Shown here: positions 1-64,000 of the stretch, piece after piece
Layout: the number at the start of each line of letters is the position of its first letter
How positions within the stretch are numbered: the stretch's first letter is position 1
From: Acidobacteriota bacterium
GTDB taxonomy: Bacteria; Acidobacteriota; Terriglobia; Terriglobales; Acidobacteriaceae
Length of the DNA: 64,000 nucleotides
Assembly: GCA_003010405.1 (NCBI GenBank)
Contig: PJLO01000001.1
Location: 159,029 to 223,028, forward strand
Reading direction: 5' to 3'
Notes under the pieces: model-generated
Told to the model about the DNA's origin: nothing
Seen by the model: the letters and a program-made list of their open reading frames with translations, nothing else
Database searches by the model: none
Position numbers and translations under genes: made by a program

Positions 1-2
1 AA

Positions 3-1373
3 GATGGCAGCAGCGTTCGTCTTGTTGGCCCGGCGCAAATCTCTCTACCTGATCTCTCCGTAGCTAGCGACGGTTCGCTGGTGAATACAATTCAGGTCGA
101 TTCCGGGATGGTCTACGCCAATATTCGGCTCCACGGAAAGGATGTCTTTCGTATTTTGGGACCGGATGGCGAAACCTTTGCAGTCACCGAACCCTCGAAC
201 CTGCGTTTTACGGTTGATGAGCAAACCGCGTCGCTCTCCGTGACCGAGGGGGCGGTGCTGACGCAGAATAATTCCAAAATCAGCGCAGGCGAAACCTACA
301 ACTTTGTTCTAGGGCAGCCGGAAAGTGCGGCTCGGCAGAATAGCGTTCCGCCCCAGCCTCAAGATGCATGGAATCAGGAGCGCAACAGCTACGAACAGTA
401 CGCTGCCCCCGGAGCCCAGGGAGGTGATGACACCAGCGCATATGGGGCCGCCGCTGATCTCAGTCAGTACGGCTCATACAGCGATATACCCGGTTATGGC
501 ATGGTCTGGCAGCCCGATGGAGTCGGCCCCGATTGGAATCCTTACGACAACGGTGCTTGGAGCTACTACCCAGCCTGGGGATGGACCTTTGTTTCGGCTC
601 ACCCGTGGGGGTGGGCGCCGTTTTACTACGGTAATTGGTGCTACATCGGCGGGCGCGGCTGGTGGTGGCGCCCTGGGCACTGGGGCGGACATGGCGGACA
701 CGGTGGTGGCTGGCATCCGCATCCCCGGTGGACCGGAAATCCGGTAAGCGGATGGAGAGCACCTCGTCCTCCATCGCGAGGGATCGCTCATGGTACGGTC
801 GCAGTTGCAGGCTCGCATCTTGCGGTTGGGCCAATCGGCACGACTCATGCGCCTGGCGCGGTACATGGATTTTCCGGCGGAACCCGCGCGGGTAGCTCAA
901 TCGGCATTCAAGGTGGGCGCGGGGCTGCGGTTTCCAATCCCGTTCGCGGACCGGCGGTCTCAGCCAGCGGGCCGACGATCACTGGACCCAAAGGGGCGTA
1001 CGTCGTTTCCGGCGGCTCCGGTGTCTCACGCAACGGGTTTGAAGTCCATCGCCCTGCCCCCGGTTCCGCTCCGGTACATCGAGCGCCCGTTGCACGCCCT
1101 TACAGCTATTCTGGTTCTTCAGTACCACGTGCTTCAACCCCGCCTCCGGTCTCGATCTACCACGGATCGAGTGCTCCGCACATGAGCTCCCCGCACATGA
1201 GCGCTCCTCCGTCTATCAGTTCGCCGGCTCCGCACGTCAGTGGCGGGAGCATCGGCGGCTCACGTGGCGGCGGTTTTAACGGCGGATTTCACGGCGGGAG
1301 TGGCGGTTTTCACGGTGGTGGAGGCGGATTTAGTGGCGGTGGAGGTCACGCTGGCGGTGGCGGCCATCGCTGA
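3..1373 (+). CDS. FecR-like / DUF6600 W-Y-rich surface protein (5' truncated)
   Basis: The frame is open to the left edge, so the true start lies outside the window; the in-frame GTG at 81 is internal. The first ~80 visible residues resemble the beta-rich FecR-type domain. Next comes a segment with many W, Y, G and P (YGMVWQPDG, WNPYDNGAW, WGWAPFYYG, roughly 480-700), which matches the DUF6600 pattern seen in Acidobacteriota exported proteins. The C-terminal third is low complexity: Gly/Ser/His/Pro-rich, ending in GGF and GGGGH repeats. Function is unknown; a cell-surface or envelope role is inferred from composition. A hairpin terminator follows the stop codon. Confidence 0.75.
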   Translation, partial: DGSSVRLVGPAQISLPDLSVASDGSLVNTIQVDSGMVYANIRLHGKDVFRILGPDGETFAVTEPSNLRFTVDEQTASLSVTEGAVLTQNNSKISAGETYNFVLGQPESAARQNSVPPQPQDAWNQERNSYEQYAAPGAQGGDDTSAYGAAADLSQYGSYSDIPGYGMVWQPDGVGPDWNPYDNGAWSYYPAWGWTFVSAHPWGWAPFYYGNWCYIGGRGWWWRPGHWGGHGGHGGGWHPHPRWTGNPVSGWRAPRPPSRGIAHGTVAVAGSHLAVGPIGTTHAPGAVHGFSGGTRAGSSIGIQGGRGAAVSNPVRGPAVSASGPTITGPKGAYVVSGGSGVSRNGFEVHRPAPGSAPVHRAPVARPYSYSGSSVPRASTPPPVSIYHGSSAPHMSSPHMSAPPSISSPAPHVSGGSIGGSRGGGFNGGFHGGSGGFHGGGGGFSGGGGHAGGGGHR

Positions 1374-1385
1374 TCCAGCACTTAG

Positions 1386-1412
1386 CAAAAAGGCGGCCTG
1401 CGAGCCGCCTTC
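1386..1412. terminator. Bidirectional hairpin terminator between convergent genes
   Basis: AGGCGGC at 1391-1397 pairs with GCCGCCT at 1404-1410 around a 6-nt loop. On the minus strand the hairpin is followed by TTTTTG, a good terminator for the Memo-type gene. On the plus strand the following run is weaker (TCTC). Confidence 0.75.
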
Positions 1413-1435
1413 TCAATCTAGTTCGTCGGGCCGCA

Positions 1436-2245
1436 TTAAGTCACAATAACCCCGGCATATCCGACCACCTGATCATGATCTCCGGAAACATCTCCGGAAG
1501 TCGCATACTTCACGAGCTCCGCGGAAGTGGCGCCCAGCCGTATGGCTGCGGTCAGCATCGCCACTGCGGGACCGACTCCGCACATCGAGACATTGTGCTC
1601 CCGGACAGCCCGAAATAATCCCTGGGGTTGCAGCGAGAGCACCTGCTCGATTGCCAGAGCGTCCTTTACTCTGGTTTCTGCGTCCTCTTCGTAATGGTTC
1701 ATGTCGCTCGAGGCAACGATCAGCACGGGTTCGCCGCACTCCGCAATGACCTTGGCCATTACCACTCCGAGCGCCATCAGCACCTCTAGTTGTCCGGTTC
1801 CAACTGTGATCGGCACAAACGAAAAATCGCTTCGCACCGTTTGCAAAAAGGGAAGCTGAACCTCGACCGCATGCTCGCGTATCTGTGCCGCCGGATCCTC
1901 GCGCAGAAGCGCAAAGCCCGCTTTCAGAGCCTCGCCGAGTGCGTGGTCAATCGGCACATCTCCCAACGGAGTGCGGAAGCTGCCCTCGCTGATAATCGAC
2001 AGTGCTGCGCCGAAACCTGTATGGTTCGGACAAAGCACGATCACTTTTCGTGGAACTTCGACTCGCGCATACACGGCTCCCGCCACGGCACCCGAATACA
2101 TGTAACCTGCATGAGGCGCGATCACTCCGAGTGCACGCGTTCGCTTGGCGTCGTGCCCCAGAAATCCCTGCACTTCTCGAAGTAATTCCGCCTTTGACCC
2201 CGGATAGAACTGTCCGGCTACGGTCGGTTTCCGTATCTGAGTCAT
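1436..2245 (-). CDS. amrB: AmmeMemoRadiSam system protein B (MEMO1 family)
   Basis: This 269-aa protein starts RKPTVAGQFYPG and carries the MEMO1-family metal-site residues: His45 (APHAGY), His75 (PNHTG), His184 (SSDMNHY) and Cys222 (MCGVG). Length matches the family (about 270-300 aa). MEMO proteins resemble class III extradiol dioxygenases and bind metal; in bacteria they usually occur with an AMMECR1 domain protein and a radical SAM protein, but neither partner is visible here. The start lies 12 bp after the rsmA stop with an AGGAG between, so the two are probably co-transcribed. Biochemical role is unknown. Confidence 0.9.
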   Translation of the reverse strand: MTQIRKPTVAGQFYPGSKAELLREVQGFLGHDAKRTRALGVIAPHAGYMYSGAVAGAVYARVEVPRKVIVLCPNHTGFGAALSIISEGSFRTPLGDVPIDHALGEALKAGFALLREDPAAQIREHAVEVQLPFLQTVRSDFSFVPITVGTGQLEVLMALGVVMAKVIAECGEPVLIVASSDMNHYEEDAETRVKDALAIEQVLSLQPQGLFRAVREHNVSMCGVGPAVAMLTAAIRLGATSAELVKYATSGDVSGDHDQVVGYAGVIVT

Positions 2246-2257
2246 TGTCGGCTCCTT

Positions 2258-3121
2258 TCAGGAGTTACCTGTTTTGCTCAACTCCCTGTACAGTCGCGCC
2301 ATTCCTTCCAGCGAAATTGCCTCCGCCCGCGTAGCCGGCGCAATCTCCGCCCGTATCAGCGCATCGCTTGCATCGTTCTTATCGTAGGCCAGTTTCAGGT
2401 TGTTGCTCACGGTTTTTCGCTTCTGTGCAAACATTATCTTGAGAAAACGGACGAACCCGGATTCATCTACTTTCAACTCATCAAAACGCGGCTTCATAAC
2501 CATCCGGAATACGGCCGAACGAACTTTGGGAGGCGGATCGAACGACTCTGGCCCAAGTTCGAACAGCTTCTCAACCGTGCCGTACATCTGCGCTGTCGCA
2601 GATAAAAGTCCATAATCCCGAGTCCCCGGAGCGGCTGCCACCCGGTCGGCAACTTCCTTCTGCACCATCAGCACAAGCGTTTCAATGCGGTCGCAAGCGG
2701 AAAACAACTTCAGCAGAATGTCCGACGTGATGTAGTACGGCAAATTTCCCACCACCTGCGTCTTGATCAGTCCCGTCGGACGCAGGTCGCGCAATGGCCC
2801 TGGGGTCGATCCGAGCACCGTGCCCAACTCCACTTGCAGAATATCTGCCTCCAGGATTTCTACATTCGGCTTTTGTGAAAAACGCATTCTCAACTGTGCT
2901 GCCAGCACTCGATCCAGTTCAACTGCGATCAGCCTGCCTGCGCGCTTGGCCAACAGTTCGGTTAAGGCGGCTTCTCCGGGGCCGATCTCCACCACGGTCT
3001 TCGCTGATATATCGCCCAACGCGTCCACAATGCGCTGCATCGCATCCAGGTCCACCAGGAAGTTTTGTCCCAGTTTGGGTTTCTTGGTGCTAACAGCTAC
3101 CTTCGGCGAAGCTTTCGCCAA
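2258..3121 (-). CDS. rsmA: 16S rRNA (adenine1518/1519-N6)-dimethyltransferase
   Basis: RsmA/KsgA dimethylates two adjacent adenosines in the 3'-terminal hairpin of 16S rRNA late in 30S assembly. The SAM-binding start KPKLGQNFL, motif I VVEIGPGEAALTELL, the acidic VELD and the catalytic NLPYYIT are all visible. I prefer the TTG start at 3121, preceded by GAAAGGTGG with a 6-nt spacer, giving 287 aa. A GTG at 3157 would add 12 residues without a comparable ribosome-binding site. The gene is divergent from glgA and leads a two-gene unit with the MEMO protein. Confidence 0.95.
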   Translation of the reverse strand: MAKASPKVAVSTKKPKLGQNFLVDLDAMQRIVDALGDISAKTVVEIGPGEAALTELLAKRAGRLIAVELDRVLAAQLRMRFSQKPNVEILEADILQVELGTVLGSTPGPLRDLRPTGLIKTQVVGNLPYYITSDILLKLFSACDRIETLVLMVQKEVADRVAAAPGTRDYGLLSATAQMYGTVEKLFELGPESFDPPPKVRSAVFRMVMKPRFDELKVDESGFVRFLKIMFAQKRKTVSNNLKLAYDKNDASDALIRAEIAPATRAEAISLEGMARLYRELSKTGNS

Positions 3122-3218
3122 TATTGACCACCTTTCATTCTGACCGCTAGACTTCACTTCTGCGTGTGTCTAGGTTTTAGTCCCGCGCATCCAAACGCTA
3201 TCCCTTTGGGGAGGTTTT

Positions 3219-4703
3219 GTGCACGTACTGTTTGCTGCGTCCGAGTGTGTGCCTTTTTCAAAAACTGGAGGACTTGCCGATATAGTCGGAGCCCTGCCTC
3301 GCGCGGTTGCTGAACTCGGCCACCGGGTTACAGTCTACCTGCCTCTTTACCGGCAGACGCGCCTGGAGAATCCACGCACTGTAATCGCCAGCATCACCGT
3401 TCCGTTCGATGACCGCTATCGCTTCTGTTCCGTACTCGATGGCGGAAGGCAGAACGGCGTCCAGTACTACTTCATCGATTATCCTCCGTTTTACGATCGC
3501 GAAGCGCTCTACGGCACACCTCTCGGCGATTACGATGATAATCCGGAGCGATTCGCCCTCTATTGCCGCGCTGTTCTTGAGGCCTCCAAAATTCTTGGAG
3601 TTCCAAACGTCTTCCATTGCCACGACTGGCAAACTGCGCTGATTCCCGTTCTCCTCCGTACTCTCTATGATGAAGACCCGGCACTCGGCGGAATCCCCAC
3701 GGTTTTTACCATTCACAACTTCGGCTATCAGGGAATCTTTTCCCCGGACACTCTCCCGCTGCTCATGCTGCCTTGGGACCTGTTTACCATTACCAAGCTC
3801 GAATTCTTTGGTAAGGTGAACTTTCTGAAGGGGGCGCTGACCTACTCGGATTTCATTACCACGGTTAGCCGAAAGTATGCGCGTGAGATACAGACCACGG
3901 AATACGGCTTCGGTCTTGAGGGTGTTCTCCGCAGCCGCAACCCGCATGTCATCGGAATCCTCAATGGTGTCGATTACACCGAATGGAATCCTGCAACGGA
4001 CTCTCATATCGCAGCCCAGTATTCACCGGAGTCGCTGGAAGGCAAGCGCGAGTGCCGTCGCGATCTGTTGCGCTGCTTCTCGCTCGATCCTGAGTCAAGC
4101 TTGCCCATTATCGGCATAGTTTCGCGCTTTGCGGCACAGAAGGGATTCGACCTGATTTCACAGGCCGCAGACCGCCTCGCGCACATGGATGTAACCGTGG
4201 TTGTAATCGGCTCCGGCGACAAGGACTATGAGGACCTATTCCGCCGCCTCGTTCGGCACTACCCGGAGCGTTTCGCCGTCAGGGTGGGATACGACAATCG
4301 GATGGCGCACAAAATCGAAGCCGGTGCGGACATGTTCCTCATGCCCTCGCGTTACGAACCTTGCGGACTCAATCAGATATATTCACTCAAGTACGGGACT
4401 GTTCCCATCGTTCGCGCCACGGGAGGTCTCGACGACACCATTGAACCGTTCGATATCCGAACCGGCAAAGGCACCGGCTTCAAGTTTCACGAGTACACGG
4501 CTGAGGCGATGCTGAGCAGTGTGCAGGCAGCGCTCCAGGTCTATGCCAAGCCGGAGGAATGGCGCAAAGTTATGCTGAATGGAATGGCCCGGAATTTCTC
4601 CTGGGCTGTTGCCGCCCACGAGTATCTCAAGATTTATGAAAAAGTGCGGGCTTCTCGCCGCGCGGCGGTCGAGCAAGAGCATAACAAGGATCAGGACGGT
4701 TAA
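3219..4703 (+). CDS. glgA: Glycogen (starch) synthase, GT5
   Basis: This 494-aa enzyme transfers glucose from ADP-glucose to a growing alpha-1,4-glucan. The N-terminal ADP-glucose loop KTGGLADIVGALP is at residues 15-27. The C-terminal Rossmann half has YEPCGLNQIYSLKYG near 378 and ATGGLDDT after it, both diagnostic for GT5. The start is GTG, preceded by GGGGAGG. A sugar kinase follows 48 bp downstream on the same strand. glgP lies at 25-27 kb, so synthesis and breakdown of glycogen are both encoded in this neighbourhood. Confidence 0.96.
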   Translation: MHVLFAASECVPFSKTGGLADIVGALPRAVAELGHRVTVYLPLYRQTRLENPRTVIASITVPFDDRYRFCSVLDGGRQNGVQYYFIDYPPFYDREALYGTPLGDYDDNPERFALYCRAVLEASKILGVPNVFHCHDWQTALIPVLLRTLYDEDPALGGIPTVFTIHNFGYQGIFSPDTLPLLMLPWDLFTITKLEFFGKVNFLKGALTYSDFITTVSRKYAREIQTTEYGFGLEGVLRSRNPHVIGILNGVDYTEWNPATDSHIAAQYSPESLEGKRECRRDLLRCFSLDPESSLPIIGIVSRFAAQKGFDLISQAADRLAHMDVTVVVIGSGDKDYEDLFRRLVRHYPERFAVRVGYDNRMAHKIEAGADMFLMPSRYEPCGLNQIYSLKYGTVPIVRATGGLDDTIEPFDIRTGKGTGFKFHEYTAEAMLSSVQAALQVYAKPEEWRKVMLNGMARNFSWAVAAHEYLKIYEKVRASRRAAVEQEHNKDQDG

Positions 4704-4751
4704 CACATTCTTCAACGCTGGATCGAGTGTTTGTGGCAGAATGTGAGCGCA

Positions 4752-5681
4752 ATGTCATTTTTTCTTGGGATAGATGGTGGCGGAAGCAAGTCCACTGTCG
4801 CCATTTCCGATGGCGTGTCGGTTCTTGCCACGCGCACTGCCGGAGGCTGCAATCTCAACAGCGTCTCCGCTGAGGACGCGCGGGCTGCGCTGTCCGATGC
4901 CGTTCACGGCGCGCTTTCATCCGCGGGACTTTCAGCCAGCGCTATTACGAGCGTAGGGGCTGGAATCGCCGGAGCCGCCTCTCCCGAGGTTGCTGCGCAA
5001 ATGCAGGGGATTCTTTCTGTGCTTCTTCCTTCGGCCTCCATCCGGGTAGTTGGAGATCTCGTTATTGCACTCGAAGCTGTCTTTCCTGGTCAGTCCGGTG
5101 TGGTCTGCATCTCTGGCACCGGGTCCATTGCCTATGGACGCAATGCGCGTGGCGATACTGCGCGTGCCGGTGGATGGGGTCGCTTGGTCTCCGATGAGGG
5201 ATCGGGGAACTGGATTGGGCAGCGCGCGGTTTCACAGTGCCTGCGTGCCCTGGACATGGGCCGCAGCAGCAATCTCGTCACGGCTATTATGGATCACTGG
5301 CGGATTGTGACTCGTGAACAGCTTGTGCAGCGCTGCCACCGGGAACCCATTCCCAGCTTTGCGGAATTGTTTCCAGTGGTACTGGAAGCTGCCGAGAACG
5401 GCGATCCCTTAGCGTCTGAAATTCTAAATGCTGCCGGGACCGAACTCGCGCGCATCGCTCAGATTGTGCTGCGGCGCCTCTGGATAGGCCGTTCCGCCGT
5501 GGAATTAGCAGTTACAGGCGGTGTGTTTGCCAACTCCGACCGGGTCCGTCGTGTCTTTGGAAACATTATCCATGTGGACCGCCCCGAGGTTCGCGTCAGT
5601 CTCCATGACCGTCGGCCCTTTGAGGGCGCATTGTATCTGGCGCAAGAGGCTCTCCGCAGCGGTTCACGCGCGGTTAGCTAG
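4752..5681 (+). CDS. BadF/BadG-type ATPase, N-acetylglucosamine kinase-like
   Basis: 309 aa in the ASKHA (actin/hsp70/sugar kinase) fold. The phosphate-1 loop FLGIDGGGSKS is at the N-terminus, the phosphate-2 loop VCISGTGSIAYG near residue 117, GGWGRLVSDEGSG near 141 and adenosine loop AVTGGVFANSD near the C-terminus. Members of this family with such loops are usually GlcNAc or glucosamine kinases; the exact sugar cannot be read here. ATG at 4752 is chosen because homologues start just before FLGIDGGG; a TTG at 4731 would add 7 residues. Follows glgA, so a role in sugar phosphorylation is plausible. Confidence 0.82.
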   Translation: MSFFLGIDGGGSKSTVAISDGVSVLATRTAGGCNLNSVSAEDARAALSDAVHGALSSAGLSASAITSVGAGIAGAASPEVAAQMQGILSVLLPSASIRVVGDLVIALEAVFPGQSGVVCISGTGSIAYGRNARGDTARAGGWGRLVSDEGSGNWIGQRAVSQCLRALDMGRSSNLVTAIMDHWRIVTREQLVQRCHREPIPSFAELFPVVLEAAENGDPLASEILNAAGTELARIAQIVLRRLWIGRSAVELAVTGGVFANSDRVRRVFGNIIHVDRPEVRVSLHDRRPFEGALYLAQEALRSGSRAVS

Positions 5682-5750
5682 TCGTCTATTCTTCGCTTGT
5701 CACACCAAAACTGAGAATTCCGCGAGCAGTCTCCCCGGGGGCACTCGAAC

Positions 5751-5787
5751 GCCCCACTCAAGCCCAAAAGCAGGGCTTGAATGGGCC
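5751..5787 (+). repeat. Palindromic repeat, copy 1
   Basis: GCCCCACTCAAGCCC and GGGCTTGAATGGGCC form two arms around a 7-nt loop, in the intergenic space between the sugar kinase and uvrC. There is one C/A mismatch in the stem, at the position that is asymmetric in most copies. Confidence 0.85.
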
Positions 5788-5820
5788 ACCTGCCTTTCCT
5801 TAAATTTCCTGCTGCGGGTG

Positions 5821-5852
5821 CCCCACTCAAGCCTTCTGTTGGCTTGAGTGGG
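5821..5852. repeat. Palindromic repeat, copy 2 (forms 3' end of uvrC)
   Basis: CCCCACTCAAGCC, TTCTGTT loop, GGCTTGAGTGGG. It is a perfect stem. On the minus strand it encodes the last residues of UvrC and supplies its TGA stop. Confidence 0.85.
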
Positions 5853-7665
5853 ACGGTTCACGGAAGAACTCCAGCAGCGCTTCCGCCTGTTTTGACGTCA
5901 CCACTGACGTAAGCGCGGCGTAATTCGCCTGCTTTACCGCGTGCAGTGATCCGAAGTGTTGCAGCAACCTCCGCGTTGTCGTTTCCCCGATCCCCGGCAC
6001 ATCACGCAGCTCGGTTGCACGATCCCGAATCTGCCTGCGTTTGCGGTGGAAGGTGATGGCAAAGCGGTGAGCCTCATCGCGAATCTGCTGTATCAGCAGG
6101 AGTGCCGGCGAGTGGCGGTCCAGCACAATCGGCTCATCTTCCTGGCCAAACAGATACAGAATCTCTTCCCGTTTCGCAATCGAAGCCAGGGGCTGTGTCG
6201 CCAGCCCCAGCTCTTCCAGAGCCCGCGCCGCGGCGTGCAACTGTCCCAACCCGCCGTCAACCAGCACCAGCGAAGGCATCTGCTGATTTTCTTCCTGCAC
6301 CCGCTTGTAACGGCGCGTTATCACTTCGTGCATCGACTTGAAGTCGTCGATTCCCTCGACCGTGCGAATAATGAACTTGCGGTAATCCGAGTTCTTCATC
6401 TTGCCGTCTTCCCATACCACCATTGACGCAACGGTTTCAGCGCCCTGAATGTGCGAAATGTCGAAGCACTCGATCCGTGCCGGTTCCTCGGTAAGCTGAA
6501 ATACATCCTGCAGCACGCTCTTCAGCACATCCGTTCGAGGCTTCATCACCCGGAAGCGCTGGTCATAAGACTGCTTCGCGTTGTTGCCCACCAGGTCGAT
6601 CAACGAGCGCTTATCGCCCCGCAGCGGCAGGTTGATGTAAACCCGCCCGCCCCGTTTTTCGCTGAGCAACTCCTCCAGCGCCGCGCGATCTTCAAACTCC
6701 ACAGGAATGTAGACGGTCTGCGGAACGTACAGAGCATCCAGATAGAGCTGTTTCAGCAGAGTGCTGAAGAACTCGCCGACCTCGAATCCCGCTTCGGACT
6801 CCAGTTCTCCCAGGTCTTCCCAGAAGTATTCACGTCGGTCCAGCACCTTGCCGCCGCGCATATGGAACAGGTTCACCGCCAGCAGATGGTTCTCATAGTG
6901 GTAGTTGATAACGTCGACGTCATCGCCTTCCGCCGAAGCCATCCGCTGCTTTTCGCGCAACTGCTCTACGGTCACAATCTGGTCGCGATACTTCGCCGCC
7001 ATTTCGAACTGCATCTCTTCGGCTGCACGTTCCATGCGCTCTCGCAGGGAGCCTGACAGCTCCGTGGGCTTACCCTCCAACAGAAGGCGCACGTCTTTCA
7101 CCGCCTGCGAGTAAATCTCCGGAGTCGTCAAATCCTTCACGCAGGGGCCCAGGCAGCGCTTGATGTAGTACTGCAGGCACGGACGCGGATGGGTGCGCGT
7201 CAGATCGATCTTGCAGGAGGGAATCAGGAAGCTGCGATGAATCAGCTCAACGATGCGGTACGCCAGACTGGCCGGGAAGTATGGCCCGAAGTATGCTGCA
7301 CGGTCTTTTCGGACCTTTCGCGTCACGTACACTCTCGGGTAGGGCTCTGCCGTCACCTTCACGTATGGATATGTCTTGTCGTCGCGCAGCAGAACGTTAT
7401 AGCGCGGCTGTTTTTGCTTGATCAGGTTGTTTTCGAGCGCCAGCGCCTCGCGCTCGTTGCCCACCACGATGTACTCGATGTCAACGGCTTCACGTAGCAG
7501 GCTTCCGGTCTTGGCGTTTTCGCTCGCGCCCTCTACAAAATACGAGCGCACCCGCGAGCGCAGATTTTTCGCCTTGCCCACGTAAATGACCTCTCCTTCG
7601 GCGTTCTTGTAGAGATACACCCCGGGGTCGGTCGGAACCGTTTTGATCTTCTGGTACAGGTCCAT
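5827..7665 (-). CDS. uvrC: Excinuclease ABC subunit C
   Basis: 612 aa, normal UvrC length. UvrC makes the dual incisions in nucleotide excision repair after UvrA/UvrB damage recognition. N-terminal GIY-YIG nuclease (GVYLYKNAEGEVIYVGKAKN, residues 15-34), UVR domain near 205-240, RNase H-like nuclease domain (ECFDISHIQGAE, VDGGLGQL) and C-terminal helix-hairpin-helix (RDVPGIGETTTRRLL). The last nine residues (SHSSQQKA and neighbours) and the stop are encoded by a palindromic repeat, so the natural C-terminus has been replaced or extended by repeat DNA. Divergent from the OmpA gene. Confidence 0.95.
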   Translation of the reverse strand: MDLYQKIKTVPTDPGVYLYKNAEGEVIYVGKAKNLRSRVRSYFVEGASENAKTGSLLREAVDIEYIVVGNEREALALENNLIKQKQPRYNVLLRDDKTYPYVKVTAEPYPRVYVTRKVRKDRAAYFGPYFPASLAYRIVELIHRSFLIPSCKIDLTRTHPRPCLQYYIKRCLGPCVKDLTTPEIYSQAVKDVRLLLEGKPTELSGSLRERMERAAEEMQFEMAAKYRDQIVTVEQLREKQRMASAEGDDVDVINYHYENHLLAVNLFHMRGGKVLDRREYFWEDLGELESEAGFEVGEFFSTLLKQLYLDALYVPQTVYIPVEFEDRAALEELLSEKRGGRVYINLPLRGDKRSLIDLVGNNAKQSYDQRFRVMKPRTDVLKSVLQDVFQLTEEPARIECFDISHIQGAETVASMVVWEDGKMKNSDYRKFIIRTVEGIDDFKSMHEVITRRYKRVQEENQQMPSLVLVDGGLGQLHAAARALEELGLATQPLASIAKREEILYLFGQEDEPIVLDRHSPALLLIQQIRDEAHRFAITFHRKRRQIRDRATELRDVPGIGETTTRRLLQHFGSLHAVKQANYAALTSVVTSKQAEALLEFFREPSHSSQQKA

Positions 7666-7890
7666 CGCGCAGCTCCAGAGCTCCAGCGAACTCTGTTCAA
7701 TGGTGAAGCAAATCGTCTATGAAAATTCTACATGCAAAGCAATTAATCTACCTTTTTTATAGCAGATGAAACCTGTAACCTGCTGAGTACGCGAGGGATA
7801 GTAATTGGCATCATGCGTGCAACCTTCTTCATTGCGATGGCAGGCCTTTAACCTGTCCGGTTTTCCGGCAAACCTGCCCAAGGAGCTTCT

Positions 7891-8631
7891 ATGAAACGCA
7901 TTCTCCTCCCAGTTCTCGTCGTAGGTGCAATGGCCCTCACGGTAGGCTGCGCCACAAAGAAGTATGTTTCGAAACAGGTCGACCCGGTGATTAAAAAGGT
8001 CGATGAGTTGGATGAGCGTACGGCGCAAACGACTCGCGGCATTCGCGAGCTTGATCAGCGTTCGCAGCAAGGCATACAGGCTGTCGACGCCAAAGCTGCC
8101 TCGGCTGACCAGAAGGCTGTTGCTGCCGGTCAGCAAGCTGACCAGGCTCAACAACTCGCCGCTCGTACCAGCACGGGTGTCAATGACTTGACCAATCAGG
8201 TCATCAATCTTGATAACTACCATGCCGTCAGGCAAACTGGGGTGCACTTTGCGTTCAACAAATCCGACCTTACTGCCAGAGACAAAAAGGAGTTGGATGA
8301 GATTGCTGAGCAGGTCCCCAGCGTGAAGAGCTACATCTTCCAAATCTCGGGCCACACTGATTCGGTCGGCGATGCTAAATATAACTATGAACTCAGTAAG
8401 CGCCGGGCAGCGGCCGTCATCCAGTATCTGGTTTCCAGACACAACATTCCCGCACACAAGGTCTATATCATTGGGCTTGGCAAAGACGCCCCTGTGGAAA
8501 AGAACACAACCGCTAGAGGCCGCGCGGAAAATCGTCGCGTGGATGTAAGCCTTATGACCAACACGCTTGAATCGCAAAACGCCGAGGCTCCACAGCAGAC
8601 ACCTCCAGCCGCCGCGAACCCTCAGAGGTAG
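7891..8631 (+). CDS. OmpA-family peptidoglycan-associated lipoprotein
   Basis: 246 aa. A short signal peptide ends at TVGC (Cys20, probable lipobox, atypical Thr at -3). An Ala/Gln/Asp-rich segment (about 30-110), which is likely a coiled coil, precedes an OmpA C-terminal domain (VHFAFNKSDL, GHTDSVGDAKYNYELSKRRA, about 115-235). That domain binds meso-diaminopimelate in peptidoglycan, so the protein probably tethers the outer membrane to the cell wall. The start has AAGGAGCTTCT upstream. A longer open frame on the opposite strand (7717-8577) is a shadow. Confidence 0.9.
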   Translation: MKRILLPVLVVGAMALTVGCATKKYVSKQVDPVIKKVDELDERTAQTTRGIRELDQRSQQGIQAVDAKAASADQKAVAAGQQADQAQQLAARTSTGVNDLTNQVINLDNYHAVRQTGVHFAFNKSDLTARDKKELDEIAEQVPSVKSYIFQISGHTDSVGDAKYNYELSKRRAAAVIQYLVSRHNIPAHKVYIIGLGKDAPVEKNTTARGRAENRRVDVSLMTNTLESQNAEAPQQTPPAAANPQR

Positions 8632-8652
8632 TTCCGAATGTTCCGCAGCGCT

Positions 8653-8684
8653 AAGGCCGCTCTTCCCCGGAGCGGCCTTCTTTG
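8653..8684 (+). terminator. Intrinsic terminator after OmpA gene
   Basis: AAGGCCGCTC (8653-8662) pairs perfectly with GAGCGGCCTT (8670-8679), followed by CTTT. Confidence 0.85.
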
Positions 8685-8783
8685 GTCTTGGAATCGCAAC
8701 GAATCATTGTTGTTGCAGGCACACGTTTCTGAGGGAGTTCTATGCCAAAAACCCTTTCTTTTGTTCAGGAGCTCACTTTTTGT

Positions 8784-8832
8784 GGAACTAACCCGTCAAT
8801 TCCCGGTAATACTTGTAGGACAATAGTTGTCC
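8784..8832 (+). promoter_or_regulatory. Candidate ECF-type promoter and dyad upstream of the sigma gene
   Basis: GGAACT at 8784-8789 resembles the -35 of ECF sigma factors, with GTAAT 16 nt later as a possible -10. Just downstream lies the dyad GGACAA-TAG-TTGTCC (8818-8832). The spacing suits autoregulation by the sigma factor encoded next, possibly with an operator. The motif match is short, so this is tentative. Confidence 0.3.
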
Positions 8833-8849
8833 GTAATGCCGTGAGCTCG

Positions 8850-9470
8850 ATGCCATTGACTGACATTCTTTCGGAGCCCGAACTCCTGCGCCTCGCCGTT
8901 GCCGGTAACGAGGACGCCTTTGCTGTGCTCTACGAAAGATTTAAGTTGCAGGTGTATCGGTTCGCTTTGCACATGACCGGTTCGGTTTCACTTGCAGAGG
9001 ACATTACCCAGGATGCCTTCGTTACTTTGGTCGAGGAGGGTGAGAAGTTCGACGAGTCCAAAGGTCAGGTGGTTTCATTTCTCCTCGGCATCGCTCGCAA
9101 CTTTGTCCGCCGCGCCTATCGCTCCGACGCTCGCCACACACCACTGGTCGACCAGAACGAGCAGGGAGAAGATGTCGAGCTTGTCTTGGACAGTGGACAT
9201 GATACAGTTGCCGACGTGCTTCGCGGAGAAACCATCGATCTCGTTCGCGAGGCTGTCTACTCCTTGCCTGCTCACTACCGAGAGGTGGTCGTCCTCTGTG
9301 ATCTCTGCGAAGTTTCGTACGCCGAAGCCAGCGTCCAACTTGATTGCAATATCGGGACAGTTCGTTCCCGGCTTAATCGCGCTCACAACCTGCTCGCAAA
9401 GAAACTTGAAACGCGTACCCAGCCTTCTGGCAAACAGGCTGGCGGAATTATTCAAGGGTGTCTGCTATGA
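8850..9470 (+). CDS. ECF-family RNA polymerase sigma factor
   Basis: 206 aa from ATG 8850. Region 2 (EDAFAVLYERFKLQVYRFA, DITQDAFVTL) binds core and the -10 element. Region 4 (YSLPAHYREVVVLCDLCEVSYAEAS, GTVRSRLNRAHNLL) is the -35 helix-turn-helix. No region 1 or 3, as in ECF factors. An upstream in-frame ATG at 8742 would add 36 residues running through the probable promoter and is rejected. Its stop overlaps the next start (ATGA), coupling it to a zinc-finger anti-sigma protein. Confidence 0.9.
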   Translation: MPLTDILSEPELLRLAVAGNEDAFAVLYERFKLQVYRFALHMTGSVSLAEDITQDAFVTLVEEGEKFDESKGQVVSFLLGIARNFVRRAYRSDARHTPLVDQNEQGEDVELVLDSGHDTVADVLRGETIDLVREAVYSLPAHYREVVVLCDLCEVSYAEASVQLDCNIGTVRSRLNRAHNLLAKKLETRTQPSGKQAGGIIQGCLL

Positions 9471-10441
9471 AATGCACTGAATTTGACGTTCTTATTGACG
9501 AGATGCTTTCGGGTATCCTTCATCCGGACGCGAACCAGCACATGCGCCTGTGCGAGCGCTGTACCTCGCATTATCGCGCTCGTGTCTCTGTGCAGAACAG
9601 CCTTCGCGATCTGTCTGCCGCGACGCCTCCAGGCCCTTCGAGTGCAACGGATCGCGCGGTCATGGAAAGATATCGCCGTCTTCAGCGGGAGCGTGGCGCT
9701 GCGGCCGCCAAGCCTGCGCCCGTCACGCCCACTGCGCGCCAGCTAAAGTTTCCCAGACGCAGTCTGGCTCCGCTGTGGACTTCGCGCATGTGGTTGAGTG
9801 GAGCGGCCGCTGTCGTGTTTGCCGTCTGCGGTTCGGCGGTCCATCTCTGGACGGGCGCTTCTTCGGTCAGCGCTCCGACGGTTGCTTCTGTTGCGCCCCC
9901 TTCGCCCATGTCCAGCCCGCAGCAGAGCTCCCCGGTCAGCGTTCCCGAGAACTCCAGGAGAGCCGTCGATTCAAACTCGCGTCATTATTTGCAGCGCCCA
10001 TCAAGAATTTTGTCGAAACACGCTTCGACTCAACCTCAGCTCGCCTCAGTACCCGCGAATCGCACCAGGTCTTCTGCGGAACCTGTCCTCACGGCCAAGG
10101 CTGTGTTGAAAAATCCAGCCGTTGTTTTCCGGGAAGATACCGGCTATAACGCGATGCCAACAACACGAACCTATTCCAATACGGCACCAGTCATACGCCT
10201 GGCGAGCACAGGTTCGGCCAACAGCGTGGCCCAGTCGGCCAGCTCAACCTGGGCCGGCTATTCCAATCTTATGTACTGTGATCCCTTGACCTGTTCCGGC
10301 CCCATGCAAGTGGTCCGCATTAAAGTTCCGGTCGGGCGGGTCAGACCAAATCTCGGTCAGAGCATCGGGAATGCGTTCGTTAATGCTGATGTTGTAGTCG
10401 GACCCGATGGGGTAGCTCGGGCCATTCGGGTAGCAAACTAG
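9467..10441 (+). CDS. Membrane-anchored zinc-finger anti-sigma factor
   Basis: 324 aa. The N-terminal ZAS-type anti-sigma domain has Cys3 and the H25-x3-C29-x2-C32 motif (HMRLCERC). A single transmembrane segment lies at about 109-127, then a Ser/Pro-rich extracytoplasmic region and a conserved-looking end (VRIKVPVGRV). It should hold the sigma factor inactive at the membrane until a signal, possibly redox or envelope stress, releases it; the signal cannot be read. ATG 9467 overlaps the sigma stop by 4 bp. Confidence 0.85.
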   Translation: MKCTEFDVLIDEMLSGILHPDANQHMRLCERCTSHYRARVSVQNSLRDLSAATPPGPSSATDRAVMERYRRLQRERGAAAAKPAPVTPTARQLKFPRRSLAPLWTSRMWLSGAAAVVFAVCGSAVHLWTGASSVSAPTVASVAPPSPMSSPQQSSPVSVPENSRRAVDSNSRHYLQRPSRILSKHASTQPQLASVPANRTRSSAEPVLTAKAVLKNPAVVFREDTGYNAMPTTRTYSNTAPVIRLASTGSANSVAQSASSTWAGYSNLMYCDPLTCSGPMQVVRIKVPVGRVRPNLGQSIGNAFVNADVVVGPDGVARAIRVAN

Positions 10442-10508
10442 CGTCACAATCAAGTCGCGGACTGTTATCGCGAACCTGGTGTGGCAGATATGTCAGGAGT
10501 ATCAAGGA

Positions 10509-11591
10509 ATGATCCTTCGGCCTTTTAGCGTTGTTCCATTATCGCTTTCGTTGTGTTTCCTTGCCTGGCCGCTGCAGGCCAGGGCGCAGGCCCCCGTTTC
10601 ACTGAACTCAAGCGTTAACCCTGCAACGATTACGGTGCAGATCGAACCTCCCCCTATCTCGATTTCCTCCGCAGTGCTTGGCCTTGCCGAGCCGATTGGA
10701 GCGCAAGCAATTTCGGGAAAGCCTTTGTTCGCGGAGTTTGTCACCGTGCATCACCAGAGCTTTACCGACGGCAATCGCATCTCCCACACCACCACCTCCA
10801 CCATCCATCGCGATGCTGAGGGACGTATTCGTCGCGAATCCCAGCTTTCGATAGCCGGAATTCCTTCTGGAGTCTCCACCTCCAGTTTCATCACCATCGT
10901 GGATCACTGCCTTGGATACGGCTACATTCTTGATCCGCAGGAGAATGTTGCCCATCGCTACGAACTGAATGGCGCCGGCCCCTCCTATGTCGCTCGTGTC
11001 AGCGCCAAGGGAAAAGGCAATGCACTGGCTGCACCTGAATCGCCAAGCGCCCCAGCGGCTCCCAGCACCGGTGGCCAATCCCACTGGCACTTGCATTCTC
11101 TTCGCAATCAACCGCCTCTTGACTCGCTTGATGCCGGGCTTTCCACTTCCTCCAAGGACCTTTTTTCCAGCGTGCTGGAAGGAAATTCAATCAGCAGCAC
11201 GCCCGCCGTGCGCATTGATCAGCCCTTCCTGGCTGCACCCAACCCTGTTCGCACCGAGAACCTCGGGGAGCAGACAATTCTGGGCTTCGTTGCCCACGGA
11301 ACGCGGGTGATCACAACGCTGCCAGCCGGACAGATCGGCAATGATCGTCCCATCGACATTATCAGCGAGCAGTGGTTTGCTCCTGAAGTCGCGCTCGTGA
11401 TGCGCAGCATGCACCGCGATCCCTGGGCTGGCGAGTTCACTACCACTGTCGCCAAGGTCACCCGCCGTGACCAACCCGCCGCTCTTTTCGAAATTCCTGA
11501 GAACTACAAGATAATCGACGCTGCTACCGAAGGTGACCGTCACGTACTTGAAGGTCCCGGGAGCCACCCTTCCGGCAGCACGCCCCGGTAG
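10509..11591 (+). CDS. Secreted protein of sigma/anti-sigma operon, unknown function
   Basis: 360 aa from ATG 10509, chosen for the AGGAG 10 nt upstream and the signal peptide it creates (hydrophobic stretch to QARAQA). The mature part is beta-rich and contains the segment RDAEGRIRRES, a motif recurring in Acidobacteriota exported proteins that sit near ECF sigma genes. A second part (about 235-340) has TRVITTLPAGQIGNDRPI and EIPENYKIID. No enzyme motif is recognised. It follows the anti-sigma gene by 67 bp and is probably co-transcribed; it may be a regulon target or a sensor. Confidence 0.75.
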   Translation: MILRPFSVVPLSLSLCFLAWPLQARAQAPVSLNSSVNPATITVQIEPPPISISSAVLGLAEPIGAQAISGKPLFAEFVTVHHQSFTDGNRISHTTTSTIHRDAEGRIRRESQLSIAGIPSGVSTSSFITIVDHCLGYGYILDPQENVAHRYELNGAGPSYVARVSAKGKGNALAAPESPSAPAAPSTGGQSHWHLHSLRNQPPLDSLDAGLSTSSKDLFSSVLEGNSISSTPAVRIDQPFLAAPNPVRTENLGEQTILGFVAHGTRVITTLPAGQIGNDRPIDIISEQWFAPEVALVMRSMHRDPWAGEFTTTVAKVTRRDQPAALFEIPENYKIIDAATEGDRHVLEGPGSHPSGSTPR

Positions 11592-11670
11592 AAAATAAGT
11601 TTCCAAAGATGTTTCTAAGGCACAAAAAGGAAGGGGCAATTTCGGGCGCTGATGTCGCTAAAACGCAGCG

Positions 11671-12237
11671 TTACTTTACGGTCTGCAATCTCTTTAGGCG
11701 CTGTCCCGACAAGAACACATAGTGGGCCGCCGAGGCTAGCGTGAAAGCGAAGACTCCGTACAGTAGGACATCGCGAGTCATCCACACAGCTTCAGCTTTG
11801 TAGATCTTTGCCAGCAGCGCGAAGAACACCCCGGCGATCTGGCAGAACGTGTTGATCTTGCCGAAGATACCTGGACGAAAATCCCTTAGCCCGACCGTAT
11901 ACAGCAGTGCTGAGATGATCAGAATCGAGAGGTCGCGTGAAAACACCATCACCGTGTAACGCCACGGAATAATGCGATTGAAAGACATCACAAGGAATAG
12001 CGAGCTCAGCAACAATTTATCGGCAATCGGGTCCAGATATTCGCCCAGTTTTGTCCTCTGGTTCAGCAGCCGGGCTGCAAGTCCGTCCAGCCCGTCGCTC
12101 AGTCCGGCGATCACCACCAGGATTAGAGCCGTATGAAAACGCCTCTCCATGATGCTGATGTTGATGAAGGGGATAAAGAACAACCGCAGCAGCGTCAACT
12201 GGTTTGGGGTGGTCCAGAACTGATTTTTCAGGCCCAT
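11671..12237 (-). CDS. pgsA: CDP-diacylglycerol-glycerol-3-phosphate 3-phosphatidyltransferase
   Basis: 188-aa inner-membrane enzyme for the committed step of phosphatidylglycerol synthesis. The CDP-alcohol phosphatidyltransferase signature is intact: DGLDGLAAR followed by GEYLDPIADK (DG-x2-AR-x8-G-x3-D-x3-D). Several hydrophobic helices follow. The start ATG lies inside the end of the upstream 111-codon gene (10-bp overlap), indicating translational coupling. Confidence 0.9.
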   Translation of the reverse strand: MGLKNQFWTTPNQLTLLRLFFIPFINISIMERRFHTALILVVIAGLSDGLDGLAARLLNQRTKLGEYLDPIADKLLLSSLFLVMSFNRIIPWRYTVMVFSRDLSILIISALLYTVGLRDFRPGIFGKINTFCQIAGVFFALLAKIYKAEAVWMTRDVLLYGVFAFTLASAAHYVFLSGQRLKRLQTVK

Positions 12238-12563
12238 TCATTCCCGCCAGTAGCTTCCTCAAAAGCCTCTCTCACCGCGCATCCCGCCTTGGCAGCAAAG
12301 CTCTCCGCCAACGACGGCAGCTCTCCCACTGCTGCATCCAGTTCCATCCGCTCCACCCGATGCATGGGGAAGAACAGCGTCAGGGCGCCTGCGCGCTCAC
12401 CCGCCCGGACCTGTCGCGCCACCTCATCCAGCGACTCGACTGGGATTCCACGCAACTCCACGCCCTCTGCTGCGAGCTTGATCAGCAAGCCAAAAACCTT
12501 TTCGCGCGGAGAATGCAGCGTCAGCAGTACGGCCGAACCTTCGTCGAATCCTCGCCTTTGCAT
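12228..12563 (-). CDS. Conserved hypothetical protein, coupled to pgsA
   Basis: 111 aa. It begins MQRRGFDEGSAVLLTLHSPREKV, has no signal peptide or membrane helix, and includes SPREKVFGLLIKLAAEGVEL and ALTLFFPMHRVERMELD. The length, codon use and 10-bp overlap with pgsA support a real gene. The SPREKVFG...FFPMHRVERM pattern recalls small Acidobacteriota proteins of unknown function; no catalytic motif is seen. Confidence 0.65.
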   Translation of the reverse strand: MQRRGFDEGSAVLLTLHSPREKVFGLLIKLAAEGVELRGIPVESLDEVARQVRAGERAGALTLFFPMHRVERMELDAAVGELPSLAESFAAKAGCAVREAFEEATGGNEWA

Positions 12564-12692
12564 ATCCTCGATTCTGCCGTGTGTGCACTCAAGTTACAAG
12601 TGTGGCGCAGCACTTTTTGTTTTCGTATGCTACGGCTCAACTTCGCTTCTACCGGCTCTGATCGGCTTCACCGCCGGTGTTTGGCTGGTCAA

Positions 12693-12722
12693 CAAAAACC
12701 AAGGCGACCCGCAGGCCGCCTT
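12693..12722 (-). terminator. Terminator of cysS
   Basis: On the minus strand AAGGCG(G) pairs with (T)CGCCTT, followed by GGTTTTTG. It begins about 19 nt after the cysS stop and separates it from the pgsA unit. Confidence 0.7.
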
Positions 12723-12740
12723 ATTTCTTTTTCCTGCTGT

Positions 12741-14234
12741 TTACTTCCGCTTCCAACGTACGCCGTCCTTGGTGTTTTCCAGTACGACTCCCTGTGCCAG
12801 CAATTGATCTCTGATGGCGTCGCTTTTCTTAAAGTCCTTCGCCTTCCGGGCTTCTGAATGCTCCTTCACCAGCACTTCGACCTGAGCGTCGCTGAGCGCC
12901 GCGCTCTTGGCTATTTCCAAGGTCTCCGGGCTGATCTTTTCTTCCATTCCCTCGGCCTTGGCCCAGTCCACGATTGACTTTACGTGAGCCGCATCTTCGT
13001 CCACCAGCACGGCGAAAATCTCGTCGAACCTGTTCAGAGCATCGAGCAGTGCCGGGATGTTGTTCTTCTTCACCTCGCCACGGTCGGCTGCCGTGTTCAC
13101 GTCGCGCACAAGATCGAAGATCGCTGCCAACGCCTGTGCCGTGTTCAGGTCGTCGTCCAGGCTGGAGCGCATTTCGGAAACGGCTTTCGACACCATCTGC
13201 ACGACCGCTGGGTTCTCGCCCTCTTCCCAGTGCCCGGTCTCAAGCCGCAGCTTGAAATTGCGCAGCCGCTCGATTGAGTTAGCCGCCTGTAGCAGTCCGT
13301 CGAAGGTAAAGTTCAGCTGCTTGCGATAGGGAACCGAAGTCAGCAGCAGACGAATCGAAGAAGGCTTGTGGCCCATCAAGACCAGGTCGCGCAGGGTGTA
13401 GAAGTTTCCCAGCGACTTCGACATCTTCTGTCCTTCCACCAGAAGGAACCGCACATGCATCCAGTGCCGCGCGAAGATCTTTCCCGTAAGCGACTCGCTC
13501 TGCGCAATTTCGTTCTCGTGGTGCGGGAACATCAGATCCTCGCCGCCTGCATGCAGGTCGAGGGTCTCGCCCAGATACTTCATCGCCATCGTGGAGCACT
13601 CGATGTGCCAGCCCGGACGCCCCGGCCCGATCTCGGTATCCCAGCTGGCTTCGCCGTCTTTCGGAGCCTTCCACAGCGCAAAGTCGCGAGCATCGTCCTT
13701 ATCGTATTCGTCGGCGTCCATGCGTCCCCCGCCGCCTATGTTCATTCCTGCAAAATCTTTCTTGCTCAGCTTGCCGTACTCGGGAAATTTATCAATACGG
13801 AAGTACCATGAGCCGTCTTCTGCCTGGTAAGCCGCCCCCTTCTCGGCCAGCTTGCGAATAAAGTCCGCCATTTCCGGGATATGTTCCGTCGCGCGGGAGA
13901 GCTGTTCCGGCTGCTCGATTCCAAGCGATTTCATGTCCTCCAGAAACGCTGCTTCGAACTTCTTTGTATAGTCGCCAATCGGGATACCGCGCTGGTTCGC
14001 ATTGCGAATGATCTTGTCGTCCACGTCCGTAATGTTCATGACGTGCATCAGCCGGAATCCACTCTGGCGCAGGTAGCGGCGCAGCACGTCAACAGCGACG
14101 AACGTGCGGAAATTGCCGATGTGGCCGTAGTCGTAAACCGTAGGGCCGCAGGCGTAAAAGCGCACCGTCTTGCCGTCGGCCGGCGTAAATTCTTCAGTCC
14201 TGCCACTAAGAGTGTTGAATAGATCGAGCGCCAT
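12741..14234 (-). CDS. cysS: Cysteinyl-tRNA synthetase
   Basis: 497-aa class I synthetase charging tRNA-Cys. The N-terminal CGPTVYDYGHIGNF carries the zinc cysteine and HIGH-type motif; KMSKSLGNF is the KMSKS loop near residue 270; other zinc ligands are in GWHIECS and HHENEIAQS. Length matches the family. RBS GAAGGAAGG precedes ATG 14234. Confidence 0.97.
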   Translation of the reverse strand: MALDLFNTLSGRTEEFTPADGKTVRFYACGPTVYDYGHIGNFRTFVAVDVLRRYLRQSGFRLMHVMNITDVDDKIIRNANQRGIPIGDYTKKFEAAFLEDMKSLGIEQPEQLSRATEHIPEMADFIRKLAEKGAAYQAEDGSWYFRIDKFPEYGKLSKKDFAGMNIGGGGRMDADEYDKDDARDFALWKAPKDGEASWDTEIGPGRPGWHIECSTMAMKYLGETLDLHAGGEDLMFPHHENEIAQSESLTGKIFARHWMHVRFLLVEGQKMSKSLGNFYTLRDLVLMGHKPSSIRLLLTSVPYRKQLNFTFDGLLQAANSIERLRNFKLRLETGHWEEGENPAVVQMVSKAVSEMRSSLDDDLNTAQALAAIFDLVRDVNTAADRGEVKKNNIPALLDALNRFDEIFAVLVDEDAAHVKSIVDWAKAEGMEEKISPETLEIAKSAALSDAQVEVLVKEHSEARKAKDFKKSDAIRDQLLAQGVVLENTKDGVRWKRK

Positions 14235-14529
14235 GGCCTTCCTTCACACAGAAATCAGATTCAAACAGCTTGCATGTGTTCGCAGTATGATTCTAAGGTC
14301 CAGCCTTGCGCCATCGCAACACGCGTTCGCATCTTACTTGCAGTTCCGTAGCGGTTTGGTGATCCGCGGCCACACTTCGGTTTACCTCTGCTTCTCTCTT
14401 TTTCGGATCACTGTGCCGGTGATTCATTTTCAGCATCGAAATACTTAGGCCTGCTCTCCTGCTGAGGTTGCGAAGCAGAGTGTAGCACCACTGAATTTAG
14501 GGTTAGAACTTCCGTTTCAGGAGGACCCC

Positions 14530-15915
14530 ATGCCGCCCGCGACCCTTACTCCCGTCGAGGTACCGTGCATTCGCACAAAGCTCCCCGGTCCCAACGCCAA
14601 GCGCATCATCGCAGCCGACGAGCGCCTTATCTCGCCCTCCTACACTCGCTCCTACCCGCTGGTAGCCAGCCGCGGACACGGGATCATGATCGAGGACGTG
14701 GACGGAAACGAGTTCTATGATTTCTGTGCCGGAATCGCCGTGGCCTCCACGGGTCACTGCCACCCCGAAGTGGTTGCCGCCATCCAGAAGCAGGCCGGTG
14801 AACTGCTTCACATGTCGGGCACCGACTTCTACTACCCGCAACTCACCGAGCTGGCCGCCCGGCTCTCGCAGATTGCCCCCATGCCGGGACCTCACCGCGT
14901 CTACTACGGAAATTCAGGCACTGAGGCCATCGAGGCGGCGCTCAAACTCGCCCGCTATCACACCAAGCGCCAGTACATCATCGCCTTCCACGGAGCCTTC
15001 CACGGACGCACCATGGGAGCCCTCTCCCTGACCTGCTCCAAGGCGCAGCAACGTCGACGCTTCTCGCCCCTCGTCCCGGGAGTGGTACACGTCCCTTATC
15101 CCAATCTCTATCGCCGCCCCGCTGGGACCGATCCGGAGCAGTATGCCCGCGACACCGCGCGATACATCGAGGAAGGGGTATTTCGCGCCGAAGTTCCACC
15201 CGAAGAGTGCGCCGCCATAGTTGTGGAAGCCTTCCAGGGCGAGGGAGGATACCTTCCCGCGCCTCCGGCTTTTCTTCAAGAACTCCGACGTATCTGCGAC
15301 AAACATGGCATTCTGCTCGTCGTCGACGAGGTTCAGTCCGGCATGGGACGCACGGGCAAGTGGTGGGCCATCGAGCACTCCGGCGTAGCCCCCGACATGA
15401 TCACCACAGCCAAAGGCATTGCCAGCGGCCTGCCGCTGAGCGCACTAATCACTCGCGCCGAAATCATGGACTGGGTTCCTGGATCTCACGCTTCCACCTT
15501 TGGAGGAAACCCCGTAGCCATTGCCGCCGCGCTCGCCACCATCAACATCATCGAGCGCGAAGGTCTGCAGAACGCGAGGGAAGTGGGCGAACACATCCTC
15601 TCCCGTATCTACGACTGGCCGCAGAATCTCCCGCTGGTAGGGGACGTGCGTGGCCGCGGCCTCATGATCGGCATGGAGTTCGTCACCGACAAGCAAACCA
15701 AGGCTCCCGCCGCAGAACAGCGCGACCAAGTGGTCGATCTCGCCTTTGAAAAGGGAATCCTCGTTTTGGGCTGCGGTCCCAACACTCTGCGCCTGTGTCC
15801 ACCGCTCGTTGTGACCAAAAAGCAGGCCGACCTGGCCCTTGATGTCCTCGAAGAATGCATAAACCGAGTCGGCTCAGGCAAACACCGCCGCCCAACCTGG
15901 GGAGAAGCTGCCTAG
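14530..15915 (+). CDS. PLP-dependent class III aminotransferase
   Basis: 461 aa; start ATG has CAGGAGGACCCC just upstream. Fold-type I PLP enzyme: YYGNSGTEAIEAALKLAR phosphate site, FHGAFHGRTMGALS, LLVVDEVQSGMGRTGK, and the Schiff-base lysine in TTAKGIASGLPL at about 295. The family includes acetylornithine, 4-aminobutyrate and related omega-aminotransferases; the N-terminal extension (about 20 residues before ADERLISPSYTR) and overall length favour the GABA/broad-specificity group over ArgD. Substrate cannot be fixed. A strong terminator follows. Confidence 0.85.
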   Translation: MPPATLTPVEVPCIRTKLPGPNAKRIIAADERLISPSYTRSYPLVASRGHGIMIEDVDGNEFYDFCAGIAVASTGHCHPEVVAAIQKQAGELLHMSGTDFYYPQLTELAARLSQIAPMPGPHRVYYGNSGTEAIEAALKLARYHTKRQYIIAFHGAFHGRTMGALSLTCSKAQQRRRFSPLVPGVVHVPYPNLYRRPAGTDPEQYARDTARYIEEGVFRAEVPPEECAAIVVEAFQGEGGYLPAPPAFLQELRRICDKHGILLVVDEVQSGMGRTGKWWAIEHSGVAPDMITTAKGIASGLPLSALITRAEIMDWVPGSHASTFGGNPVAIAAALATINIIEREGLQNAREVGEHILSRIYDWPQNLPLVGDVRGRGLMIGMEFVTDKQTKAPAAEQRDQVVDLAFEKGILVLGCGPNTLRLCPPLVVTKKQADLALDVLEECINRVGSGKHRRPTWGEAA

Positions 15916-15982
15916 CAAGGGATTGAAAGTGTAAGGAAGAGTAGGTGGAAGAAGAAGCAGATGGAAAAAGGATGGGGGTGTC

Positions 15983-16024
15983 CACTCTAACGCCTCGTTT
16001 TGTGCGGCGTTAGAGTGTTTTTTT
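15983..16024 (+). terminator. Strong intrinsic terminator
   Basis: A perfect 12-bp stem, CACTCTAACGCC / GGCGTTAGAGTG, with an 11-nt loop is followed by seven T. It ends the aminotransferase transcript. Confidence 0.95.
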
Positions 16025-16070
16025 ATGGGTGGATGACGGGTTGAAAAGGCCAGTAAATGCTTCCTGGATT

Positions 16071-16180
16071 TTTACAGAATTACATATAGTACGCAATATA
16101 TAGACATACTTTCGCCCTTTCGCCCCTACTTATTGCGCTTTTAGCTTGATTTTTACAGCCAAGTTAGCGCATTGTATTTA
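16071..16180 (+). promoter_or_regulatory. Tandem sigma-70-like promoters for the 40-aa gene
   Basis: The proximal element is TTTACA (16152-16157), 17-nt spacer, TATTTA (16175-16180). A distal copy of the same -35 context (GATTTTTACAG) occurs at 16067-16077, with CAATAT or AATATA 17-18 nt downstream. The region between terminator and gene is markedly A+T-rich. Proximal promoter is the stronger call. Confidence 0.5.
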
Positions 16181-16201
16181 AGTCAAAGGAGCTACATCGA
16201 A

Positions 16202-16324
16202 ATGGCAACTAAGGTTATTCGCCGCAGTTCTGAAACGGGTAAGTTTGTGACAACGAAGTTCACGCAGACTCACCCACAGACCACGGAAACTGAACGTGTG
16301 CACGTTCCGACCAAAAAGAAGTAA
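16202..16324 (+). CDS. Small conserved basic protein (40 aa)
   Basis: Encodes MATKVIRRSSETGKF, then a Thr-rich middle, HPQTTETERVHV and a Lys-rich end. It resembles a widespread family of about 40-60 aa bacterial proteins with the pattern RxSxTGxFVT...HPxTTETE, often mislabelled as multidrug transporter; there is no membrane segment here. Function is unknown. AAAGGAG stands 10 nt before the ATG. It is an independent transcription unit with its own promoters upstream and a terminator downstream, suggesting substantial expression. Confidence 0.8.
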   Translation: MATKVIRRSSETGKFVTTKFTQTHPQTTETERVHVPTKKK

Positions 16325-16350
16325 ATGGATCTATTTCAAACCTGACTGGC

Positions 16351-16387
16351 ACCGTCGCCTCTCGATACTCGCGGCGGTTTTTCTTTT
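16351..16387 (+). terminator. Terminator of the 40-aa protein gene
   Basis: ACCGTCGC (16351-16358) pairs with GCGGCGGT (16371-16378) with one G-U pair, followed by TTTTTCTTTT. Confidence 0.9.
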
Positions 16388-16542
16388 AATCGAGTTCTGT
16401 TGTGAGTTATGCACAGCTGCGCTTTGCCGCAGAGTTTCACAACTAGAGTAATAGGGGCTTTCTGTCTCTGGGAAAGACTGCCTTCCGCATAATGCCCCCG
16501 CAACCAGACAGAAAAGAACCCGGTCACTGTATCATCTATACG

Positions 16543-18357
16543 ATGCCTCCGATTCTCAACGCCCAATCTCTATCGAAAGCCTTCGGCGCTGAGCCGCTAT
16601 TTTGCAACGTTTCATTCACCGTCAATGAACGCGATCGCATTGCCCTCATCGGCCCCAACGGCTCAGGCAAGTCCACCCTCCTGCGCATTCTGGCCGGGTT
16701 AGTCGCGCCGGATACCGGGGAGGTAGCTCTTCGCAAGCGAACGACCCTCGCCTACGTGCCCCAGGAGTCGGTCTTTGCTCCTGGCCTCACGGTGAGGCAG
16801 GTGATTGAGACAGCCTTAAAGGGGTCTGAAGTCCCGCACCTCGAGCGCGATTCTCGCCTGCATGAAACTCTTGGTCGTGCTGGCTTTGAGGATTTCGAGG
16901 CAGAAGCACACGCGCTTTCCGGAGGCTGGTGCAAGCGCCTCGCCATCGCCGAAGCCCTCGTCACCGAGCCTGAAATTCTCCTCCTCGACGAACCCACGAA
17001 TCACCTCGACCTCGCCGGCATCGAATGGCTTGAGCAGCTTCTCCAGCAGGCGAGTTTTGCCTGCGTCCTGGTCTCTCACGACCGCTATTTCCTTGAAAAC
17101 GTAGCCAGCGAAACCGCCGAACTCGCTCGCGTCTACCCGGATGGCATCTTCCGCGTCGCCGGTAGCTACTCCCACTTTCTCGAAGTGAAAGAGGAATGGA
17201 TGCACGCTCAGGCGCGCCATCAGGAAGCGCTCGAAAATCGCGTGCGCATCGAAATAGAGTGGCTTCGCCGAGGACCCAGGGCTCGCCGCGGAAAATCCAA
17301 AGCTCGTATAGAAAGCGCCCACGAGCTCATCGGCGAACTCGGCGATCTTCGTTCGCGCAGCCGCACTGCCAGCACCGATATCGATTTCTCCGGCACCGAC
17401 CGCCAGACCAAGCGCCTTGTAGAAGTCGAGGGCCTGAGCTATGCCTACAATGATCGCCCGCTATTCAGTGGCCTGAACTTCGTTATCACGAATGGAATGC
17501 GCGTCGGCCTTGTCGGCCCCAACGGTAGTGGCAAAACCACGCTGCTGCGCATGATTCAGGGAGAACTCAAGCCCGGAGCCGGTACCGTTCGCACCGCCGA
17601 GCATCTCAAGATCGTCTACTTCGAGCAGCAGCGCCATCTCGACCCGGACCTCACCCTGCGCCGGGCTCTTGCTCCGGATTCCGATGCGGTCGTATTCCAG
17701 GATCGCGTCATACATGTAGCTGCCTGGGCTGACCGCTTTCTCTTCACCGGCGAGCAGCTCAATCAACCCGTCAGCCGGCTCAGCGGAGGAGAGCGCGCCC
17801 GCGTCTTGATTGCGCGTCTCATGTTGCAACCCGCCGACATTCTTCTCCTCGACGAGCCCACCAACGATCTCGATATCCCTACCCTCGAGGTCCTCGAAGA
17901 GACTCTCCTGGAATTCCGCGGCGCGTTAGTGCTGGTCACGCATGACCGATATCTTCTCGACCGTGTCTCCACAACAGTTCTGGGATTGGATGGCAACGGT
18001 AACGCCTCCAGCTTCGCTGATTACCTTCAGTGGGAGGAGTGGCGCGACCAGCAGGCGCGCAACCGGAAACGCGTTATCAGCGAATCTGCCCGGACGGAGA
18101 GCGCGCCGCCAGCGCCCGCCGCCGCGCCAGCCAAAAAGAAACTCTCCTACAATGAGGCGCGTGAATACGCCGTAATTGAGCAGCAGATCGCCGATGCCGA
18201 GTCCCGGCTTAGCGCTGCACAATCGGCGCTGAGCGACCCTGCCATTCAAATCGACGCTCCGAAATTGATTGCCGCCCAGTCCGAGCTCGAGCAAGCCGAA
18301 GCCGAGCTTGACCGCCTCCTTACCCGCTGGACAGAGTTGGAGGAGAAGCAGCAGTAA
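16543..18357 (+). CDS. uup: ABC-F family ATPase, Uup-like
   Basis: 604 aa with two soluble ABC domains and no membrane segment. Walker A GPNGSGKST occurs twice, signatures are LSGGWCKR and LSGGERAR, and Walker B is LLLDEPTNHLD and LLLDEPTNDLD. The interdomain linker is Arg-rich. A C-terminal coiled coil (LSYNEAREYAVIEQQIADAE onward) is typical of Uup. ABC-F proteins act on ribosomes or DNA structures; Uup affects precise transposon excision and ribosome function. Start ATG 16543 (MPPILNAQSL) fits homologues better than 16492. Confidence 0.88.
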   Translation: MPPILNAQSLSKAFGAEPLFCNVSFTVNERDRIALIGPNGSGKSTLLRILAGLVAPDTGEVALRKRTTLAYVPQESVFAPGLTVRQVIETALKGSEVPHLERDSRLHETLGRAGFEDFEAEAHALSGGWCKRLAIAEALVTEPEILLLDEPTNHLDLAGIEWLEQLLQQASFACVLVSHDRYFLENVASETAELARVYPDGIFRVAGSYSHFLEVKEEWMHAQARHQEALENRVRIEIEWLRRGPRARRGKSKARIESAHELIGELGDLRSRSRTASTDIDFSGTDRQTKRLVEVEGLSYAYNDRPLFSGLNFVITNGMRVGLVGPNGSGKTTLLRMIQGELKPGAGTVRTAEHLKIVYFEQQRHLDPDLTLRRALAPDSDAVVFQDRVIHVAAWADRFLFTGEQLNQPVSRLSGGERARVLIARLMLQPADILLLDEPTNDLDIPTLEVLEETLLEFRGALVLVTHDRYLLDRVSTTVLGLDGNGNASSFADYLQWEEWRDQQARNRKRVISESARTESAPPAPAAAPAKKKLSYNEAREYAVIEQQIADAESRLSAAQSALSDPAIQIDAPKLIAAQSELEQAEAELDRLLTRWTELEEKQQ

Positions 18358-18443
18358 CCGGACGGGATGCGATCACACATTTTTCCAGACACACTTCTCG
18401 TCTGCGTGTTTTATCCTCGTTGAGTCATCCAGGAGACTGTAAC

Positions 18444-18944
18444 GTGATCAGACGCGCTCTTACCGTCGTTCCCCTCATACTTCTCGCTTCAGTGTTTTCG
18501 CTCGCCGCACAGCAGTCCGAGATAGCCGATGAGAGTGAAGCCCAACAGCAGAAACATGAAGCACAGCAAGTGCCCAATGTCGCTGCCTTCGACGAGCGCG
18601 ACGCCGCCGAAGTCCTCGGCACAATTCGTGACGGTCTTGAAAGTCATACCCCCAGTCGTTTTCTCTCCGCATTCGATGCGGACAGGATGGATGGCTTTTT
18701 AAATTTTAAGGATCAAGTCCAGGCCTATTTCGCCCAAAATCAAAACATTCGCGTCAACTTTCGGATCATTCAGACTTCCGCGGAAAATAACCGCGGCTTC
18801 GTTCTTGCCGAGTTCCAATTGGAAAGCGAACCAAGCCGCGGAGGCAGTTTCTCCCGGCATCACGGTCAGCTGCGTTTCGAGCTTGAGCCCGGCAAGAAAG
18901 GCTGGAAGATCGTGAATCTCGATCCGCGGAGCTTCTTCTCCTGA
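18444..18944 (+). CDS. Predicted exported protein, unknown function
   Basis: 166 aa from GTG 18444, selected because CAGGAG precedes it by 8 nt and it begins a signal peptide (VIRRALTVVPLILLASVFSLAAQ). The mature protein contains a Gln/Glu-rich linker, a helical part (LGTIRDGLESHTPSRFLSAFD) and a beta part that looks like a nuclear-transport-factor-2-like fold (VLAEFQLESEP, KKGWKIVNLDPRSFFS). No catalytic motif is visible. Probable periplasmic location. Confidence 0.7.
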   Translation: MIRRALTVVPLILLASVFSLAAQQSEIADESEAQQQKHEAQQVPNVAAFDERDAAEVLGTIRDGLESHTPSRFLSAFDADRMDGFLNFKDQVQAYFAQNQNIRVNFRIIQTSAENNRGFVLAEFQLESEPSRGGSFSRHHGQLRFELEPGKKGWKIVNLDPRSFFS

Positions 18945-18977
18945 TGTTGGCTCCGGCATCGGACTTACAATATTTCC

Positions 18978-19415
18978 ATGTCTCGTCAGTATCCTTCGCG
19001 TCCTATCGTTGGTGTTGGTGCCGTCATTGTGTGCAACGGAGAGGTGCTCATAGCTCGCCGCGCAAACCCTCCGCTGCAGGGCCATTGGTCGATCCCGGGC
19101 GGAGCCGTCGAACTCGGAGAAAAGCTGCGCGATGGCGTAGCCCGCGAGGTTCTGGAGGAGACAGGACTGGAAGTGGAAGTCGGCCCCGTGCTGGATGTCT
19201 TCGATTCAATTTTCCCGGATGACGAGGGCCGCACAAAGTATCACTACGTTCTCATTGATTTTCTGTGCCACCCGCGTTCCGGAACCCTCATCGCGGCCTC
19301 CGATGCAAGCGAGGTGCGCTGGGCGCGGGCCGACGAACTTCCCGCACTCGGGATGAAGCAGGTAACAATCGATCTAATCCGGAAAGCGCTGGAACTCGAT
19401 TCCGCAAAGTCGTAA
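18978..19415 (+). CDS. NUDIX hydrolase
   Basis: 145 aa. A complete Nudix box runs from Gly42 to about residue 64 (G-x5-E48-x7-REVLEE-x-G), supplying Mg-binding glutamates for hydrolysis of a nucleoside diphosphate linked to X. The strand before it (PPLQGHWSIPGG) and EVRWARADELPAL after it match the ADP-ribose pyrophosphatase/MutT-like group. Substrate is unknown. A palindromic repeat of related sequence lies directly downstream. Confidence 0.9.
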   Translation: MSRQYPSRPIVGVGAVIVCNGEVLIARRANPPLQGHWSIPGGAVELGEKLRDGVAREVLEETGLEVEVGPVLDVFDSIFPDDEGRTKYHYVLIDFLCHPRSGTLIAASDASEVRWARADELPALGMKQVTIDLIRKALELDSAKS

Positions 19416-19450
19416 TTCACCAAAACAGGAAAGACTGCGATAGTTTGGTG

Positions 19451-19483
19451 CCCCGCATCCGCCTTCTGTTGGCGAATGCGGGG
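19451..19483. repeat. Palindromic repeat, copy 3 (variant arms)
   Basis: CCCCGCATCCGCC, TTCTGTT, GGCGAATGCGGGG. The loop is identical to copy 2 but the arms differ (GCATC for ACTCA), so a related subfamily. Confidence 0.75.
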
Positions 19484-19489
19484 AGGACG

Positions 19490-21178
19490 CTACGGTTGCA
19501 GCGTAATGGCAGCCTGCGACTGATTCTCTATCGTGTAGTACACCTTGTGCGTGGTCGCCGTAAAAGTGGTTGGCGCCGTGTCGAAAATCTGTATTCCTGG
19601 GTCGCTCCCAAAGAACGTAGACGAGCATTGCGCATCGAGCGAACCGGCCTGCCCAATCGCGGGAATTGCCAGCGCAGTGTTCGTATAGGTCGGCGGAGCG
19701 CTCGCATACTTTGATATCACCTTTGCGCAGCTAAGCTGCTTCGGACTTGCCAGGTAGATCATCTCTCCCGTTTCCATCGCATAGTTGGTTCCATCGCTGG
19801 CCACAATCGTGAATTTCACTTTCCCCCCTGCGGCCTCTCCGGTGGGAATATGTATGGAGAACAGATTCGCCGTAGGCACTGCTCCGGTCATCGCCTTTGG
19901 TTGCCCCGCGATCAGTAGCCGATCATTCACCGCGCTTGTGGTCGAGCTTTCCGTCTGCAGCTGCAGATTTCCCCCGGTAATTGTTCCGTTTCCATTCCCA
20001 GATGCGAGCACCAGGTTTCCGTCGGGCTGAGGTTGCGTGCCCGAAGTACCGGTTGAGGTTGCCGCAGAGGTCATCACGGTTCCATCCGGAAAAACGAAGC
20101 CGCCCGCGGTGCTGTGAACCGCTCCCGCAACCGTCAGCATCTGGTCGGGCGTGGTGGTTCCGATGCCTACGTTGCCGCCTATGTAGGCCCCATAATTATT
20201 AGCTCCCGAGGTGGAAGGGTTGATCCACAAACCGTAGGTATTGCTGATTTGCCCCGTGCCCGCCTTCAGTATGTATTCGCTGTACAATCCAACCGCCTTG
20301 CGAATGACATTGCCAGAGCCAGTATCGACTGTCCCGCCGCCCCCGTAATGAAAATACGCGTCCCAACCGCTGGACGGCTGAAGCGTGAGCTGCCCCATGT
20401 ATAAGCCAAAAGCATTGTTAGCGCTTGGCAGCGTTCCCCCCACGTTCAGCCGGACATTGGACAAAGGACCGATTCCAATGCCTCCAACATTGGTTAAAGA
20501 AAAGCTTCCTGCGACGGCGATGTTTGAGCCCGACTGAGAAATCACTGAATTTCCCAGATTACCCGACGTGTCCGTAAACACGGGCAGGTATCCCGCGGCA
20601 GCTCCAGAAACCGAAATCGCAGGAGTTGCTCTTGCGTTCAGTGTGAATACGGATGCAGATAGCGCCGCGGGTGCGTAGCTTGCGTTCGTGGAGTTTGCGC
20701 AAGCCGTTGTCTGAGAGTTTACAGTCGCATAAGCCGATGCGGGCTTCCCTCCCAGCATTTCTGAATCCACTGCATGGTGCGCGTATGGCACGCTCACGAG
20801 CAAGACGCGAGGCTGCTCGGCGGCTCCCGGCGAGTGTGTCAGCACCGCGAGCCAGCGTGCGTCGCCGCTCGAAAACAGCTCGGAAGGAATTCCCGTCGCG
20901 CTGGTTGCACCCAGTAATGCACTGAATCTGCCGTTTGCGTCAGTTGCGAGGTTCTGCGTCTCCTGCCAGAGTGGCACTCCGCCGCTTTGCTCTTCGTAGA
21001 TGGCGAAGGTGACGCCCGTTACTCCCGTTAGTGGTTGACCGGCAGCATCCAGCGCGCGACCGCTGAATCGAATCAGTCGCTGCCCGGCACTGGTAACCAT
21101 TTGCGCCGCCATGCTGACGCTAAGCAAAACGTAGAGAGCGGCAATACAGATCTTACGAGCAATTCTGTGAGTGCCCAA
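19490..21178 (-). CDS. Large exported repetitive protein, tail-fibre-like segment
   Basis: 562 aa from TTG 21178, preceded by AAAGGTG; an upstream TTG at 21217 is possible. Signal peptide (ICIAALYVLLSVSMAAQ). The N-terminal 40-150 region (RFSGRALDAAGQPLTGVTGVTFAIYEEQ) looks like a carboxypeptidase-regulatory-like beta domain. The centre is Ser/Gly/Ala/Asn-rich, and VGIGTTTPDQMLTVAGAVHS followed by GGFVFPDGTVMTSAA resembles phage tail-fibre and peptidase S74-associated stalks. No S74 chaperone domain follows. Probably an extracellular structural protein; function unknown. Confidence 0.75.
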   Translation of the reverse strand: MGTHRIARKICIAALYVLLSVSMAAQMVTSAGQRLIRFSGRALDAAGQPLTGVTGVTFAIYEEQSGGVPLWQETQNLATDANGRFSALLGATSATGIPSELFSSGDARWLAVLTHSPGAAEQPRVLLVSVPYAHHAVDSEMLGGKPASAYATVNSQTTACANSTNASYAPAALSASVFTLNARATPAISVSGAAAGYLPVFTDTSGNLGNSVISQSGSNIAVAGSFSLTNVGGIGIGPLSNVRLNVGGTLPSANNAFGLYMGQLTLQPSSGWDAYFHYGGGGTVDTGSGNVIRKAVGLYSEYILKAGTGQISNTYGLWINPSTSGANNYGAYIGGNVGIGTTTPDQMLTVAGAVHSTAGGFVFPDGTVMTSAATSTGTSGTQPQPDGNLVLASGNGNGTITGGNLQLQTESSTTSAVNDRLLIAGQPKAMTGAVPTANLFSIHIPTGEAAGGKVKFTIVASDGTNYAMETGEMIYLASPKQLSCAKVISKYASAPPTYTNTALAIPAIGQAGSLDAQCSSTFFGSDPGIQIFDTAPTTFTATTHKVYYTIENQSQAAITLQP

Positions 21179-21354
21179 CGAATGTACACCTTTAACGCAG
21201 CGACAGAGGCCAAGCAAAGTACGCTGGGCGCACGCGCCGCATTACCTGATCGCAAAAGTATTTGGCTTTATTGGGAAGACTACTATTGCTTTAAGAAATG
21301 TCAAGGCGGCGATACCGCTGCACAATGATTTTGCGGCTCGAAATGATGGCAGAA

Positions 21355-21390
21355 ATGAAAAGCGCCCCGCACTGTAGCAATGCGGAGCGC
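21355..21390 (-). terminator. Terminator of small transcription unit
   Basis: On the minus strand GCGCTCCGCA pairs with TGCGGGGCGC (one G-U), 9-nt loop, then TTTTC. It lies about 180 nt before the start of the large exported protein, so it could be a plain terminator or an attenuator. Confidence 0.8.
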
Positions 21391-21518
21391 CGGTAAGCTG
21401 TTTTGGTTTGGCCTGAGGCGGGCTCACTCCCTCCATACTGCGCAACCCAATCTGCGCGAGCTGTGGATGGAACGCACCCAGCGACAAACTCCAATAAGCC
21501 TCGAAGTCTGGCGAGTGG

Positions 21519-21538
21519 TTAGAGCGAAGCCGCCCTAA
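21519..21538 (-). other. Strong hairpin at the stop codon of the 20-codon ORF
   Basis: On the minus strand TTAGGGCG pairs with CGCTCTAA around a GCTT loop (one G-U pair); flanking GTGG/CCAC may extend it. The TAG stop of the small ORF sits in the 5' arm. Confidence 0.5.
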
Positions 21539-21597
21539 GCCTCAGCCACCTCACTGATCACGATTTGCCTGCTACATTCGCCTGAACTTTTTTCCAT
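21535..21597 (-). CDS. Small ORF (20 aa) with consensus RBS
   Basis: Encodes MEKSSGECSRQIVISEVAEA. AGGAGGTG stands 6 nt before ATG 21597, and a near-consensus sigma-70 promoter lies about 30-57 bp further upstream, so expression is well supported even though the peptide is unrecognised. It is too short to judge by codon use. The peptide could be a functional small protein, a leader peptide, or the 5' stub of a frameshifted gene: one frame downstream stays open with reasonable codon choice (SPDFEAYWSLSLGAF). Confidence 0.5.
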   Translation of the reverse strand: MEKSSGECSRQIVISEVAEA

Positions 21598-21602
21598 CGG
21601 AC

Positions 21603-21654
21603 CACCTCCTCTCCAGTGTAACGCCATCCTAGACTGTCGCTCGGGGGTTGTCAA
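21603..21654 (-). promoter_or_regulatory. Near-consensus sigma-70 promoter and Shine-Dalgarno
   Basis: Minus strand: TTGACA (21654-21649), 17-nt spacer, TAGGAT (21631-21626), then GGAGAGGAGGTG (to 21603). The -35 is perfect and the -10 matches 4 of 6. It is among the best sigma-70 promoters I see in the window. Confidence 0.75.
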
Positions 21655-21722
21655 ATTGTAAATAGATCCAAACTGGATAGTGGCAGAAGAGTAAATCCAG
21701 AGACAAACAATCAGCAGTACAG

Positions 21723-22349
21723 TCAGTCGTTCTCGGTTTCCGGGTTCCAGATGTAGGCTCCGTTTTGCGGGAGTCCGATGTGCTTCAGCAGGCGATAGAC
21801 AAACTGGCGCGTCATCTCTTCAACCGAGTCAGGCTGAATGTAAAAGGCGGGGATCAGCGGATAGATGGTTGCGCCCGCCTCGGCTGCCGTCGACATGTTA
21901 CGCAGGTGTATCCGGTTCAGCGGTGTTTCACGCACGCAGAGAATCAGCGGAATGCGCTCTTTCAAGCTGACATCGGCCGCGCGCTCGATCAGCGTGGAAG
22001 CCAGTCCCAATGCGATCTTCGCCAATGTCCCCATTGAGCAGGGAAGTACGATCATCGCGTCGGTTGGATAGGAGCCGCTGGCGATGTTGGCGCCGATGTC
22101 CTGATTATTGTGCAGCCGTGTTTTGCGCGGCTCGCAACCGATCAGTTGACGCAGCAACTCACTGCGCCCGTCAATGCCGAGTTCTTCGGCCATTACCCGC
22201 AAACCGCCGTGGCTGCAAACGAAGTTGATGCAGCCTACGCGCTCATCGGCTTCTAGCGCGCGCAGCATTTCCCGCGCGAACCTGGAGCCGCTGGCACCTG
22301 TGACAGCGAGTGTTATCGTGCGTTTTTCGTTGTTATCTTCGCGGGGCAT
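21723..22349 (-). CDS. ubiX: Flavin prenyltransferase UbiX
   Basis: 208 aa. UbiX joins dimethylallyl phosphate to FMN, making the prenyl-FMN cofactor for UbiD-type decarboxylases. The flavoprotein N-terminus LAVTGASGSRFAREML, the CSMGTLAKIALGLA segment, ERIPLILCVRETPLNRIH and the C-terminal KHIGLP are all diagnostic. ATG 22349 is preferred to 22385. No ubiD in view. Head-to-head with larB. Confidence 0.92.
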   Translation of the reverse strand: MPREDNNEKRTITLAVTGASGSRFAREMLRALEADERVGCINFVCSHGGLRVMAEELGIDGRSELLRQLIGCEPRKTRLHNNQDIGANIASGSYPTDAMIVLPCSMGTLAKIALGLASTLIERAADVSLKERIPLILCVRETPLNRIHLRNMSTAAEAGATIYPLIPAFYIQPDSVEEMTRQFVYRLLKHIGLPQNGAYIWNPETEND

Positions 22350-22428
22350 GAACCCTAGCCTAGTGCTTTGGCAGCGCGGCGGCAAGTCTGACGCGTCTTC
22401 AACGTTTGGCTAGTGATAGGCTAGAAAG

Positions 22429-23175
22429 GTGGATGCAAATCGATTGAAGGCACTGCTGGAGCAGGTGCGCGCCGGAGCGGTCACTCCGGATGATGCGCTC
22501 GAGCAGATCAATACTCTCCCTTTTGAAGAGCTCGGCTTCGCCAAGGTGGACCACCATCGTGCAGTTCGCGTTGGCGTGCCCGAGGTGATCTTCGGACCGG
22601 GGAAAGCTCCCGAACACTTCCTTGAGATCTTTACGCGCCTTGCCGAGCGCGGCAACAATGTGTTGGCTACGCGGGGCAGCGAAGAACAGGTAGCGCTGAC
22701 CCTCGCACGATTTCACATGGCAGAGCACAATCAGCTGGCGCGGACGCTTGTGCTGCGGCAGAACCGCGAAAAACTGGGCAAGGGGATAATTGGCATTATT
22801 TCAGCCGGAACCAGCGATATTCCCGTGGCAGAAGAGGCGGCAGTTACCGCCGATGTGATGGGAAACGATATCACGCGTCTTTTCGATGTCGGTGTGGCCG
22901 GACTGCATCGCCTGCTCTCACACAGCAAGGAACTGCGACAGGCGCGCGTGCTGGTGGTATGCGCTGGCATGGAGGGCGCGCTTCCAAGTGTGGTGGGCGG
23001 ACTTGTGGCCGTACCCGTGATTGCCGTTCCGACCAGTGTGGGGTATGGCGCGGCTTTCGGTGGAATAGCGGCATTGCTGGGCATGATCAACTCCTGCGCG
23101 TCCAACGTATCTGTGGTGAACATCGACAACGGTTTCGGCGCGGCCTACGTTGCATCACTCATAAACCGGATTTAG
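22429..23175 (+). CDS. larB: Nickel-pincer cofactor biosynthesis protein LarB
   Basis: 248 aa, GTG start. LarB carboxylates the pyridine ring of nicotinic acid adenine dinucleotide and hydrolyses it, first step to the nickel pincer nucleotide. The C-terminal half has the AIR-carboxylase-like fold: ISAGTSDIPVAEEAA, VVCAGMEGALPSVVGGL, PTSVGYGAAFGG and a conserved VNIDNGFGAAY end. The LarC, LarE or LarA partners are not in the window, so they must be elsewhere or absent. Confidence 0.9.
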   Translation: MDANRLKALLEQVRAGAVTPDDALEQINTLPFEELGFAKVDHHRAVRVGVPEVIFGPGKAPEHFLEIFTRLAERGNNVLATRGSEEQVALTLARFHMAEHNQLARTLVLRQNREKLGKGIIGIISAGTSDIPVAEEAAVTADVMGNDITRLFDVGVAGLHRLLSHSKELRQARVLVVCAGMEGALPSVVGGLVAVPVIAVPTSVGYGAAFGGIAALLGMINSCASNVSVVNIDNGFGAAYVASLINRI

Positions 23176-23224
23176 CCGAGTGCCAGGGGGGCATGTCGCC
23201 CGACGAAACATAACCAGTGCGGTT

Positions 23225-23248
23225 GCCCCGCGCGTGACGGCGCGGGGC
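23225..23248. terminator. GC-rich hairpin between convergent larB and pfk
   Basis: A perfect 9-bp stem GCCCCGCGC / GCGCGGGGC with a 6-nt loop. There is no T-run on either side, so termination without accessory factors is uncertain; it may be a repeat relic. Confidence 0.45.
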
Positions 23249-23272
23249 GACTTCCGATGAGATGTCCTGAAC

Positions 23273-24475
23273 TTAGTCGCTCGTCATGATGAAGAGCGGT
23301 TTCATGTGGAAGCTTTTATATTGGGGGCGCAGACGCTCGATATTGTACTGTTCCTGCACATTGACCACTTTCTTGCTGCCGGTCACGCAGTCAATGGGCA
23401 CATCGTCGTAACGTCCGTTTTTCAAGACCACCAGCCTGCCATGAACTCTCCGCAGTATGAGATCCAGCGCAAGATTGCCGTAAGCCATTGGCACAATTGA
23501 ATCAATTGCGTCCGGGTCGCCGCCGCGCACAAGATAGCCAAGCTTCTGATTGATTACGTCGACGGTTTTTCCGTCATTGTACTTTGGCGAAATCTCCTTC
23601 AGCTTTTCCGATACCAGGTCACCGATGCCGCCCAGTTTCTTGTGTCCGTACGCGTCAGTCGTGTCGCGCAAGTAAACCATCTCTCCGCCCTCAAACATTG
23701 CGCCTTCGCTGACCAGGACTACGGAATACTTACTCGGATTGCGCCTCCGGTCATAGCTGAGCAGGTCGGTCAGCTGGTCTATGTGAAACTTGTGTTCCGG
23801 TATAACGCAGCGGTTTGCCGCGCCCGCCATGGTGGGAAGCATCGCGGTGAAGCCCGCATATCGCCCGAAGACCTCCAGCACCAGGAAGCGTTCGTGCGAT
23901 CCGGCAGAGGTGCGCAGGGAGTTCGTCATCTGGATCGTACGCGTCACGCAGGTGCTGAATCCGATGCAGTAATCCGTGCCAGGCACGTCGTTGTCCATTG
24001 TCTTCGGAATTGCGATTACTTTCGAGCCTTCCTGGTAAAGGCGAACGCCGTAGCTCAGCGTGTCATCGCCGCCAATGGGAATCATGTAATCGATGCCCAG
24101 CCAGGACAGATTTTGCAGCACTTCGGGCGTCAGGTCATTAACTTCCTGGTTGTACTTGTCCTGAAGGTGCACAGGAACATCGATCTTGCGGACCTTCCCG
24201 GGGTTTGTGCGTGAGGTATGCAAAAATGTGCCGCCAGTTCGCCCGGCGCGGTTCACGAGCTCTTCGGTAAGAACCTCAAAGTTTCTAGTGTTGTCATAAT
24301 CTTTTTCGCGGACGATATCGATCAACCCGGCCCATCCGCGACGAATTCCGATCACCTGATAGCCCTCGCGCAGTGCGCGGACGGTGACGGCGCGAATCGC
24401 CGGATTAAGGCCAGGCACGTCGCCGCCACCGGTCAGAATCCCAAGAACACCCTTGCCCGATTTCCCGTTCGGCAT
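23273..24475 (-). CDS. 6-phosphofructokinase, probably pyrophosphate-dependent
   Basis: 400 aa from ATG 24475 (GGGGG 6 nt upstream; ATG 24481 also possible). PFK family: GILTGGGDVPGLN, IGGDDTLSYG, IPKTMDNDVPGTD and EVFGRYAGFTAML. Positions that are Gly in ATP-PFKs are Asp (GGDD) and Lys (PKT) here, a pattern known from PPi-dependent enzymes, where they block ATP and bind pyrophosphate. A reversible PPi-PFK can work in glycolysis and gluconeogenesis. It lies 65 bp after glgP and is probably co-transcribed, linking glycogen release to hexose phosphate metabolism. Confidence 0.9.
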   Translation of the reverse strand: MPNGKSGKGVLGILTGGGDVPGLNPAIRAVTVRALREGYQVIGIRRGWAGLIDIVREKDYDNTRNFEVLTEELVNRAGRTGGTFLHTSRTNPGKVRKIDVPVHLQDKYNQEVNDLTPEVLQNLSWLGIDYMIPIGGDDTLSYGVRLYQEGSKVIAIPKTMDNDVPGTDYCIGFSTCVTRTIQMTNSLRTSAGSHERFLVLEVFGRYAGFTAMLPTMAGAANRCVIPEHKFHIDQLTDLLSYDRRRNPSKYSVVLVSEGAMFEGGEMVYLRDTTDAYGHKKLGGIGDLVSEKLKEISPKYNDGKTVDVINQKLGYLVRGGDPDAIDSIVPMAYGNLALDLILRRVHGRLVVLKNGRYDDVPIDCVTGSKKVVNVQEQYNIERLRPQYKSFHMKPLFIMTSD

Positions 24476-24540
24476 TTTCATCCCCCTTTTGTCAATGGGA
24501 GACAATAACACAAGGCGGCCGTTACAGCGTACTTTCAGGG

Positions 24541-27066
24541 TTATTCTGCCGTCAGACCCAACGGGGTTGACGGAGAAGAGGGAACGGCGGGTGGCGATTC
24601 TGCTTCCGGTTCGCCCGGGTACTGCTTAAGGTTCCAGATATCGGCGCTGTACTCCTTGATCGTGCGGTCGCTTGAGAATTTATGCGAATGCGCGGTATTC
24701 AGAATGGACATGCGCCGCCACTTCGCGGTGTCCTGAAAATCTGCGTCAATTCGCTCATTGATCTCAATGTATTGCGGAAGGTCCGCAATATGGAAGAAGC
24801 GGTCTCCGCGGCCGATCAGTTCGTCGAAGATCCACCGGAACAATCCTGGTTCATTAGGCGAGAAGCGATTGTTCACGAAGCAATCCATTACGCGCTTGAT
24901 GCGGGGATCGCGATCGTAGTATTCGCGAGGGTGGTACAGATTATTGCGCTGCATCTGTTCGATCTGTTCGGCGCGCAGTCCGAAGATGTAGATATTTTCT
25001 TCGCCTACAGCTTCGGCGATTTCGATATTGGCTCCGTCCCAGGTTGCTACCGTAAGGGCACCGTTCATCATCAGCTTCATGTTGCCGGTGCCGCTGGCTT
25101 CCATACCCGCCGTTGAAATTTGCTCGCTCAGGTTGGCTGCCGGAATGATCGACTGGGCCAGGGAGACGCGGTAGTCGGGCAGGAACGCAACTCGAAGATA
25201 TTGGTTGGCCTTGGGGTTCTTGTTTACTACTGCGGCCACGTTGTGAATCAGCTTGATGATCTGCTTGGCGGCCCAGTATCCGGGCGCGGCCTTGCCGGCG
25301 AAGACAACGGTTCTCGGCGATTTCGGGGTTTCACCATCTTCCACAATACGCAGGAAGTCGTACATCACGCGCATCACATTCAGCAACTGTCGCTTATATT
25401 CGTGAATGCGCTTGATCTGCACGTCGAACATGGAATGCGGGTTGGTGGTAACACCGGTCTCGTCGCGAATGATGCGCGACAATTTCAGCTGGTTTTGTAA
25501 CTTTACGTCCGCGAATCGATCCTGGAAGGCCGCATCGTCCGCAAGCGGCTCCAGCTTATGTAGCTCAGAAAGATCGGTAATCCATGACTCGCCGATGCTC
25601 TCCGACAGCAGGCTTGACAGGTGAGGATTGGACGTAAGCAGCCAGCGCCGTGGCGCAACACCATTAGTCTTGTTGCTGAATTTTTCCGGCCACAGCTGGG
25701 CAAACTCCGGAACCAGGGAAGTTTGGAGCAGCTTGCTGTGGAGAGCGGAAACGCCATTGACCGAGTGCGAAGCCACGATTGCAAGGTGCGCCATGCACAC
25801 GTTCTTGTCGTGTCCTTCCTCGATGATGGACATCTTTCTCAGTTTCTCTCCATCTACCCAGGAGTAGGCGCTCAGGCTGCGAAGAAAATTGTGGTTGATA
25901 CCAAAGATGATCTGCATGTGGCGCGGCAGCACGCGCTCCATCAGCGAGACGCTCCACTTTTCCAGCGCCTCGGGCAGCAACGTGTGATTGGTGTAGGCTA
26001 TCGTCTTTTGCGTAATCTCCCAGGCGTTTTCCCACTCCAGGTTATTTTCATCGACCAGCACACGCATCAGTTCCGCGACTGCAAGCGCGGGATGCGTGTC
26101 ATTCATCTGAATGGCGACCTTGTCCGGGAAAGCCTCAAAATTATTGTGCCGTGTCAGGTAGCCGCGCACAATGTCGCGTACTGCGCAGGCAACCAGAAAA
26201 TACTCCTGCACCAGTCGCAATTCCTTTCCAGCCACAACTGAATCGCTCGGATACAGCACGCGCGAGATGTTTTCGCTGCCTATCTTTTGTTCGACAGCGC
26301 GAATATAGTCGCCGCGGTTAAAAATTTCGATATCGAAATCTTCTGAGGAGCGCGCCTCGAACAGGCGCAGATAATTCACCGTCTGCCCGTTGAAGCCCAC
26401 AGCCGGTATGTCATTCGGTACGCCGACCACCACCTGGTAGCCCAGCCAGCTCTGGCGGTAGTTGCCTAAGCTGCGCGAGTTCTCAACACGGCCATAAAGG
26501 GGAATTACGATTGCTTCCTCGGGACGCGGGATTTGGAGCGGGGTTCCGTTGTCCTTCCATCGATCCGGCTTCTCGCGTTGGAAGCCGTTTGCAATCTCCT
26601 GCCGAAACATTCCGTACTCGTAGTCGATTCCGTATCCGTAGCCCGGCATGTTAAGCGTTGCCAGCGATTCCAGAAAGCAAGCTGCTAGCCTGCCCAGTCC
26701 GCCGTTGCCAAGACCGGCATCGGCTTCGCTCTCCAGCACCTGCTCCAGCCTGGCTCCAAAATCGCCCAGCACGTTGTCAAGGACTTCGTTCAACTGCAGA
26801 TTACTGACCACGTCAACGAGCAGACGCCCCAGCAGAAATTCCATTGACAGATAGTAGAGGTGTTTGGCATCCGCCTGCCTGTAACGCTCGCTGGTGGCCA
26901 GCATGCGGTCCACAAACAGGTCGCGGACCGCCAGAGAAACTGGAACCAGTAATTCGGCGGGAGTCAGGTGATTTACCGGCCGCACGAGCGTGTAGCGCAC
27001 ATGGCGCTCGATCCCTTCGCGCAGTGCCTGTGCCGTGGCCGTGGAGTTAAAACTCGAGTTCAACAT
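24541..27066 (-). CDS. glgP: Glycogen phosphorylase (GT35)
   Basis: 841 aa. It releases glucose 1-phosphate from glycogen using PLP. The PLP-binding segment EASGTGNMKLMMNGALT near residue 680 has the Schiff-base lysine; NGGLGRLAACFLES and YGIDYEYGMFRQ are classic GT35 N-terminal motifs, and HEYKRQLLN is also present. The last 40 residues (Pro/Ser-rich AEPEAESPPAVPSSPSTP) are a low-complexity tail not typical of the family. Confidence 0.97.
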   Translation of the reverse strand: MLNSSFNSTATAQALREGIERHVRYTLVRPVNHLTPAELLVPVSLAVRDLFVDRMLATSERYRQADAKHLYYLSMEFLLGRLLVDVVSNLQLNEVLDNVLGDFGARLEQVLESEADAGLGNGGLGRLAACFLESLATLNMPGYGYGIDYEYGMFRQEIANGFQREKPDRWKDNGTPLQIPRPEEAIVIPLYGRVENSRSLGNYRQSWLGYQVVVGVPNDIPAVGFNGQTVNYLRLFEARSSEDFDIEIFNRGDYIRAVEQKIGSENISRVLYPSDSVVAGKELRLVQEYFLVACAVRDIVRGYLTRHNNFEAFPDKVAIQMNDTHPALAVAELMRVLVDENNLEWENAWEITQKTIAYTNHTLLPEALEKWSVSLMERVLPRHMQIIFGINHNFLRSLSAYSWVDGEKLRKMSIIEEGHDKNVCMAHLAIVASHSVNGVSALHSKLLQTSLVPEFAQLWPEKFSNKTNGVAPRRWLLTSNPHLSSLLSESIGESWITDLSELHKLEPLADDAAFQDRFADVKLQNQLKLSRIIRDETGVTTNPHSMFDVQIKRIHEYKRQLLNVMRVMYDFLRIVEDGETPKSPRTVVFAGKAAPGYWAAKQIIKLIHNVAAVVNKNPKANQYLRVAFLPDYRVSLAQSIIPAANLSEQISTAGMEASGTGNMKLMMNGALTVATWDGANIEIAEAVGEENIYIFGLRAEQIEQMQRNNLYHPREYYDRDPRIKRVMDCFVNNRFSPNEPGLFRWIFDELIGRGDRFFHIADLPQYIEINERIDADFQDTAKWRRMSILNTAHSHKFSSDRTIKEYSADIWNLKQYPGEPEAESPPAVPSSPSTPLGLTAE

Positions 27067-27287
27067 AAGTTGCTAAAAATCCCGATCCAAAAACGGAATA
27101 CAGCATAGCGCGTATTCCTAGTGCGGACAGATGAACCCACGTTAAAGACGTTTGAAAAGCGAGGGTGGATGCTTTCGAAAGCGCATCTTTTCCGCAAAGA
27201 GAATTCTACGCATGATTCGTCCCGTTTACCAAACAATAACCCGTCTGTGCTGCTGCTTCTTTTCTGTACGCTCTGGCGGGCCAAGGC

Positions 27288-27317
27288 AAAAGGGCGCGCG
27301 GGTGCGGCACGCCCTTT
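27288..27317 (-). terminator. Terminator of aspS
   Basis: On the minus strand AAAGGGCG pairs with CGCCCTTT, with a short inner extension, followed by TTTTGCC. It begins about 20 nt after the aspS stop. Confidence 0.85.
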
Positions 27318-27336
27318 CCACTTCAAAGCATACGGG

Positions 27337-29196
27337 TTACCTCTTAATCGCAATGCTTAACTCTTTCAATTGCGCATCCGTCACCGGAGTCGGTGCCTCC
27401 ATCATCAGGTCGGTTGCGGCTGCCGTCTTCGGGAAGGCAATCACTTCACGCAGACTTGAGGCTCCAGCCAGGATCATGACAATGCGATCCAGTCCCAGAG
27501 CAATTCCGCCGTGCGGAGGTGTTCCGTATTGCAGCGCTTCCAGGAAGAATCCGAAGCGCAGCTTCTGCTCTGCCTCGTCCATTCCCAGGGCTTCGAATAT
27601 CTTTGCCTGCACATCCTGCTGGTGAATACGAATCGAGCCGGAACCGAGTTCTGTTCCATTCAGCACCAGGTCGTAGGCACGCGCTCGAATTGCGCCCAAA
27701 GCTGAGTTTGGATCACGCAACGCGCTGACCCCGTCGTGCAGCAGTTCCATGTGTTGTTCGTGCAGGGAGGTGAAGGGGTGGTGCGCAAAAGTCCACTGCC
27801 TCATTTGCTCGTCCCACTCGAATGACGGGAAGTTTGTTACCCAAAGGAATTTGAATTCTTTGCCCTCAAACGCCTTGTGGCGGTTCGCATATCGCTGCGC
27901 CAGCGCCAGGCGGAACTGTCCCGCGTTGGTGTAGACGGCGTAGGCTTGGCGCTGCCGGCGCCGTTTGGCTGCGGCGTCATCGGGAGTCGCTTCTGTAATT
28001 CCATCCTTCGGAGCAGCTACCAGGACCAGCAGGTCTCCCTCTTCGGCCCCGCACAATTCGCGAACTTTTGCGGCTGGCTCTGCGAAGCCTTTTTCCAGAC
28101 GCTTGAAGTCATCGATGAACTTGATGACCTTGGCCTGCTTCTCGTTCAGCAGCGCCTTGTGCTCGTCGCGCTCTTTGCGCGAAAGCTCTCCCACGTTCGG
28201 TATGCGAATTGCCACCACGGGCAGGGAAGCGTCGATGGCCAGCATATCCAGTTCTTCCGCAGAGAAGGCCGGTTTCACGTCCGTCATTGCCGGCAGCCTC
28301 AGGTCGGGCTTGTCGATTCCGTAAAGCCGGATGGCCTCATCGTAGGGCATCTGCGGGAACGGCCGTTTGATGGTGTATCCCGCCGCCGTGAAGGCTGCGT
28401 CCAGGAACCCTTCCACTACTTGATGGATTGTCTCTTCGGTAGGGAAGCAGAGCTCCAGATCGATCTGGGTGAACTCCGGCTGACGGTCGGCGCGCAGGTC
28501 CTCATCACGGAAGCAGCGAGCAATCTGGAAATAGCGATCGAGGCCTCCGATCATCAGGAGTTGCTTGAAAATCTGCGGCGACTGCGGGAGCGCATAGAAC
28601 TCGCCCGGATGAACACGGCTTGGCACCAGGTAATCGCGCGCGCCTTCCGGAGTAGAGCGCGTCATCATCGGCGTTTCGATTTCATAAAAGCCCTGATTTG
28701 CAAGGTAATTGCGAATCGCCAGCGTGACCCGGTGGCGCATTTCAACACAGGCGTGCATCTCCGGACGGCGCAGGTCGAGATAGCGATACTTCAGCCGCAC
28801 CTCTTCGTTGACGTTCACGTTGGCATCGCCCGGAAAGAACGGCGGCACCTTACTCTCATTAAGCACCTTCAGATCGGTGGCAATTACTTCGATTTCGCCT
28901 GTCTCCATCTTCGGGTTGATGGTGTTCTCATCGCGCAGTTCGACCTTTCCGGTCACCGCCAGCACATACTCATTGCGCACGGCTTCCACGCGTGCGTGCA
29001 TCTCCGGGTTGCGTTCCATATCGAAGACAATCTGAGTGATGCCCGAGCGGTCGCGCAAGTCGATGAAGATAAGGTTGCCGTGATCCCGCCGCCGGTTGAC
29101 CCAGCCCATCAGAGTAATCGTGGCTCCCGCATCGCTGGCGCGCAGGTCACCGCAGCGGTGCGTCCGCTGTAAATCGCCTAAAAAATCAAGTTGCAT
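27337..29196 (-). CDS. aspS: Aspartyl-tRNA synthetase
   Basis: 619-aa class II synthetase. N-terminal OB anticodon-binding fold (GWVNRRRDHGNLIFIDLRDRSG), class II motif 2 (FRDEDLRADRQPEFTQIDLE), a bacterial GAD insertion (about 310-420) and motif 3 GIALGLDRIVMILAG. The bacterial-length form may be discriminating or may also charge tRNA-Asn; the sequence was not resolved that far. Confidence 0.96.
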   Translation of the reverse strand: MQLDFLGDLQRTHRCGDLRASDAGATITLMGWVNRRRDHGNLIFIDLRDRSGITQIVFDMERNPEMHARVEAVRNEYVLAVTGKVELRDENTINPKMETGEIEVIATDLKVLNESKVPPFFPGDANVNVNEEVRLKYRYLDLRRPEMHACVEMRHRVTLAIRNYLANQGFYEIETPMMTRSTPEGARDYLVPSRVHPGEFYALPQSPQIFKQLLMIGGLDRYFQIARCFRDEDLRADRQPEFTQIDLELCFPTEETIHQVVEGFLDAAFTAAGYTIKRPFPQMPYDEAIRLYGIDKPDLRLPAMTDVKPAFSAEELDMLAIDASLPVVAIRIPNVGELSRKERDEHKALLNEKQAKVIKFIDDFKRLEKGFAEPAAKVRELCGAEEGDLLVLVAAPKDGITEATPDDAAAKRRRQRQAYAVYTNAGQFRLALAQRYANRHKAFEGKEFKFLWVTNFPSFEWDEQMRQWTFAHHPFTSLHEQHMELLHDGVSALRDPNSALGAIRARAYDLVLNGTELGSGSIRIHQQDVQAKIFEALGMDEAEQKLRFGFFLEALQYGTPPHGGIALGLDRIVMILAGASSLREVIAFPKTAAATDLMMEAPTPVTDAQLKELSIAIKR

Positions 29197-29240
29197 AATC
29201 GCTTTCCGTATAGCGGAGTGAAGCTCCGCATTCTTTCAAT

Positions 29241-29287
29241 CCTACGACAATTGGCATGTCTCTCGTTCACACGCCAATTGTCGCAGG
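29241..29287. repeat. Inverted repeat between hisS and aspS
   Basis: CCTACGACAATTGGC and GCCAATTGTCGCAGG form 15-bp arms with one mismatch and a 17-nt loop, in the 105-bp gap. No T-run follows, so a terminator is not clear; it may be an mRNA-stability or regulatory hairpin. Confidence 0.55.
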
Positions 29288-29301
29288 TGGAAGTTGCCTT
29301 C

Positions 29302-30579
29302 CTAATCTTCCAGATGTCCCAGGAGCTCGCTCCGCGAAACCGTGGTCTGCAAACCGCTCGTCAGGTTTTTTACCGCGAAGGCGTCTGCCTTCACCTCGTT
29401 TTCGCCCACGATAATGGCAAACGTTGCACCCAGCTTTTCAGCGGTCTCAAAGCTCTTCTTCAGACGGAAGCTTTCATCGCTCACGTCCACAGCGACTCCG
29501 TCGGCGCGCAACTGTTTCGCCAGCTTCAGCGCGTGGCGATTCATCCCTTCGCCGAGTGGGACCACAAATGCCTTCAAAGGCGCGAGTGTCTGCTGTTGCT
29601 GTGCCTGGAGGGCCAGTACCAGACGGTCTTCGCCAATGGCGAAGCCGATTCCCGGAGCCTTCGGACCGTCGAGTTGCTCGCTCAATCCGTCATAGCGGCC
29701 CCCGCCGAGCACCGCGCTCTGGGAGCCCAGTTTGCCATGCGTGAACTCGAATGTGGTGCGGGTGTAGTAATCCAGCCCGCGCACCATGCGCTCATTCACC
29801 TGGTAGGGAATTCCCAGCGTGTCGAGGATCGCGCGCACTTGCGCAAAATGTTCGCGGCAGCCTTCGTCCAGGTAATCGGCAATCTTTGGCAATCCCTCTA
29901 TGATCGGCTGGTCCTCGGGAACCTTGCAGTCCAGCACGCGCAAGGGATTTGTCTCTGACCGCCGTTGGCAATCGCCGCACATCTGGTCCTTCACATTTTC
30001 CAGCGCATCGCGCAGAGCCTGATTGTAGGCCGGGCGGCACTTCGCGCATCCAACCGAATTCAGATACAGCGTCCAGCCTGTCAGTCCCACTGCGTCCAGC
30101 AGAGCGGTTAGCATGTCCAGCACTTCGGCGTCGCGTATGGGGAGCTCGCTGCCCGCCGTGGTTGGTCCGAGAACCTCAGCGCCGATCTGGAAAAACTGGC
30201 GATAGCGACCCTTCTGCGGCCGTTCGCGCCGGAACTGCGGGCCGATGTAGTAAAGCTTCTGCAACAATCCGCTGCGGCCTAGCTCGTGTTCAATATAGGC
30301 GCGCACAACGCCTGCGGTGTTCTCCGGGCGAAGGGTCAGCGTCTGGGTCTTCTCGCTGGCCGCGCGAGCCTTGTCTTCCCAAGTGAACATCTCTTTGGAG
30401 ACGATGTCGGTTTCTTCGCCTACGCTTCGGCTGAACAGTTCAGTAGATTCAAAAATTGGAGTGCGAATCTCGCGGTAGTTATAGCGGGCGAAGACCTCGC
30501 GTACCGTGTGCTCCACGAAATTCCAAAGTTCTGTGTCAGGAGGCAACAGGTCGCGGGTCCCGCGTACAGCTTTAATCAT
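29302..30579 (-). CDS. hisS: Histidyl-tRNA synthetase
   Basis: 425-aa class II enzyme. Motif 2 LRPENTAGVVRAYIEH, QFRRERPQKGRYRQF, histidine A motif VRGLDYYTRTTFEF, and motif 3 GIGFAIGEDRLVLALQ. A Cys-rich insertion (GCAKCRPAY, CGDCQRR, about 195-220) probably binds zinc. ATG 30579 overlaps the upstream stop codon by 4 bp (ATGA), so translation is coupled to the DJ-1-like gene. Confidence 0.96.
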   Translation of the reverse strand: MIKAVRGTRDLLPPDTELWNFVEHTVREVFARYNYREIRTPIFESTELFSRSVGEETDIVSKEMFTWEDKARAASEKTQTLTLRPENTAGVVRAYIEHELGRSGLLQKLYYIGPQFRRERPQKGRYRQFFQIGAEVLGPTTAGSELPIRDAEVLDMLTALLDAVGLTGWTLYLNSVGCAKCRPAYNQALRDALENVKDQMCGDCQRRSETNPLRVLDCKVPEDQPIIEGLPKIADYLDEGCREHFAQVRAILDTLGIPYQVNERMVRGLDYYTRTTFEFTHGKLGSQSAVLGGGRYDGLSEQLDGPKAPGIGFAIGEDRLVLALQAQQQQTLAPLKAFVVPLGEGMNRHALKLAKQLRADGVAVDVSDESFRLKKSFETAEKLGATFAIIVGENEVKADAFAVKNLTSGLQTTVSRSELLGHLED

Positions 30580-31235
30580 TTTCCGTCCCTTAACCGGAAG
30601 TTTTGTTCGTCCAAATATGGATATTCCATCTGTCGCGCGGCTTCGCGCGCGATTGTCTCACCGTAAGTATGCGCCACCACATACAGAGCCATGTCGATGC
30701 CGGCGCAAATGCCGCTCGCGGTCGTGATGTTGCCGTCCACTACCATCTGAAGCCTCGGTAGCAGAGTTGTGTTGGGAAAGTGCTCGCGAAAGAAATCCAC
30801 CGAATGAAAGTGGGTGGTGGCAGTCTTTCCGACGAGCAGTCCAGCCGCTCCCAGCACGAGGGAGCCACCGCCTACCGATGCCAGGCGACCCAGTTGCGGG
30901 GCAATCAGTTTTATCCAGTTCAGGTGTTCCGGCTGATGCATCAAGGCGCGAACCCCAGGCCCACCTGGAACCAGCAGCATGTCCAGCTTCGGACAGGAAG
31001 CAAAGTCCACGTCCGGCAATATCCGCATTCCGCCGTTGGCGCTTACCACGTCCTTAGTTTCGGCCACGAGCATCTGATGAATAGGAGAACTGGTTTCGCG
31101 CCGCATCTCCTCATTTAGACGCACAGAGGCAAAAACTTCAAAAGGACCACAGAAGTCCAGCAGCTCCGCATCGGGGTAAATCAAGATTCCGACCGTCTTC
31201 TCCGCCGTGGTCAGCGGTCCAATTTCATTGCTCAC
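30576..31235 (-). CDS. DJ-1/PfpI-like protein lacking the nucleophile cysteine
   Basis: 219 aa in the class I glutamine amidotransferase-like fold: GILIYPDAELLDFCGPFEVF, LLVPGGPGVRALM, and a nucleophile-elbow region reading LASVGGGSLVLGAAGLL. Family members normally have SVC(T/S)G at this place; here Gly122 (codon GGC) replaces the Cys and Gly123 follows, so isonitrile-hydratase or protease-like chemistry is unlikely. The rest is well preserved, suggesting a binding role or a lineage-specific loss. It overlaps the carbonic-anhydrase gene upstream by 11 bp and hisS downstream by 4 bp. Confidence 0.85.
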   Translation of the reverse strand: MSNEIGPLTTAEKTVGILIYPDAELLDFCGPFEVFASVRLNEEMRRETSSPIHQMLVAETKDVVSANGGMRILPDVDFASCPKLDMLLVPGGPGVRALMHQPEHLNWIKLIAPQLGRLASVGGGSLVLGAAGLLVGKTATTHFHSVDFFREHFPNTTLLPRLQMVVDGNITTASGICAGIDMALYVVAHTYGETIAREAARQMEYPYLDEQNFRLRDGK

Positions 31236-31749
31236 TGGCCAACTCCCGCAAGTACTGTTCTTTGTAGCCCAGATAATTCGTGCGATAGGTCAAGATGGAA
31301 GCTTTCTGCTCGTCACTCAGGTAGCGCCGAAATTTTCCCGGTGCGCCCAGCCAGAGCGAACCGGGTTCGACGACCGTTCCTTCGGGAATCAGCGTACCGG
31401 CGCCGATGATCGAATCGTGTCCGATCCGCGCTCCATTTAATATGATAGCGCCCATGCCGATCAGGCATCGGTCTTCAATTACGCAGCCATGCAGCGTCAC
31501 CATGTGGCCGACGGACACATCGTCGCCCAGTAGCACCGGCCATTTTCCAAGCATCCCGTGCAGGACCGAATTGTCCTGAATATTTGTGTTTTTGCCAACG
31601 CGGATCTGGTGCACATCGCCACGAAGCACCGTGTTCATCCAGATGCTGGCGTGTTCACCAAGCACAACATCGCCAATTATCTGCGCCGATACATCCACAT
31701 AGCAGGTACTGGGAATAACAGGCATCACGCCCTTATAGGGTCGAATCAA
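31225..31749 (-). CDS. Gamma-class carbonic anhydrase family protein
   Basis: 174 aa, left-handed parallel beta-helix built of hexapeptide repeats (IGDVVLGEHASIW, IGHDSIIGAGTLIPEG). The three metal-binding His positions are visible: His64 (VLHG), His82 and His87 (GHMVTLHGC). Typical YrdA/PaaY-like length; enzymatic carbonic anhydrase activity is not certain for this subgroup. First gene of the unit with the DJ-1-like gene and hisS. Confidence 0.9.
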   Translation of the reverse strand: MIRPYKGVMPVIPSTCYVDVSAQIIGDVVLGEHASIWMNTVLRGDVHQIRVGKNTNIQDNSVLHGMLGKWPVLLGDDVSVGHMVTLHGCVIEDRCLIGMGAIILNGARIGHDSIIGAGTLIPEGTVVEPGSLWLGAPGKFRRYLSDEQKASILTYRTNYLGYKEQYLRELASEQ

Positions 31750-32242
31750 TGAGACACCTCCAGCTTGGGCGTCAGCTCTGCCATAACTGGCGCCCTGCGC
31801 GATATGTATATCCAGCGCCCAAATCGTCCCAACAGATTGACGATATCAGAACCAAAGGCCTGAAGAAACCAGCAACCCTGCCGTGGAATTCATTCTTTGC
31901 GCCCATTGCGGACAGCCAGTTCCCGGCTGTGTCTGCCCCGGATGAAGTTCCACGCGATTATTCCTTGCAAAAAGGTTCGCAGTGGGCCGGATTAAGGAGT
32001 AATATTCCGCCGTCGGATTTTGCGTGGTGGCAACTCGCTAAGTTTTCAGGGGTGTCGGATTTTCTGAACAAATTGCGAGGTTTGCCGCAATCTTTTCACT
32101 GCAGTATCAGCGTTGAGGATGCTTGGCCCGGAGGCGCGGGTTTATTCCGGGCAGGCAGTGGACGGTTCGAGGATTGTAAAGGTTGTTCGAGCTAATACCC
32201 GCGCGGAGGTTTTGCGTTGGAACTGGGCTGAAAGGGGATTCC
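31750..32242. other. Intergenic region without a supported gene
   Basis: About 490 bp between the carbonic-anhydrase start and the zinc-ribbon gene. A 148-codon plus-strand ORF (31749-32195) has a poorly protein-like translation and no RBS. A GTG at 31883 opens 20 codons ending CAHCGQPVPGCVCPG (stop 31945), a zinc-knuckle-like string, also without an RBS. Probably holds promoters for the two divergent units. Confidence 0.4.
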
Positions 32243-32548
32243 ATGGAATTTCAGGATAGGATGTTGAAGTGCGCGGACTGTGGCGAAGAGTTCGTGTTTA
32301 CGTCCGGAGAACAGCTTTTCTTCCACGACAAACGATTTACGAACCTGCCCAAGCGTTGCAAGGCATGCAAGCAGAAACGGTTGCAGGCTGCCGGAGCACC
32401 TAGTCGCTCCGTTAAGAATGAAACTGTCGCTATCTGCTCGGCATGCGGTAAGCAAACAACGATTCCTTTCCGTCCCACCCAGGGCCGTCCAGTATTCTGC
32501 CGCGAGTGTTTCTCGCAGCAGAAAAAGCCTCTTCGTGCGTCTGCCTGA
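32243..32548 (+). CDS. Double zinc-ribbon protein
   Basis: 101 aa from ATG 32243 (GAAAGGGG 5 nt upstream). First ribbon: C10-x2-C13 ... C39-x2-C42 with EEFVFTSGEQLFFHDKRF, the hallmark of the zinc-ribbon (zf-trcl) family; second: C65-x2-C68 ... C86-x2-C89 with PFRPTQGRPVFCRECF. Such proteins are thought to bind nucleic acid or ribosomes but the role is unknown. No signal peptide or membrane segment. Confidence 0.85.
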   Translation: MEFQDRMLKCADCGEEFVFTSGEQLFFHDKRFTNLPKRCKACKQKRLQAAGAPSRSVKNETVAICSACGKQTTIPFRPTQGRPVFCRECFSQQKKPLRASA

Positions 32549-32648
32549 CGCACCAGGAAAAACTTAGAGCGAGCTGAAGATTTCTTCGCTCGCTCTCGGG
32601 TACGACCACATCGGCGTGCCCGGCGGCTCCCTTGTCTGCAAAAGGTCT

Positions 32649-33023
32649 TTATTTCCTGTCCTGATGGGTTACCAGCAAGGCTTCGATTTGGCGAAGCAGG
32701 TCGCCTGTGTTCATCGGTTTCACCAGCAGGGATTCCGCTCCTTCTTCTCTCCAATCCTTTCCCAGTTGCGGGTAAGCCGTAAGAATCGCGGTTGCCGGGT
32801 TGTAGGATTGCGCCCGTGCAGCGCGGATCACTTCGAAGCCCGACTGCTCGTTCTCCATGCGCATGTCGGTAATGACCATCTCGAACTTGCTGCTGCACAA
32901 TTTCTCCACCGCTTCGCGTGCAGAGGCCGCGGTTTCCACTTCAAAACCGTTCATTTCGAGAATTGCCTTGAGGGTTAGCAGAATCGCCAGTTCGTCGTCT
33001 ACGATCAGGATGCGCCGCTTCAT
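32649..33023 (-). CDS. Single-domain response regulator (CheY-like)
   Basis: 124 aa: acidic pocket Asp9/Asp10, phosphoacceptor Asp53 (ITDMRM), Thr82 and Lys102 (LLVKP). No output domain, so it signals through protein contact or as a phosphorelay intermediate. ATG 33023 has GGAG 7 nt upstream; a TTG 6 nt earlier is less likely. No histidine kinase is adjacent, so partner unknown. Confidence 0.9.
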   Translation of the reverse strand: MKRRILIVDDELAILLTLKAILEMNGFEVETAASAREAVEKLCSSKFEMVITDMRMENEQSGFEVIRAARAQSYNPATAILTAYPQLGKDWREEGAESLLVKPMNTGDLLRQIEALLVTHQDRK

Positions 33024-33175
33024 AGTCAAGCTCCAGAAATTCAGAAAAACTTCTTTGAGGCATAACGGCGACCAACATTCGGGAATACGTTTTTCCGATT
33101 GTTGGTTGCATCAACGAATGTAGCTTCAACCTCATCTGCAAAGCCAGGGCAACAGAGGCCGCCCGGATTTGCCCA

Positions 33176-33190
33176 TATAATACTCTTGTG
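33176..33190 (+). promoter_or_regulatory. -10 box adjacent to mtaB GTG, possible leaderless transcript
   Basis: TATAAT at 33176-33181 lies six bases before the GTG start at 33188, so transcription would begin at or next to the start codon. The -35 (CAGAGG) is weak and no Shine-Dalgarno precedes the gene. Confidence 0.35.
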
Positions 33191-34579
33191 GTTAGCTTCT
33201 ATGTTGAAAACTTCGGTTGCCGTGCCACTCAGGCCGACGGGGCTTCGATTGAACGGCAGTTGGCCGATTGCGGGTTGTCGCGAGCCGATTCGGTTGCGAA
33301 TGCGGAAATTGTCGTACTGAATACCTGCACCGTAACCTCGTCTGCCGATCAGGATGCGCGGGCGGCGATTCGCCGCATTCATCGCGCCAATCCTTCTGCT
33401 CGCATCCTCGTCACTGGCTGCTACGCTCAGCGCGCCCCACAGGAAATATCTGTTCTCGAAGGCGTCTCGCTGGTCATCGGCAACTCGCACAAACATCGCC
33501 TTGCTGAGATTGCTGCTGGTGATGGCTTTGTCTCGCTTGCCTCTCTGTCCGCGCCCTCAGTCGCATCAAGTTCAATCGCGTCAAGCGGGCATTCCGCGCC
33601 GATCGTGGTCGAGGATATCTTTGCCCACACGGAAATGCTTGCCGCGCCTGTGTTCGATTCCGACAATGAGAAGACTCGCCCCAATCTCAAGGTGCAGGAC
33701 GGATGCAACAACCGTTGCTCCTACTGCGTGATTCCTTTCGTGCGCGGTCGCAGCCGTTCGCTTCCCCTTAACGAAGTTCTTAGCAATGTCGATCGGTTGG
33801 TCGCGAACGGATATCAGGAGATTGTGTTAAGCGGAATCAATCTGGGGCGCTGGGGTCGCGATTTGGGCCGGGAGCAGTCTGTTGCGGATACGCCAGGTTC
33901 CGCGCCTCGTGGGCGCTTTGTCGATCTTCTGCGTTCCATTCTTGACCGCACCGGTGTTCCGCTATTGCGTATCAGCTCCGTTGAGCCTATGGACTGGAGC
34001 GACGAGTTGATCGCTTTGGTTGCAACATCGCCGCGAATCGCCAAGCACGCCCATATCCCGTTGCAGAGCGGGAGCGACCGCATCCTGCGGTTGATGCATC
34101 GCCGCTATCGTCCCTGGCATTACGAAGATCGCGTTCAGCGCATTCACGCCGCCATGCCTCAGGCGGGCATTGGCGCTGACGTCATGGTAGGTTTTCCCGG
34201 TGAAAGCGAAGAAGATTTCGAGCACACGCGCGCGTTTATCGAACGCCTGCCCTTTACCTATTTGCACGTGTTCACCTACTCCTCTCGCCCCGGCACGCCT
34301 TCTGTGGAGATGCCCGGGCAGGTCCCAGTGCAGGTAGCGCGTGAACGCAATCGTGCGTTGCGTGAACTCGCATCCCGGAAAAAGCGGATCTTTCAGGAGC
34401 AGTTTGTCGGGAAAAGTGTGTTGGCGCTTACGCTCACTCAGTTTTGCAATGGCCGCACCGAGGCCCTGACTGGCAATTATCAAAAATTGTGGCTGCTGGG
34501 CAAAGTTCCCTCGAATCGAATCATTACTGCGCGCATCCATTCCATAGATGGAGAAGCGCTCGTTGGTGAAGTTGAGTAG
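33188..34579 (+). CDS. mtaB: tRNA t6A37 methylthiotransferase MtaB
   Basis: 463-aa radical SAM enzyme that adds a methylthio group to t6A at tRNA position 37. N-terminal UPF0004 domain with [4Fe-4S] cysteines 11, 47 and 78 (FGCRATQ, NTCTVT, GCYAQ). The radical SAM cluster C173-x3-C177-x2-C180 (CNNRCSYC) follows, then a TRAM-like C-terminus. The run of C-x3-C-x2-C and the N-terminal FGCRATQ favour MtaB over MiaB or RimO. Confidence 0.92.
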   Translation: MVSFYVENFGCRATQADGASIERQLADCGLSRADSVANAEIVVLNTCTVTSSADQDARAAIRRIHRANPSARILVTGCYAQRAPQEISVLEGVSLVIGNSHKHRLAEIAAGDGFVSLASLSAPSVASSSIASSGHSAPIVVEDIFAHTEMLAAPVFDSDNEKTRPNLKVQDGCNNRCSYCVIPFVRGRSRSLPLNEVLSNVDRLVANGYQEIVLSGINLGRWGRDLGREQSVADTPGSAPRGRFVDLLRSILDRTGVPLLRISSVEPMDWSDELIALVATSPRIAKHAHIPLQSGSDRILRLMHRRYRPWHYEDRVQRIHAAMPQAGIGADVMVGFPGESEEDFEHTRAFIERLPFTYLHVFTYSSRPGTPSVEMPGQVPVQVARERNRALRELASRKKRIFQEQFVGKSVLALTLTQFCNGRTEALTGNYQKLWLLGKVPSNRIITARIHSIDGEALVGEVE

Positions 34580-34609
34580 AGAGCGCCTTGTATCCGACAA
34601 GGGTTTTGC

Positions 34610-35092
34610 ATGGCCAGCGTTTTCGACTTTTCCGCCAAACTCAATAGTGGCAAAACAAAGTCGCTCGCGGATTTTCGCGGCAAGGTACTGCTCATCGTGA
34701 ACACTGCAAGCAGGTGCGGATTTACGCCGCAGTACGAGGGACTGGAAAAACTCTACAAGAAGTATCGCAAACAGGGTTTGGAGATTCTTGCCTTCCCCTG
34801 TGATCAGTTCGGTCATCAGGAACCCGGTAATGACGAGGAGATTCGAGGCTTCTGCGAAGTTAATTTCGGAGTCACATTCCCTCTGTTTTCTAAGATTGAC
34901 GTGAATGGCCGAAACGAGCACCCTCTTTATACGTTTTTGAAAGGCGAAGCTGGGGGCATGTTGGGCGACGACATTAAGTGGAATTTCACCAAGTTTCTGG
35001 TCAGCCGCGAAGGTAAGGTTCTCGACCGTTTCGCTTCGCTGACCCGCCCCGAAAGGATCGAGAGCGATATCGTCAGAGCTCTAAAATCATAG
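34610..35092 (+). CDS. Glutathione peroxidase family (Cys type)
   Basis: 160 aa thioredoxin-fold peroxidase. Peroxidatic Cys36 in NTASRCGFTPQY stands where vertebrate enzymes have selenocysteine; FPCDQFGHQEPG and KWNFTKFLV complete the active-site set. Cys64 or Cys82 may be the resolving residue, so thioredoxin is a likely reductant. Starts 30 bp after mtaB stop. Confidence 0.93.
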   Translation: MASVFDFSAKLNSGKTKSLADFRGKVLLIVNTASRCGFTPQYEGLEKLYKKYRKQGLEILAFPCDQFGHQEPGNDEEIRGFCEVNFGVTFPLFSKIDVNGRNEHPLYTFLKGEAGGMLGDDIKWNFTKFLVSREGKVLDRFASLTRPERIESDIVRALKS

Positions 35093-35194
35093 ATGTCGAG
35101 CACATTTCCATACTGTAGCGAGGGTTGTTTTGTGTGTTTTCACTCCTGAACAACTGCCTTTCCGTGCTACACTTTAAGGGGTTTAGGTACCACC

Positions 35195-35207
35195 GGAGGA
35201 TCGTATC
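35195..35207 (+). promoter_or_regulatory. infC SD and ATC start codon
   Basis: GGAGGA (35195-35200) is followed 4 nt later by ATC at 35205-35207, which opens the IF3 frame. Non-AUG starts at infC are a known autoregulation device: free IF3 discriminates against its own start codon. Confidence 0.8.
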
Positions 35208-35726
35208 GACAAGCGTTTTATCCGCACTAATGAGCGCATTCGTGCCCGCGAGATTCGCGTGATAGACGATCAGAGCGAGCAGCTTGGTATCATGGCTCCT
35301 CTTGACGCGCTCAAAATTGCCAGGGAAAAAGGACTCGACCTGGTGGAAGTTTCACCCACCGCGCAGCCACCTGTCTGCCGCATCATGGACTTTGGTAAGT
35401 ACATGTATGAGCAGGAAAAGAAGGAGCGTGCGGCCAAGAAGAACCAGAAAATCATCACCATTAAGGAAGTGAAGTTCCGCATTAATGTGGACGAGCACGA
35501 TTATCAGACCAAGAAGAATCATGCTCTGCGCTTCCTGAGTGAAGGTGACAAGGTCAAGGCGACGATCTTTTTCCGTGGACGTGAAATGACCCGTCAGATG
35601 CTCGGTCGTGAGATCCTGCAGAGACTGATCAAGGACATTGCGGACAAAGCCGTGGTCGAGAATATGCCACGGCAGGAAGGCAACACCTTGCACCTGATTC
35701 TGGCTCCGCCGAAGGTTCAGAAGTAG
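35205..35726 (+). CDS. infC: Translation initiation factor IF-3 (ATC start)
   Basis: 173 aa when started at ATC 35205. The canonical IF3 N-terminus RTNERIRAREIRVIDDQ begins right there and would be cut off by the first standard start (GTG 35259). N-domain, lysine-rich linker (EQEKKERAAKKNQKIITIKE) and C-domain (GDKVKATIFFRGREMTRQ) are normal. IF3 keeps the 30S free of 50S and proofreads initiator codons; AUC start implies negative feedback. Leads the rpmI-rplT operon. Confidence 0.95.
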   Translation: MDKRFIRTNERIRAREIRVIDDQSEQLGIMAPLDALKIAREKGLDLVEVSPTAQPPVCRIMDFGKYMYEQEKKERAAKKNQKIITIKEVKFRINVDEHDYQTKKNHALRFLSEGDKVKATIFFRGREMTRQMLGREILQRLIKDIADKAVVENMPRQEGNTLHLILAPPKVQK

Positions 35727-35896
35727 CCGTCAAGACGCAGTCCATGCCCTGCGGTGCTCCAGTAAGGGTTGCTTGCCTTGGCTAGATCGCGGCAAGCCGC
35801 TCTCCAGTAACATTTTGGGGGCAAGTGCTCCGGTTCAGTTGCCCGGAGAGCCTGTTCTCGTGTTTAATAACATCAGTTGTTTTTAGGACCTATACA

Positions 35897-36091
35897 ATGC
35901 CGAAGATGAAGACCCACAGCGGCGCTGCCAAGCGCTTCAAGAAGACAGGTTCGGGCAAGGTGAAGCGCGGTTTTGCTTTCCAGCGCCACATCCTGACTTC
36001 GAAGGACTCGAAGCGCAAGCGCCAAATGGATATGGGTGGAATGGTCGACAAGGCCGATCTGCCTAAGATTCTGAGGATGATCCCCTACTAA
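35897..36091 (+). CDS. rpmI: 50S ribosomal protein L35
   Basis: 64 aa, starting [18 protein letters not shown], all basic as usual. ATG 35897 follows TAGGACC; an earlier in-frame ATG at 35825 would add residues not found in L35. It lies 170 bp downstream of infC. Confidence 0.97.
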
Positions 36092-36107
36092 ACAGGGCGA
36101 TCTCCCG

Positions 36108-36130
36108 CCGGACGGCATCGATTCGTCCGG
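36108..36130 (+). promoter_or_regulatory. Hairpin in rpmI-rplT spacer
   Basis: CCGGACG (36108-36114) pairs with CGTCCGG (36124-36130), 9-nt loop, in a 160-bp spacer longer than typical for this operon. In other bacteria L20 represses this operon by binding structured mRNA; this could be part of such a site, but the L20-site consensus was not tested. Confidence 0.3.
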
Positions 36131-36251
36131 TGTAACGAGGGTGAAAACCCGGGTGTGTGAAGAGGTTCAAGGTTGTTTAGCCTCCTGCCTCCAGCCGCCA
36201 TAATCCCGCGGACACAAGTCCAGCGGAGGTTCTCAAAGGAAGGTAGCAGCA

Positions 36252-36617
36252 ATGCCTCGCGTAAAACGTGGTACTAAGCGCCGTGATAAGCGCAAAAAGA
36301 TTTTAGAGCGCGCAAGTGGGTATTTCCTCACAAAGTCGAAGCTCTACCAGGCAGCTCAGGAAGCCGTACAGCGCGGCCTCAAGTTTGCGTTCGTAGGCCG
36401 TAAACAGAAGAAGCGTCAGTACCGTTCGCTCTGGATCGTGCGCATCAACGCCGCCGCCAAGTTGAACGGCATCAGCTATTCGCAGTTCATTCACGGCCTG
36501 AAAGTTGCCGGAATCGAGCTCGATCGTAAGATTCTGGCCGACATTGCGGTTCAGGATCCTGCGGGCTTTACCGCCTTGGTCGAGCAGGCCAAGGCCGCCG
36601 TGCCGGCACAAGCGTAA
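36252..36617 (+). CDS. rplT: 50S ribosomal protein L20
   Basis: 121 aa, standard L20: [47 protein letters not shown]20 binds 23S rRNA early in 50S assembly and represses its own operon. GGAAGG precedes the ATG. Confidence 0.97.
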
Positions 36618-36640
36618 AGCAGCCCTCGACCAAGTATCGG

Positions 36641-36706
36641 AAGCCACGAATGGCACGGGAACACGAACCCCAACGGTTCGTGCGCTCAAAACCATTTGTG
36701 GCTTTT
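36641..36706 (+). terminator. Two-tier terminator after rplT
   Basis: An outer 13-bp stem AAGCCACGAATGG (36641-36653) / CCATTTGTGGCTT (36692-36704, one G-U) encloses an 8-bp hairpin CACGAACC / GGTTCGTG (36662-36682), followed by TTTTC. It separates the ribosomal genes from pheST. Confidence 0.8.
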
Positions 36707-36725
36707 CTACGTTTGGATTGCGGTC

Positions 36726-36757
36726 GCCCCTCAGGCCCTCTTCCGGCTTGAGTGAGG
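36726..36757. repeat. Palindromic repeat, copy 4 (degenerate)
   Basis: GCCCCTCAGGCC, CTCTTCC, GGCTTGAGTGAGG: a decayed member with arm differences, upstream of pheS. Confidence 0.5.
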
Positions 36758-36792
36758 CTTTTCCTGCAACATGAACTCGTGGCAGTTAAGGA

Positions 36793-37907
<1,115 letters not shown>

Positions 37908-37908
<1 letters not shown>

Positions 37909-39962
37909 TGAAAATTTCACCGAATTGGATTCGCGATTTTGTCTCTCCCGCGGCCAGCGACCGCGGTGTTGCCGAGGCGCTCACTGTCTCCGGCATTGCT
38001 ATTGAAGGCTCTTTTGGCGAAGGCGCCGACCAGACCTGGGAGGCGGAGATCACCACCAACCGTGTCGATGCCATGAACCACTACGGCGTCGCCCGCGAGG
38101 TTTCGGCTATCTACGACGTTGACCTTGCGCCTATCGCGCCTAAGGTTTCCGGGAACGGCCCCGCGAACTTCTCCATCGTTATCGATGATGCCGAGGGCTG
38201 TGCGCGTTACACCGGCCGCGTCGTTCGCGGAGTCAAGACGGCTCCGGCTCCGGCGCAAATCGCACATCGCCTGGAACTGGTCGAACAGCGCAGCATCAGC
38301 AATGTAGCCGACGCCAGCAACTACGTGCTCAACGAAATCGGACAGCCCACCCACGCCTTCGATCTCGACAAGCTTGAAGGCGGCAAAATCATCGTGCGCC
38401 GCGCCCGCGAGGGCGAGACGATCTTCACGCTCGATGGTATCGAGCGCAAACTCGCGCCCGAAGATCTCGTCATTGCCGACGCCGTGAAGCCGGTGGCCAT
38501 CGCCGGAGTGATGGGCGGTGATGCGACCATGATTACGGATGCCACGAAGAATGTGCTCATCGAGTCCGCCTGGTTCGATCCGGCTTCGATCCGCCGAACC
38601 TCCCGCCGCCTCGGCATGCACACCGACGCCTCGCACCGCTACGAGCGCGGGGCCGACCCCGGCATCACGCAACTCGCCTGCGCCCGGGTCGCAGAGTTGA
38701 TCCTCGCGAGCGCTGGCGGCGCCGTCTCAGACGAGATCGACGTAGTCACGCGCACGATTCCGCAGTCGCGCATCCCGCTGGCATCCAGCGAGGTCAAGCG
38801 CATCCTCGGAGTGGAAATTCCTCCAGAGGAAATCGCCCGCATCCTGCGCCGTCTCGGGTTCACCGTGGAACCGGGTGGCCCATTCAAGCCTGCTGTTGGC
38901 TTGAGTGGGGAAGCTGAGTTCACGGTGACGGTGCCGACCTGGCGTCTGGATGTGGAGCGCGAAATCGACCTCATCGAAGAGGTTGCACGCATTTACTCCT
39001 ACCTCAAAATTCCGAACACCTTGCCATCGTTCGCCGGTGGAGTGATCGAAGAGCCTGTTGCCGGTAAACGTTCCGAGCTGCGCAAACGCCTGCTCTCGCT
39101 TGGCTATAACGAATCGCTCTCGTCCACATTTATTCCTCAGGAGGATGCGCGAGCATTCGCCAACGCCGAACCTGTGCGCATTGCCAATCCGCTCAGCGAA
39201 GAGGCGTCGTTCATGCGTACCTCTCTCGTTCCCGGACTGCTGCTGCAGATTGCCTACAACCTGAACCGCGGCAACACCGACGTTCAGCTCTTTGAAGCCG
39301 GACACGTCTACGCAATGCAGTCCGAGGCCGTTGACGAGCACAATTCGCTCGCTTTCGTTTCCACCGGAGCCGCGTGCAGGGCCAGTGTTCACGGTAAGCC
39401 CGAGCCCTTTAATTTCTTCCACATCAAGGGAGACCTCGAACAGCTTCTTGCCGCCTTCGATGTCAAGGATGTTTCCTTCGACCGCACCGTGCCCGTGTGG
39501 CTGCATCCTGGCCGCTCCGCACGCGCAAAGGTTGGAGGCACAACGGTCGCGATCTTCGGTCAGCTTCATCCCGAAGTCGCCGCCGCGCGCAAACTCAAGC
39601 AGGAGGTCTTCGTGGCGGAAATCTTCGTCGAAGCTCTCTACCAGCTTGCGCTGCGCCAGCCCGTCTACACTCCGATCTCGAAGTATCCGGCGGTCGAGCG
39701 CGATTTCTCGTTCGTTCTGCCTGAGGGCCTGGAGTTTGAAAGCATTCGGCAGAAGCTCTCCGAGTTGGCCATTGCCGAACTCACGGCGATCATTCCGGCG
39801 GAAACCTTCCGTGGCGGCTCGCTCGCCGCAGGAACCTACTCGTTCCTCCTGCGTGTTCGCTTCCAGTCCTCCGAGCGCACCCTGCGCGACGATGAGGTCG
39901 CCTCGTGGTCGCAGCAGATCATCGACGCCGTTGGATCGCTTGGTGGGTCGTTGCGGCAGTAA
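37908..39962 (+). CDS. pheT: Phenylalanyl-tRNA synthetase beta subunit, short form
   Basis: 684 aa, overlapping the pheS stop by 1 bp (TAATG). It has the B1 start (MKISPNWIRDFV), B3/4 editing domain, the B5 domain (about 275-365), and the C-terminal anticodon-binding domain. Typical bacterial PheT is about 790-800 aa; here the OB-fold tRNA-binding segment that normally follows residue ~40 is absent: GIAIEGSF runs within a few residues to EITTNRVDAMNHYGVARE. A palindromic repeat (copy 5) is translated inside B5 as about eleven residues including GPFKPAVGLSG. Confidence 0.95.
38875..38910 (-). repeat. Palindromic repeat, copy 5 (in frame inside pheT)
   Basis: GGCCCATTCAAGCC, TGCTGTT, GGCTTGAGTGGGG. 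It is a perfect match to the family. In the pheT frame it encodes about eleven residues in the B5 domain between strands FTVE and FTVTVPTWR. Confidence 0.9.
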
Positions 39963-39974
39963 TCTATTTGCAAA

Positions 39975-39999
39975 AAGCCCTGCGGTGAGCGCAGGGCTT
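39975..39999. terminator. Hairpin terminator after pheT
   Basis: AAGCCCTGCG / CGCAGGGCTT, perfect 10-bp stem with a 5-nt loop. The plus-strand T-run is weak (TTCG); the minus-strand side has TTTTTG. Confidence 0.6.
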
Positions 40000-40068
40000 C
40001 GTAAATTGCTGCTGACAGCCGTCAGGTCGAACGCAAACAATCACGATCACTAAATCGAGGCCTGTCCG

Positions 40069-41346
40069 ATGCGAAAAATGTTCCAAGGTTATTACCGCCC
40101 ATCTGAAACAGAGTTGCAGAAGCTTTGGGGAAATTGCATTTTTGCGCAGGATGCGAATGTGCTCCTCAATTTGTATCGGTACACTAGCGAAACTCGAAAA
40201 AAGTTGATCGAAATTCTTAAGAAGATAGGTTCGCGCCTGTGGGTCCCGCACCAAGCCGCCTTGGAATACCAACGAAATCGGTTGGATGTAATCTCAAAGC
40301 AAAGACAGGCATACACAGAAATTAAGCAACTCCTTGACGATACTCAGAACAAGCTGCAATCGAGCCTCCGCACTTATACTCGGCACCCGCTCATCGATGC
40401 GAAAAAGATAATGGCCCCAATCAACGCTGCGTTTGAAGAGCAGGCAAAAGAGATCGAAAAGGTACGCCAACATCATCCTGATCTAGTAGAGAGAGATGAA
40501 GTCCTAGAGACTTTGACGAAGCTTTTGGATGGGAAGATTGGGCCTTCATATACAGAGGACGAACTAAAGCAAATATACAAAGAGGGTGAAGATAGGTATG
40601 CAAAATCTATTCCACCCGGTTTCATGGACGCAAAATCGAAGGCCGGTGACCAGAAGTTCGGAGATTTGGTTCTTTGGCGGCAAGTGTTAGACAAGGCTGC
40701 TGCGGACAAAAAACCGGTGATCATAGTTACAGACGACTCAAAAGAAGATTGGTGGTGGAAGCATGAAGGCAAGATTATCGGCCCCAAGCCTGAGCTAGTT
40801 GAGGAAATGAGCAGCAAAGCGGGGGTGAGATTTTACATGTATCGCTCCGATCAGTTTATGGAGTTTGCTCAGAAATATCTGAAGCAAACTATTGATCGGA
40901 GTGCAATCGAAGAGATTCGATCCGTGCGGAGAAGTGACGAGGAAGAGCGTCGGAAGACTGGTGAATTCCTTTTTCATCGGCTAAGAAAGGTTCAATTTGA
41001 GAAAAGAAATCTGGAACTTGCCGCGAAATTGAAAGACACACAGATTAAATTAGAGTCAATTAACGAAGCACTCAACACCCCCGATGCTTTATCTCATCCG
41101 GAAATTCTCGATACTCTGAAATCGAAAAAAGAGAAATTGGAGCAGGTGAGAAGGATGTTGTTGGTACGACGAGATGAATTGGAACGCCGGCGATACAGTG
41201 TATTTAATGAAGAGTGGGGGCTGCCGGGGGACGTTCTGGAAACGGCTCGTCAGAGCGTACTGGAAGAGTTAGTCAGGCAAGCTGAAGAAAAAGAGGAAGT
41301 TATACAAGCGGACCAGCAAATTCCACCACCCCGCAAACCGAAGTAA
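40069..41346 (+). CDS. PIN-like domain nuclease-type protein (DUF4935 / PIN_8-like)
   Basis: 425 aa. A PIN-like fold is indicated by acidic positions: Asp28 in CIFAQDANVLLNLYRY, Glu66 in HQAALEYQRNR, the cluster GDQKFGDLVLWRQVLD (about 203-218) and IVTDDSKEDWWW (about 224-235); these would coordinate Mg for RNA cleavage. The rest is long, charged coiled coil (280-400). The gene is visibly more A+T-rich than flanking genes, is alone on its strand unit and has no antitoxin partner beside it, consistent with horizontal gain as a defence or stress effector. Catalytic activity is inferred only. Confidence 0.75.
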   Translation: MRKMFQGYYRPSETELQKLWGNCIFAQDANVLLNLYRYTSETRKKLIEILKKIGSRLWVPHQAALEYQRNRLDVISKQRQAYTEIKQLLDDTQNKLQSSLRTYTRHPLIDAKKIMAPINAAFEEQAKEIEKVRQHHPDLVERDEVLETLTKLLDGKIGPSYTEDELKQIYKEGEDRYAKSIPPGFMDAKSKAGDQKFGDLVLWRQVLDKAAADKKPVIIVTDDSKEDWWWKHEGKIIGPKPELVEEMSSKAGVRFYMYRSDQFMEFAQKYLKQTIDRSAIEEIRSVRRSDEEERRKTGEFLFHRLRKVQFEKRNLELAAKLKDTQIKLESINEALNTPDALSHPEILDTLKSKKEKLEQVRRMLLVRRDELERRRYSVFNEEWGLPGDVLETARQSVLEELVRQAEEKEEVIQADQQIPPPRKPK

Positions 41347-41560
41347 TCCGAAGTGAGTTGTTGTTGGTGGCGCATAGTTCGTTCCTACGACGTGCTTAGG
41401 CATCCACCTGTTTTGGCAATGTCGAAGTAAGACCCCGGCAGCGGTTCATCGTTCCGCACTTTTTCCGGCGATCCAGCGGCAATTTCTTCCTCCGCTTCAC
41501 ACTCAGAATTCAGCAATCAAAGCCCGATCTTTAGGGGAATTTACACCTGTCCACTCACTC

Positions 41561-42250
41561 TCAGAGCTCGCGAAGGTCAAGACCTTCCAGTATGCGGCAC
41601 TCCGTTCCGGAGAGATTCAGGGCCATATTCAGCAGACTTGCCGCCACCGTTCCCACCGGCACTGGCGCCCATTTCCACAGACGCTGCGATCCGGGTGCGA
41701 ATTTTCGGATGGCCCAGAGCCACGGAGGCGCAAGTGCTTTCCTGGCGATTACCTCGCCCAGGCGAAACTCCGCTCGACGGCTGAGCAGAAGCGACGGTCT
41801 GGCGATTACGCATGGCAGGTTGCAGTTTCGAAGCCGTTCTTCTACATCCGCCTTGGCTTTCAGGTATGCTCCGCTCGGAGAATCGGCCCCGACAGACGAC
41901 ACATAGCCGATCCGCGCCCCAGGGCGATGTCTGGACAAAGCGTCGATCAGTGCTATGGGATAGTCCCGCTCAACGCGGACAAGCCCGGACACTCCGGCTT
42001 TTTTCCGGGTCGATCCGAGAGCCAGAAAAAGAACATCGCACGGAATTCTCTGGAACAGGGAGTCATATTCGCGCGGATCTTCGAAGTTGAACACGACTTC
42101 TTGTACCGCTGGATTGCCGCTGCAGGCTCCGGCGCGACGTGTGAGAGCGTATACGGCGACACCGGCCCGTGCTGAGGCCTGGCGTACGAGTTGACGCCCA
42201 ATTTCCCCGGTCGCACCCGCAATGACAATGTGTTGCGTTTCAGTTGGCAT
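41561..42250 (-). CDS. NAD(P)-binding Rossmann protein, atypical SDR
   Basis: 229 aa. GATGEIGRQLV at the N-terminus is the dinucleotide-binding loop; LALGSTRKKAGVSG and GYVSSVGADSPSGAYLKAKADVEERL follow. The Tyr-x3-Lys pair is present as Y-L-K-A-K, so catalysis as a short-chain reductase is possible; close relatives are often assigned as nucleoside-diphosphate-sugar epimerases or oxidoreductases. Substrate is unknown. Convergent with the PIN-like gene, 214 bp gap. Confidence 0.8.
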   Translation of the reverse strand: MPTETQHIVIAGATGEIGRQLVRQASARAGVAVYALTRRAGACSGNPAVQEVVFNFEDPREYDSLFQRIPCDVLFLALGSTRKKAGVSGLVRVERDYPIALIDALSRHRPGARIGYVSSVGADSPSGAYLKAKADVEERLRNCNLPCVIARPSLLLSRRAEFRLGEVIARKALAPPWLWAIRKFAPGSQRLWKWAPVPVGTVAASLLNMALNLSGTECRILEGLDLREL

Positions 42251-42277
42251 AATCCGCTCTCGGCTCAGCTGGAGAAT

Positions 42278-43669
42278 TTACGGCGTGCTGACGGCATCCA
42301 CAGATTCCGGCAGCAGCGGTTCTCCCTCCTCGCTTGCTTCCACCAGCTCCGCTGGCAGTTTCTTCTTTGGTTTCACGCCCAGTGCTTTCAGCATCTCGGC
42401 CTGCCGGATCACGTTTCCTTTGCCGGAGGAGAGCTTGCTGAGCGCACCGTCGTAGCTCTTCTTTGCCGCTTCCAGTCGCTCACCTACCGACTTCAGGTCT
42501 TCCACAAAGCCTACCAGTTTGTCGTACAGTTCCGCGCCGCGATTCACAATGTCCTGCACATTCTGCGTCTGCCGCTCCTGCCTCCATAGATGCGCGACTG
42601 TGCGCACCACGAACAGCAGCGTGCTCGGACTCACCAGCAGTACATTGCGTTCGTAAGAACTGCCCCATAGTTCAGGATCGTTGCTGATGGCCGCCATGAA
42701 CGCGCCTTCGATGGGGATGAACATGCACACAAAATCGATTGATTGCAATTGATGCAACGTCTGATAGTTCTTTTCCGCCAGTTCCTTGATGTGCCGCCGA
42801 ATCGATTCCATGTGGCGGCCCAGGGCGAGCTTTCGCGCCTCATCCGTCTCCGCGTTGACGAAATCGTTGTAGGCCGTCAGCGAAGCCTTTGAGTCGATGA
42901 TGAGGTGCTTATTCTCAGGGAGCTTGACGATCACATCCGGCCGCGCCTGCCGTGACTCGTCATTGCGGAAGCTGTTCTGCACGAAGTATTCCTCGTCCTC
43001 GCGCAACCCCGAGGCCTCAAGAATCTTCTCAAGAATCATCTCGCCTAAATCGCCCTGCGCTTTAGATGAAGTAGTCAGCGCGCGCGTCAGCCTGCCTGTG
43101 TCGTCGGATAGCTGCTGGTTCAAGCCCATCAGCAGCTTCACCTGTTCGGAAAGCGCCGAGCGATCCTTGCCCTCCTGCACGTACACTTCTTCCACCTTCT
43201 GCTGGAAGCTTTTAATCTTTTCTGAGAGCGGAGTCAGCAACTGCGAAAGGTTAGTCTGGTTTTGCTCGGTGAATCGCTTGGCCTTCTCTTCCAGAATGTC
43301 GTTTGCGAGCGATTTGAACTGGTCTGAGAGCTGTTCACGAGCGGCGGCCAGTAATGCAAGCTTTTCCTCCGATTGCTGCCGTTCCGTGGCCATTTGCTGC
43401 GCAAACTGCCGCTCCTGTTGCTTGATCTGTTCGGTCAGACGTCCGACTTGAATCTCCGCCGCGTTTCGCGCTTCCATGCTCAGCTTGAGCTGGTTGGCAC
43501 ATTCATTGAACTGCACCTGTAGCGAGCCCAGAGTATTCCGGCTTGCCGATAGCTCCGCTTCTTGTGCGGCCAGCTGCGAGCGCAAGGCCGACGAGCGTCC
43601 GCTATGAACCACTGTAACAATGCATGCTCCTAAAATGAATGCAACAATAGAGATCAGGATGATTGACAT
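42278..43669 (-). CDS. rmuC: DNA recombination protein RmuC
   Basis: 463 aa from ATG 43669, preferred because it gives an N-terminal membrane anchor (IILISIVAFILGACIVTVV), while a 71-residue upstream extension is Ser/Arg-rich and unlike RmuC. A long coiled coil (30-190) is followed by the RmuC nuclease-like core (LRRHIKELAEKNYQTLHQLQSIDFVCMFIPIEGAF). RmuC limits inversions and processes short DNA repeats. Start codon overlaps the divergent CAP-protein start by sharing CATG. Confidence 0.93.
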   Translation of the reverse strand: MSIILISIVAFILGACIVTVVHSGRSSALRSQLAAQEAELSASRNTLGSLQVQFNECANQLKLSMEARNAAEIQVGRLTEQIKQQERQFAQQMATERQQSEEKLALLAAAREQLSDQFKSLANDILEEKAKRFTEQNQTNLSQLLTPLSEKIKSFQQKVEEVYVQEGKDRSALSEQVKLLMGLNQQLSDDTGRLTRALTTSSKAQGDLGEMILEKILEASGLREDEEYFVQNSFRNDESRQARPDVIVKLPENKHLIIDSKASLTAYNDFVNAETDEARKLALGRHMESIRRHIKELAEKNYQTLHQLQSIDFVCMFIPIEGAFMAAISNDPELWGSSYERNVLLVSPSTLLFVVRTVAHLWRQERQTQNVQDIVNRGAELYDKLVGFVEDLKSVGERLEAAKKSYDGALSKLSSGKGNVIRQAEMLKALGVKPKKKLPAELVEASEEGEPLLPESVDAVSTP

Positions 43670-44513
43670 GAGGAAGGCTCCGAGTTCTTGGATTGTAAAC
43701 CACCTTCGTTGTGGATGTTTGACCGCCAGTGTCTTACGTTTTCTTCTGCTGGTTCTACTGCTAGCCGCAACATGTACGGCGCAGGAATTTTCGCCGGATA
43801 CCGAACAGGAGATTGTCCGCCTCGTCAATCGCGAGCGGCAGTCGCGTGGACTGGCCACGCTTGTGGTTGACGAGCGGCTCATTCAGTCTGCGCGCAAGCA
43901 TAGCGCGCGCATGGCCTCTGCCGCCGTAATCGGGCATCAGCTTCCAGGCGAGCCCAATCTCTCGCACCGTCTCGACGAGACCTCGCTGCGCTTCGACGCG
44001 AGCGGAGAGAATGTGGCTCTCGACGCAGATGCCGCTGGCGCTCACAAGGCTCTCATGCACTCGCCCGGACATCGCGCCAACATCCTCGACGCGCAGTTCA
44101 ATTCCATCGGTGTCGGGGTGGTCCGCGCTCCGCAGGGAATCTTCGTGACGGAGAATTTTGCGAGACGCCTTCCCGAAGCGAGCGTGGCGGAAGCGGAAGA
44201 CAAGATCGCCGCCAGCCTGAACCGGTTGCGGCGCGCTGCGGGTGTCCCGTTGCTGAACCGTGTCCCCGCGCCTGACCTACGCAGACAGGCCTGCGAGATG
44301 GCGAAAAACGACAAGCTGAACCCGCGTGCCGGACTCACTTCAAAATCGAGCGGATCCGTAGCATTCACTGCGACGGATCTCACGCAGGTCTCCGCGTCTT
44401 TGCAGCGTCTCAAGACCCGTTCTGCCAGCGCTTTCTCTGTCGGCGCCTGCTACCAGTCCAGCGCCAGCTATGAGAGTCCGGTTTTCTGGATTATCGTGGT
44501 GACCTACTTCTGA
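43668..44513 (+). CDS. CAP/SCP-PR1 domain secreted protein
   Basis: 281 aa. ATG 43668 gives a long N-terminus with a hydrophobic signal segment near 24-42 (LRFLLLVLLLAATCTA); a downstream TTG could be the true start. The CAP domain starts at IVRLVNRERQSRGLATL, and HALMHSPGHRANIL-type HxxGH-like SPGHR and IGVGVVRAPQGIFVTENF complete it. The C-terminal 90 residues repeat a helical module. Role is unknown (possibly peptide, lipid or peptidoglycan binding). Divergent with rmuC. Confidence 0.85.
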   Translation: MRKAPSSWIVNHLRCGCLTASVLRFLLLVLLLAATCTAQEFSPDTEQEIVRLVNRERQSRGLATLVVDERLIQSARKHSARMASAAVIGHQLPGEPNLSHRLDETSLRFDASGENVALDADAAGAHKALMHSPGHRANILDAQFNSIGVGVVRAPQGIFVTENFARRLPEASVAEAEDKIAASLNRLRRAAGVPLLNRVPAPDLRRQACEMAKNDKLNPRAGLTSKSSGSVAFTATDLTQVSASLQRLKTRSASAFSVGACYQSSASYESPVFWIIVVTYF

Positions 44514-44533
44514 TTTGGCTTCGCGCAAAAGAA

Positions 44534-44560
44534 AACGCGGGCAACCGGCCCGCGTTGTTT
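44534..44560. terminator. Bidirectional terminator between convergent CAP gene and ispG
   Basis: AACGCGGGC pairs with GCCCGCGTT around AACCG. Both sides carry T-rich runs (GTTTCG on plus, TTCTTTTG on minus). Confidence 0.8.
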
Positions 44561-44576
44561 CGTTTAGGTTCTGGAA

Positions 44577-45815
44577 CTATGCCTTTGCCGGTTCGATCTT
44601 TTTCGCATACCTGGTTGCCACATAGTCATCCAGTATCCGCTTGAATTCTTCGACGATGTGGTCGCCCTTGAGGGTGGTCGCCAAGCGTCCATCGATAAAC
44701 ACCGGGGCCTTTGGCTCTTCAAATGTGCCGGGCAGGGAAATGCCGATATTCGCGTGCTTTGATTCGCCGGGTCCGTTCACGATGCAGCCCATCACTGCAA
44801 GCTTCATCTCCTCGACACCGTCAAATTCCTTGCGCCACTCGGGCATACGTTCGCGCACGTAGAGCTGAACTTGCTGCGCCAGTTCCTGGAAGTATGTTGA
44901 GGTCGTGCGCCCGCATCCGGGGCAGGAGGTAACCTGCGGCAGGAAGCTGCGAATTCCCATCGATTGCAGAATCTGCTGCGCCACCACAACTTCGTCGGAG
45001 CGGTCGCCGCCAGGTGCCGGAGTCAGCGAGACGCGGATCGTGTCGCCAATGCCTTCCTGCAACAGGATGGCCAGCCCTGCCGTGCTGGCGACGATTCCCT
45101 TGGCGCCCATACCTGCCTCGGTAAGTCCCAGGTGCAGAGGATATTCGCAGCGCGATGCAAGGTCGCGATATACGTCCACCAGGTCCTGCACGCAGCTCAC
45201 CTTCGCCGAGAGAAGAATGTGGTCGCCCTGCATTCCGAAGCTCTGCGCTAGTTCCGCAGAGTGCAGAGCGCTGGCGATCATTGCCTCGATCATCACGTCG
45301 CGGGGTTCTTTCGGCTGGGCGAGTTTCGCGTTTTCGTCCATCATGCGCGCCAGCAACTGCTGGTCGAGCGAGCCCCAGTTCACGCCGATGCGCACCGGCT
45401 TATCGTTCTCAATTGCGCACTCGATCATGGTGCGGAAGTTGTCGTCGTCCTTGCGCCCGATCGAAACATTTCCGGGGTTGATGCGGTACTTGGCCAGCGC
45501 TCGCGCGCACTCCGGAAATTTTTTGAGAAGAGTGTGTCCGTTGTAGTGGAAGTCGCCGACGATGGGTACGTGAACGCCCATGCTTGCAAGCTCGTCCACA
45601 ATCGGGCGAATCGCCGCGGCCGCGCCATCGTTATTGACCGTGACGCGAACCACCTCGGAGCCAGCGCGAGCTAAAGCAGCCACCTGACGCACTGTGGAAG
45701 CAACGTCTGCCGTGTTCGTGTTAGTCATCGACTGCACCATTACTGGCGCTTCGCTGCCCACGCGTATGTTTCCTATTTTTGCGGTGTAACTTTTTCTGCG
45801 TTTTATGATTGCCAT
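44577..45815 (-). CDS. ispG: 4-hydroxy-3-methylbut-2-enyl diphosphate synthase
   Basis: 412 aa. IspG/GcpE makes HMBPP in the MEP isoprenoid route with a [4Fe-4S] cluster; [10 protein letters not shown] holds two of the ligands and [10 protein letters not shown] the third region. N-terminal [15 protein letters not shown] and [11 protein letters not shown] are typical. Distal gene of the uppS-cdsA-dxr-rseP-ispG cluster; 113 bp separates it from rseP, with a hairpin between. Confidence 0.96.
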
Positions 45816-45875
45816 GGCGAAGTCTTTTCCAAGTCTATCAGCACTCTGGCTCGACGAGAAAACACTAAAAGGCAG

Positions 45876-45907
45876 GTTCGTCCCAGATCGGTGTTTCTGG
45901 GCCGAAC
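45876..45907. other. Hairpin in rseP-ispG gap
   Basis: GTTCG-T-CCCAGA and TCTGGG-C-CGAAC pair with one mismatch and an 8-nt loop. On the minus strand it is followed by CCTGCCTTTT, so it may attenuate read-through to ispG. Confidence 0.4.
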
Positions 45908-45928
45908 GCTTTGAAATTTATGGATGTG

Positions 45929-47269
45929 TTACTGACGCGGCAGCATCTTCATGACGTCGTTGAAGATCACCATGCCCGCAAACAGCACAAGACACACGAA
46001 CGCCGCCTGATACAGACGTAGCTTGACTGCTTCATTGATGTCGCGCCGCATCACGGATTCCACTAGCAGCAGAGCAATCAGTCCGCCGTCCATGATAGGG
46101 ATTGGGAGCAGGTTGAACAGACCAAGTTGCAGACTGATAATCGCAATAAACCCCATCAGGTCGTTCAGGCTGCGATGGTGCACCATCTCGCCCGAGACCC
46201 TCACAATCTCGATTGGGCCGGACATTTGCTTCATCGAAACCTTGCGCTCGACCATGCCCTGAATTAGCTCAAAGACCAATCCTGAAAGCTTTTTGCACTC
46301 GTTTACCGACCGGCTGAATGCTTCCCCAACCGGCAGCTTTTCCACCTGAACCGGTTCTGACATGAAGCCAATTCTGTAGGTCTGAGTTTTTGCATCAAGT
46401 TGGCCCAACTTCGGCGTTATGGTCAACGTCAGCGGTTGATTTTGGCGAAGTATATCCAGACGCACGGGTTGGGTCTTCGTCGTCTGCAGATATGCCTGCA
46501 TGGCGCCGGTGGCGTGGATCGCTTTGCCGTCCACGGTCAGGATCTGGTCTCCAATTCGGAGTCCTGCCTGCTCCCCAGGCATATTCTTTTCAAGCCCTGT
46601 CACAATGAATGGCCGCTTCGGAAGCCAGCCGACCTCGCCCGTCTGCTGCTGGCCATCCGCCTTTGGCACCAGCGTTATCGGCAGCACCTCGCTGCCCCGC
46701 TTAACGCGAAGGGCAACCGGTTGGTTCGGACTGATCAGAATCTTGTTTTGAACATCCTGCCAGGTGGGATTCTGTATGTCGCCAATCTGCAGAATCTGGT
46801 CCCCCTCTTTCAGTCCGGCCTTTTCTGCTGGATAACCCGGCGCGCACCAGCCGACAACCGCCGGGTCATAGAGACCGTAGGGGACCTCATGATGAACGGA
46901 AAATACCAAGGTCAGCAGCGCAACAGCCAGAATCAGATTTGCCAATGGACCAGCCACGGCAATGATCAGGCGTTGCCAGCGAGGGTGATTCAGGAATGCG
47001 CCTTTATCGTTCGCGGGTACGGCAGGGTCCGGCAGCTCGACCGCGTTCACTCCGGTCATTTTTACGTAGCCGCCCAGCGGCAGGAGTGAGACGCGGTAGT
47101 CGGTGTCTCCACGCCGGAAACCGAACAGTCGCTTTCCGAAGCCAATAGAGAATACTTCCACGCGCACGCCCAGCAGCTTGGCTGCAGCGAAGTGGCCGAA
47201 CTCGTGCACCAGAACCATTACGCCAAGCACGAGAACCGCACCGACCAAAGTGTAAAAAGCGCTAGTCAT
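45929..47269 (-). CDS. rseP: Site-2 metalloprotease RseP
   Basis: 446 aa from ATG 47269. Integral-membrane M50 zinc protease: HEFGH catalytic motif at residues 22-26, two PDZ domains (about 115-190 and 195-275), and the second zinc-ligand region NLLPIPIMDGG. It cleaves transmembrane segments of anti-sigma factors and remnant signal peptides. An anti-sigma factor of the right topology is encoded at 9.5 kb, a possible substrate. Confidence 0.95.
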   Translation of the reverse strand: MTSAFYTLVGAVLVLGVMVLVHEFGHFAAAKLLGVRVEVFSIGFGKRLFGFRRGDTDYRVSLLPLGGYVKMTGVNAVELPDPAVPANDKGAFLNHPRWQRLIIAVAGPLANLILAVALLTLVFSVHHEVPYGLYDPAVVGWCAPGYPAEKAGLKEGDQILQIGDIQNPTWQDVQNKILISPNQPVALRVKRGSEVLPITLVPKADGQQQTGEVGWLPKRPFIVTGLEKNMPGEQAGLRIGDQILTVDGKAIHATGAMQAYLQTTKTQPVRLDILRQNQPLTLTITPKLGQLDAKTQTYRIGFMSEPVQVEKLPVGEAFSRSVNECKKLSGLVFELIQGMVERKVSMKQMSGPIEIVRVSGEMVHHRSLNDLMGFIAIISLQLGLFNLLPIPIMDGGLIALLLVESVMRRDINEAVKLRLYQAAFVCLVLFAGMVIFNDVMKMLPRQ

Positions 47270-47295
47270 AAACAGAATGTGATCTCTCCAAAAAC

Positions 47296-48483
47296 TTACT
47301 CGGTGGCTGCTGCAAATGAACCACTCGCGCCTGAATTCACAAACCGTCGAGCCAAGTCGCGCGCTTCGGCATCCAGACACAGAACCTCATATATAGATTC
47401 CGGTTTGGACGTTGGCGTTTCTTTCAATACGGCCTGAATCGTAGCAGGAATACCTAGAAAGGGAATTTTGCCGTCCAGAAAGGCCGCCACAGCAACTTCG
47501 TCGGCGGCATTCAATGCCACGGTTTGAGCTCCGCCTGCTTCCACCGCTTCATATGCCAACCGCAGGCAAGGGAACTTATCCAGGTCCGGCGGGTAAAAAT
47601 CCAGATGCTTCAGCGAAAGCACGTCGAAACGCAAGTCGCTGGGAATGCGCTCCGGCCAGGTCATTGCGTAAAGAATCGGCAGCCGCATGTCGGTCACGCT
47701 TACCTGTGCCAGGATGCTGCCGTCCACAAACTCGACCATGCTATGCACCGTGCTTTGTGGATGCACCACGACCTTGACCTGCGAAGGAGGCGCGTTAAAC
47801 AAACGTATCGCCTCGATCACCTCAAAGCCCTTGTTCATCATCGTAGCGGAATCGATGGTGATGCGCCGCCCCATTTTCCATGTCGGATGGTTCAGGGCCT
47901 GGGCAACCGTAATGTTTTCAAACTGTTCGCGAGGGGTGTGCAGAAACGGCCCGCCGGAAGCGGTAAGCCATACGCGCTCCACTTCATCCGCTCGCCCGGC
48001 CCGCAGACATTGGTGGACAGCATTGTGCTCGCTGTCGATGGGCAGCAGCGGCTTACCCTGCCTCTGTGCCTCGGCAATGAACAGCTCACCGGCCGCCACC
48101 AGACACTCTTTGTTGGCCAGCCCGATCTCTTTGCCGGCCTTCAGCGCTTCGTACGTGGCCTCCATGCCCGCCACGCCAACGATTGCGCTGACTACGAAGT
48201 CGACTTCGGTATGTGTTGCCACGGCCACGGTTCCAGCCGGGCCCCAGACCACTTCGGTTTCGCTGCCGACCTCTCGCAAGCGTTTCCGCAGCTCTTCCGC
48301 CGCATCCTCGCGAGCCACGGAGAGCAGTTTCGGACGCCAGCGCAGTGTCTGTTCAAAAGCGAGTTCCAGATTCGAGCCCGCAGCCAAGGTTATGACCGAG
48401 AAGCGGTCAGGATAACTTTCAGCGATTTTGAGGGTGCTGCAACCAATGGATCCGGTCGAGCCCAGGATTGCTAAGTGTTTCAT
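47296..48483 (-). CDS. dxr: 1-deoxy-D-xylulose 5-phosphate reductoisomerase
   Basis: 395 aa. NADPH site LAILGSTGSIGCSTL, then the metal and substrate residues: PIDSEHNAVHQCL and ASGGPFL, and HPTWKMGRRITIDSATMMNKG. First committed step of the MEP pathway. Sits 28 bp downstream of cdsA. Confidence 0.97.
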   Translation of the reverse strand: MKHLAILGSTGSIGCSTLKIAESYPDRFSVITLAAGSNLELAFEQTLRWRPKLLSVAREDAAEELRKRLREVGSETEVVWGPAGTVAVATHTEVDFVVSAIVGVAGMEATYEALKAGKEIGLANKECLVAAGELFIAEAQRQGKPLLPIDSEHNAVHQCLRAGRADEVERVWLTASGGPFLHTPREQFENITVAQALNHPTWKMGRRITIDSATMMNKGFEVIEAIRLFNAPPSQVKVVVHPQSTVHSMVEFVDGSILAQVSVTDMRLPILYAMTWPERIPSDLRFDVLSLKHLDFYPPDLDKFPCLRLAYEAVEAGGAQTVALNAADEVAVAAFLDGKIPFLGIPATIQAVLKETPTSKPESIYEVLCLDAEARDLARRFVNSGASGSFAAATE

Positions 48484-48511
48484 CTTTATACATACAGTCT
48501 AACTCGCCCAC

Positions 48512-49423
48512 CTAACCCTTTACGAATTTTTGCCCAAAACCCATAAACAGAAGAAATGCCACGGGAAACGCAAGCAGAAGCGCATCGATCCGGTCCAGAA
48601 TTCCTCCGTGTCCCGGCACCAGAATCCCAGAGTCCTTTACTCCCGCGCCGCGCTTCAGCGCCGATTCCAAAAGGTCACCCAACTGCGCCGCCAGGTTAAT
48701 TACCCCGGCCAGCAGGGCCGCAATCCAGAGCGGTGCCCGTCCATAGGCTGGAGTGCCAAGCAGCAGCGATTCCTCAGCCGAACTGGGGATCAGATGTGCT
48801 TTGCTCAGCAGTGCGGCAATTTCCGGCAGATAGTGCGAGAAAAGGCAGCATGCCGCTATGGAAAAAATCAGCGAAGCCAACGAGCCCTCGATGGTCTTGC
48901 CGGGACTTATCCGGGGCGCTAGTTTGTGCTTTCCCATGCTCTTTCCCACATACATGGCCGCGGCGTCTCCCACCCAAACGGCGAGAAAAGTAAACAGCAC
49001 GTAAACCCAGCCCCGATACATCCCGCTGCGCAGCAGTGAAAGCAAAATCAATGGAAGGCCAATGTAAGGAATTGCAACGTAGCTCATTGCCGCGCCTCCC
49101 AATGCAGCTTTCAAGTCCTCCCGCGGCAGAGCGGAGGTCATCAGCAGAAAAGGGGCAAAAAGGAACAGCAACAGATTTCCCGCCAGTAGCGCCCCTACCG
49201 CCATTTCCCGCGTGTAATAAAAGAACACAAAAAGCGAGGCGGTGTAGATGTACGTCAGCAAGCGAAAGGGCTCAAGGCCAAATTTGGCGACGAGACTCAG
49301 GTATTCGAAGACGGCCGCCAGTGCAACCACTACTGTGATCAGGAGAAAAAGCGAGAGTGGAGCGCGAAAAACGGCAAGCAGCACCAGGGGAATCAGAACC
49401 GCAGAAGTCAGAATACGTTTCAT
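48512..49423 (-). CDS. cdsA: Phosphatidate cytidylyltransferase
   Basis: 303-aa polytopic membrane enzyme making CDP-diacylglycerol from phosphatidate and CTP. The CDP-DAG synthase signature is visible as KRGAGVKDSGILVPGHGGILDRIDALL near the C-terminus (S-x-hydrophobic-KR...K-D...D). It feeds pgsA (12 kb). Confidence 0.95.
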   Translation of the reverse strand: MKRILTSAVLIPLVLLAVFRAPLSLFLLITVVVALAAVFEYLSLVAKFGLEPFRLLTYIYTASLFVFFYYTREMAVGALLAGNLLLFLFAPFLLMTSALPREDLKAALGGAAMSYVAIPYIGLPLILLSLLRSGMYRGWVYVLFTFLAVWVGDAAAMYVGKSMGKHKLAPRISPGKTIEGSLASLIFSIAACCLFSHYLPEIAALLSKAHLIPSSAEESLLLGTPAYGRAPLWIAALLAGVINLAAQLGDLLESALKRGAGVKDSGILVPGHGGILDRIDALLLAFPVAFLLFMGFGQKFVKG

Positions 49424-49502
49424 GTCGTTAACAGCAGGGTAACTCTGGAGCGCTCAGGAAGCAAAAAAGAAGGAAAAAATCACGTTTTCAGAGAAGATTT
49501 TC

Positions 49503-50279
49503 TTAGACTGCGGCGCCCACATTACCGTATCGGCGTTCGCGCTTCTGGAAGTCAGCAATGGCCTCGAGAAGGTCAGCGCCAGTGAAATCCGGCCACAGCG
49601 TCTGGGTTACGTAAATTTCGCTATAGGCGAGCTGCCAGAGCAGAAAATTCGAGAGCCGCATCTCACCGCTGGTTCGGATCACCATGTCCGGATCAGGGAG
49701 GTTGCTGTAAAGATGGCGTGAAACCAGTTCCTCGTCAATTTTCAAGTGTTCCAGTCCGCCGTTATTCGCCGCAGCCCGGACAATGGACTGGAAGGCATCG
49801 ATCAGCTCCGCCCGCCCACCGTAATTCAGCGCGAGAGTCATAATCATCCCGGTATTCCTGGCTGTCTGTTCAGTTGCCCAGGCCATCCGCTCCTGAACTT
49901 CGGGCGCAAGTTCATGAATTCGCCCGATATAGCGAAGCTGGATGTTATGTTCGTTCATCAACGGAACTTCATTCTTCAGGTAGGTCCGCAGCAACGCCAT
50001 CAGGAAATTGATCTCTGTCTTAGGACGCTTCCAATTCTCCGCCGAGAATGCGTACAAAGTCAGTGCCGGAAGATTGATGTTCGAAGCCAGCGTGACAACG
50101 TCGCGAACGGCCGTGACTCCTCGCTTATGTCCAGCTATACGAGGTAGGTGGCGGCGTTTTGCCCAACGCCCGTTGCCGTCCATGATGATACCGATATGTC
50201 GCGGTAGCCGTTCTGGATCGAGCTTGGCGAACAGTTCTGCCTGTTTGCGAGTCAGGCCGGCGGGGATGGTGGTGTGCAA
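49503..50279 (-). CDS. uppS: Undecaprenyl diphosphate synthase
   Basis: 258 aa, cis-prenyltransferase supplying the lipid carrier for peptidoglycan. Core HIGIIMDGNGRWAKRR and GHKRGV, then LTLYAFSAENWKRP and the conserved C-terminal LIRTSGEMRLSNFLLWQLAYSE. First gene of the cluster running to ispG. Confidence 0.97.
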   Translation of the reverse strand: MHTTIPAGLTRKQAELFAKLDPERLPRHIGIIMDGNGRWAKRRHLPRIAGHKRGVTAVRDVVTLASNINLPALTLYAFSAENWKRPKTEINFLMALLRTYLKNEVPLMNEHNIQLRYIGRIHELAPEVQERMAWATEQTARNTGMIMTLALNYGGRAELIDAFQSIVRAAANNGGLEHLKIDEELVSRHLYSNLPDPDMVIRTSGEMRLSNFLLWQLAYSEIYVTQTLWPDFTGADLLEAIADFQKRERRYGNVGAAV

Positions 50280-50359
50280 TGCAATTCCTCAGGAAACGAG
50301 TATCTCGAAGCTAGCATACGGTTCGGCATCTTGCAATGGAACGAGCTGCCGTTGAGTGC

Positions 50360-50581
50360 CTACGCCGTCCGCCGCAAGTGAACCAATGTGAATTCCTGCT
50401 TATGCCGGTCGTAGCGCAAATCGTATATCTTCGCGCAGGCGGGGCAGAGCCAAAGTGTTTTTTGTGTCAGCCCCGCGCTATTCTTTGGGACAGGTCGCAC
50501 GAAGACCTTGCCCTTCCCCAGTTGCTTGAATTCCTGCTTACATTCCGGGTTGGCGCACTTGGAGACATTCGCATTATGCAT
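50360..50581 (-). CDS. Small zinc-ribbon protein
   Basis: 73 aa: CANPEC (C9, C14) and CPAC (C46, C49) make a likely single zinc ribbon; no membrane segment. ATG 50581 has AAGGAG 7 nt upstream. Function unknown; two other zinc-ribbon proteins occur at 32 kb and 51 kb in this window. Confidence 0.75.
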   Translation of the reverse strand: MHNANVSKCANPECKQEFKQLGKGKVFVRPVPKNSAGLTQKTLWLCPACAKIYDLRYDRHKQEFTLVHLRRTA

Positions 50582-50743
50582 GGCGTTCTCCTTATTCAGT
50601 TGGAACAGGGCTTGGCGAACTGTCGCGGGAACCTTGCTCTAACTTAGACGCGCCAGATCCGGTGTGTGGTTATCCGGCGCGGAGCCTGATCACCGCTTTC
50701 CACACACCGTCCAGATGAGCAGAGTTGATTCTTCTAAAACGCT

Positions 50744-51280
50744 TCAAGCGCTGCGCCGGGATACTGCCGTAAGTTCTCGCACTTGGTTCAGCACGCTCGA
50801 CCATTGCAGCCCACTCAGCTTGCGCGTATAAGGCATAAGCTCGGAAATGAAATCATCCTGCACCAATTCGCGGATCTCGTCTTCGGTCGTCCGTCCGGTT
50901 TTCAGCAAGTCACAGACCCGCACGCGCAGAGCCTCGGCCAGCCGCTCCAATGATCCCAGTGTAGGGCAGGCTTTTTCGTTTTCAATTTTCGAAACATAAG
51001 TGCGAGGCACGCTCATGCGGAGCGCAAGTTGCCGCTGGCTCAAGCCCGCTCGCATTCGCAACGAGCGAACGGCGGCGGCCACCGGAAGCTGATTCGATGG
51101 CAATGTTTCCACCGTGTGCTTTACAAGGGCCGGAATGGGCAGCGCAACAACTTCTGGAACCGAGTCCAGAGGAGTCTTGCAGCGACGGCAATTATTGCTA
51201 AAAGTCCGGAACTGGACCAGCTGACAATCGTCGCAACGAACCACTTCCCGTGAATCCACGGGCGCTAACATCGTAGCCAT
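50744..51280 (-). CDS. XRE-family transcriptional regulator with N-terminal zinc ribbon
   Basis: 178 aa. CDDC (C16, C19) and CRRC (C31, C34) form an N-terminal zinc ribbon; helix-turn-helix at about 72-126 (RAGLSQRQLALRMSVPRTYVSKIENEKACPT). The C-terminal part is helical and has no known fold. Preceded by an A+T-rich gap holding a TTGACA at 51394-51389 on the minus strand. Target genes unknown; neighbours include hutH. Confidence 0.85.
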   Translation of the reverse strand: MATMLAPVDSREVVRCDDCQLVQFRTFSNNCRRCKTPLDSVPEVVALPIPALVKHTVETLPSNQLPVAAAVRSLRMRAGLSQRQLALRMSVPRTYVSKIENEKACPTLGSLERLAEALRVRVCDLLKTGRTTEDEIRELVQDDFISELMPYTRKLSGLQWSSVLNQVRELTAVSRRSA

Positions 51281-51469
51281 GCGTGTTGTGCGGAGCCGCC
51301 AGAGCGGGGGCTAACTCCCGTCACTTCAACCTGAATCGAAGCGGTCAACCCAAGTGACAGAAGTAATCTGCTGGATTTACTTTCGCGTTGTCAAGAATAA
51401 TTTTAGTCAGACCAATACAAATTTGCAGAGCCGTCCGTCAAAAGACAAGAAAAATGAAATAAAAACACT

Positions 51470-53026
51470 TCAGCGCAGAACTGCCGCCAGTTTTCCATGC
51501 CGGATCACCTCGGAGATTTTCGCAATGTCCGGCGCAAGTGACCTGTCTACGGTCAGCATCGGTGAAACCGCGCGAATCTCTCCCATCGCTCGTTGCGCCC
51601 GCTTCCCGGGTTTCAGCGGAGCCAGCAGATCCACGGCCTGGGCGGCAGCAAGTGCTTCGATTGCCAGCACATATGCCACATTCTGAATCACGCGCTTTAA
51701 CTTCAGCGCCGCCGTCATTCCCATCGAGACGTAGTCTTCCTTGTTTCCGCTCGTCGTGATCGAATCGACGGATGCCGGGTGTCCCAGCACCTTGTTCTCG
51801 CTCACCAGGGCGGCCGCAGTCACCTGCGCCATCATAAAGCCCGAGTTCAGTCCCGCGCCCGATGTCAGGAAAGCCGGCAGCCCCTCGCTCAGTGCCGGAT
51901 TCACCATCCGTTCAATTCGCCGTTCGCTGATTCCCGCCAGAGCTGAGAGTGAGATCGCAAGAAAATCGAGCGCGAACGCAATCGGTTCTCCGTGGAAGTT
52001 CCCTCCGGAAAGAACCTCGCCTTCCAACAGATCGCAAATTGTTGCCTTGGGCGATCCCTCTGGACGCGGTTTTGCGAAGACCAGCGGGTTGTCCACCGCC
52101 GAGTTCATCTCGACCTCAAATACTTGTCGCGCGTAGTCCAGAACGTCGCGAATCGCTCCGTGTACCTGCGGAATGCACCGCATCGAGTACGCATCCTGCA
52201 CCCGTTTACAACTGCGATGCCGCTCCCGCAACGCCGAACCTTCCAGCATGGCGCGCATATGTCTTGCTACCAGTATCTGTCCGGCATGGGGGCGAGCCTT
52301 ATGAATTCGCTCGTCGAAGGCAACGTCGGTGCCCTGCAGCGTATCGAGCGAAATTGCGGACACCACATCGGCCGTAGTCGCCAGTGTCCGTGCCTCCAGC
52401 AGCGCCAGCGACCCCACGGCCAGCATTGCCTGCGTTCCGTTGATCAGCGAGATTGCTTCCTTCGCCTCCAGCCGGATGGTCGCAATCTGAGCGGTCTTCA
52501 TCGCCTCACCGCCGCTCATTCGGCGTCCCTCGAACCAGGCTTCTCCTTCTCCAATCAGCACCAGCGCCAGATGTGACAAAGGCGCAAGATCCCCCGAAGC
52601 TCCCACCGATCCCTGCGATGGAATCACCGGATGCACTCCGCGGTTCAGCATGTTGCAAAGCGTTTCGATCACCACGGTGCGCACGCCGCTGAATCCTTTG
52701 GCCAGCGAATTGGCGCGTAGAAGCAGCATGGCGCGCGACTCTTGCTCGGAGAGCGGTTCTCCCACCCCGACTGCATGCGAGCGCACCACGTTGACTTGCA
52801 GCTCGCGTGCCTGATCGGAGGAGATGTGAACATCGGCCAGTTGACCGACCCCGGTGGTAATCGCGTAAGCGACGCGATCGCCCGCCACCAGTGCGTCCAC
52901 TACTTCGCGTGCTTGCTCCACGCGTGCCCGCGCCGCTGTTTCCAGAAGCACCGGTTGTCGATGCAGTACAACCTGCTCAAAATCTTCCAGCGTCAGATCG
53001 TTGCCGTTCAAGTGCAGAGCCGTCAT
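51470..53026 (-). CDS. hutH: Histidine ammonia-lyase
   Basis: 518 aa from ATG 53026 (AAAAGGGTG 7 nt upstream). HAL/PAL family; the ASG triad that cyclises to the MIO electrophile is in QGSVGASGDLAPLSH. Deaminates histidine to urocanate. The other hut genes (hutU, hutI, hutF/G) are not in the window. Start follows a thioesterase gene by 13 bp. Confidence 0.93.
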   Translation of the reverse strand: MTALHLNGNDLTLEDFEQVVLHRQPVLLETAARARVEQAREVVDALVAGDRVAYAITTGVGQLADVHISSDQARELQVNVVRSHAVGVGEPLSEQESRAMLLLRANSLAKGFSGVRTVVIETLCNMLNRGVHPVIPSQGSVGASGDLAPLSHLALVLIGEGEAWFEGRRMSGGEAMKTAQIATIRLEAKEAISLINGTQAMLAVGSLALLEARTLATTADVVSAISLDTLQGTDVAFDERIHKARPHAGQILVARHMRAMLEGSALRERHRSCKRVQDAYSMRCIPQVHGAIRDVLDYARQVFEVEMNSAVDNPLVFAKPRPEGSPKATICDLLEGEVLSGGNFHGEPIAFALDFLAISLSALAGISERRIERMVNPALSEGLPAFLTSGAGLNSGFMMAQVTAAALVSENKVLGHPASVDSITTSGNKEDYVSMGMTAALKLKRVIQNVAYVLAIEALAAAQAVDLLAPLKPGKRAQRAMGEIRAVSPMLTVDRSLAPDIAKISEVIRHGKLAAVLR

Positions 53027-53039
53027 GTCTTTCACCCTT

Positions 53040-53471
53040 TTACGGTGTTGCGGATTGAGCCTCTTCTGCCGCTGCGTGGAGTGCGTCCCGATACTTCGTC
53101 GGCAAATGGGTTCGCTTCATGTCGCGTCCGACCACAAGGTGAACACTTTCGCCCTGGGACAGCAGTTTCCCATCCGCTTTGCGCACGATGTCGTATTGAA
53201 AACGCAGCAGGGAAGTCTGCATCTGCGCCAGCCGAGTGCGAACAACAAGTTCGTCGTCGTAGCGCGCCGGAGCTTTATACCGACATTTGATCTCGACCAC
53301 CGGTAGATTGAATCCGTCCTCCTCCAACTCCAGATAACTGAAGCCCAGTTCCCGCAGCATTTCGACGCGTCCCACCTCGAACCAGACCAGGTAATTGGAG
53401 TTGTACGCAACTTTCATCTGGTCCGTCTCGGCGTAACGCACCCGCAGTGTAGTCTCACAGATTTTGCTCAT
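53040..53471 (-). CDS. Acyl-CoA thioesterase, 4HBT hotdog family
   Basis: 143 aa. VRYAETDQMKVAYNSNYLVWFE is the YbgC/4-hydroxybenzoyl-CoA thioesterase signature with the catalytic Asp (ETD); the second half VHLVVGRDMKRTHLP completes the fold. Substrate chain length is not apparent. First gene of the pair with hutH. RBS and start match. Confidence 0.9.
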   Translation of the reverse strand: MSKICETTLRVRYAETDQMKVAYNSNYLVWFEVGRVEMLRELGFSYLELEEDGFNLPVVEIKCRYKAPARYDDELVVRTRLAQMQTSLLRFQYDIVRKADGKLLSQGESVHLVVGRDMKRTHLPTKYRDALHAAAEEAQSATP

Positions 53472-53541
53472 GACTTACGTTTTATCACGCAGAGCTCTTC
53501 ACCTTCCAACACACCCGGGATGCCCGAAATCCAAAGGTGCA

Positions 53542-53570
53542 CACATCCGCCTTCTTTTGGCGAATGTGGG
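53542..53570. repeat. Palindromic repeat, copy 6 (variant arms)
   Basis: CACATCCGCC, TTCTTTT, GGCGAATGTGGG; related to copy 3. Confidence 0.7.
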
Positions 53571-53607
53571 GACAGGGGCTCCGCTACTCACTCCAAGGTG
53601 CCAGGTG

Positions 53608-53638
53608 CCCCACATCTGCCGTAGTTAGCAGATGTGGG
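53608..53638. repeat. Palindromic repeat, copy 7 (variant arms)
   Basis: CCCACATCTGC, 9-nt loop, GCAGATGTGGG, a perfect 11-bp stem. A partial right-hand arm (GGTGGGACATAGCGC) recurs 15 bp downstream, suggesting local repetition. Confidence 0.7.
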
Positions 53639-53668
53639 ACATAGCGCAGGTGGGACATAGCGCGCCCG

Positions 53669-54445
53669 CTACTCGCTCCACTGGGGTTTCCTTCGCTCCA
53701 GAAAACTGCGCACGCCCTCTTTAAAATCCGCGCTCATTCGGATTGAAGCATTTGCCTCCATCCCGCGCTGAATGTCGCGCTCTAGTCCGTCCTCTATGTA
53801 GGAGCGCAGCAGGGCCTTGGTGGCTCGCAACGACGCAGGAGAATTCTCAAGCAACTGTTCAGCCAATCGTCGCGCGCCCTCCAGCAGATTCACGGCCTCC
53901 ACCACTTCGTTGACCAGTCCCATGCGGTAAGCCTCTTCGGCGGTGATGATGCGTCCGGTCAGCAGCAGGTCGCGGGCGTGCTTCTCTCCCACCTGGCGCA
54001 CCAGAAATGCCGAAATGATCGCCGGAACAAATCCAATCCGCACCTCCGTATATCCGAAGGTAGCCGCCGTCGAGGCCAGCGTGAAATCGCACAGCGTGGC
54101 CAGTCCCGCTCCGCCCGCGATGGCCGCGCCGTTCACCGCTGCAATTGTCGTCTTGGAGAAGTAATAGAGCGAGCGGCACAGAGTTGCGATGCGTTCGCTG
54201 TGGCGATAATTTTCTTCCGCCGTGTGCTTCGTCAGCGCAACCAAATCTTCCAGATCCAGTCCTGCGCAGAACGCCTTGCCCTCGGCGGCCAGAATGAGTA
54301 TATGCGCGGAGGAGTTCTCCACCTCCTGCAGTGCCGCAAGAAAGTCATTTATCAACTGATGACTGATAGCGTTGCGCTTCTCCGCGCGGCTCAGGGTCAG
54401 AATCGCGATCTTGTCTTCAAATGCCAGTTTCAGTGTCGAGTACAT
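53669..54445 (-). CDS. Enoyl-CoA hydratase/isomerase family protein
   Basis: 258 aa from ATG 54445. Crotonase fold: KRNAISHQL oxyanion segment, AEGKAFCAGLDLEDL and AAVNGAAIAGGAGLATLCDF, then GFVPAIISAFLVRQVGE. The two catalytic Glu of classic hydratases appear to be replaced near RIGFVPAI, so the exact activity (hydratase, isomerase, methylglutaconyl-CoA hydratase) is open. Confidence 0.88.
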   Translation of the reverse strand: MYSTLKLAFEDKIAILTLSRAEKRNAISHQLINDFLAALQEVENSSAHILILAAEGKAFCAGLDLEDLVALTKHTAEENYRHSERIATLCRSLYYFSKTTIAAVNGAAIAGGAGLATLCDFTLASTAATFGYTEVRIGFVPAIISAFLVRQVGEKHARDLLLTGRIITAEEAYRMGLVNEVVEAVNLLEGARRLAEQLLENSPASLRATKALLRSYIEDGLERDIQRGMEANASIRMSADFKEGVRSFLERRKPQWSE

Positions 54446-54507
54446 AGCGGCCAAAGCTTACCCCTGCGCGGGCTTGTCGGCAACTCGCAAAAGCAAAAGC
54501 CGGGAAT

Positions 54508-54541
54508 CCCCACTCAAGCCAAAAACAGGCTTGAATGGGCC
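54508..54541 (+). repeat. Palindromic repeat, copy 8
   Basis: TCCCCACTCAAGCC, AAAAACA, GGCTTGAATGGGCC, followed by ACCCGGC; canonical orientation, intergenic. Confidence 0.9.
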
Positions 54542-54614
54542 ACCCGGCAAGTCAGTCAGTTTGTCAAAAGCAGTTCGACAGCCTATGCTGTTTTTCGTGC
54601 CCAGGAGAATAACG

Positions 54615-55115
54615 ATGGCGGAGCATATAGATTCCACGAAGTTGCCATACGAAATCCAATTCCTCAGACGTGCGATTCATCTGTCGATTGAAAGTGTGAG
54701 TCGGGGAGGAGGGCCGTTCGGGGCGTTAGTCGTACGGAATGATGGAGAGGTGATAGGAGAAGGCGCAAACGCTGTAACACTTGAGTGCGACCCTACCGCC
54801 CACGCCGAAATCGTTGCTATTCGTGCCGCGTGCAGGAACACCGGGCAATTTCATCTTGGGAACTGCGTAATCTACTCGAGTTGTGAGCCTTGCCCAATGT
54901 GCCTCGCCGCAGCCTACTGGGCGCAAATCTCTACTATTTACTACGCCGCTTCGGCTGCTGTTGCGGCTGACGCCGGTTTCTCCGATGTGCTGATCTACGA
55001 ACAACTCAGGTTGCCGTCCGAGGAGCGAAGTATCGCCTTGATTCAGATTCCTGAAAACGATGCAATCCAAGCATTCCAGGCCTGGACGAATCGCGCCGAA
55101 AGAATCGAATACTGA
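54615..55115 (+). CDS. Nucleoside/guanine deaminase-like (CDA fold)
   Basis: 166 aa from ATG 54615 (CAGGAG upstream). Zinc site H63-A-E65 and P92-C93-x2-C96 (SCEPCPMC), the cytidine deaminase superfamily signature. Length and the FGALVVRNDGEVIGEG start resemble guanine deaminase or general nucleoside deaminases; TadA is less likely because the substrate loop differs. Confidence 0.85.
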   Translation: MAEHIDSTKLPYEIQFLRRAIHLSIESVSRGGGPFGALVVRNDGEVIGEGANAVTLECDPTAHAEIVAIRAACRNTGQFHLGNCVIYSSCEPCPMCLAAAYWAQISTIYYAASAAVAADAGFSDVLIYEQLRLPSEERSIALIQIPENDAIQAFQAWTNRAERIEY

Positions 55116-55123
55116 TTGGTCTC

Positions 55124-55157
55124 GCCCCACTCAAGCCAAAAACCGGCTTGAATGGGC
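55124..55157 (+). repeat. Palindromic repeat, copy 9
   Basis: GCCCCACTCAAGCC, AAAAACC, GGCTTGAATGGGCC, followed by ACCCGCCCG; directly after the deaminase stop. Confidence 0.9.
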
Positions 55158-55181
55158 CACCCGCCCGTTCTGATTTCACTT

Positions 55182-55424
55182 TCAAAAAGAACGGTAGATA
55201 ACGTGTTCCACTAGCGCGAAGAAGAATGCACCAATGACAGTACCGATCACTTCCAGCCCCAAGATGAACGGCAACTTAGCGGGATCTCTGATAACGCCGG
55301 ATTGAACCAGCTCCCAAATCATAATGGGGATGCCCCACAACACCAGAATCCCGACAAAACGCTGACGAATTGATTGGTCCCGGTTGGGAAGCAGGCGCAT
55401 AAGCCAATTCGGTAATGTTTTCAC
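55182..55424 (-). CDS. Small membrane protein, unknown function
   Basis: 80 aa from GTG 55424 (GAGGTG six bases upstream). Two membrane segments: GILVLWGIPIMIWELV and FILGLEVIGTVIGAFFFALV. Basic N-terminus (MKVKTLPNWLMRLLPNRDQ). An upstream start at 55478 would read through repeat DNA. No family recognised. Confidence 0.6.
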   Translation of the reverse strand: MKTLPNWLMRLLPNRDQSIRQRFVGILVLWGIPIMIWELVQSGVIRDPAKLPFILGLEVIGTVIGAFFFALVEHVIYRSF

Positions 55425-55470
55425 TTTGATCACCTCAGTACGCTCCCGCAAGAGAACATCCCCAGGCGGG

Positions 55471-55505
55471 TGGCCCATTCAAGCCCTCTTTTGGCTTGAG
55501 TGGGG
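55471..55505 (-). repeat. Palindromic repeat, copy 10
   Basis: GGCCCATTCAAGCC, CTCTTTT, GGCTTGAGTGGGG; reverse orientation, within the left duplicated block. Confidence 0.9.
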
Positions 55506-55532
55506 ATTTTGCTATTCTCCTCGTTTCGCGCC

Positions 55533-55624
55533 CTACCGAAACATATGCGGCACAAAATGGCTAGTATTGTTCGTGATGATCGTTTCGCTGTCGCGAATCC
55601 CCATCCCAGCCGCGCCCTGACCGC
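55533..55624 (-). pseudogene. Fragment of the glutathionylspermidine-synthase-like gene 3' end
   Basis: The minus strand reads QGAAGMGIRDSETIITNN, then FVPHMFR and a stop, matching the C-terminus of the intact gene at 56612 (GAAGMGIRESETIITNN, FVPHMFR) with only a few substitutions. No start codon or further homology is present: about 30 codons only. It is the remnant of a second gene copy or of a duplication event that left it on the other side of aqpZ. Confidence 0.85.
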
Positions 55625-55641
55625 AGGTACGAACAGGCAAG

Positions 55642-55666
55642 AGGCTGCCCCAGAGAGCAGCCTTTT
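55642..55666. terminator. Hairpin at the end of aqpZ
   Basis: AGGCTGC (55642-55648) pairs with GCAGCCT (55657-55663). TTTT follows on the plus strand; the minus side (used by aqpZ) is CTCTTGCC, so termination is moderate. Confidence 0.5.
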
Positions 55667-55682
55667 GCGAATGAAATTGAAC

Positions 55683-56411
55683 CTAGTCGGCTGCTGCGGC
55701 TCCTGCTTTCGCCTCGACAGGTTCTTCAAAAACCGCTGAATACAAGATCCCGGCGATTACAGATCCGATGATTGGCGCCACCCAGAACAGCCACAACTGC
55801 GCGATTGCCCATCCGCCAACGAACAATGCTGGACCCGTGCTGCGTGCGGGATTGACCGAGAGGTTCGTGACCGGGATGCCGATCAAGTGAATCAACGTAA
55901 GAGCCAATCCGATTGCGATGGGTGCAAAGCCCTGCGGTGCGCGCTTGTCGGTTGAACCGAGAATCACCATCAGGAAGAAGAACGTCAACACGACTTCGGC
56001 GACCAAAGCAGCCAGCAGGGTGTATCCACCGGGAGAGTGCGCTCCATAGCCATTCGCGGCAAATCCAGCGGCGGTCGAGAATCCGGCTTGTCCCGATGCG
56101 ATCACATACAGCACTCCGGCTCCTGCAATTCCACCGAGCACCTGCGCCACAATGTACGGGAGCAACTCAGCGGCTGGGAAGCGCTTCCCGGCGCACAACC
56201 CGATAGACACCGCAGGATTCAAATGGCAGCCTGAGATATGTCCGATGGCGAACGCCATGGTGAGAACGGTTAAGCCAAAAGCAAGGGAAACACCCAGCAG
56301 TCCGATGCCAACTTTAGGAAACGCGGCGGCGAGCACTGCACTGCCGCATCCACCGAAAACCAGCCAGAATGTTCCAAGAAACTCCGCAACAGTACGCTTC
56401 GAAAGAGACAT
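55683..56411 (-). CDS. aqpZ: Aquaporin Z
   Basis: 242-aa MIP family water channel with six membrane helices. NPA motifs at 65-67 (HLNPAVSIG) and 187-189 ([10 protein letters not shown]), with the selectivity Arg190 after the second, as in water-selective channels. Its N-terminal [20 protein letters not shown] is typical of AqpZ. Placed between two copies of a 155-bp duplicated block. Confidence 0.95.
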
Positions 56412-56547
56412 TTCATGACCTCGCGATGAAAGGCGCTGGTAACGACCGCGCGATTATACCCCCCCCCGCCGCAAGTATTTCGGACAAAAAATCTCCCTAT
56501 AGTTGCTCCGAAATAATGTCACCGCTAATTGCAACGTAAAAATGGGC

Positions 56548-56704
56548 GGTGGCCCATTCAAGCCCTTTTTCGGCTTGAGTGGGGATTTTGCTTTTGTTCT
56601 TGTTTTTGCCCTTACCGAAACATATGCGGCACAAACCTGCTGCGATTATTCGTAATGATCGTTTCGCTTTCGCGAATCCCCATTCCCGCAGCGCCCTGAT
56701 CGGC
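56548..56704 (-). repeat. Right copy of the 155-bp duplicated block
   Basis: Contains palindromic repeat copy 11 (56549-56584) and the 3' end of the glutathionylspermidine-synthase-like gene. It is the intact, in-frame copy. Confidence 0.85.
56549..56584 (-). repeat. Palindromic repeat, copy 11
   Basis: GGCCCATTCAAGCC, CTTTTTC, GGCTTGAGTGGGG; reverse orientation. Confidence 0.9.
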
Positions 56705-57751
56705 AATCATCCACGAGCCCAGCACGGGATAGTTTCCATCGCAGCAGGGAATCGGAGCCAATGCCTGATAGACGAATCCCTCTCCGCCATAGGGGCCGTA
56801 GGACTGTTCCTTTTCGCCGTTGCGAATCACCTGCACATTCGCTCCTTCGCGTCCCAGCAGCGGCTTGCGTACGTAGTCCCGCATCTCGCGAGGCCCGTCG
56901 AAATACGCAGGCAGCAGCAGTTCATGTCCGGGATACATCTCCCACAGAATCGCCAGTAGACCCTTGTTGCTGAACATCATCTTCCAGATCGGCTCGATCC
57001 ACTGAGTCTTGTCCATGAAGTCCAGCGCCCGCGCCCCGAACTCCTCCTGCAGAATCCACTCCCACGGATACAGTTTGAAGATCGTCTTTACCGGCTGGTT
57101 CTCAAGATCGACAAATCTAAATGTATTGAAGTCGAAGCCGATGTCCTGCATCCTCAGCGCCTGTGTCTTGATTCCTGCCTGCTCGGCCGTATCGCGCAGG
57201 TATCCGATGGTGAACTCGTCTTCCACGGTTTCAACATATCCGAATGAAACCGGCTCGCTGACGTAGTCCTTCAGGTCCTTCCATTTTGCAATCAGCTTCT
57301 CGTGAATTGAATTCCACTGGTCGGCCTTCGGGAAGCAGTCCTGTAGCCAGTACCACTGCACCACGGCGGCCTCCAGCAGCGCGGTCGGAGTGTCCGCGTT
57401 GTACTCCAGCAACTTGATCTGCTTTCCGTCGTACGCCAGGTCGAAGCGTCCGTAGAGAGCGGGGGGCTCGTCGTTCCACGTCTTTTTGATCGGCGCAATC
57501 GCCTCCACAGGAATCTTCAAATCGCTCCAGCGGTTCCTGTCGATGATGAACTGTCCCGCCGCAAGGCACATCTCCTGCAGCTTTTCGGTAGCGGCCTCCA
57601 GCCGGTCCACCTCGGCGGAAGTGAACTCGTAATAAGCCGACTCATCCCAGTAATTGCCGCTGTCCCCGTCCAGCGTATGAAACACCAGACCGACCTTCTC
57701 TACCTTCTGCTTCCAGTCCGCTCGCGGGGTTATCGTGTGCCGTTTCATCAT
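56612..57751 (-). CDS. Glutathionylspermidine synthase family protein
   Basis: 379 aa, GSP synthetase-like ATP-grasp domain (like E. coli YgiC/YjfC). ALYGRFDLAYDGKQIKLLEYNADTPTALLEAA is the ATP/Mg-binding core; the C-terminal region has GMGIRESETIITNN and ends FVPHMFR. Whether it truly makes glutathionylspermidine is unproven for this clade. ATG overlaps the stop of the upstream lipoprotein by 4 bp (ATGA). Confidence 0.9.
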   Translation of the reverse strand: MMKRHTITPRADWKQKVEKVGLVFHTLDGDSGNYWDESAYYEFTSAEVDRLEAATEKLQEMCLAAGQFIIDRNRWSDLKIPVEAIAPIKKTWNDEPPALYGRFDLAYDGKQIKLLEYNADTPTALLEAAVVQWYWLQDCFPKADQWNSIHEKLIAKWKDLKDYVSEPVSFGYVETVEDEFTIGYLRDTAEQAGIKTQALRMQDIGFDFNTFRFVDLENQPVKTIFKLYPWEWILQEEFGARALDFMDKTQWIEPIWKMMFSNKGLLAILWEMYPGHELLLPAYFDGPREMRDYVRKPLLGREGANVQVIRNGEKEQSYGPYGGEGFVYQALAPIPCCDGNYPVLGSWMIADQGAAGMGIRESETIITNNRSRFVPHMFR

Positions 57752-58098
57752 GCGCCTCCCGAAAAGCCGTGGCCGCCAAATCCGCCACGCGAGATTCCAC
57801 CGAAGAATCCGCTACTGCTCCCGCTGCCCGACCCCATGCCGGGCATGGGATTTCCTCCGACAACAACGTCGCCCACATGTCCCCCCGAACTTCCGCCGTA
57901 AAGATAGTGGTAGTAGCGCAACCCTCCCGTGTAGCCCGAGCGTCGCCGCTCTTCGACCATCTTACAGTTCTGGTCTTCGGTAATACGCCCGGCCTCGTCC
58001 ACGCAGTTGCGCCGCTCCGCGTGACGATTGCACCCGGAGGTAAACGCCAGCGCCATGCCTGCAAGCAGGCCGAGTGTGATGTGTCTTGTTTTTTTCAT
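57748..58098 (-). CDS. Glycine-rich lipoprotein coupled to GSP-synthase-like gene
   Basis: 116 aa from ATG 58098, after a cleavable signal peptide ending at Cys23 (TSGC), a likely lipobox. The mature part has a Cys-rich start (CNRHAERRNCVDEAGR, Cys32 and Cys45), then YYHYLYGG and a Gly/Ser/Met-rich tail ending GGISRGGFGGHGF. Position just before a YgiC-like gene recalls the E. coli ygiB-ygiC pair, but sequence similarity to YgiB is weak. Confidence 0.7.
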   Translation of the reverse strand: MKKTRHITLGLLAGMALAFTSGCNRHAERRNCVDEAGRITEDQNCKMVEERRRSGYTGGLRYYHYLYGGSSGGHVGDVVVGGNPMPGMGSGSGSSSGFFGGISRGGFGGHGFSGGA

Positions 58099-58156
58099 GA
58101 TCCGGCGCGATTGTATCCCACTACTCTCAATGAATCCACGACTTAGATGGGAATTC

Positions 58157-59038
58157 TCACCGCGCAAAGCGCAGCGCTATGTCCTCGCTCATCCGGATCA
58201 CGTTCTCGAGCGGTTTGCGGATCGGCACCTGCGCCCCGCGTTCCGCCAGCGTCCGCAGCACAACTTCCGTTGGCACGTTGCCGACCAGCGCATCCTGCGC
58301 AAAGGGGCACCCGCCCAGTCCGCCAAGCGCGGAATCGAATCTCCGGCAGCCCGCGTCGTAAGCAGCCAGAATCTTTGCCGCGGAGTCGTCCCTGCGTCCG
58401 TGCAGATGAGCGCCAACCTCGATGTAGTCGAACTCTTTGACCACCGTGCCCACAATCTCTTTGATCATCTCGGGGGTTGCCAACCCCACGGTGTCGGCCA
58501 GCGAAACGGTCGGAATTCCAAGGTCGGCAATGTTCTGTACGGCTTGCAAAACCTCCTCTATATTCCAGGGGTCGCCATGAGGATTGCCGAAGGCCATCGA
58601 GATGTAGGCCACCATTGCCAGGCCATTTTCTTCGGCTTTCTGCCACACCGACTCCAGCATCTCGCTATTTTCTTCGGCGCTCTGTCCCTGATTTTTCTGG
58701 AGGAACGTTTCGCTGATCGAGTACGGAAAGCCGAGCGTACGCACGGCATCGGTTGCCAGCGCCCGCTCCACGCCCTTTTCGTTCACCACAATCGCAATGA
58801 TCTCAACATCATCCGGCGGGTCCAGCCGCTTCAGCACGTCCTCACTGTCGGCCATCTGTGGTACCGCTTTGGGTGAAACAAACGAAACCGCATCGATCTG
58901 TTTAAACCCGGTGTTTACCAGGGCACGTAAATACTCAGCCTTGGTCTCGGCTGGAATGTGCCGAGCTAATCCCTGCCACGCATCGCGTGGGCACTCTACG
59001 ATCTTTACTTGGTTCTTATTCATGTTTTTTAGAAGCAT
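58157..59038 (-). CDS. Hydroxymethylglutaryl-CoA lyase
   Basis: 293 aa DRE-TIM metallolyase. Arg18-Asp19 in ECPRDAWQGL, His211 and His213 (HLHG) as metal ligands, and the active Cys244 in GLGGCPFAQDALVGN. It cleaves HMG-CoA to acetyl-CoA and acetoacetate at the end of leucine degradation. ATG 59023 (MNKNQVKIVEC) is an alternative start. An acyl-CoA carboxylase gene follows 1.2 kb upstream on this strand. Confidence 0.92.
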   Translation of the reverse strand: MLLKNMNKNQVKIVECPRDAWQGLARHIPAETKAEYLRALVNTGFKQIDAVSFVSPKAVPQMADSEDVLKRLDPPDDVEIIAIVVNEKGVERALATDAVRTLGFPYSISETFLQKNQGQSAEENSEMLESVWQKAEENGLAMVAYISMAFGNPHGDPWNIEEVLQAVQNIADLGIPTVSLADTVGLATPEMIKEIVGTVVKEFDYIEVGAHLHGRRDDSAAKILAAYDAGCRRFDSALGGLGGCPFAQDALVGNVPTEVVLRTLAERGAQVPIRKPLENVIRMSEDIALRFAR

Positions 59039-59190
59039 CGCTGCCGTTGACCGCGGCTTATCTTAACACTCGCTGTGGCAGTACTGCGTGTCGCTCTTTC
59101 TGCCATTGCAGCCTTCAACTTTTCAGTGTGCATACATCCCTTGCGGCGATCAATGTTTCTCAATTATCGAGCAAATGGGAGGGCCGTGTC

Positions 59191-59808
59191 TTGAAACGTC
59201 TGATTATCTGCCTGATGTTTTCCTGCCTGATATCTATAACGCCCGCTTACGCGCAAACCTATCAGCAGCGTTCTTCGCCGCAGTTCGATTTCAGCTTTGG
59301 AGTTGGAACATTGATTGCGCCTTCGGCCTCGAGCGCCTCCGGTAATCACAGTCCGCAGTCGCTCACCGGTGGTGCGTATGTCGGCTTCAGCGGAGACTAC
59401 CTGTTCTGGAAGCATTTCGGAGTGCAGGGCGAGGTGGCGTGGAGAGCCAGCGAGAACCGTTATCGGGGATTTCAGCCTTATCGACCCATCTTCTATGACT
59501 TTAATGCGATTTATGCGCCGCCCTTGGGCAAACACGCTCAACTGGAGGTTCTGGGTGGAATTGGCGCCCTGAGCACGCGCTACTACTCGCCAATTTACGT
59601 TTGCGACCCCTTCACGTTTATTTGCACGAACTACACCAGCACCAATCATTTTATGGGCGACGTTGGAGCAGGGCTGAAGCTTTTCCTAACCCGTGGGCTT
59701 TTCATTCGTCCCGAGGTTCGCGTGTACTTTATCAATGACAATGTGGATTTCAGCAGCGGACATGCCACGCGGGTAGGAGGTAGCATCGGATATTCTTTTG
59801 GGCGGTAG
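59191..59808 (+). CDS. Outer-membrane beta-barrel protein
   Basis: 205 aa from TTG 59191 (GGGAGG 8 nt upstream). Signal peptide ends ITPAYA|Q. Eight-stranded-barrel look: alternating aromatic strands (GAYVGFSGDYLFW, QGEVAWRASEN, GDVGAGLKLFLTRGLFIRPEVRVYF) and a C-terminal strand GGSIGYSFGR. Two Cys near 138-145 may form a loop disulphide. Divergent from HMG-CoA lyase; ligand unknown. Confidence 0.8.
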   Translation: MKRLIICLMFSCLISITPAYAQTYQQRSSPQFDFSFGVGTLIAPSASSASGNHSPQSLTGGAYVGFSGDYLFWKHFGVQGEVAWRASENRYRGFQPYRPIFYDFNAIYAPPLGKHAQLEVLGGIGALSTRYYSPIYVCDPFTFICTNYTSTNHFMGDVGAGLKLFLTRGLFIRPEVRVYFINDNVDFSSGHATRVGGSIGYSFGR

Positions 59809-59826
59809 ACGCAAAGGAGATCCGCT

Positions 59827-60264
59827 TCAGAAAATATCGGATGACATTATCTCGGGCGGCGCGGTCGAAAACCTTGCGCGTACGTCGCCTCCCGGTTCTA
59901 CAGGCCGCAGCGTTTTTGCATCCACCGGACACCACAGCGTCCGCGCCTTCGCCAGCAGAGCGCGGTCGGAGATACGCACAATTTCCGTGTTGCGTTCAAA
60001 AGCCAGCCCTTCGGCCTTGCCCACCCAGGTTCGCGCCACAAGCTGATCGTTTAGATAGGCCGCGCGCTTGTAATCGATCTCATGACGGATGATGACCCAG
60101 AGAAGTCGCGATCTTTCCTGCTCCGTCGATAGCACCTTCCAGTGCGCCAGAGCCGCCTCCTGCACCCAGCGCACGTAGACCAAGTTATTCACATGCCCAA
60201 GCTGATCGATGTCCTCTTCGCGGACTGTAATCGGCAGCTCAAAGACGTTCTGTACAAGTTCCAT
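59827..60264 (-). CDS. Acyl-CoA thioesterase, 4HBT hotdog family
   Basis: 145 aa: EEDIDQLGHVNNLVYVRWVQEA holds the hotdog catalytic motif (Asp19 in DQLGHVNNLVYVRW); C-terminal half RALLAKARTLWCPVDAKTLRP. A second small thioesterase in the window, likely involved in acyl-CoA turnover with the nearby carboxylase. Confidence 0.88.
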   Translation of the reverse strand: MELVQNVFELPITVREEDIDQLGHVNNLVYVRWVQEAALAHWKVLSTEQERSRLLWVIIRHEIDYKRAAYLNDQLVARTWVGKAEGLAFERNTEIVRISDRALLAKARTLWCPVDAKTLRPVEPGGDVRARFSTAPPEIMSSDIF

Positions 60265-60296
60265 TTATCGAATGCCTCTTACTAGACAACCTACTC

Positions 60297-61991
60297 CTAC
60301 GTTTGCAGAACCCCCACGCTAAATTTCTCCACCACCGGATTGCAACGTGCTGCCGCCAGCGCCCATGCCAGTGATTTCCGTGTTTCCGCCGGATCGATTA
60401 TCTTGTCAATCCACAACCGCGCGGCTCCGTACTGAGGTTTCATCTGCTCTGTGTAGGTGGCGCGAATCGAATCATACAGTTCCTTTCGGGCGGCTTCATC
60501 CACAGCTTTGCCTTCGCGTTCCAGTTGCTTCAACTTGATCTCCACTAGCGTGCCAGCCGCGGATTCGCCGCTCATCACGGAGTACCGCGCCGTCGGCCAT
60601 GCAAATACAACCCGCGGATCGTAAGCCTTGCCGCACATAGCATAGTTTCCCGCGCCAAACGAGCCGCCCACAATTACGGTAATTTTCGGCACCACCGAGT
60701 TCGAAACCGCGTTCACCATCTTCGCCCCGGCGCGAATGATTCCGCTCCACTCCGCGTCCCGCCCCACCATGAAGCCGTTCACATCGTGCAGAAAGACGAG
60801 CGGAATCCGCCCCTGGTTGCAATCCATGATGAAGCGTGCCGCCTTCTCCGCGCTCTCTGTGTAGATCACGCTGCCGAATACGGTCCGCTTGTTGCCATTG
60901 TGATCAATCTGTGTCGCGTGCATTTTCTGGTTGGCCACAATGCCTACCGCATAGCCATCAATGCGCGCATACCCGCACAGCAGCGTCTCGCCGTATCCGG
61001 CCTTGTACTCGTCGAAACGTGACCCGTCCACCACTCGCGCGATGATCTCGCGCATATCGTATTGGCGCGAAGGATCGTTCTCGTAAATGCCGTACAACTC
61101 TTTGGCCGAATACAGCGGAGCGATCGGTTCAATGCGATTGAACGGAGCCTCCGGACGCGCCCCCATCTTCTCTACCAGCGAGCGCACTCGCGCAATGCAG
61201 GATTCGTCGTCGGCTTCGTGGAAGTCGACTGTACCGCTAATCTCTGCGTGCATCTTTGCCCCGCCCAACTCTTCGGCGCTCACCTTCTGGCCGATTGCGG
61301 CCTGCACCAGCGCCGGCCCGGCCAGAAAAAGCCCGCTCCCCTCGGTCATCAGAATGTGGTCGCACATGACCGGCAGATACGCGCCTCCTGCGACACACAT
61401 TCCCATGATCGCCGTGATCTGCGGAATTCCTTTCGCCGACATCACTGCGTTGTTGCGGAACACGCGCCCAAAGTCGTCCTGATCCGGAAAGACATCTTCC
61501 TGCAGCGGTAGAAAGACTCCGGCACTGTCCACCAGGTAAATCGTAGGGAGGCTGTTTTCGATTGCGACGTTCTGGGCTCGTATGACTTTTTTCGCCGTCA
61601 TAGGGAAGAACGCACCCGCCTTCACCGTGGCGTCGTTCACGATCAGCATAAAAAGCCGCCCATGCACGCGCCCCAGACCCGTCACAACGCCTGCCGCCGG
61701 AGCCCCGCCCCACTCCTCATACATCCCGTGCGCCGCGTACAGGCCCAACTCGAACAGCTCCGTGTCCTGGTCCAGCAGCAACGCAATGCGCTCCCGCGCG
61801 GTCAGTCGGCCTTTTCTGTGCTGCGCCTCGATGGCCTTTGGTCCTCCGCCCTCGCGAATCGCCGCTTCCTCTGCGCTCAAACCTGCTACCAGCGCGCGCA
61901 TTGATTCCGCGTTGCGCAGATAACGTGGCTCATCGGTCTTAATCACGGTCGTAAGTTGGTTTTCAAGGACGGTGGATTTCAATTCGGTCAT
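60297..61991 (-). CDS. Acyl-CoA carboxylase, carboxyltransferase (beta) subunit
   Basis: 564 aa from ATG 61991 (GAGGAG upstream). Two crotonase-fold halves: GRLTARERIALLLD, VCGG-type IMGMCVAGGAYLPVMCDH oxyanion loop and IVGGSFGAGNYAMCGKAYDP in the C-half. Similarity looks closer to methylcrotonyl-CoA carboxylase beta than propionyl, but propionyl or geranyl substrates cannot be excluded. Needs a biotin-carboxylase alpha partner not in this window. Confidence 0.85.
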   Translation of the reverse strand: MTELKSTVLENQLTTVIKTDEPRYLRNAESMRALVAGLSAEEAAIREGGGPKAIEAQHRKGRLTARERIALLLDQDTELFELGLYAAHGMYEEWGGAPAAGVVTGLGRVHGRLFMLIVNDATVKAGAFFPMTAKKVIRAQNVAIENSLPTIYLVDSAGVFLPLQEDVFPDQDDFGRVFRNNAVMSAKGIPQITAIMGMCVAGGAYLPVMCDHILMTEGSGLFLAGPALVQAAIGQKVSAEELGGAKMHAEISGTVDFHEADDESCIARVRSLVEKMGARPEAPFNRIEPIAPLYSAKELYGIYENDPSRQYDMREIIARVVDGSRFDEYKAGYGETLLCGYARIDGYAVGIVANQKMHATQIDHNGNKRTVFGSVIYTESAEKAARFIMDCNQGRIPLVFLHDVNGFMVGRDAEWSGIIRAGAKMVNAVSNSVVPKITVIVGGSFGAGNYAMCGKAYDPRVVFAWPTARYSVMSGESAAGTLVEIKLKQLEREGKAVDEAARKELYDSIRATYTEQMKPQYGAARLWIDKIIDPAETRKSLAWALAAARCNPVVEKFSVGVLQT

Positions 61992-62347
61992 CAGCTCCTC
62001 ACACCAGAAGTAGATGAAAGTTGTTCTTCGGAAGACAGGAAAAATCTGCGAACGGTAACGCGGTCGCGGTCTTGAGGAGGCTGTCTGAGTTTTGTTTTTT
62101 TGAAGCTGGTGAGGCAAGAGCGCGACTCGCCGCTCTCAATGAGGGAATTAAAGGCAGATTTCAGAGACAGCAAAAGAGTTCCGGCCTGCCGTCAGAAGCA
62201 GCATTATCCGGAAGTCGGTTCATCGTGATGAAGTTTGGCCGAAAAGCCGCGGACCGTCGCCGCGTGCTTCGGGGAAGCTCTATGCCACGGCGCCGGTCCG
62301 TCGTTGACTGCACCAGCTTTTTCAGCTCAGAGAGAGGCGATGCTTTT
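61992..62347. other. Non-coding gap, no gene seen
   Basis: About 356 bp between the carboxylase start and the B12-binding gene end. Short open frames on both strands are shadow-like; no terminator, riboswitch or promoter is clear. Confidence 0.4.
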
Positions 62348-62764
62348 CTACGCAGAAACTGCGCGCGGTTTCGCGTTATCGCGAATGAACTGGACGATTG
62401 TTTCCATTGATGAGCCGGGCTGGAAAACACCTTTCACGCCAGCAGCTTTCAGTGCCGGAACATCCTGATCGGGAATGATCCCGCCGATCACGACCAGCAC
62501 GTCGTCCATCTTCTTCTCTTTTAACAGCTCCGCAACTCGCGGAACGATGGCATTGTGCGCGCCGGACAGAATGGACAGTCCAATCACGTCCACATCTTCC
62601 TGAAGCGCCGCGTTCACAACCATCTCCGGCGTCTGCCGCAGTCCTGTGTAAATCACTTCCATGCCAGCGTCGCGGAGTGCGCGGGCAATCACTTTGGCTC
62701 CCCGGTCATGTCCATCCAAGCCGGGCTTAGCCACTAGTACGCGAATTCTGCCTTCATTAGCCAT
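62348..62764 (-). CDS. B12-binding subunit of methylmalonyl-CoA mutase
   Basis: 138 aa. DGHDRGAK (Asp17, His19, Gly22) is the DxHxxG base-off cobalamin motif, followed by [15 protein letters not shown] and [20 protein letters not shown]. This is the small, stand-alone C-terminal mutase domain, as in split mutases; the large catalytic subunit lies at the right edge. ATG 62764 chosen over 62785. Confidence 0.92.
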
Positions 62765-62859
62765 ATGAGTCCGTGAGGTCCCCAATAAACGTATGGAAAC
62801 AGTGGCGATAATACCATGCCTGAGCCGGATACGAAAACCCGCAATGTTGGCAACTCTGG

Positions 62860-63378
62860 CTAAGACACCTCGCGTGTCGTTACCAGCTTTGCCGTAGTTA
62901 CAACCTGGCCCAGATGGCGCGACGTATGGTCGGCAACATGTATAAGCAGTCCGCCCACCGACGTGGGTAGAGCTTTGCGCCCAAGCCCGCGCTTTTCTTC
63001 CAGGTTGCTTCCGGCGAAGGCGCGAATCCGTTGTTCAGCCTTGGTCAGTGCTGCCTCAAACTCCGCCAACACCTCGACCCCTTTGGCCGGATGCTCCAGT
63101 TCGCCCTTCATCAGGTCCAGTTGTTCGCGGGAGAGTTGCGACCCTTCTGCGTAGGTCAGCAGGCGGTCAATGCTGCGCGCCATGTGGCGCACGTGGACGG
63201 CCACCGGAGTTAACCCATCCGGACTCAGATTCCATTCCTCGTCGGTCAGATTTGAGCACCAGTGCCTCACATCTTCTCGTGCCAGTTCCAGCAAGTGAAT
63301 CACCGCCCGCAGCACTACCGGTACCTCTTCATGCGTTCCGCGGACCCATGGTTCAACTTCAACTTTGTTCTCTGCCAT
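62860..63378 (-). CDS. DinB family protein
   Basis: 172 aa from ATG 63378 (GGTGGAG 6 nt upstream). Four-helix bundle with likely metal His residues ([27 protein letters not shown]). DinB/YfiT-like proteins often act with low-molecular-weight thiols or as metal-dependent transferases; exact function unknown. Between the two mutase genes. Confidence 0.85.
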
Positions 63379-63426
63379 TGCCAACTCCACCCCTTGCGCT
63401 GGGCGCGAAACCCGCAGCGGATAAAC

Positions 63427-63639
63427 CTAGCGCGCTTTTCTCGCCCCGAAATAGAGCCAGAAGCGCAGCGCTACATAAACTGTTACGAGCGTTGCAACTC
63501 CTACCATGCACCACGCATACAGCAGATTCGTTCCGTCGAACAGGCAGATTAGCGCAATGACCCAGATGATCACTGCGATAATCGCCAGCGGCTGTGGTGC
63601 GTCTGTCCGATTCGAATATCGTCCGCGAATAAATCCCAT
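63427..63639 (-). CDS. Small two-helix membrane protein
   Basis: 70 aa with two hydrophobic helices (LAIIAVIIWVIALICLF and MVGVATLVTVYVALRFW) and basic termini. Plausible gene by position between DinB and mutase genes. No recognised family. Confidence 0.5.
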   Translation of the reverse strand: MGFIRGRYSNRTDAPQPLAIIAVIIWVIALICLFDGTNLLYAWCMVGVATLVTVYVALRFWLYFGARKAR

Positions 63640-63681
63640 GGCGCGCTAGTTTACAGATTCAATTTCTCTGCGAATCCCTTT

Positions 63682-64000
63682 CTATGTAATCGACGCCTCC
63701 GTGTAGGTTCCGTAAACGTCGCGAAGCGCCGCGCAGATCTCCCCGACGGTTGCGTATGCCCGCACGGCTTCCAGAATGTAGGGAACCGTGTTTTCCTTGG
63801 AAATGTTTCCATCGTGCGTTGTAACTGGAGATTTTGCCGCGGCGCGCTTCAGTTCGTCCAAGGCCCGCCGAACTGCATCATTGTCTCGCCGCGTGCGCAG
63901 AGCCTTGAGCTTGGCTTTCTGTTTTTCAGCCACGCTCTCATCAATTTGGAGAATTGCCGGCGGCTTCTCTTCGATGATGAAATCGTTTGCGCCTACTGTG
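63682..64000 (-). CDS. Methylmalonyl-CoA mutase large subunit (5' truncated)
   Basis: Only the last 106 codons are inside the window. The open frame runs off the right edge; the internal GTG at 63933 is not the start. TVGANDFIIEEK near the edge and the C-terminal NISKENTVPYILEAVRAYATVGEICAALRDVYG resemble the C-terminus of MCM alpha. With the small B12 subunit at 62.5 kb, this is a split mutase of the type known from Archaea and some bacteria. Isomerises methylmalonyl-CoA to succinyl-CoA. Confidence 0.88.
   Translation of the reverse strand, partial: TVGANDFIIEEKPPAILQIDESVAEKQKAKLKALRTRRDNDAVRRALDELKRAAAKSPVTTHDGNISKENTVPYILEAVRAYATVGEICAALRDVYGTYTEASIT

Follow-up and report, generated by a model that had tools for sequence, protein, structure and literature searches.

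The Ms_IGR-5 family (RF02471) has so far been listed as a non-coding small RNA. Its S. avermitilis member was found experimentally to be a transcription unit of its own (PMC8780764), and the M. abscessus and M. smegmatis members carry ribosome footprints, for which the authors reported no clear evidence of translation (PMC4974804); RNPs can be an alternative source of such footprints. The dual-function sRNAs SgrS/SgrT and SR1/SR1P are, like the RNA described here (on comparative evidence), small RNAs that are also translated, but their peptides are functional and conserved, whereas here conservation concerns the reading frame and, for the most part, not the peptide. Leader-peptide attenuators and uORF switches share with it a little constrained peptide and overlapping helices that translation of a short ORF would rearrange; in contrast to them, this transcript has no downstream gene and ends at its own terminator, so that any effect would be exerted in trans or on the RNA itself. 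The extended Shine-Dalgarno (SD) sites of S. aureus (PMC13009471) show similarly long SD:anti-SD pairing, but in the present RNA the SD spans the whole 16S tail, is invariant in one RNA family and is missing from the ordinary genes of the window, the 64,000-nucleotide stretch of Acidobacteriota DNA that was analysed.

The unit examined covers 265 bases on the minus strand (21355–21619), to which all features below belong, and comes with a promoter, a very strong SD, a 20-codon ORF, a stop-codon hairpin and a terminator. The sigma70-type promoter TTGACA-N17-TAGGAT (21626–21654) precedes an RNA that runs from a 5′ ACAC to the terminator T-run (21355–21619), and relatives carry similar TTGAC and TA-rich hexamers 5′ of the ACAC start. 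The intrinsic terminator (21355–21391) consists of a 14-bp stem (21391–21361) and the T-run, and it abuts helix P2 in relatives too. Neither scan did better than shuffled sequence (promoters, 1 found versus 1.3 expected; terminators, 4 found versus 3.4 expected), and both signals are taken as real because they are conserved, not because of the scans; the window RNA's own promoter and terminator are predicted from sequence and conservation. The order of promoter, ACAC start, SD, ORF and terminator is identical in relatives. AGGAGGTGRTCC occurs only once in the whole genome, at this locus, and the 268-nt fold has a z of −2.4. The order of signals given in the original prediction is confirmed, with RF02471 aligning from end to end, and its view that something is transcribed and translated is borne out by conservation.

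Positions 1–184 of the RF02471 model align on 21619–21355 with 21.2 bits (E 0.011), with limits that coincide with the expected start (21619) and the T-run (21355), although this score lies below the gathering cut-off of 45 bits. Four Acidobacteriota relatives among 120 genomes of the same order (L004–L007) score 49.5–47 bits, above the cut-off, with others following; together with a Zixibacteria copy at 55.9 bits they bridge the window to Actinomycetota copies at 84–179 bits. A scan of named genomes for the core pattern GGAGGTGGTCC-N20-50-GTGAGGTGGCTG matched over 119 contigs, nearly all from Actinomycetota, and one Zixibacteria MAG, and the matches that were checked score 56–179 bits with RF02471. 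The pattern was absent from the viral contigs scanned, and a phage origin was rejected on this ground. A second model, R1, covers the 5′ part of the RNA and was built from both phyla with the window included, so homology is not provable by R1 alone. With R1, 42 of the 43 genomes sampled from the window's taxonomic family gave a match, in a single case a weak one (20 bits), and strong scores were also obtained in several further Acidobacteriota families; this is the conservation in other Acidobacteriota that had been suggested as a check. R1 matches under about 25 bits are outside the counted evidence, and a candidate at 22 bits (L017) was dropped as it lies inside a coding region.

Homology to RF02471 is drawn from ungapped shared blocks, shared helices and the order of parts. 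Both conserved blocks align across both phyla in the whole-model alignment, and the covarying helices P0 (in a mixed alignment) and P2 (in both phyla) are common to the window branch and RF02471. In addition to the end-to-end alignment, the window RNA has the 5′ block ACAC..AGGAGGUGGUCC, the GUGAGGUGGCUG block, and the 3′ CAG..ACC strand followed by a terminator in common with this family, and it probably also forms a free-standing transcription unit. It differs in scoring below the family cut-off, in its longer and variable ORF in a family catalogued as non-coding sRNA, in an extra stop-codon hairpin and in a one-base P2 bulge. The window RNA thus very probably belongs to the RF02471/Ms_IGR-5 lineage, as a divergent branch in Acidobacteriota. 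We regard it as a genuine small RNA that is conserved, folded and translated, and from these comparisons we consider the class assignment firm. The original statement that nothing of the kind is described is not quite accurate, as the RNA belongs with RF02471, a catalogued family without an assigned function. By these comparisons, the range of RF02471 extends to Acidobacteriota and one Zixibacteria MAG. The Zixibacteria copy (L047, 603–757) is rich in AT, its 12-aa ORF is of the Actinobacterial type (MINTELSEVAAT), and it could represent a third phylum or a binning error.

The SD1 region AGAGGAGGUGGUCCGA (21597–21612), which contains the core SD AGGAGGTG (21610–21603), is complementary to the single-stranded 3′ tail of 16S rRNA. 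As the genome's own 16S end is absent from the assembly, the tail GAUCACCUCCUUUCU was read from two relatives (L189 and L190). The SD1:16S duplex spans the whole single-stranded tail at −25.6 kcal/mol, compared with a best value of −14.3 and a median of −8.0 kcal/mol for the SDs of 42 window genes, and SD1 energies in homologs range from −20.9 to −27 kcal/mol. In one homolog (L188, G097:C21:3658-3671), the SD is the exact 14-nt complement of the 16S end, and a search with the 16S 3′ end matches this locus on the opposite strand because its SD complements that end. A second SD-like element, SD2 (GAGGUG, 21547–21552), lies exactly 15 nt (five codons) 5′ of the stop codon, a distance fixed in 165 of 165 ORF-bearing homologs. 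With the stop codon in the A site, the P-site codon of the ribosome is 6 nt behind SD2, which is the usual SD distance.

The micro-ORF MEKSSGECSRQIVISEVAEA (21535–21597) runs for 20 codons from an ATG (21597) to a TAG (21537–21535). In all 52 Acidobacteriota homologs and in 113 of 114 homologs outside this phylum (165 of 166 overall), an ATG, GTG or TTG lies 4–15 nt past GGAGG and begins an in-frame ORF that continues without a stop to GAG GTG; by the same criteria, at most five homologs are open in either of the other two frames. The three start codons interchange among homologs, and the spacing from SD to start varies regardless of frame while that from start to EV is always in frame. Actinomycetota have 31, 32 or 33 nt between SD and GAG in equal shares, and the start codon moves along to leave a constant seven codons between start and GAG; in Acidobacteriota, the body before GAG has 6 to 17 codons. 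The stop, whether TAG, TAA or TGA, always follows five codons after GAG (165/165 homologs with the ORF). Since the homologs are related to one another, the ORF counts are not independent, but many separate changes in ORF length and start codon must have occurred despite this kinship. The sole homolog without one of the three start codons (L124) shows an ATT in the proper frame, 9 nt past the SD, possibly a rare start codon.

In nearest-neighbour comparisons, the peptide body evolves almost neutrally in Actinomycetota (synonymous share 0.21 versus 0.23 expected) and mildly constrained in Acidobacteriota (0.33 versus 0.22 expected). These results give good support to the view that the ORF is translated and that evolution has kept its translation, and by the same comparisons selection on the peptide sequence is slight or absent, although, given the mild constraint in Acidobacteriota, the peptide may still have a function. 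Of the earlier alternatives, small protein and small RNA are combined in what conservation shows, a translated ORF within a structured RNA. The suggestion of a frameshifted gene remnant was discarded because ORF, frame and stop are kept in two phyla.

Both covarying helices contain codons of the ORF. P0 pairs the 5′ end (CACnnG; CACUGG in the window, 21613–21618) with the bases before GAGGUGG (CnnGUG; UCAGUG, 21552–21557), and GC, AU, UA and CG all occur at one of its pairs. P2 pairs GGUGGCUG (21543–21550), which comprises the codons for EVA and the next one, with CAGNNACC directly 5′ of the terminator; its 3′ strand in the window, CAGCUUACC (21392–21400), resembles an internal anti-SD and is adjoined on its 5′ side by a conserved unpaired element (21401–21409; AAACCAAAA in the window, AAUCCCAA in most relatives). 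P2 is 98.9% paired across 126 homologs, and for its 26 variant 5′ strands the paired share is 99.5%, where shuffling reaches 93.8% at most, the bulge position being optimised for pairing in observed and shuffled pairs alike. Variant pairs include GGUGACUG/CAGAUCACC, GGUGCCUG/CAGGCCACC, GGUGUCUG/CAGACUACC and GGUGGCGA/UCGCCACC. The conserved structure, with P2 as long-range and P0 as 5′ helix, is well supported by this covariation. The stop-codon hairpin TTAGGGCG/CGCTCTAA (21519–21538; also given as UUAGGGCG/CGCUCUAA) is found within the same taxonomic family with compensating changes (L013/L015) and is replaced by other pairing in other families. Of 123 full-length homologs, 80 show P2 in the minimum-energy fold and 14 show P0, and in these folds SD1 often pairs with 3′ sequence, so that the folding order is uncertain; P0 and P2 may belong to different states of the RNA or arise while it is transcribed. 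When a ribosome footprint was imposed at the stop codon in the fold computation, the 3′ strand of the window RNA became wholly unpaired.

The RNA lies between UbiX (Flavoprotein, PF02441) and a gene at 19493–21178, with NUDIX beyond. This gene is on the same strand as the RNA, about 180 nt downstream of its terminator, and its exported-looking protein of 562–575 aa (window 19490–21217, minus strand) has no Pfam match; among the genomes compared, only that of the window carries it between the RNA and NUDIX. In L011, UbiX lies upstream of the RNA and a convergent NUDIX gene directly downstream, and in G002 (L002) UbiX is about 1.9 kb upstream with another gene between, again with a convergent NUDIX gene downstream. 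The congener G001 (L198) has UbiX followed directly by NUDIX and lacks the RNA, which, set against its wide conservation elsewhere, reads as a clean loss; the absence from close relatives that was to count against the original prediction was found in this one congener. G003 and G051 likewise gave no match to the RNA. This variation in neighbours indicates that the RNA stands alone as a movable unit and does not serve as leader of the exported-protein gene.

Conservation of the frame without the peptide suggests that the RNA is switched by a ribosome moving along it. We propose a free-standing sRNA with an obligatory translated micro-ORF, the fold of which is gated by the translating ribosome, a reading to which we give a little better than an even chance. 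SD1 would capture a 30S subunit via its whole 16S tail, and the ribosome would read a few codons, melting P0 and the 5′ strand of P2. SD2, which has the ideal spacing to the P site when a ribosome terminates, would then hold it at the stop codon, and the freed 3′ strand (AAUCCC..CAGNNCACC) would act in trans on other RNAs; when no ribosomes initiate, this strand would stay locked in P2. The peptide would be mostly a by-product. Taken by itself, the gating mechanism is a reasoned proposal that we infer with a confidence ranging from somewhat below even to just above it. More tentatively, and with considerable doubt, an RNA class in at least two phyla may read out ribosome availability, with the 16S-tail SD loading the 30S subunit, a throw-away micro-ORF moving the ribosome, the second SD parking it at the stop and a trans-acting 3′ element being unmasked, such that translation rather than the peptide is the signal.

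The same ORF conservation in two phyla would be expected if the RNA were the mRNA of an 11–22 aa peptide acting on a protein or membrane, with the structure tuning expression, and the mild purifying selection in Acidobacteriota and the C-terminal EV[AT]-like motif shared by all homologs agree with such a gene. However, the EV[AT] codons are set by P0, SD2 and P2, and changes among A, T, P and S follow compensating changes in P2; as the body also evolves almost neutrally in Actinomycetota and, in Acidobacteriota, has anywhere between 6 and 17 codons ahead of GAG, we regard a small-protein gene as unlikely. Slightly less likely still is a ribosome decoy, which would tie up 30S subunits or 16S 3′ tails at the hyper-strong SD1 and use the short ORF to make the ribosome cycle on it. 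SD1 energies far beyond those of ordinary genes in all homologs, the exact 14-nt complementarity in the G097 homolog and the second SD-like element near the stop all fit a decoy, but it would require very high RNA abundance and offers no explanation for the conservation of P2, its 3′ strand included, or of the unpaired element close to the terminator.

A leader peptide and attenuator for the exported-protein gene near 21178, as the original prediction had also considered, would accord with the shared strand and the distance of about 180 nt past the terminator, but it is highly improbable given that the RNA has its own terminator in all cases, that relatives differ in the gene that comes next (in L002 and L011, NUDIX in convergent orientation), and that most Actinobacterial copies have no conserved co-directional gene downstream. 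The Rfam match also raised the identity of a 6S/Ms1-type RNA that binds RNA polymerase, to which the size and abundance class and the Actinobacterial occurrence of Ms1 would correspond. We rejected this identity, now scarcely credible, on locus, literature and a separate 6S gene: the Mycobacterium RF02471 RNA sits between aminodeoxychorismate-lyase-like and nitrobindin-like genes and not at the HAD-hydrolase locus of Ms1, IGR-5 and Ms1 are given as separate RNAs (PMC10454040), and a canonical 6S RNA is encoded elsewhere in the window genome (L003, G000:C52:1665-1854; 56 bits, over the cut-off). A translated ORF is likewise unlike 6S. We found no literature on an Rv0812/Rv0813c sRNA or on Ms1 in Acidobacteriota.

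The comparative data argue that the ORF of RF02471, a family listed as non-coding, is real and ancient, and that its frame is selected without the peptide. If a ribosome does gate this free-standing sRNA, the RNA would be a translation sensor acting in trans, and mycobacteria and major soil bacteria would be among the groups that have it. In distant Acidobacteriota families (L170, L172 and L174–L178), the RNA has diverged: its P2 contains GGUGGCGN, compensated by changes in the 3′ strand, and some copies lack the AAUCCC element.
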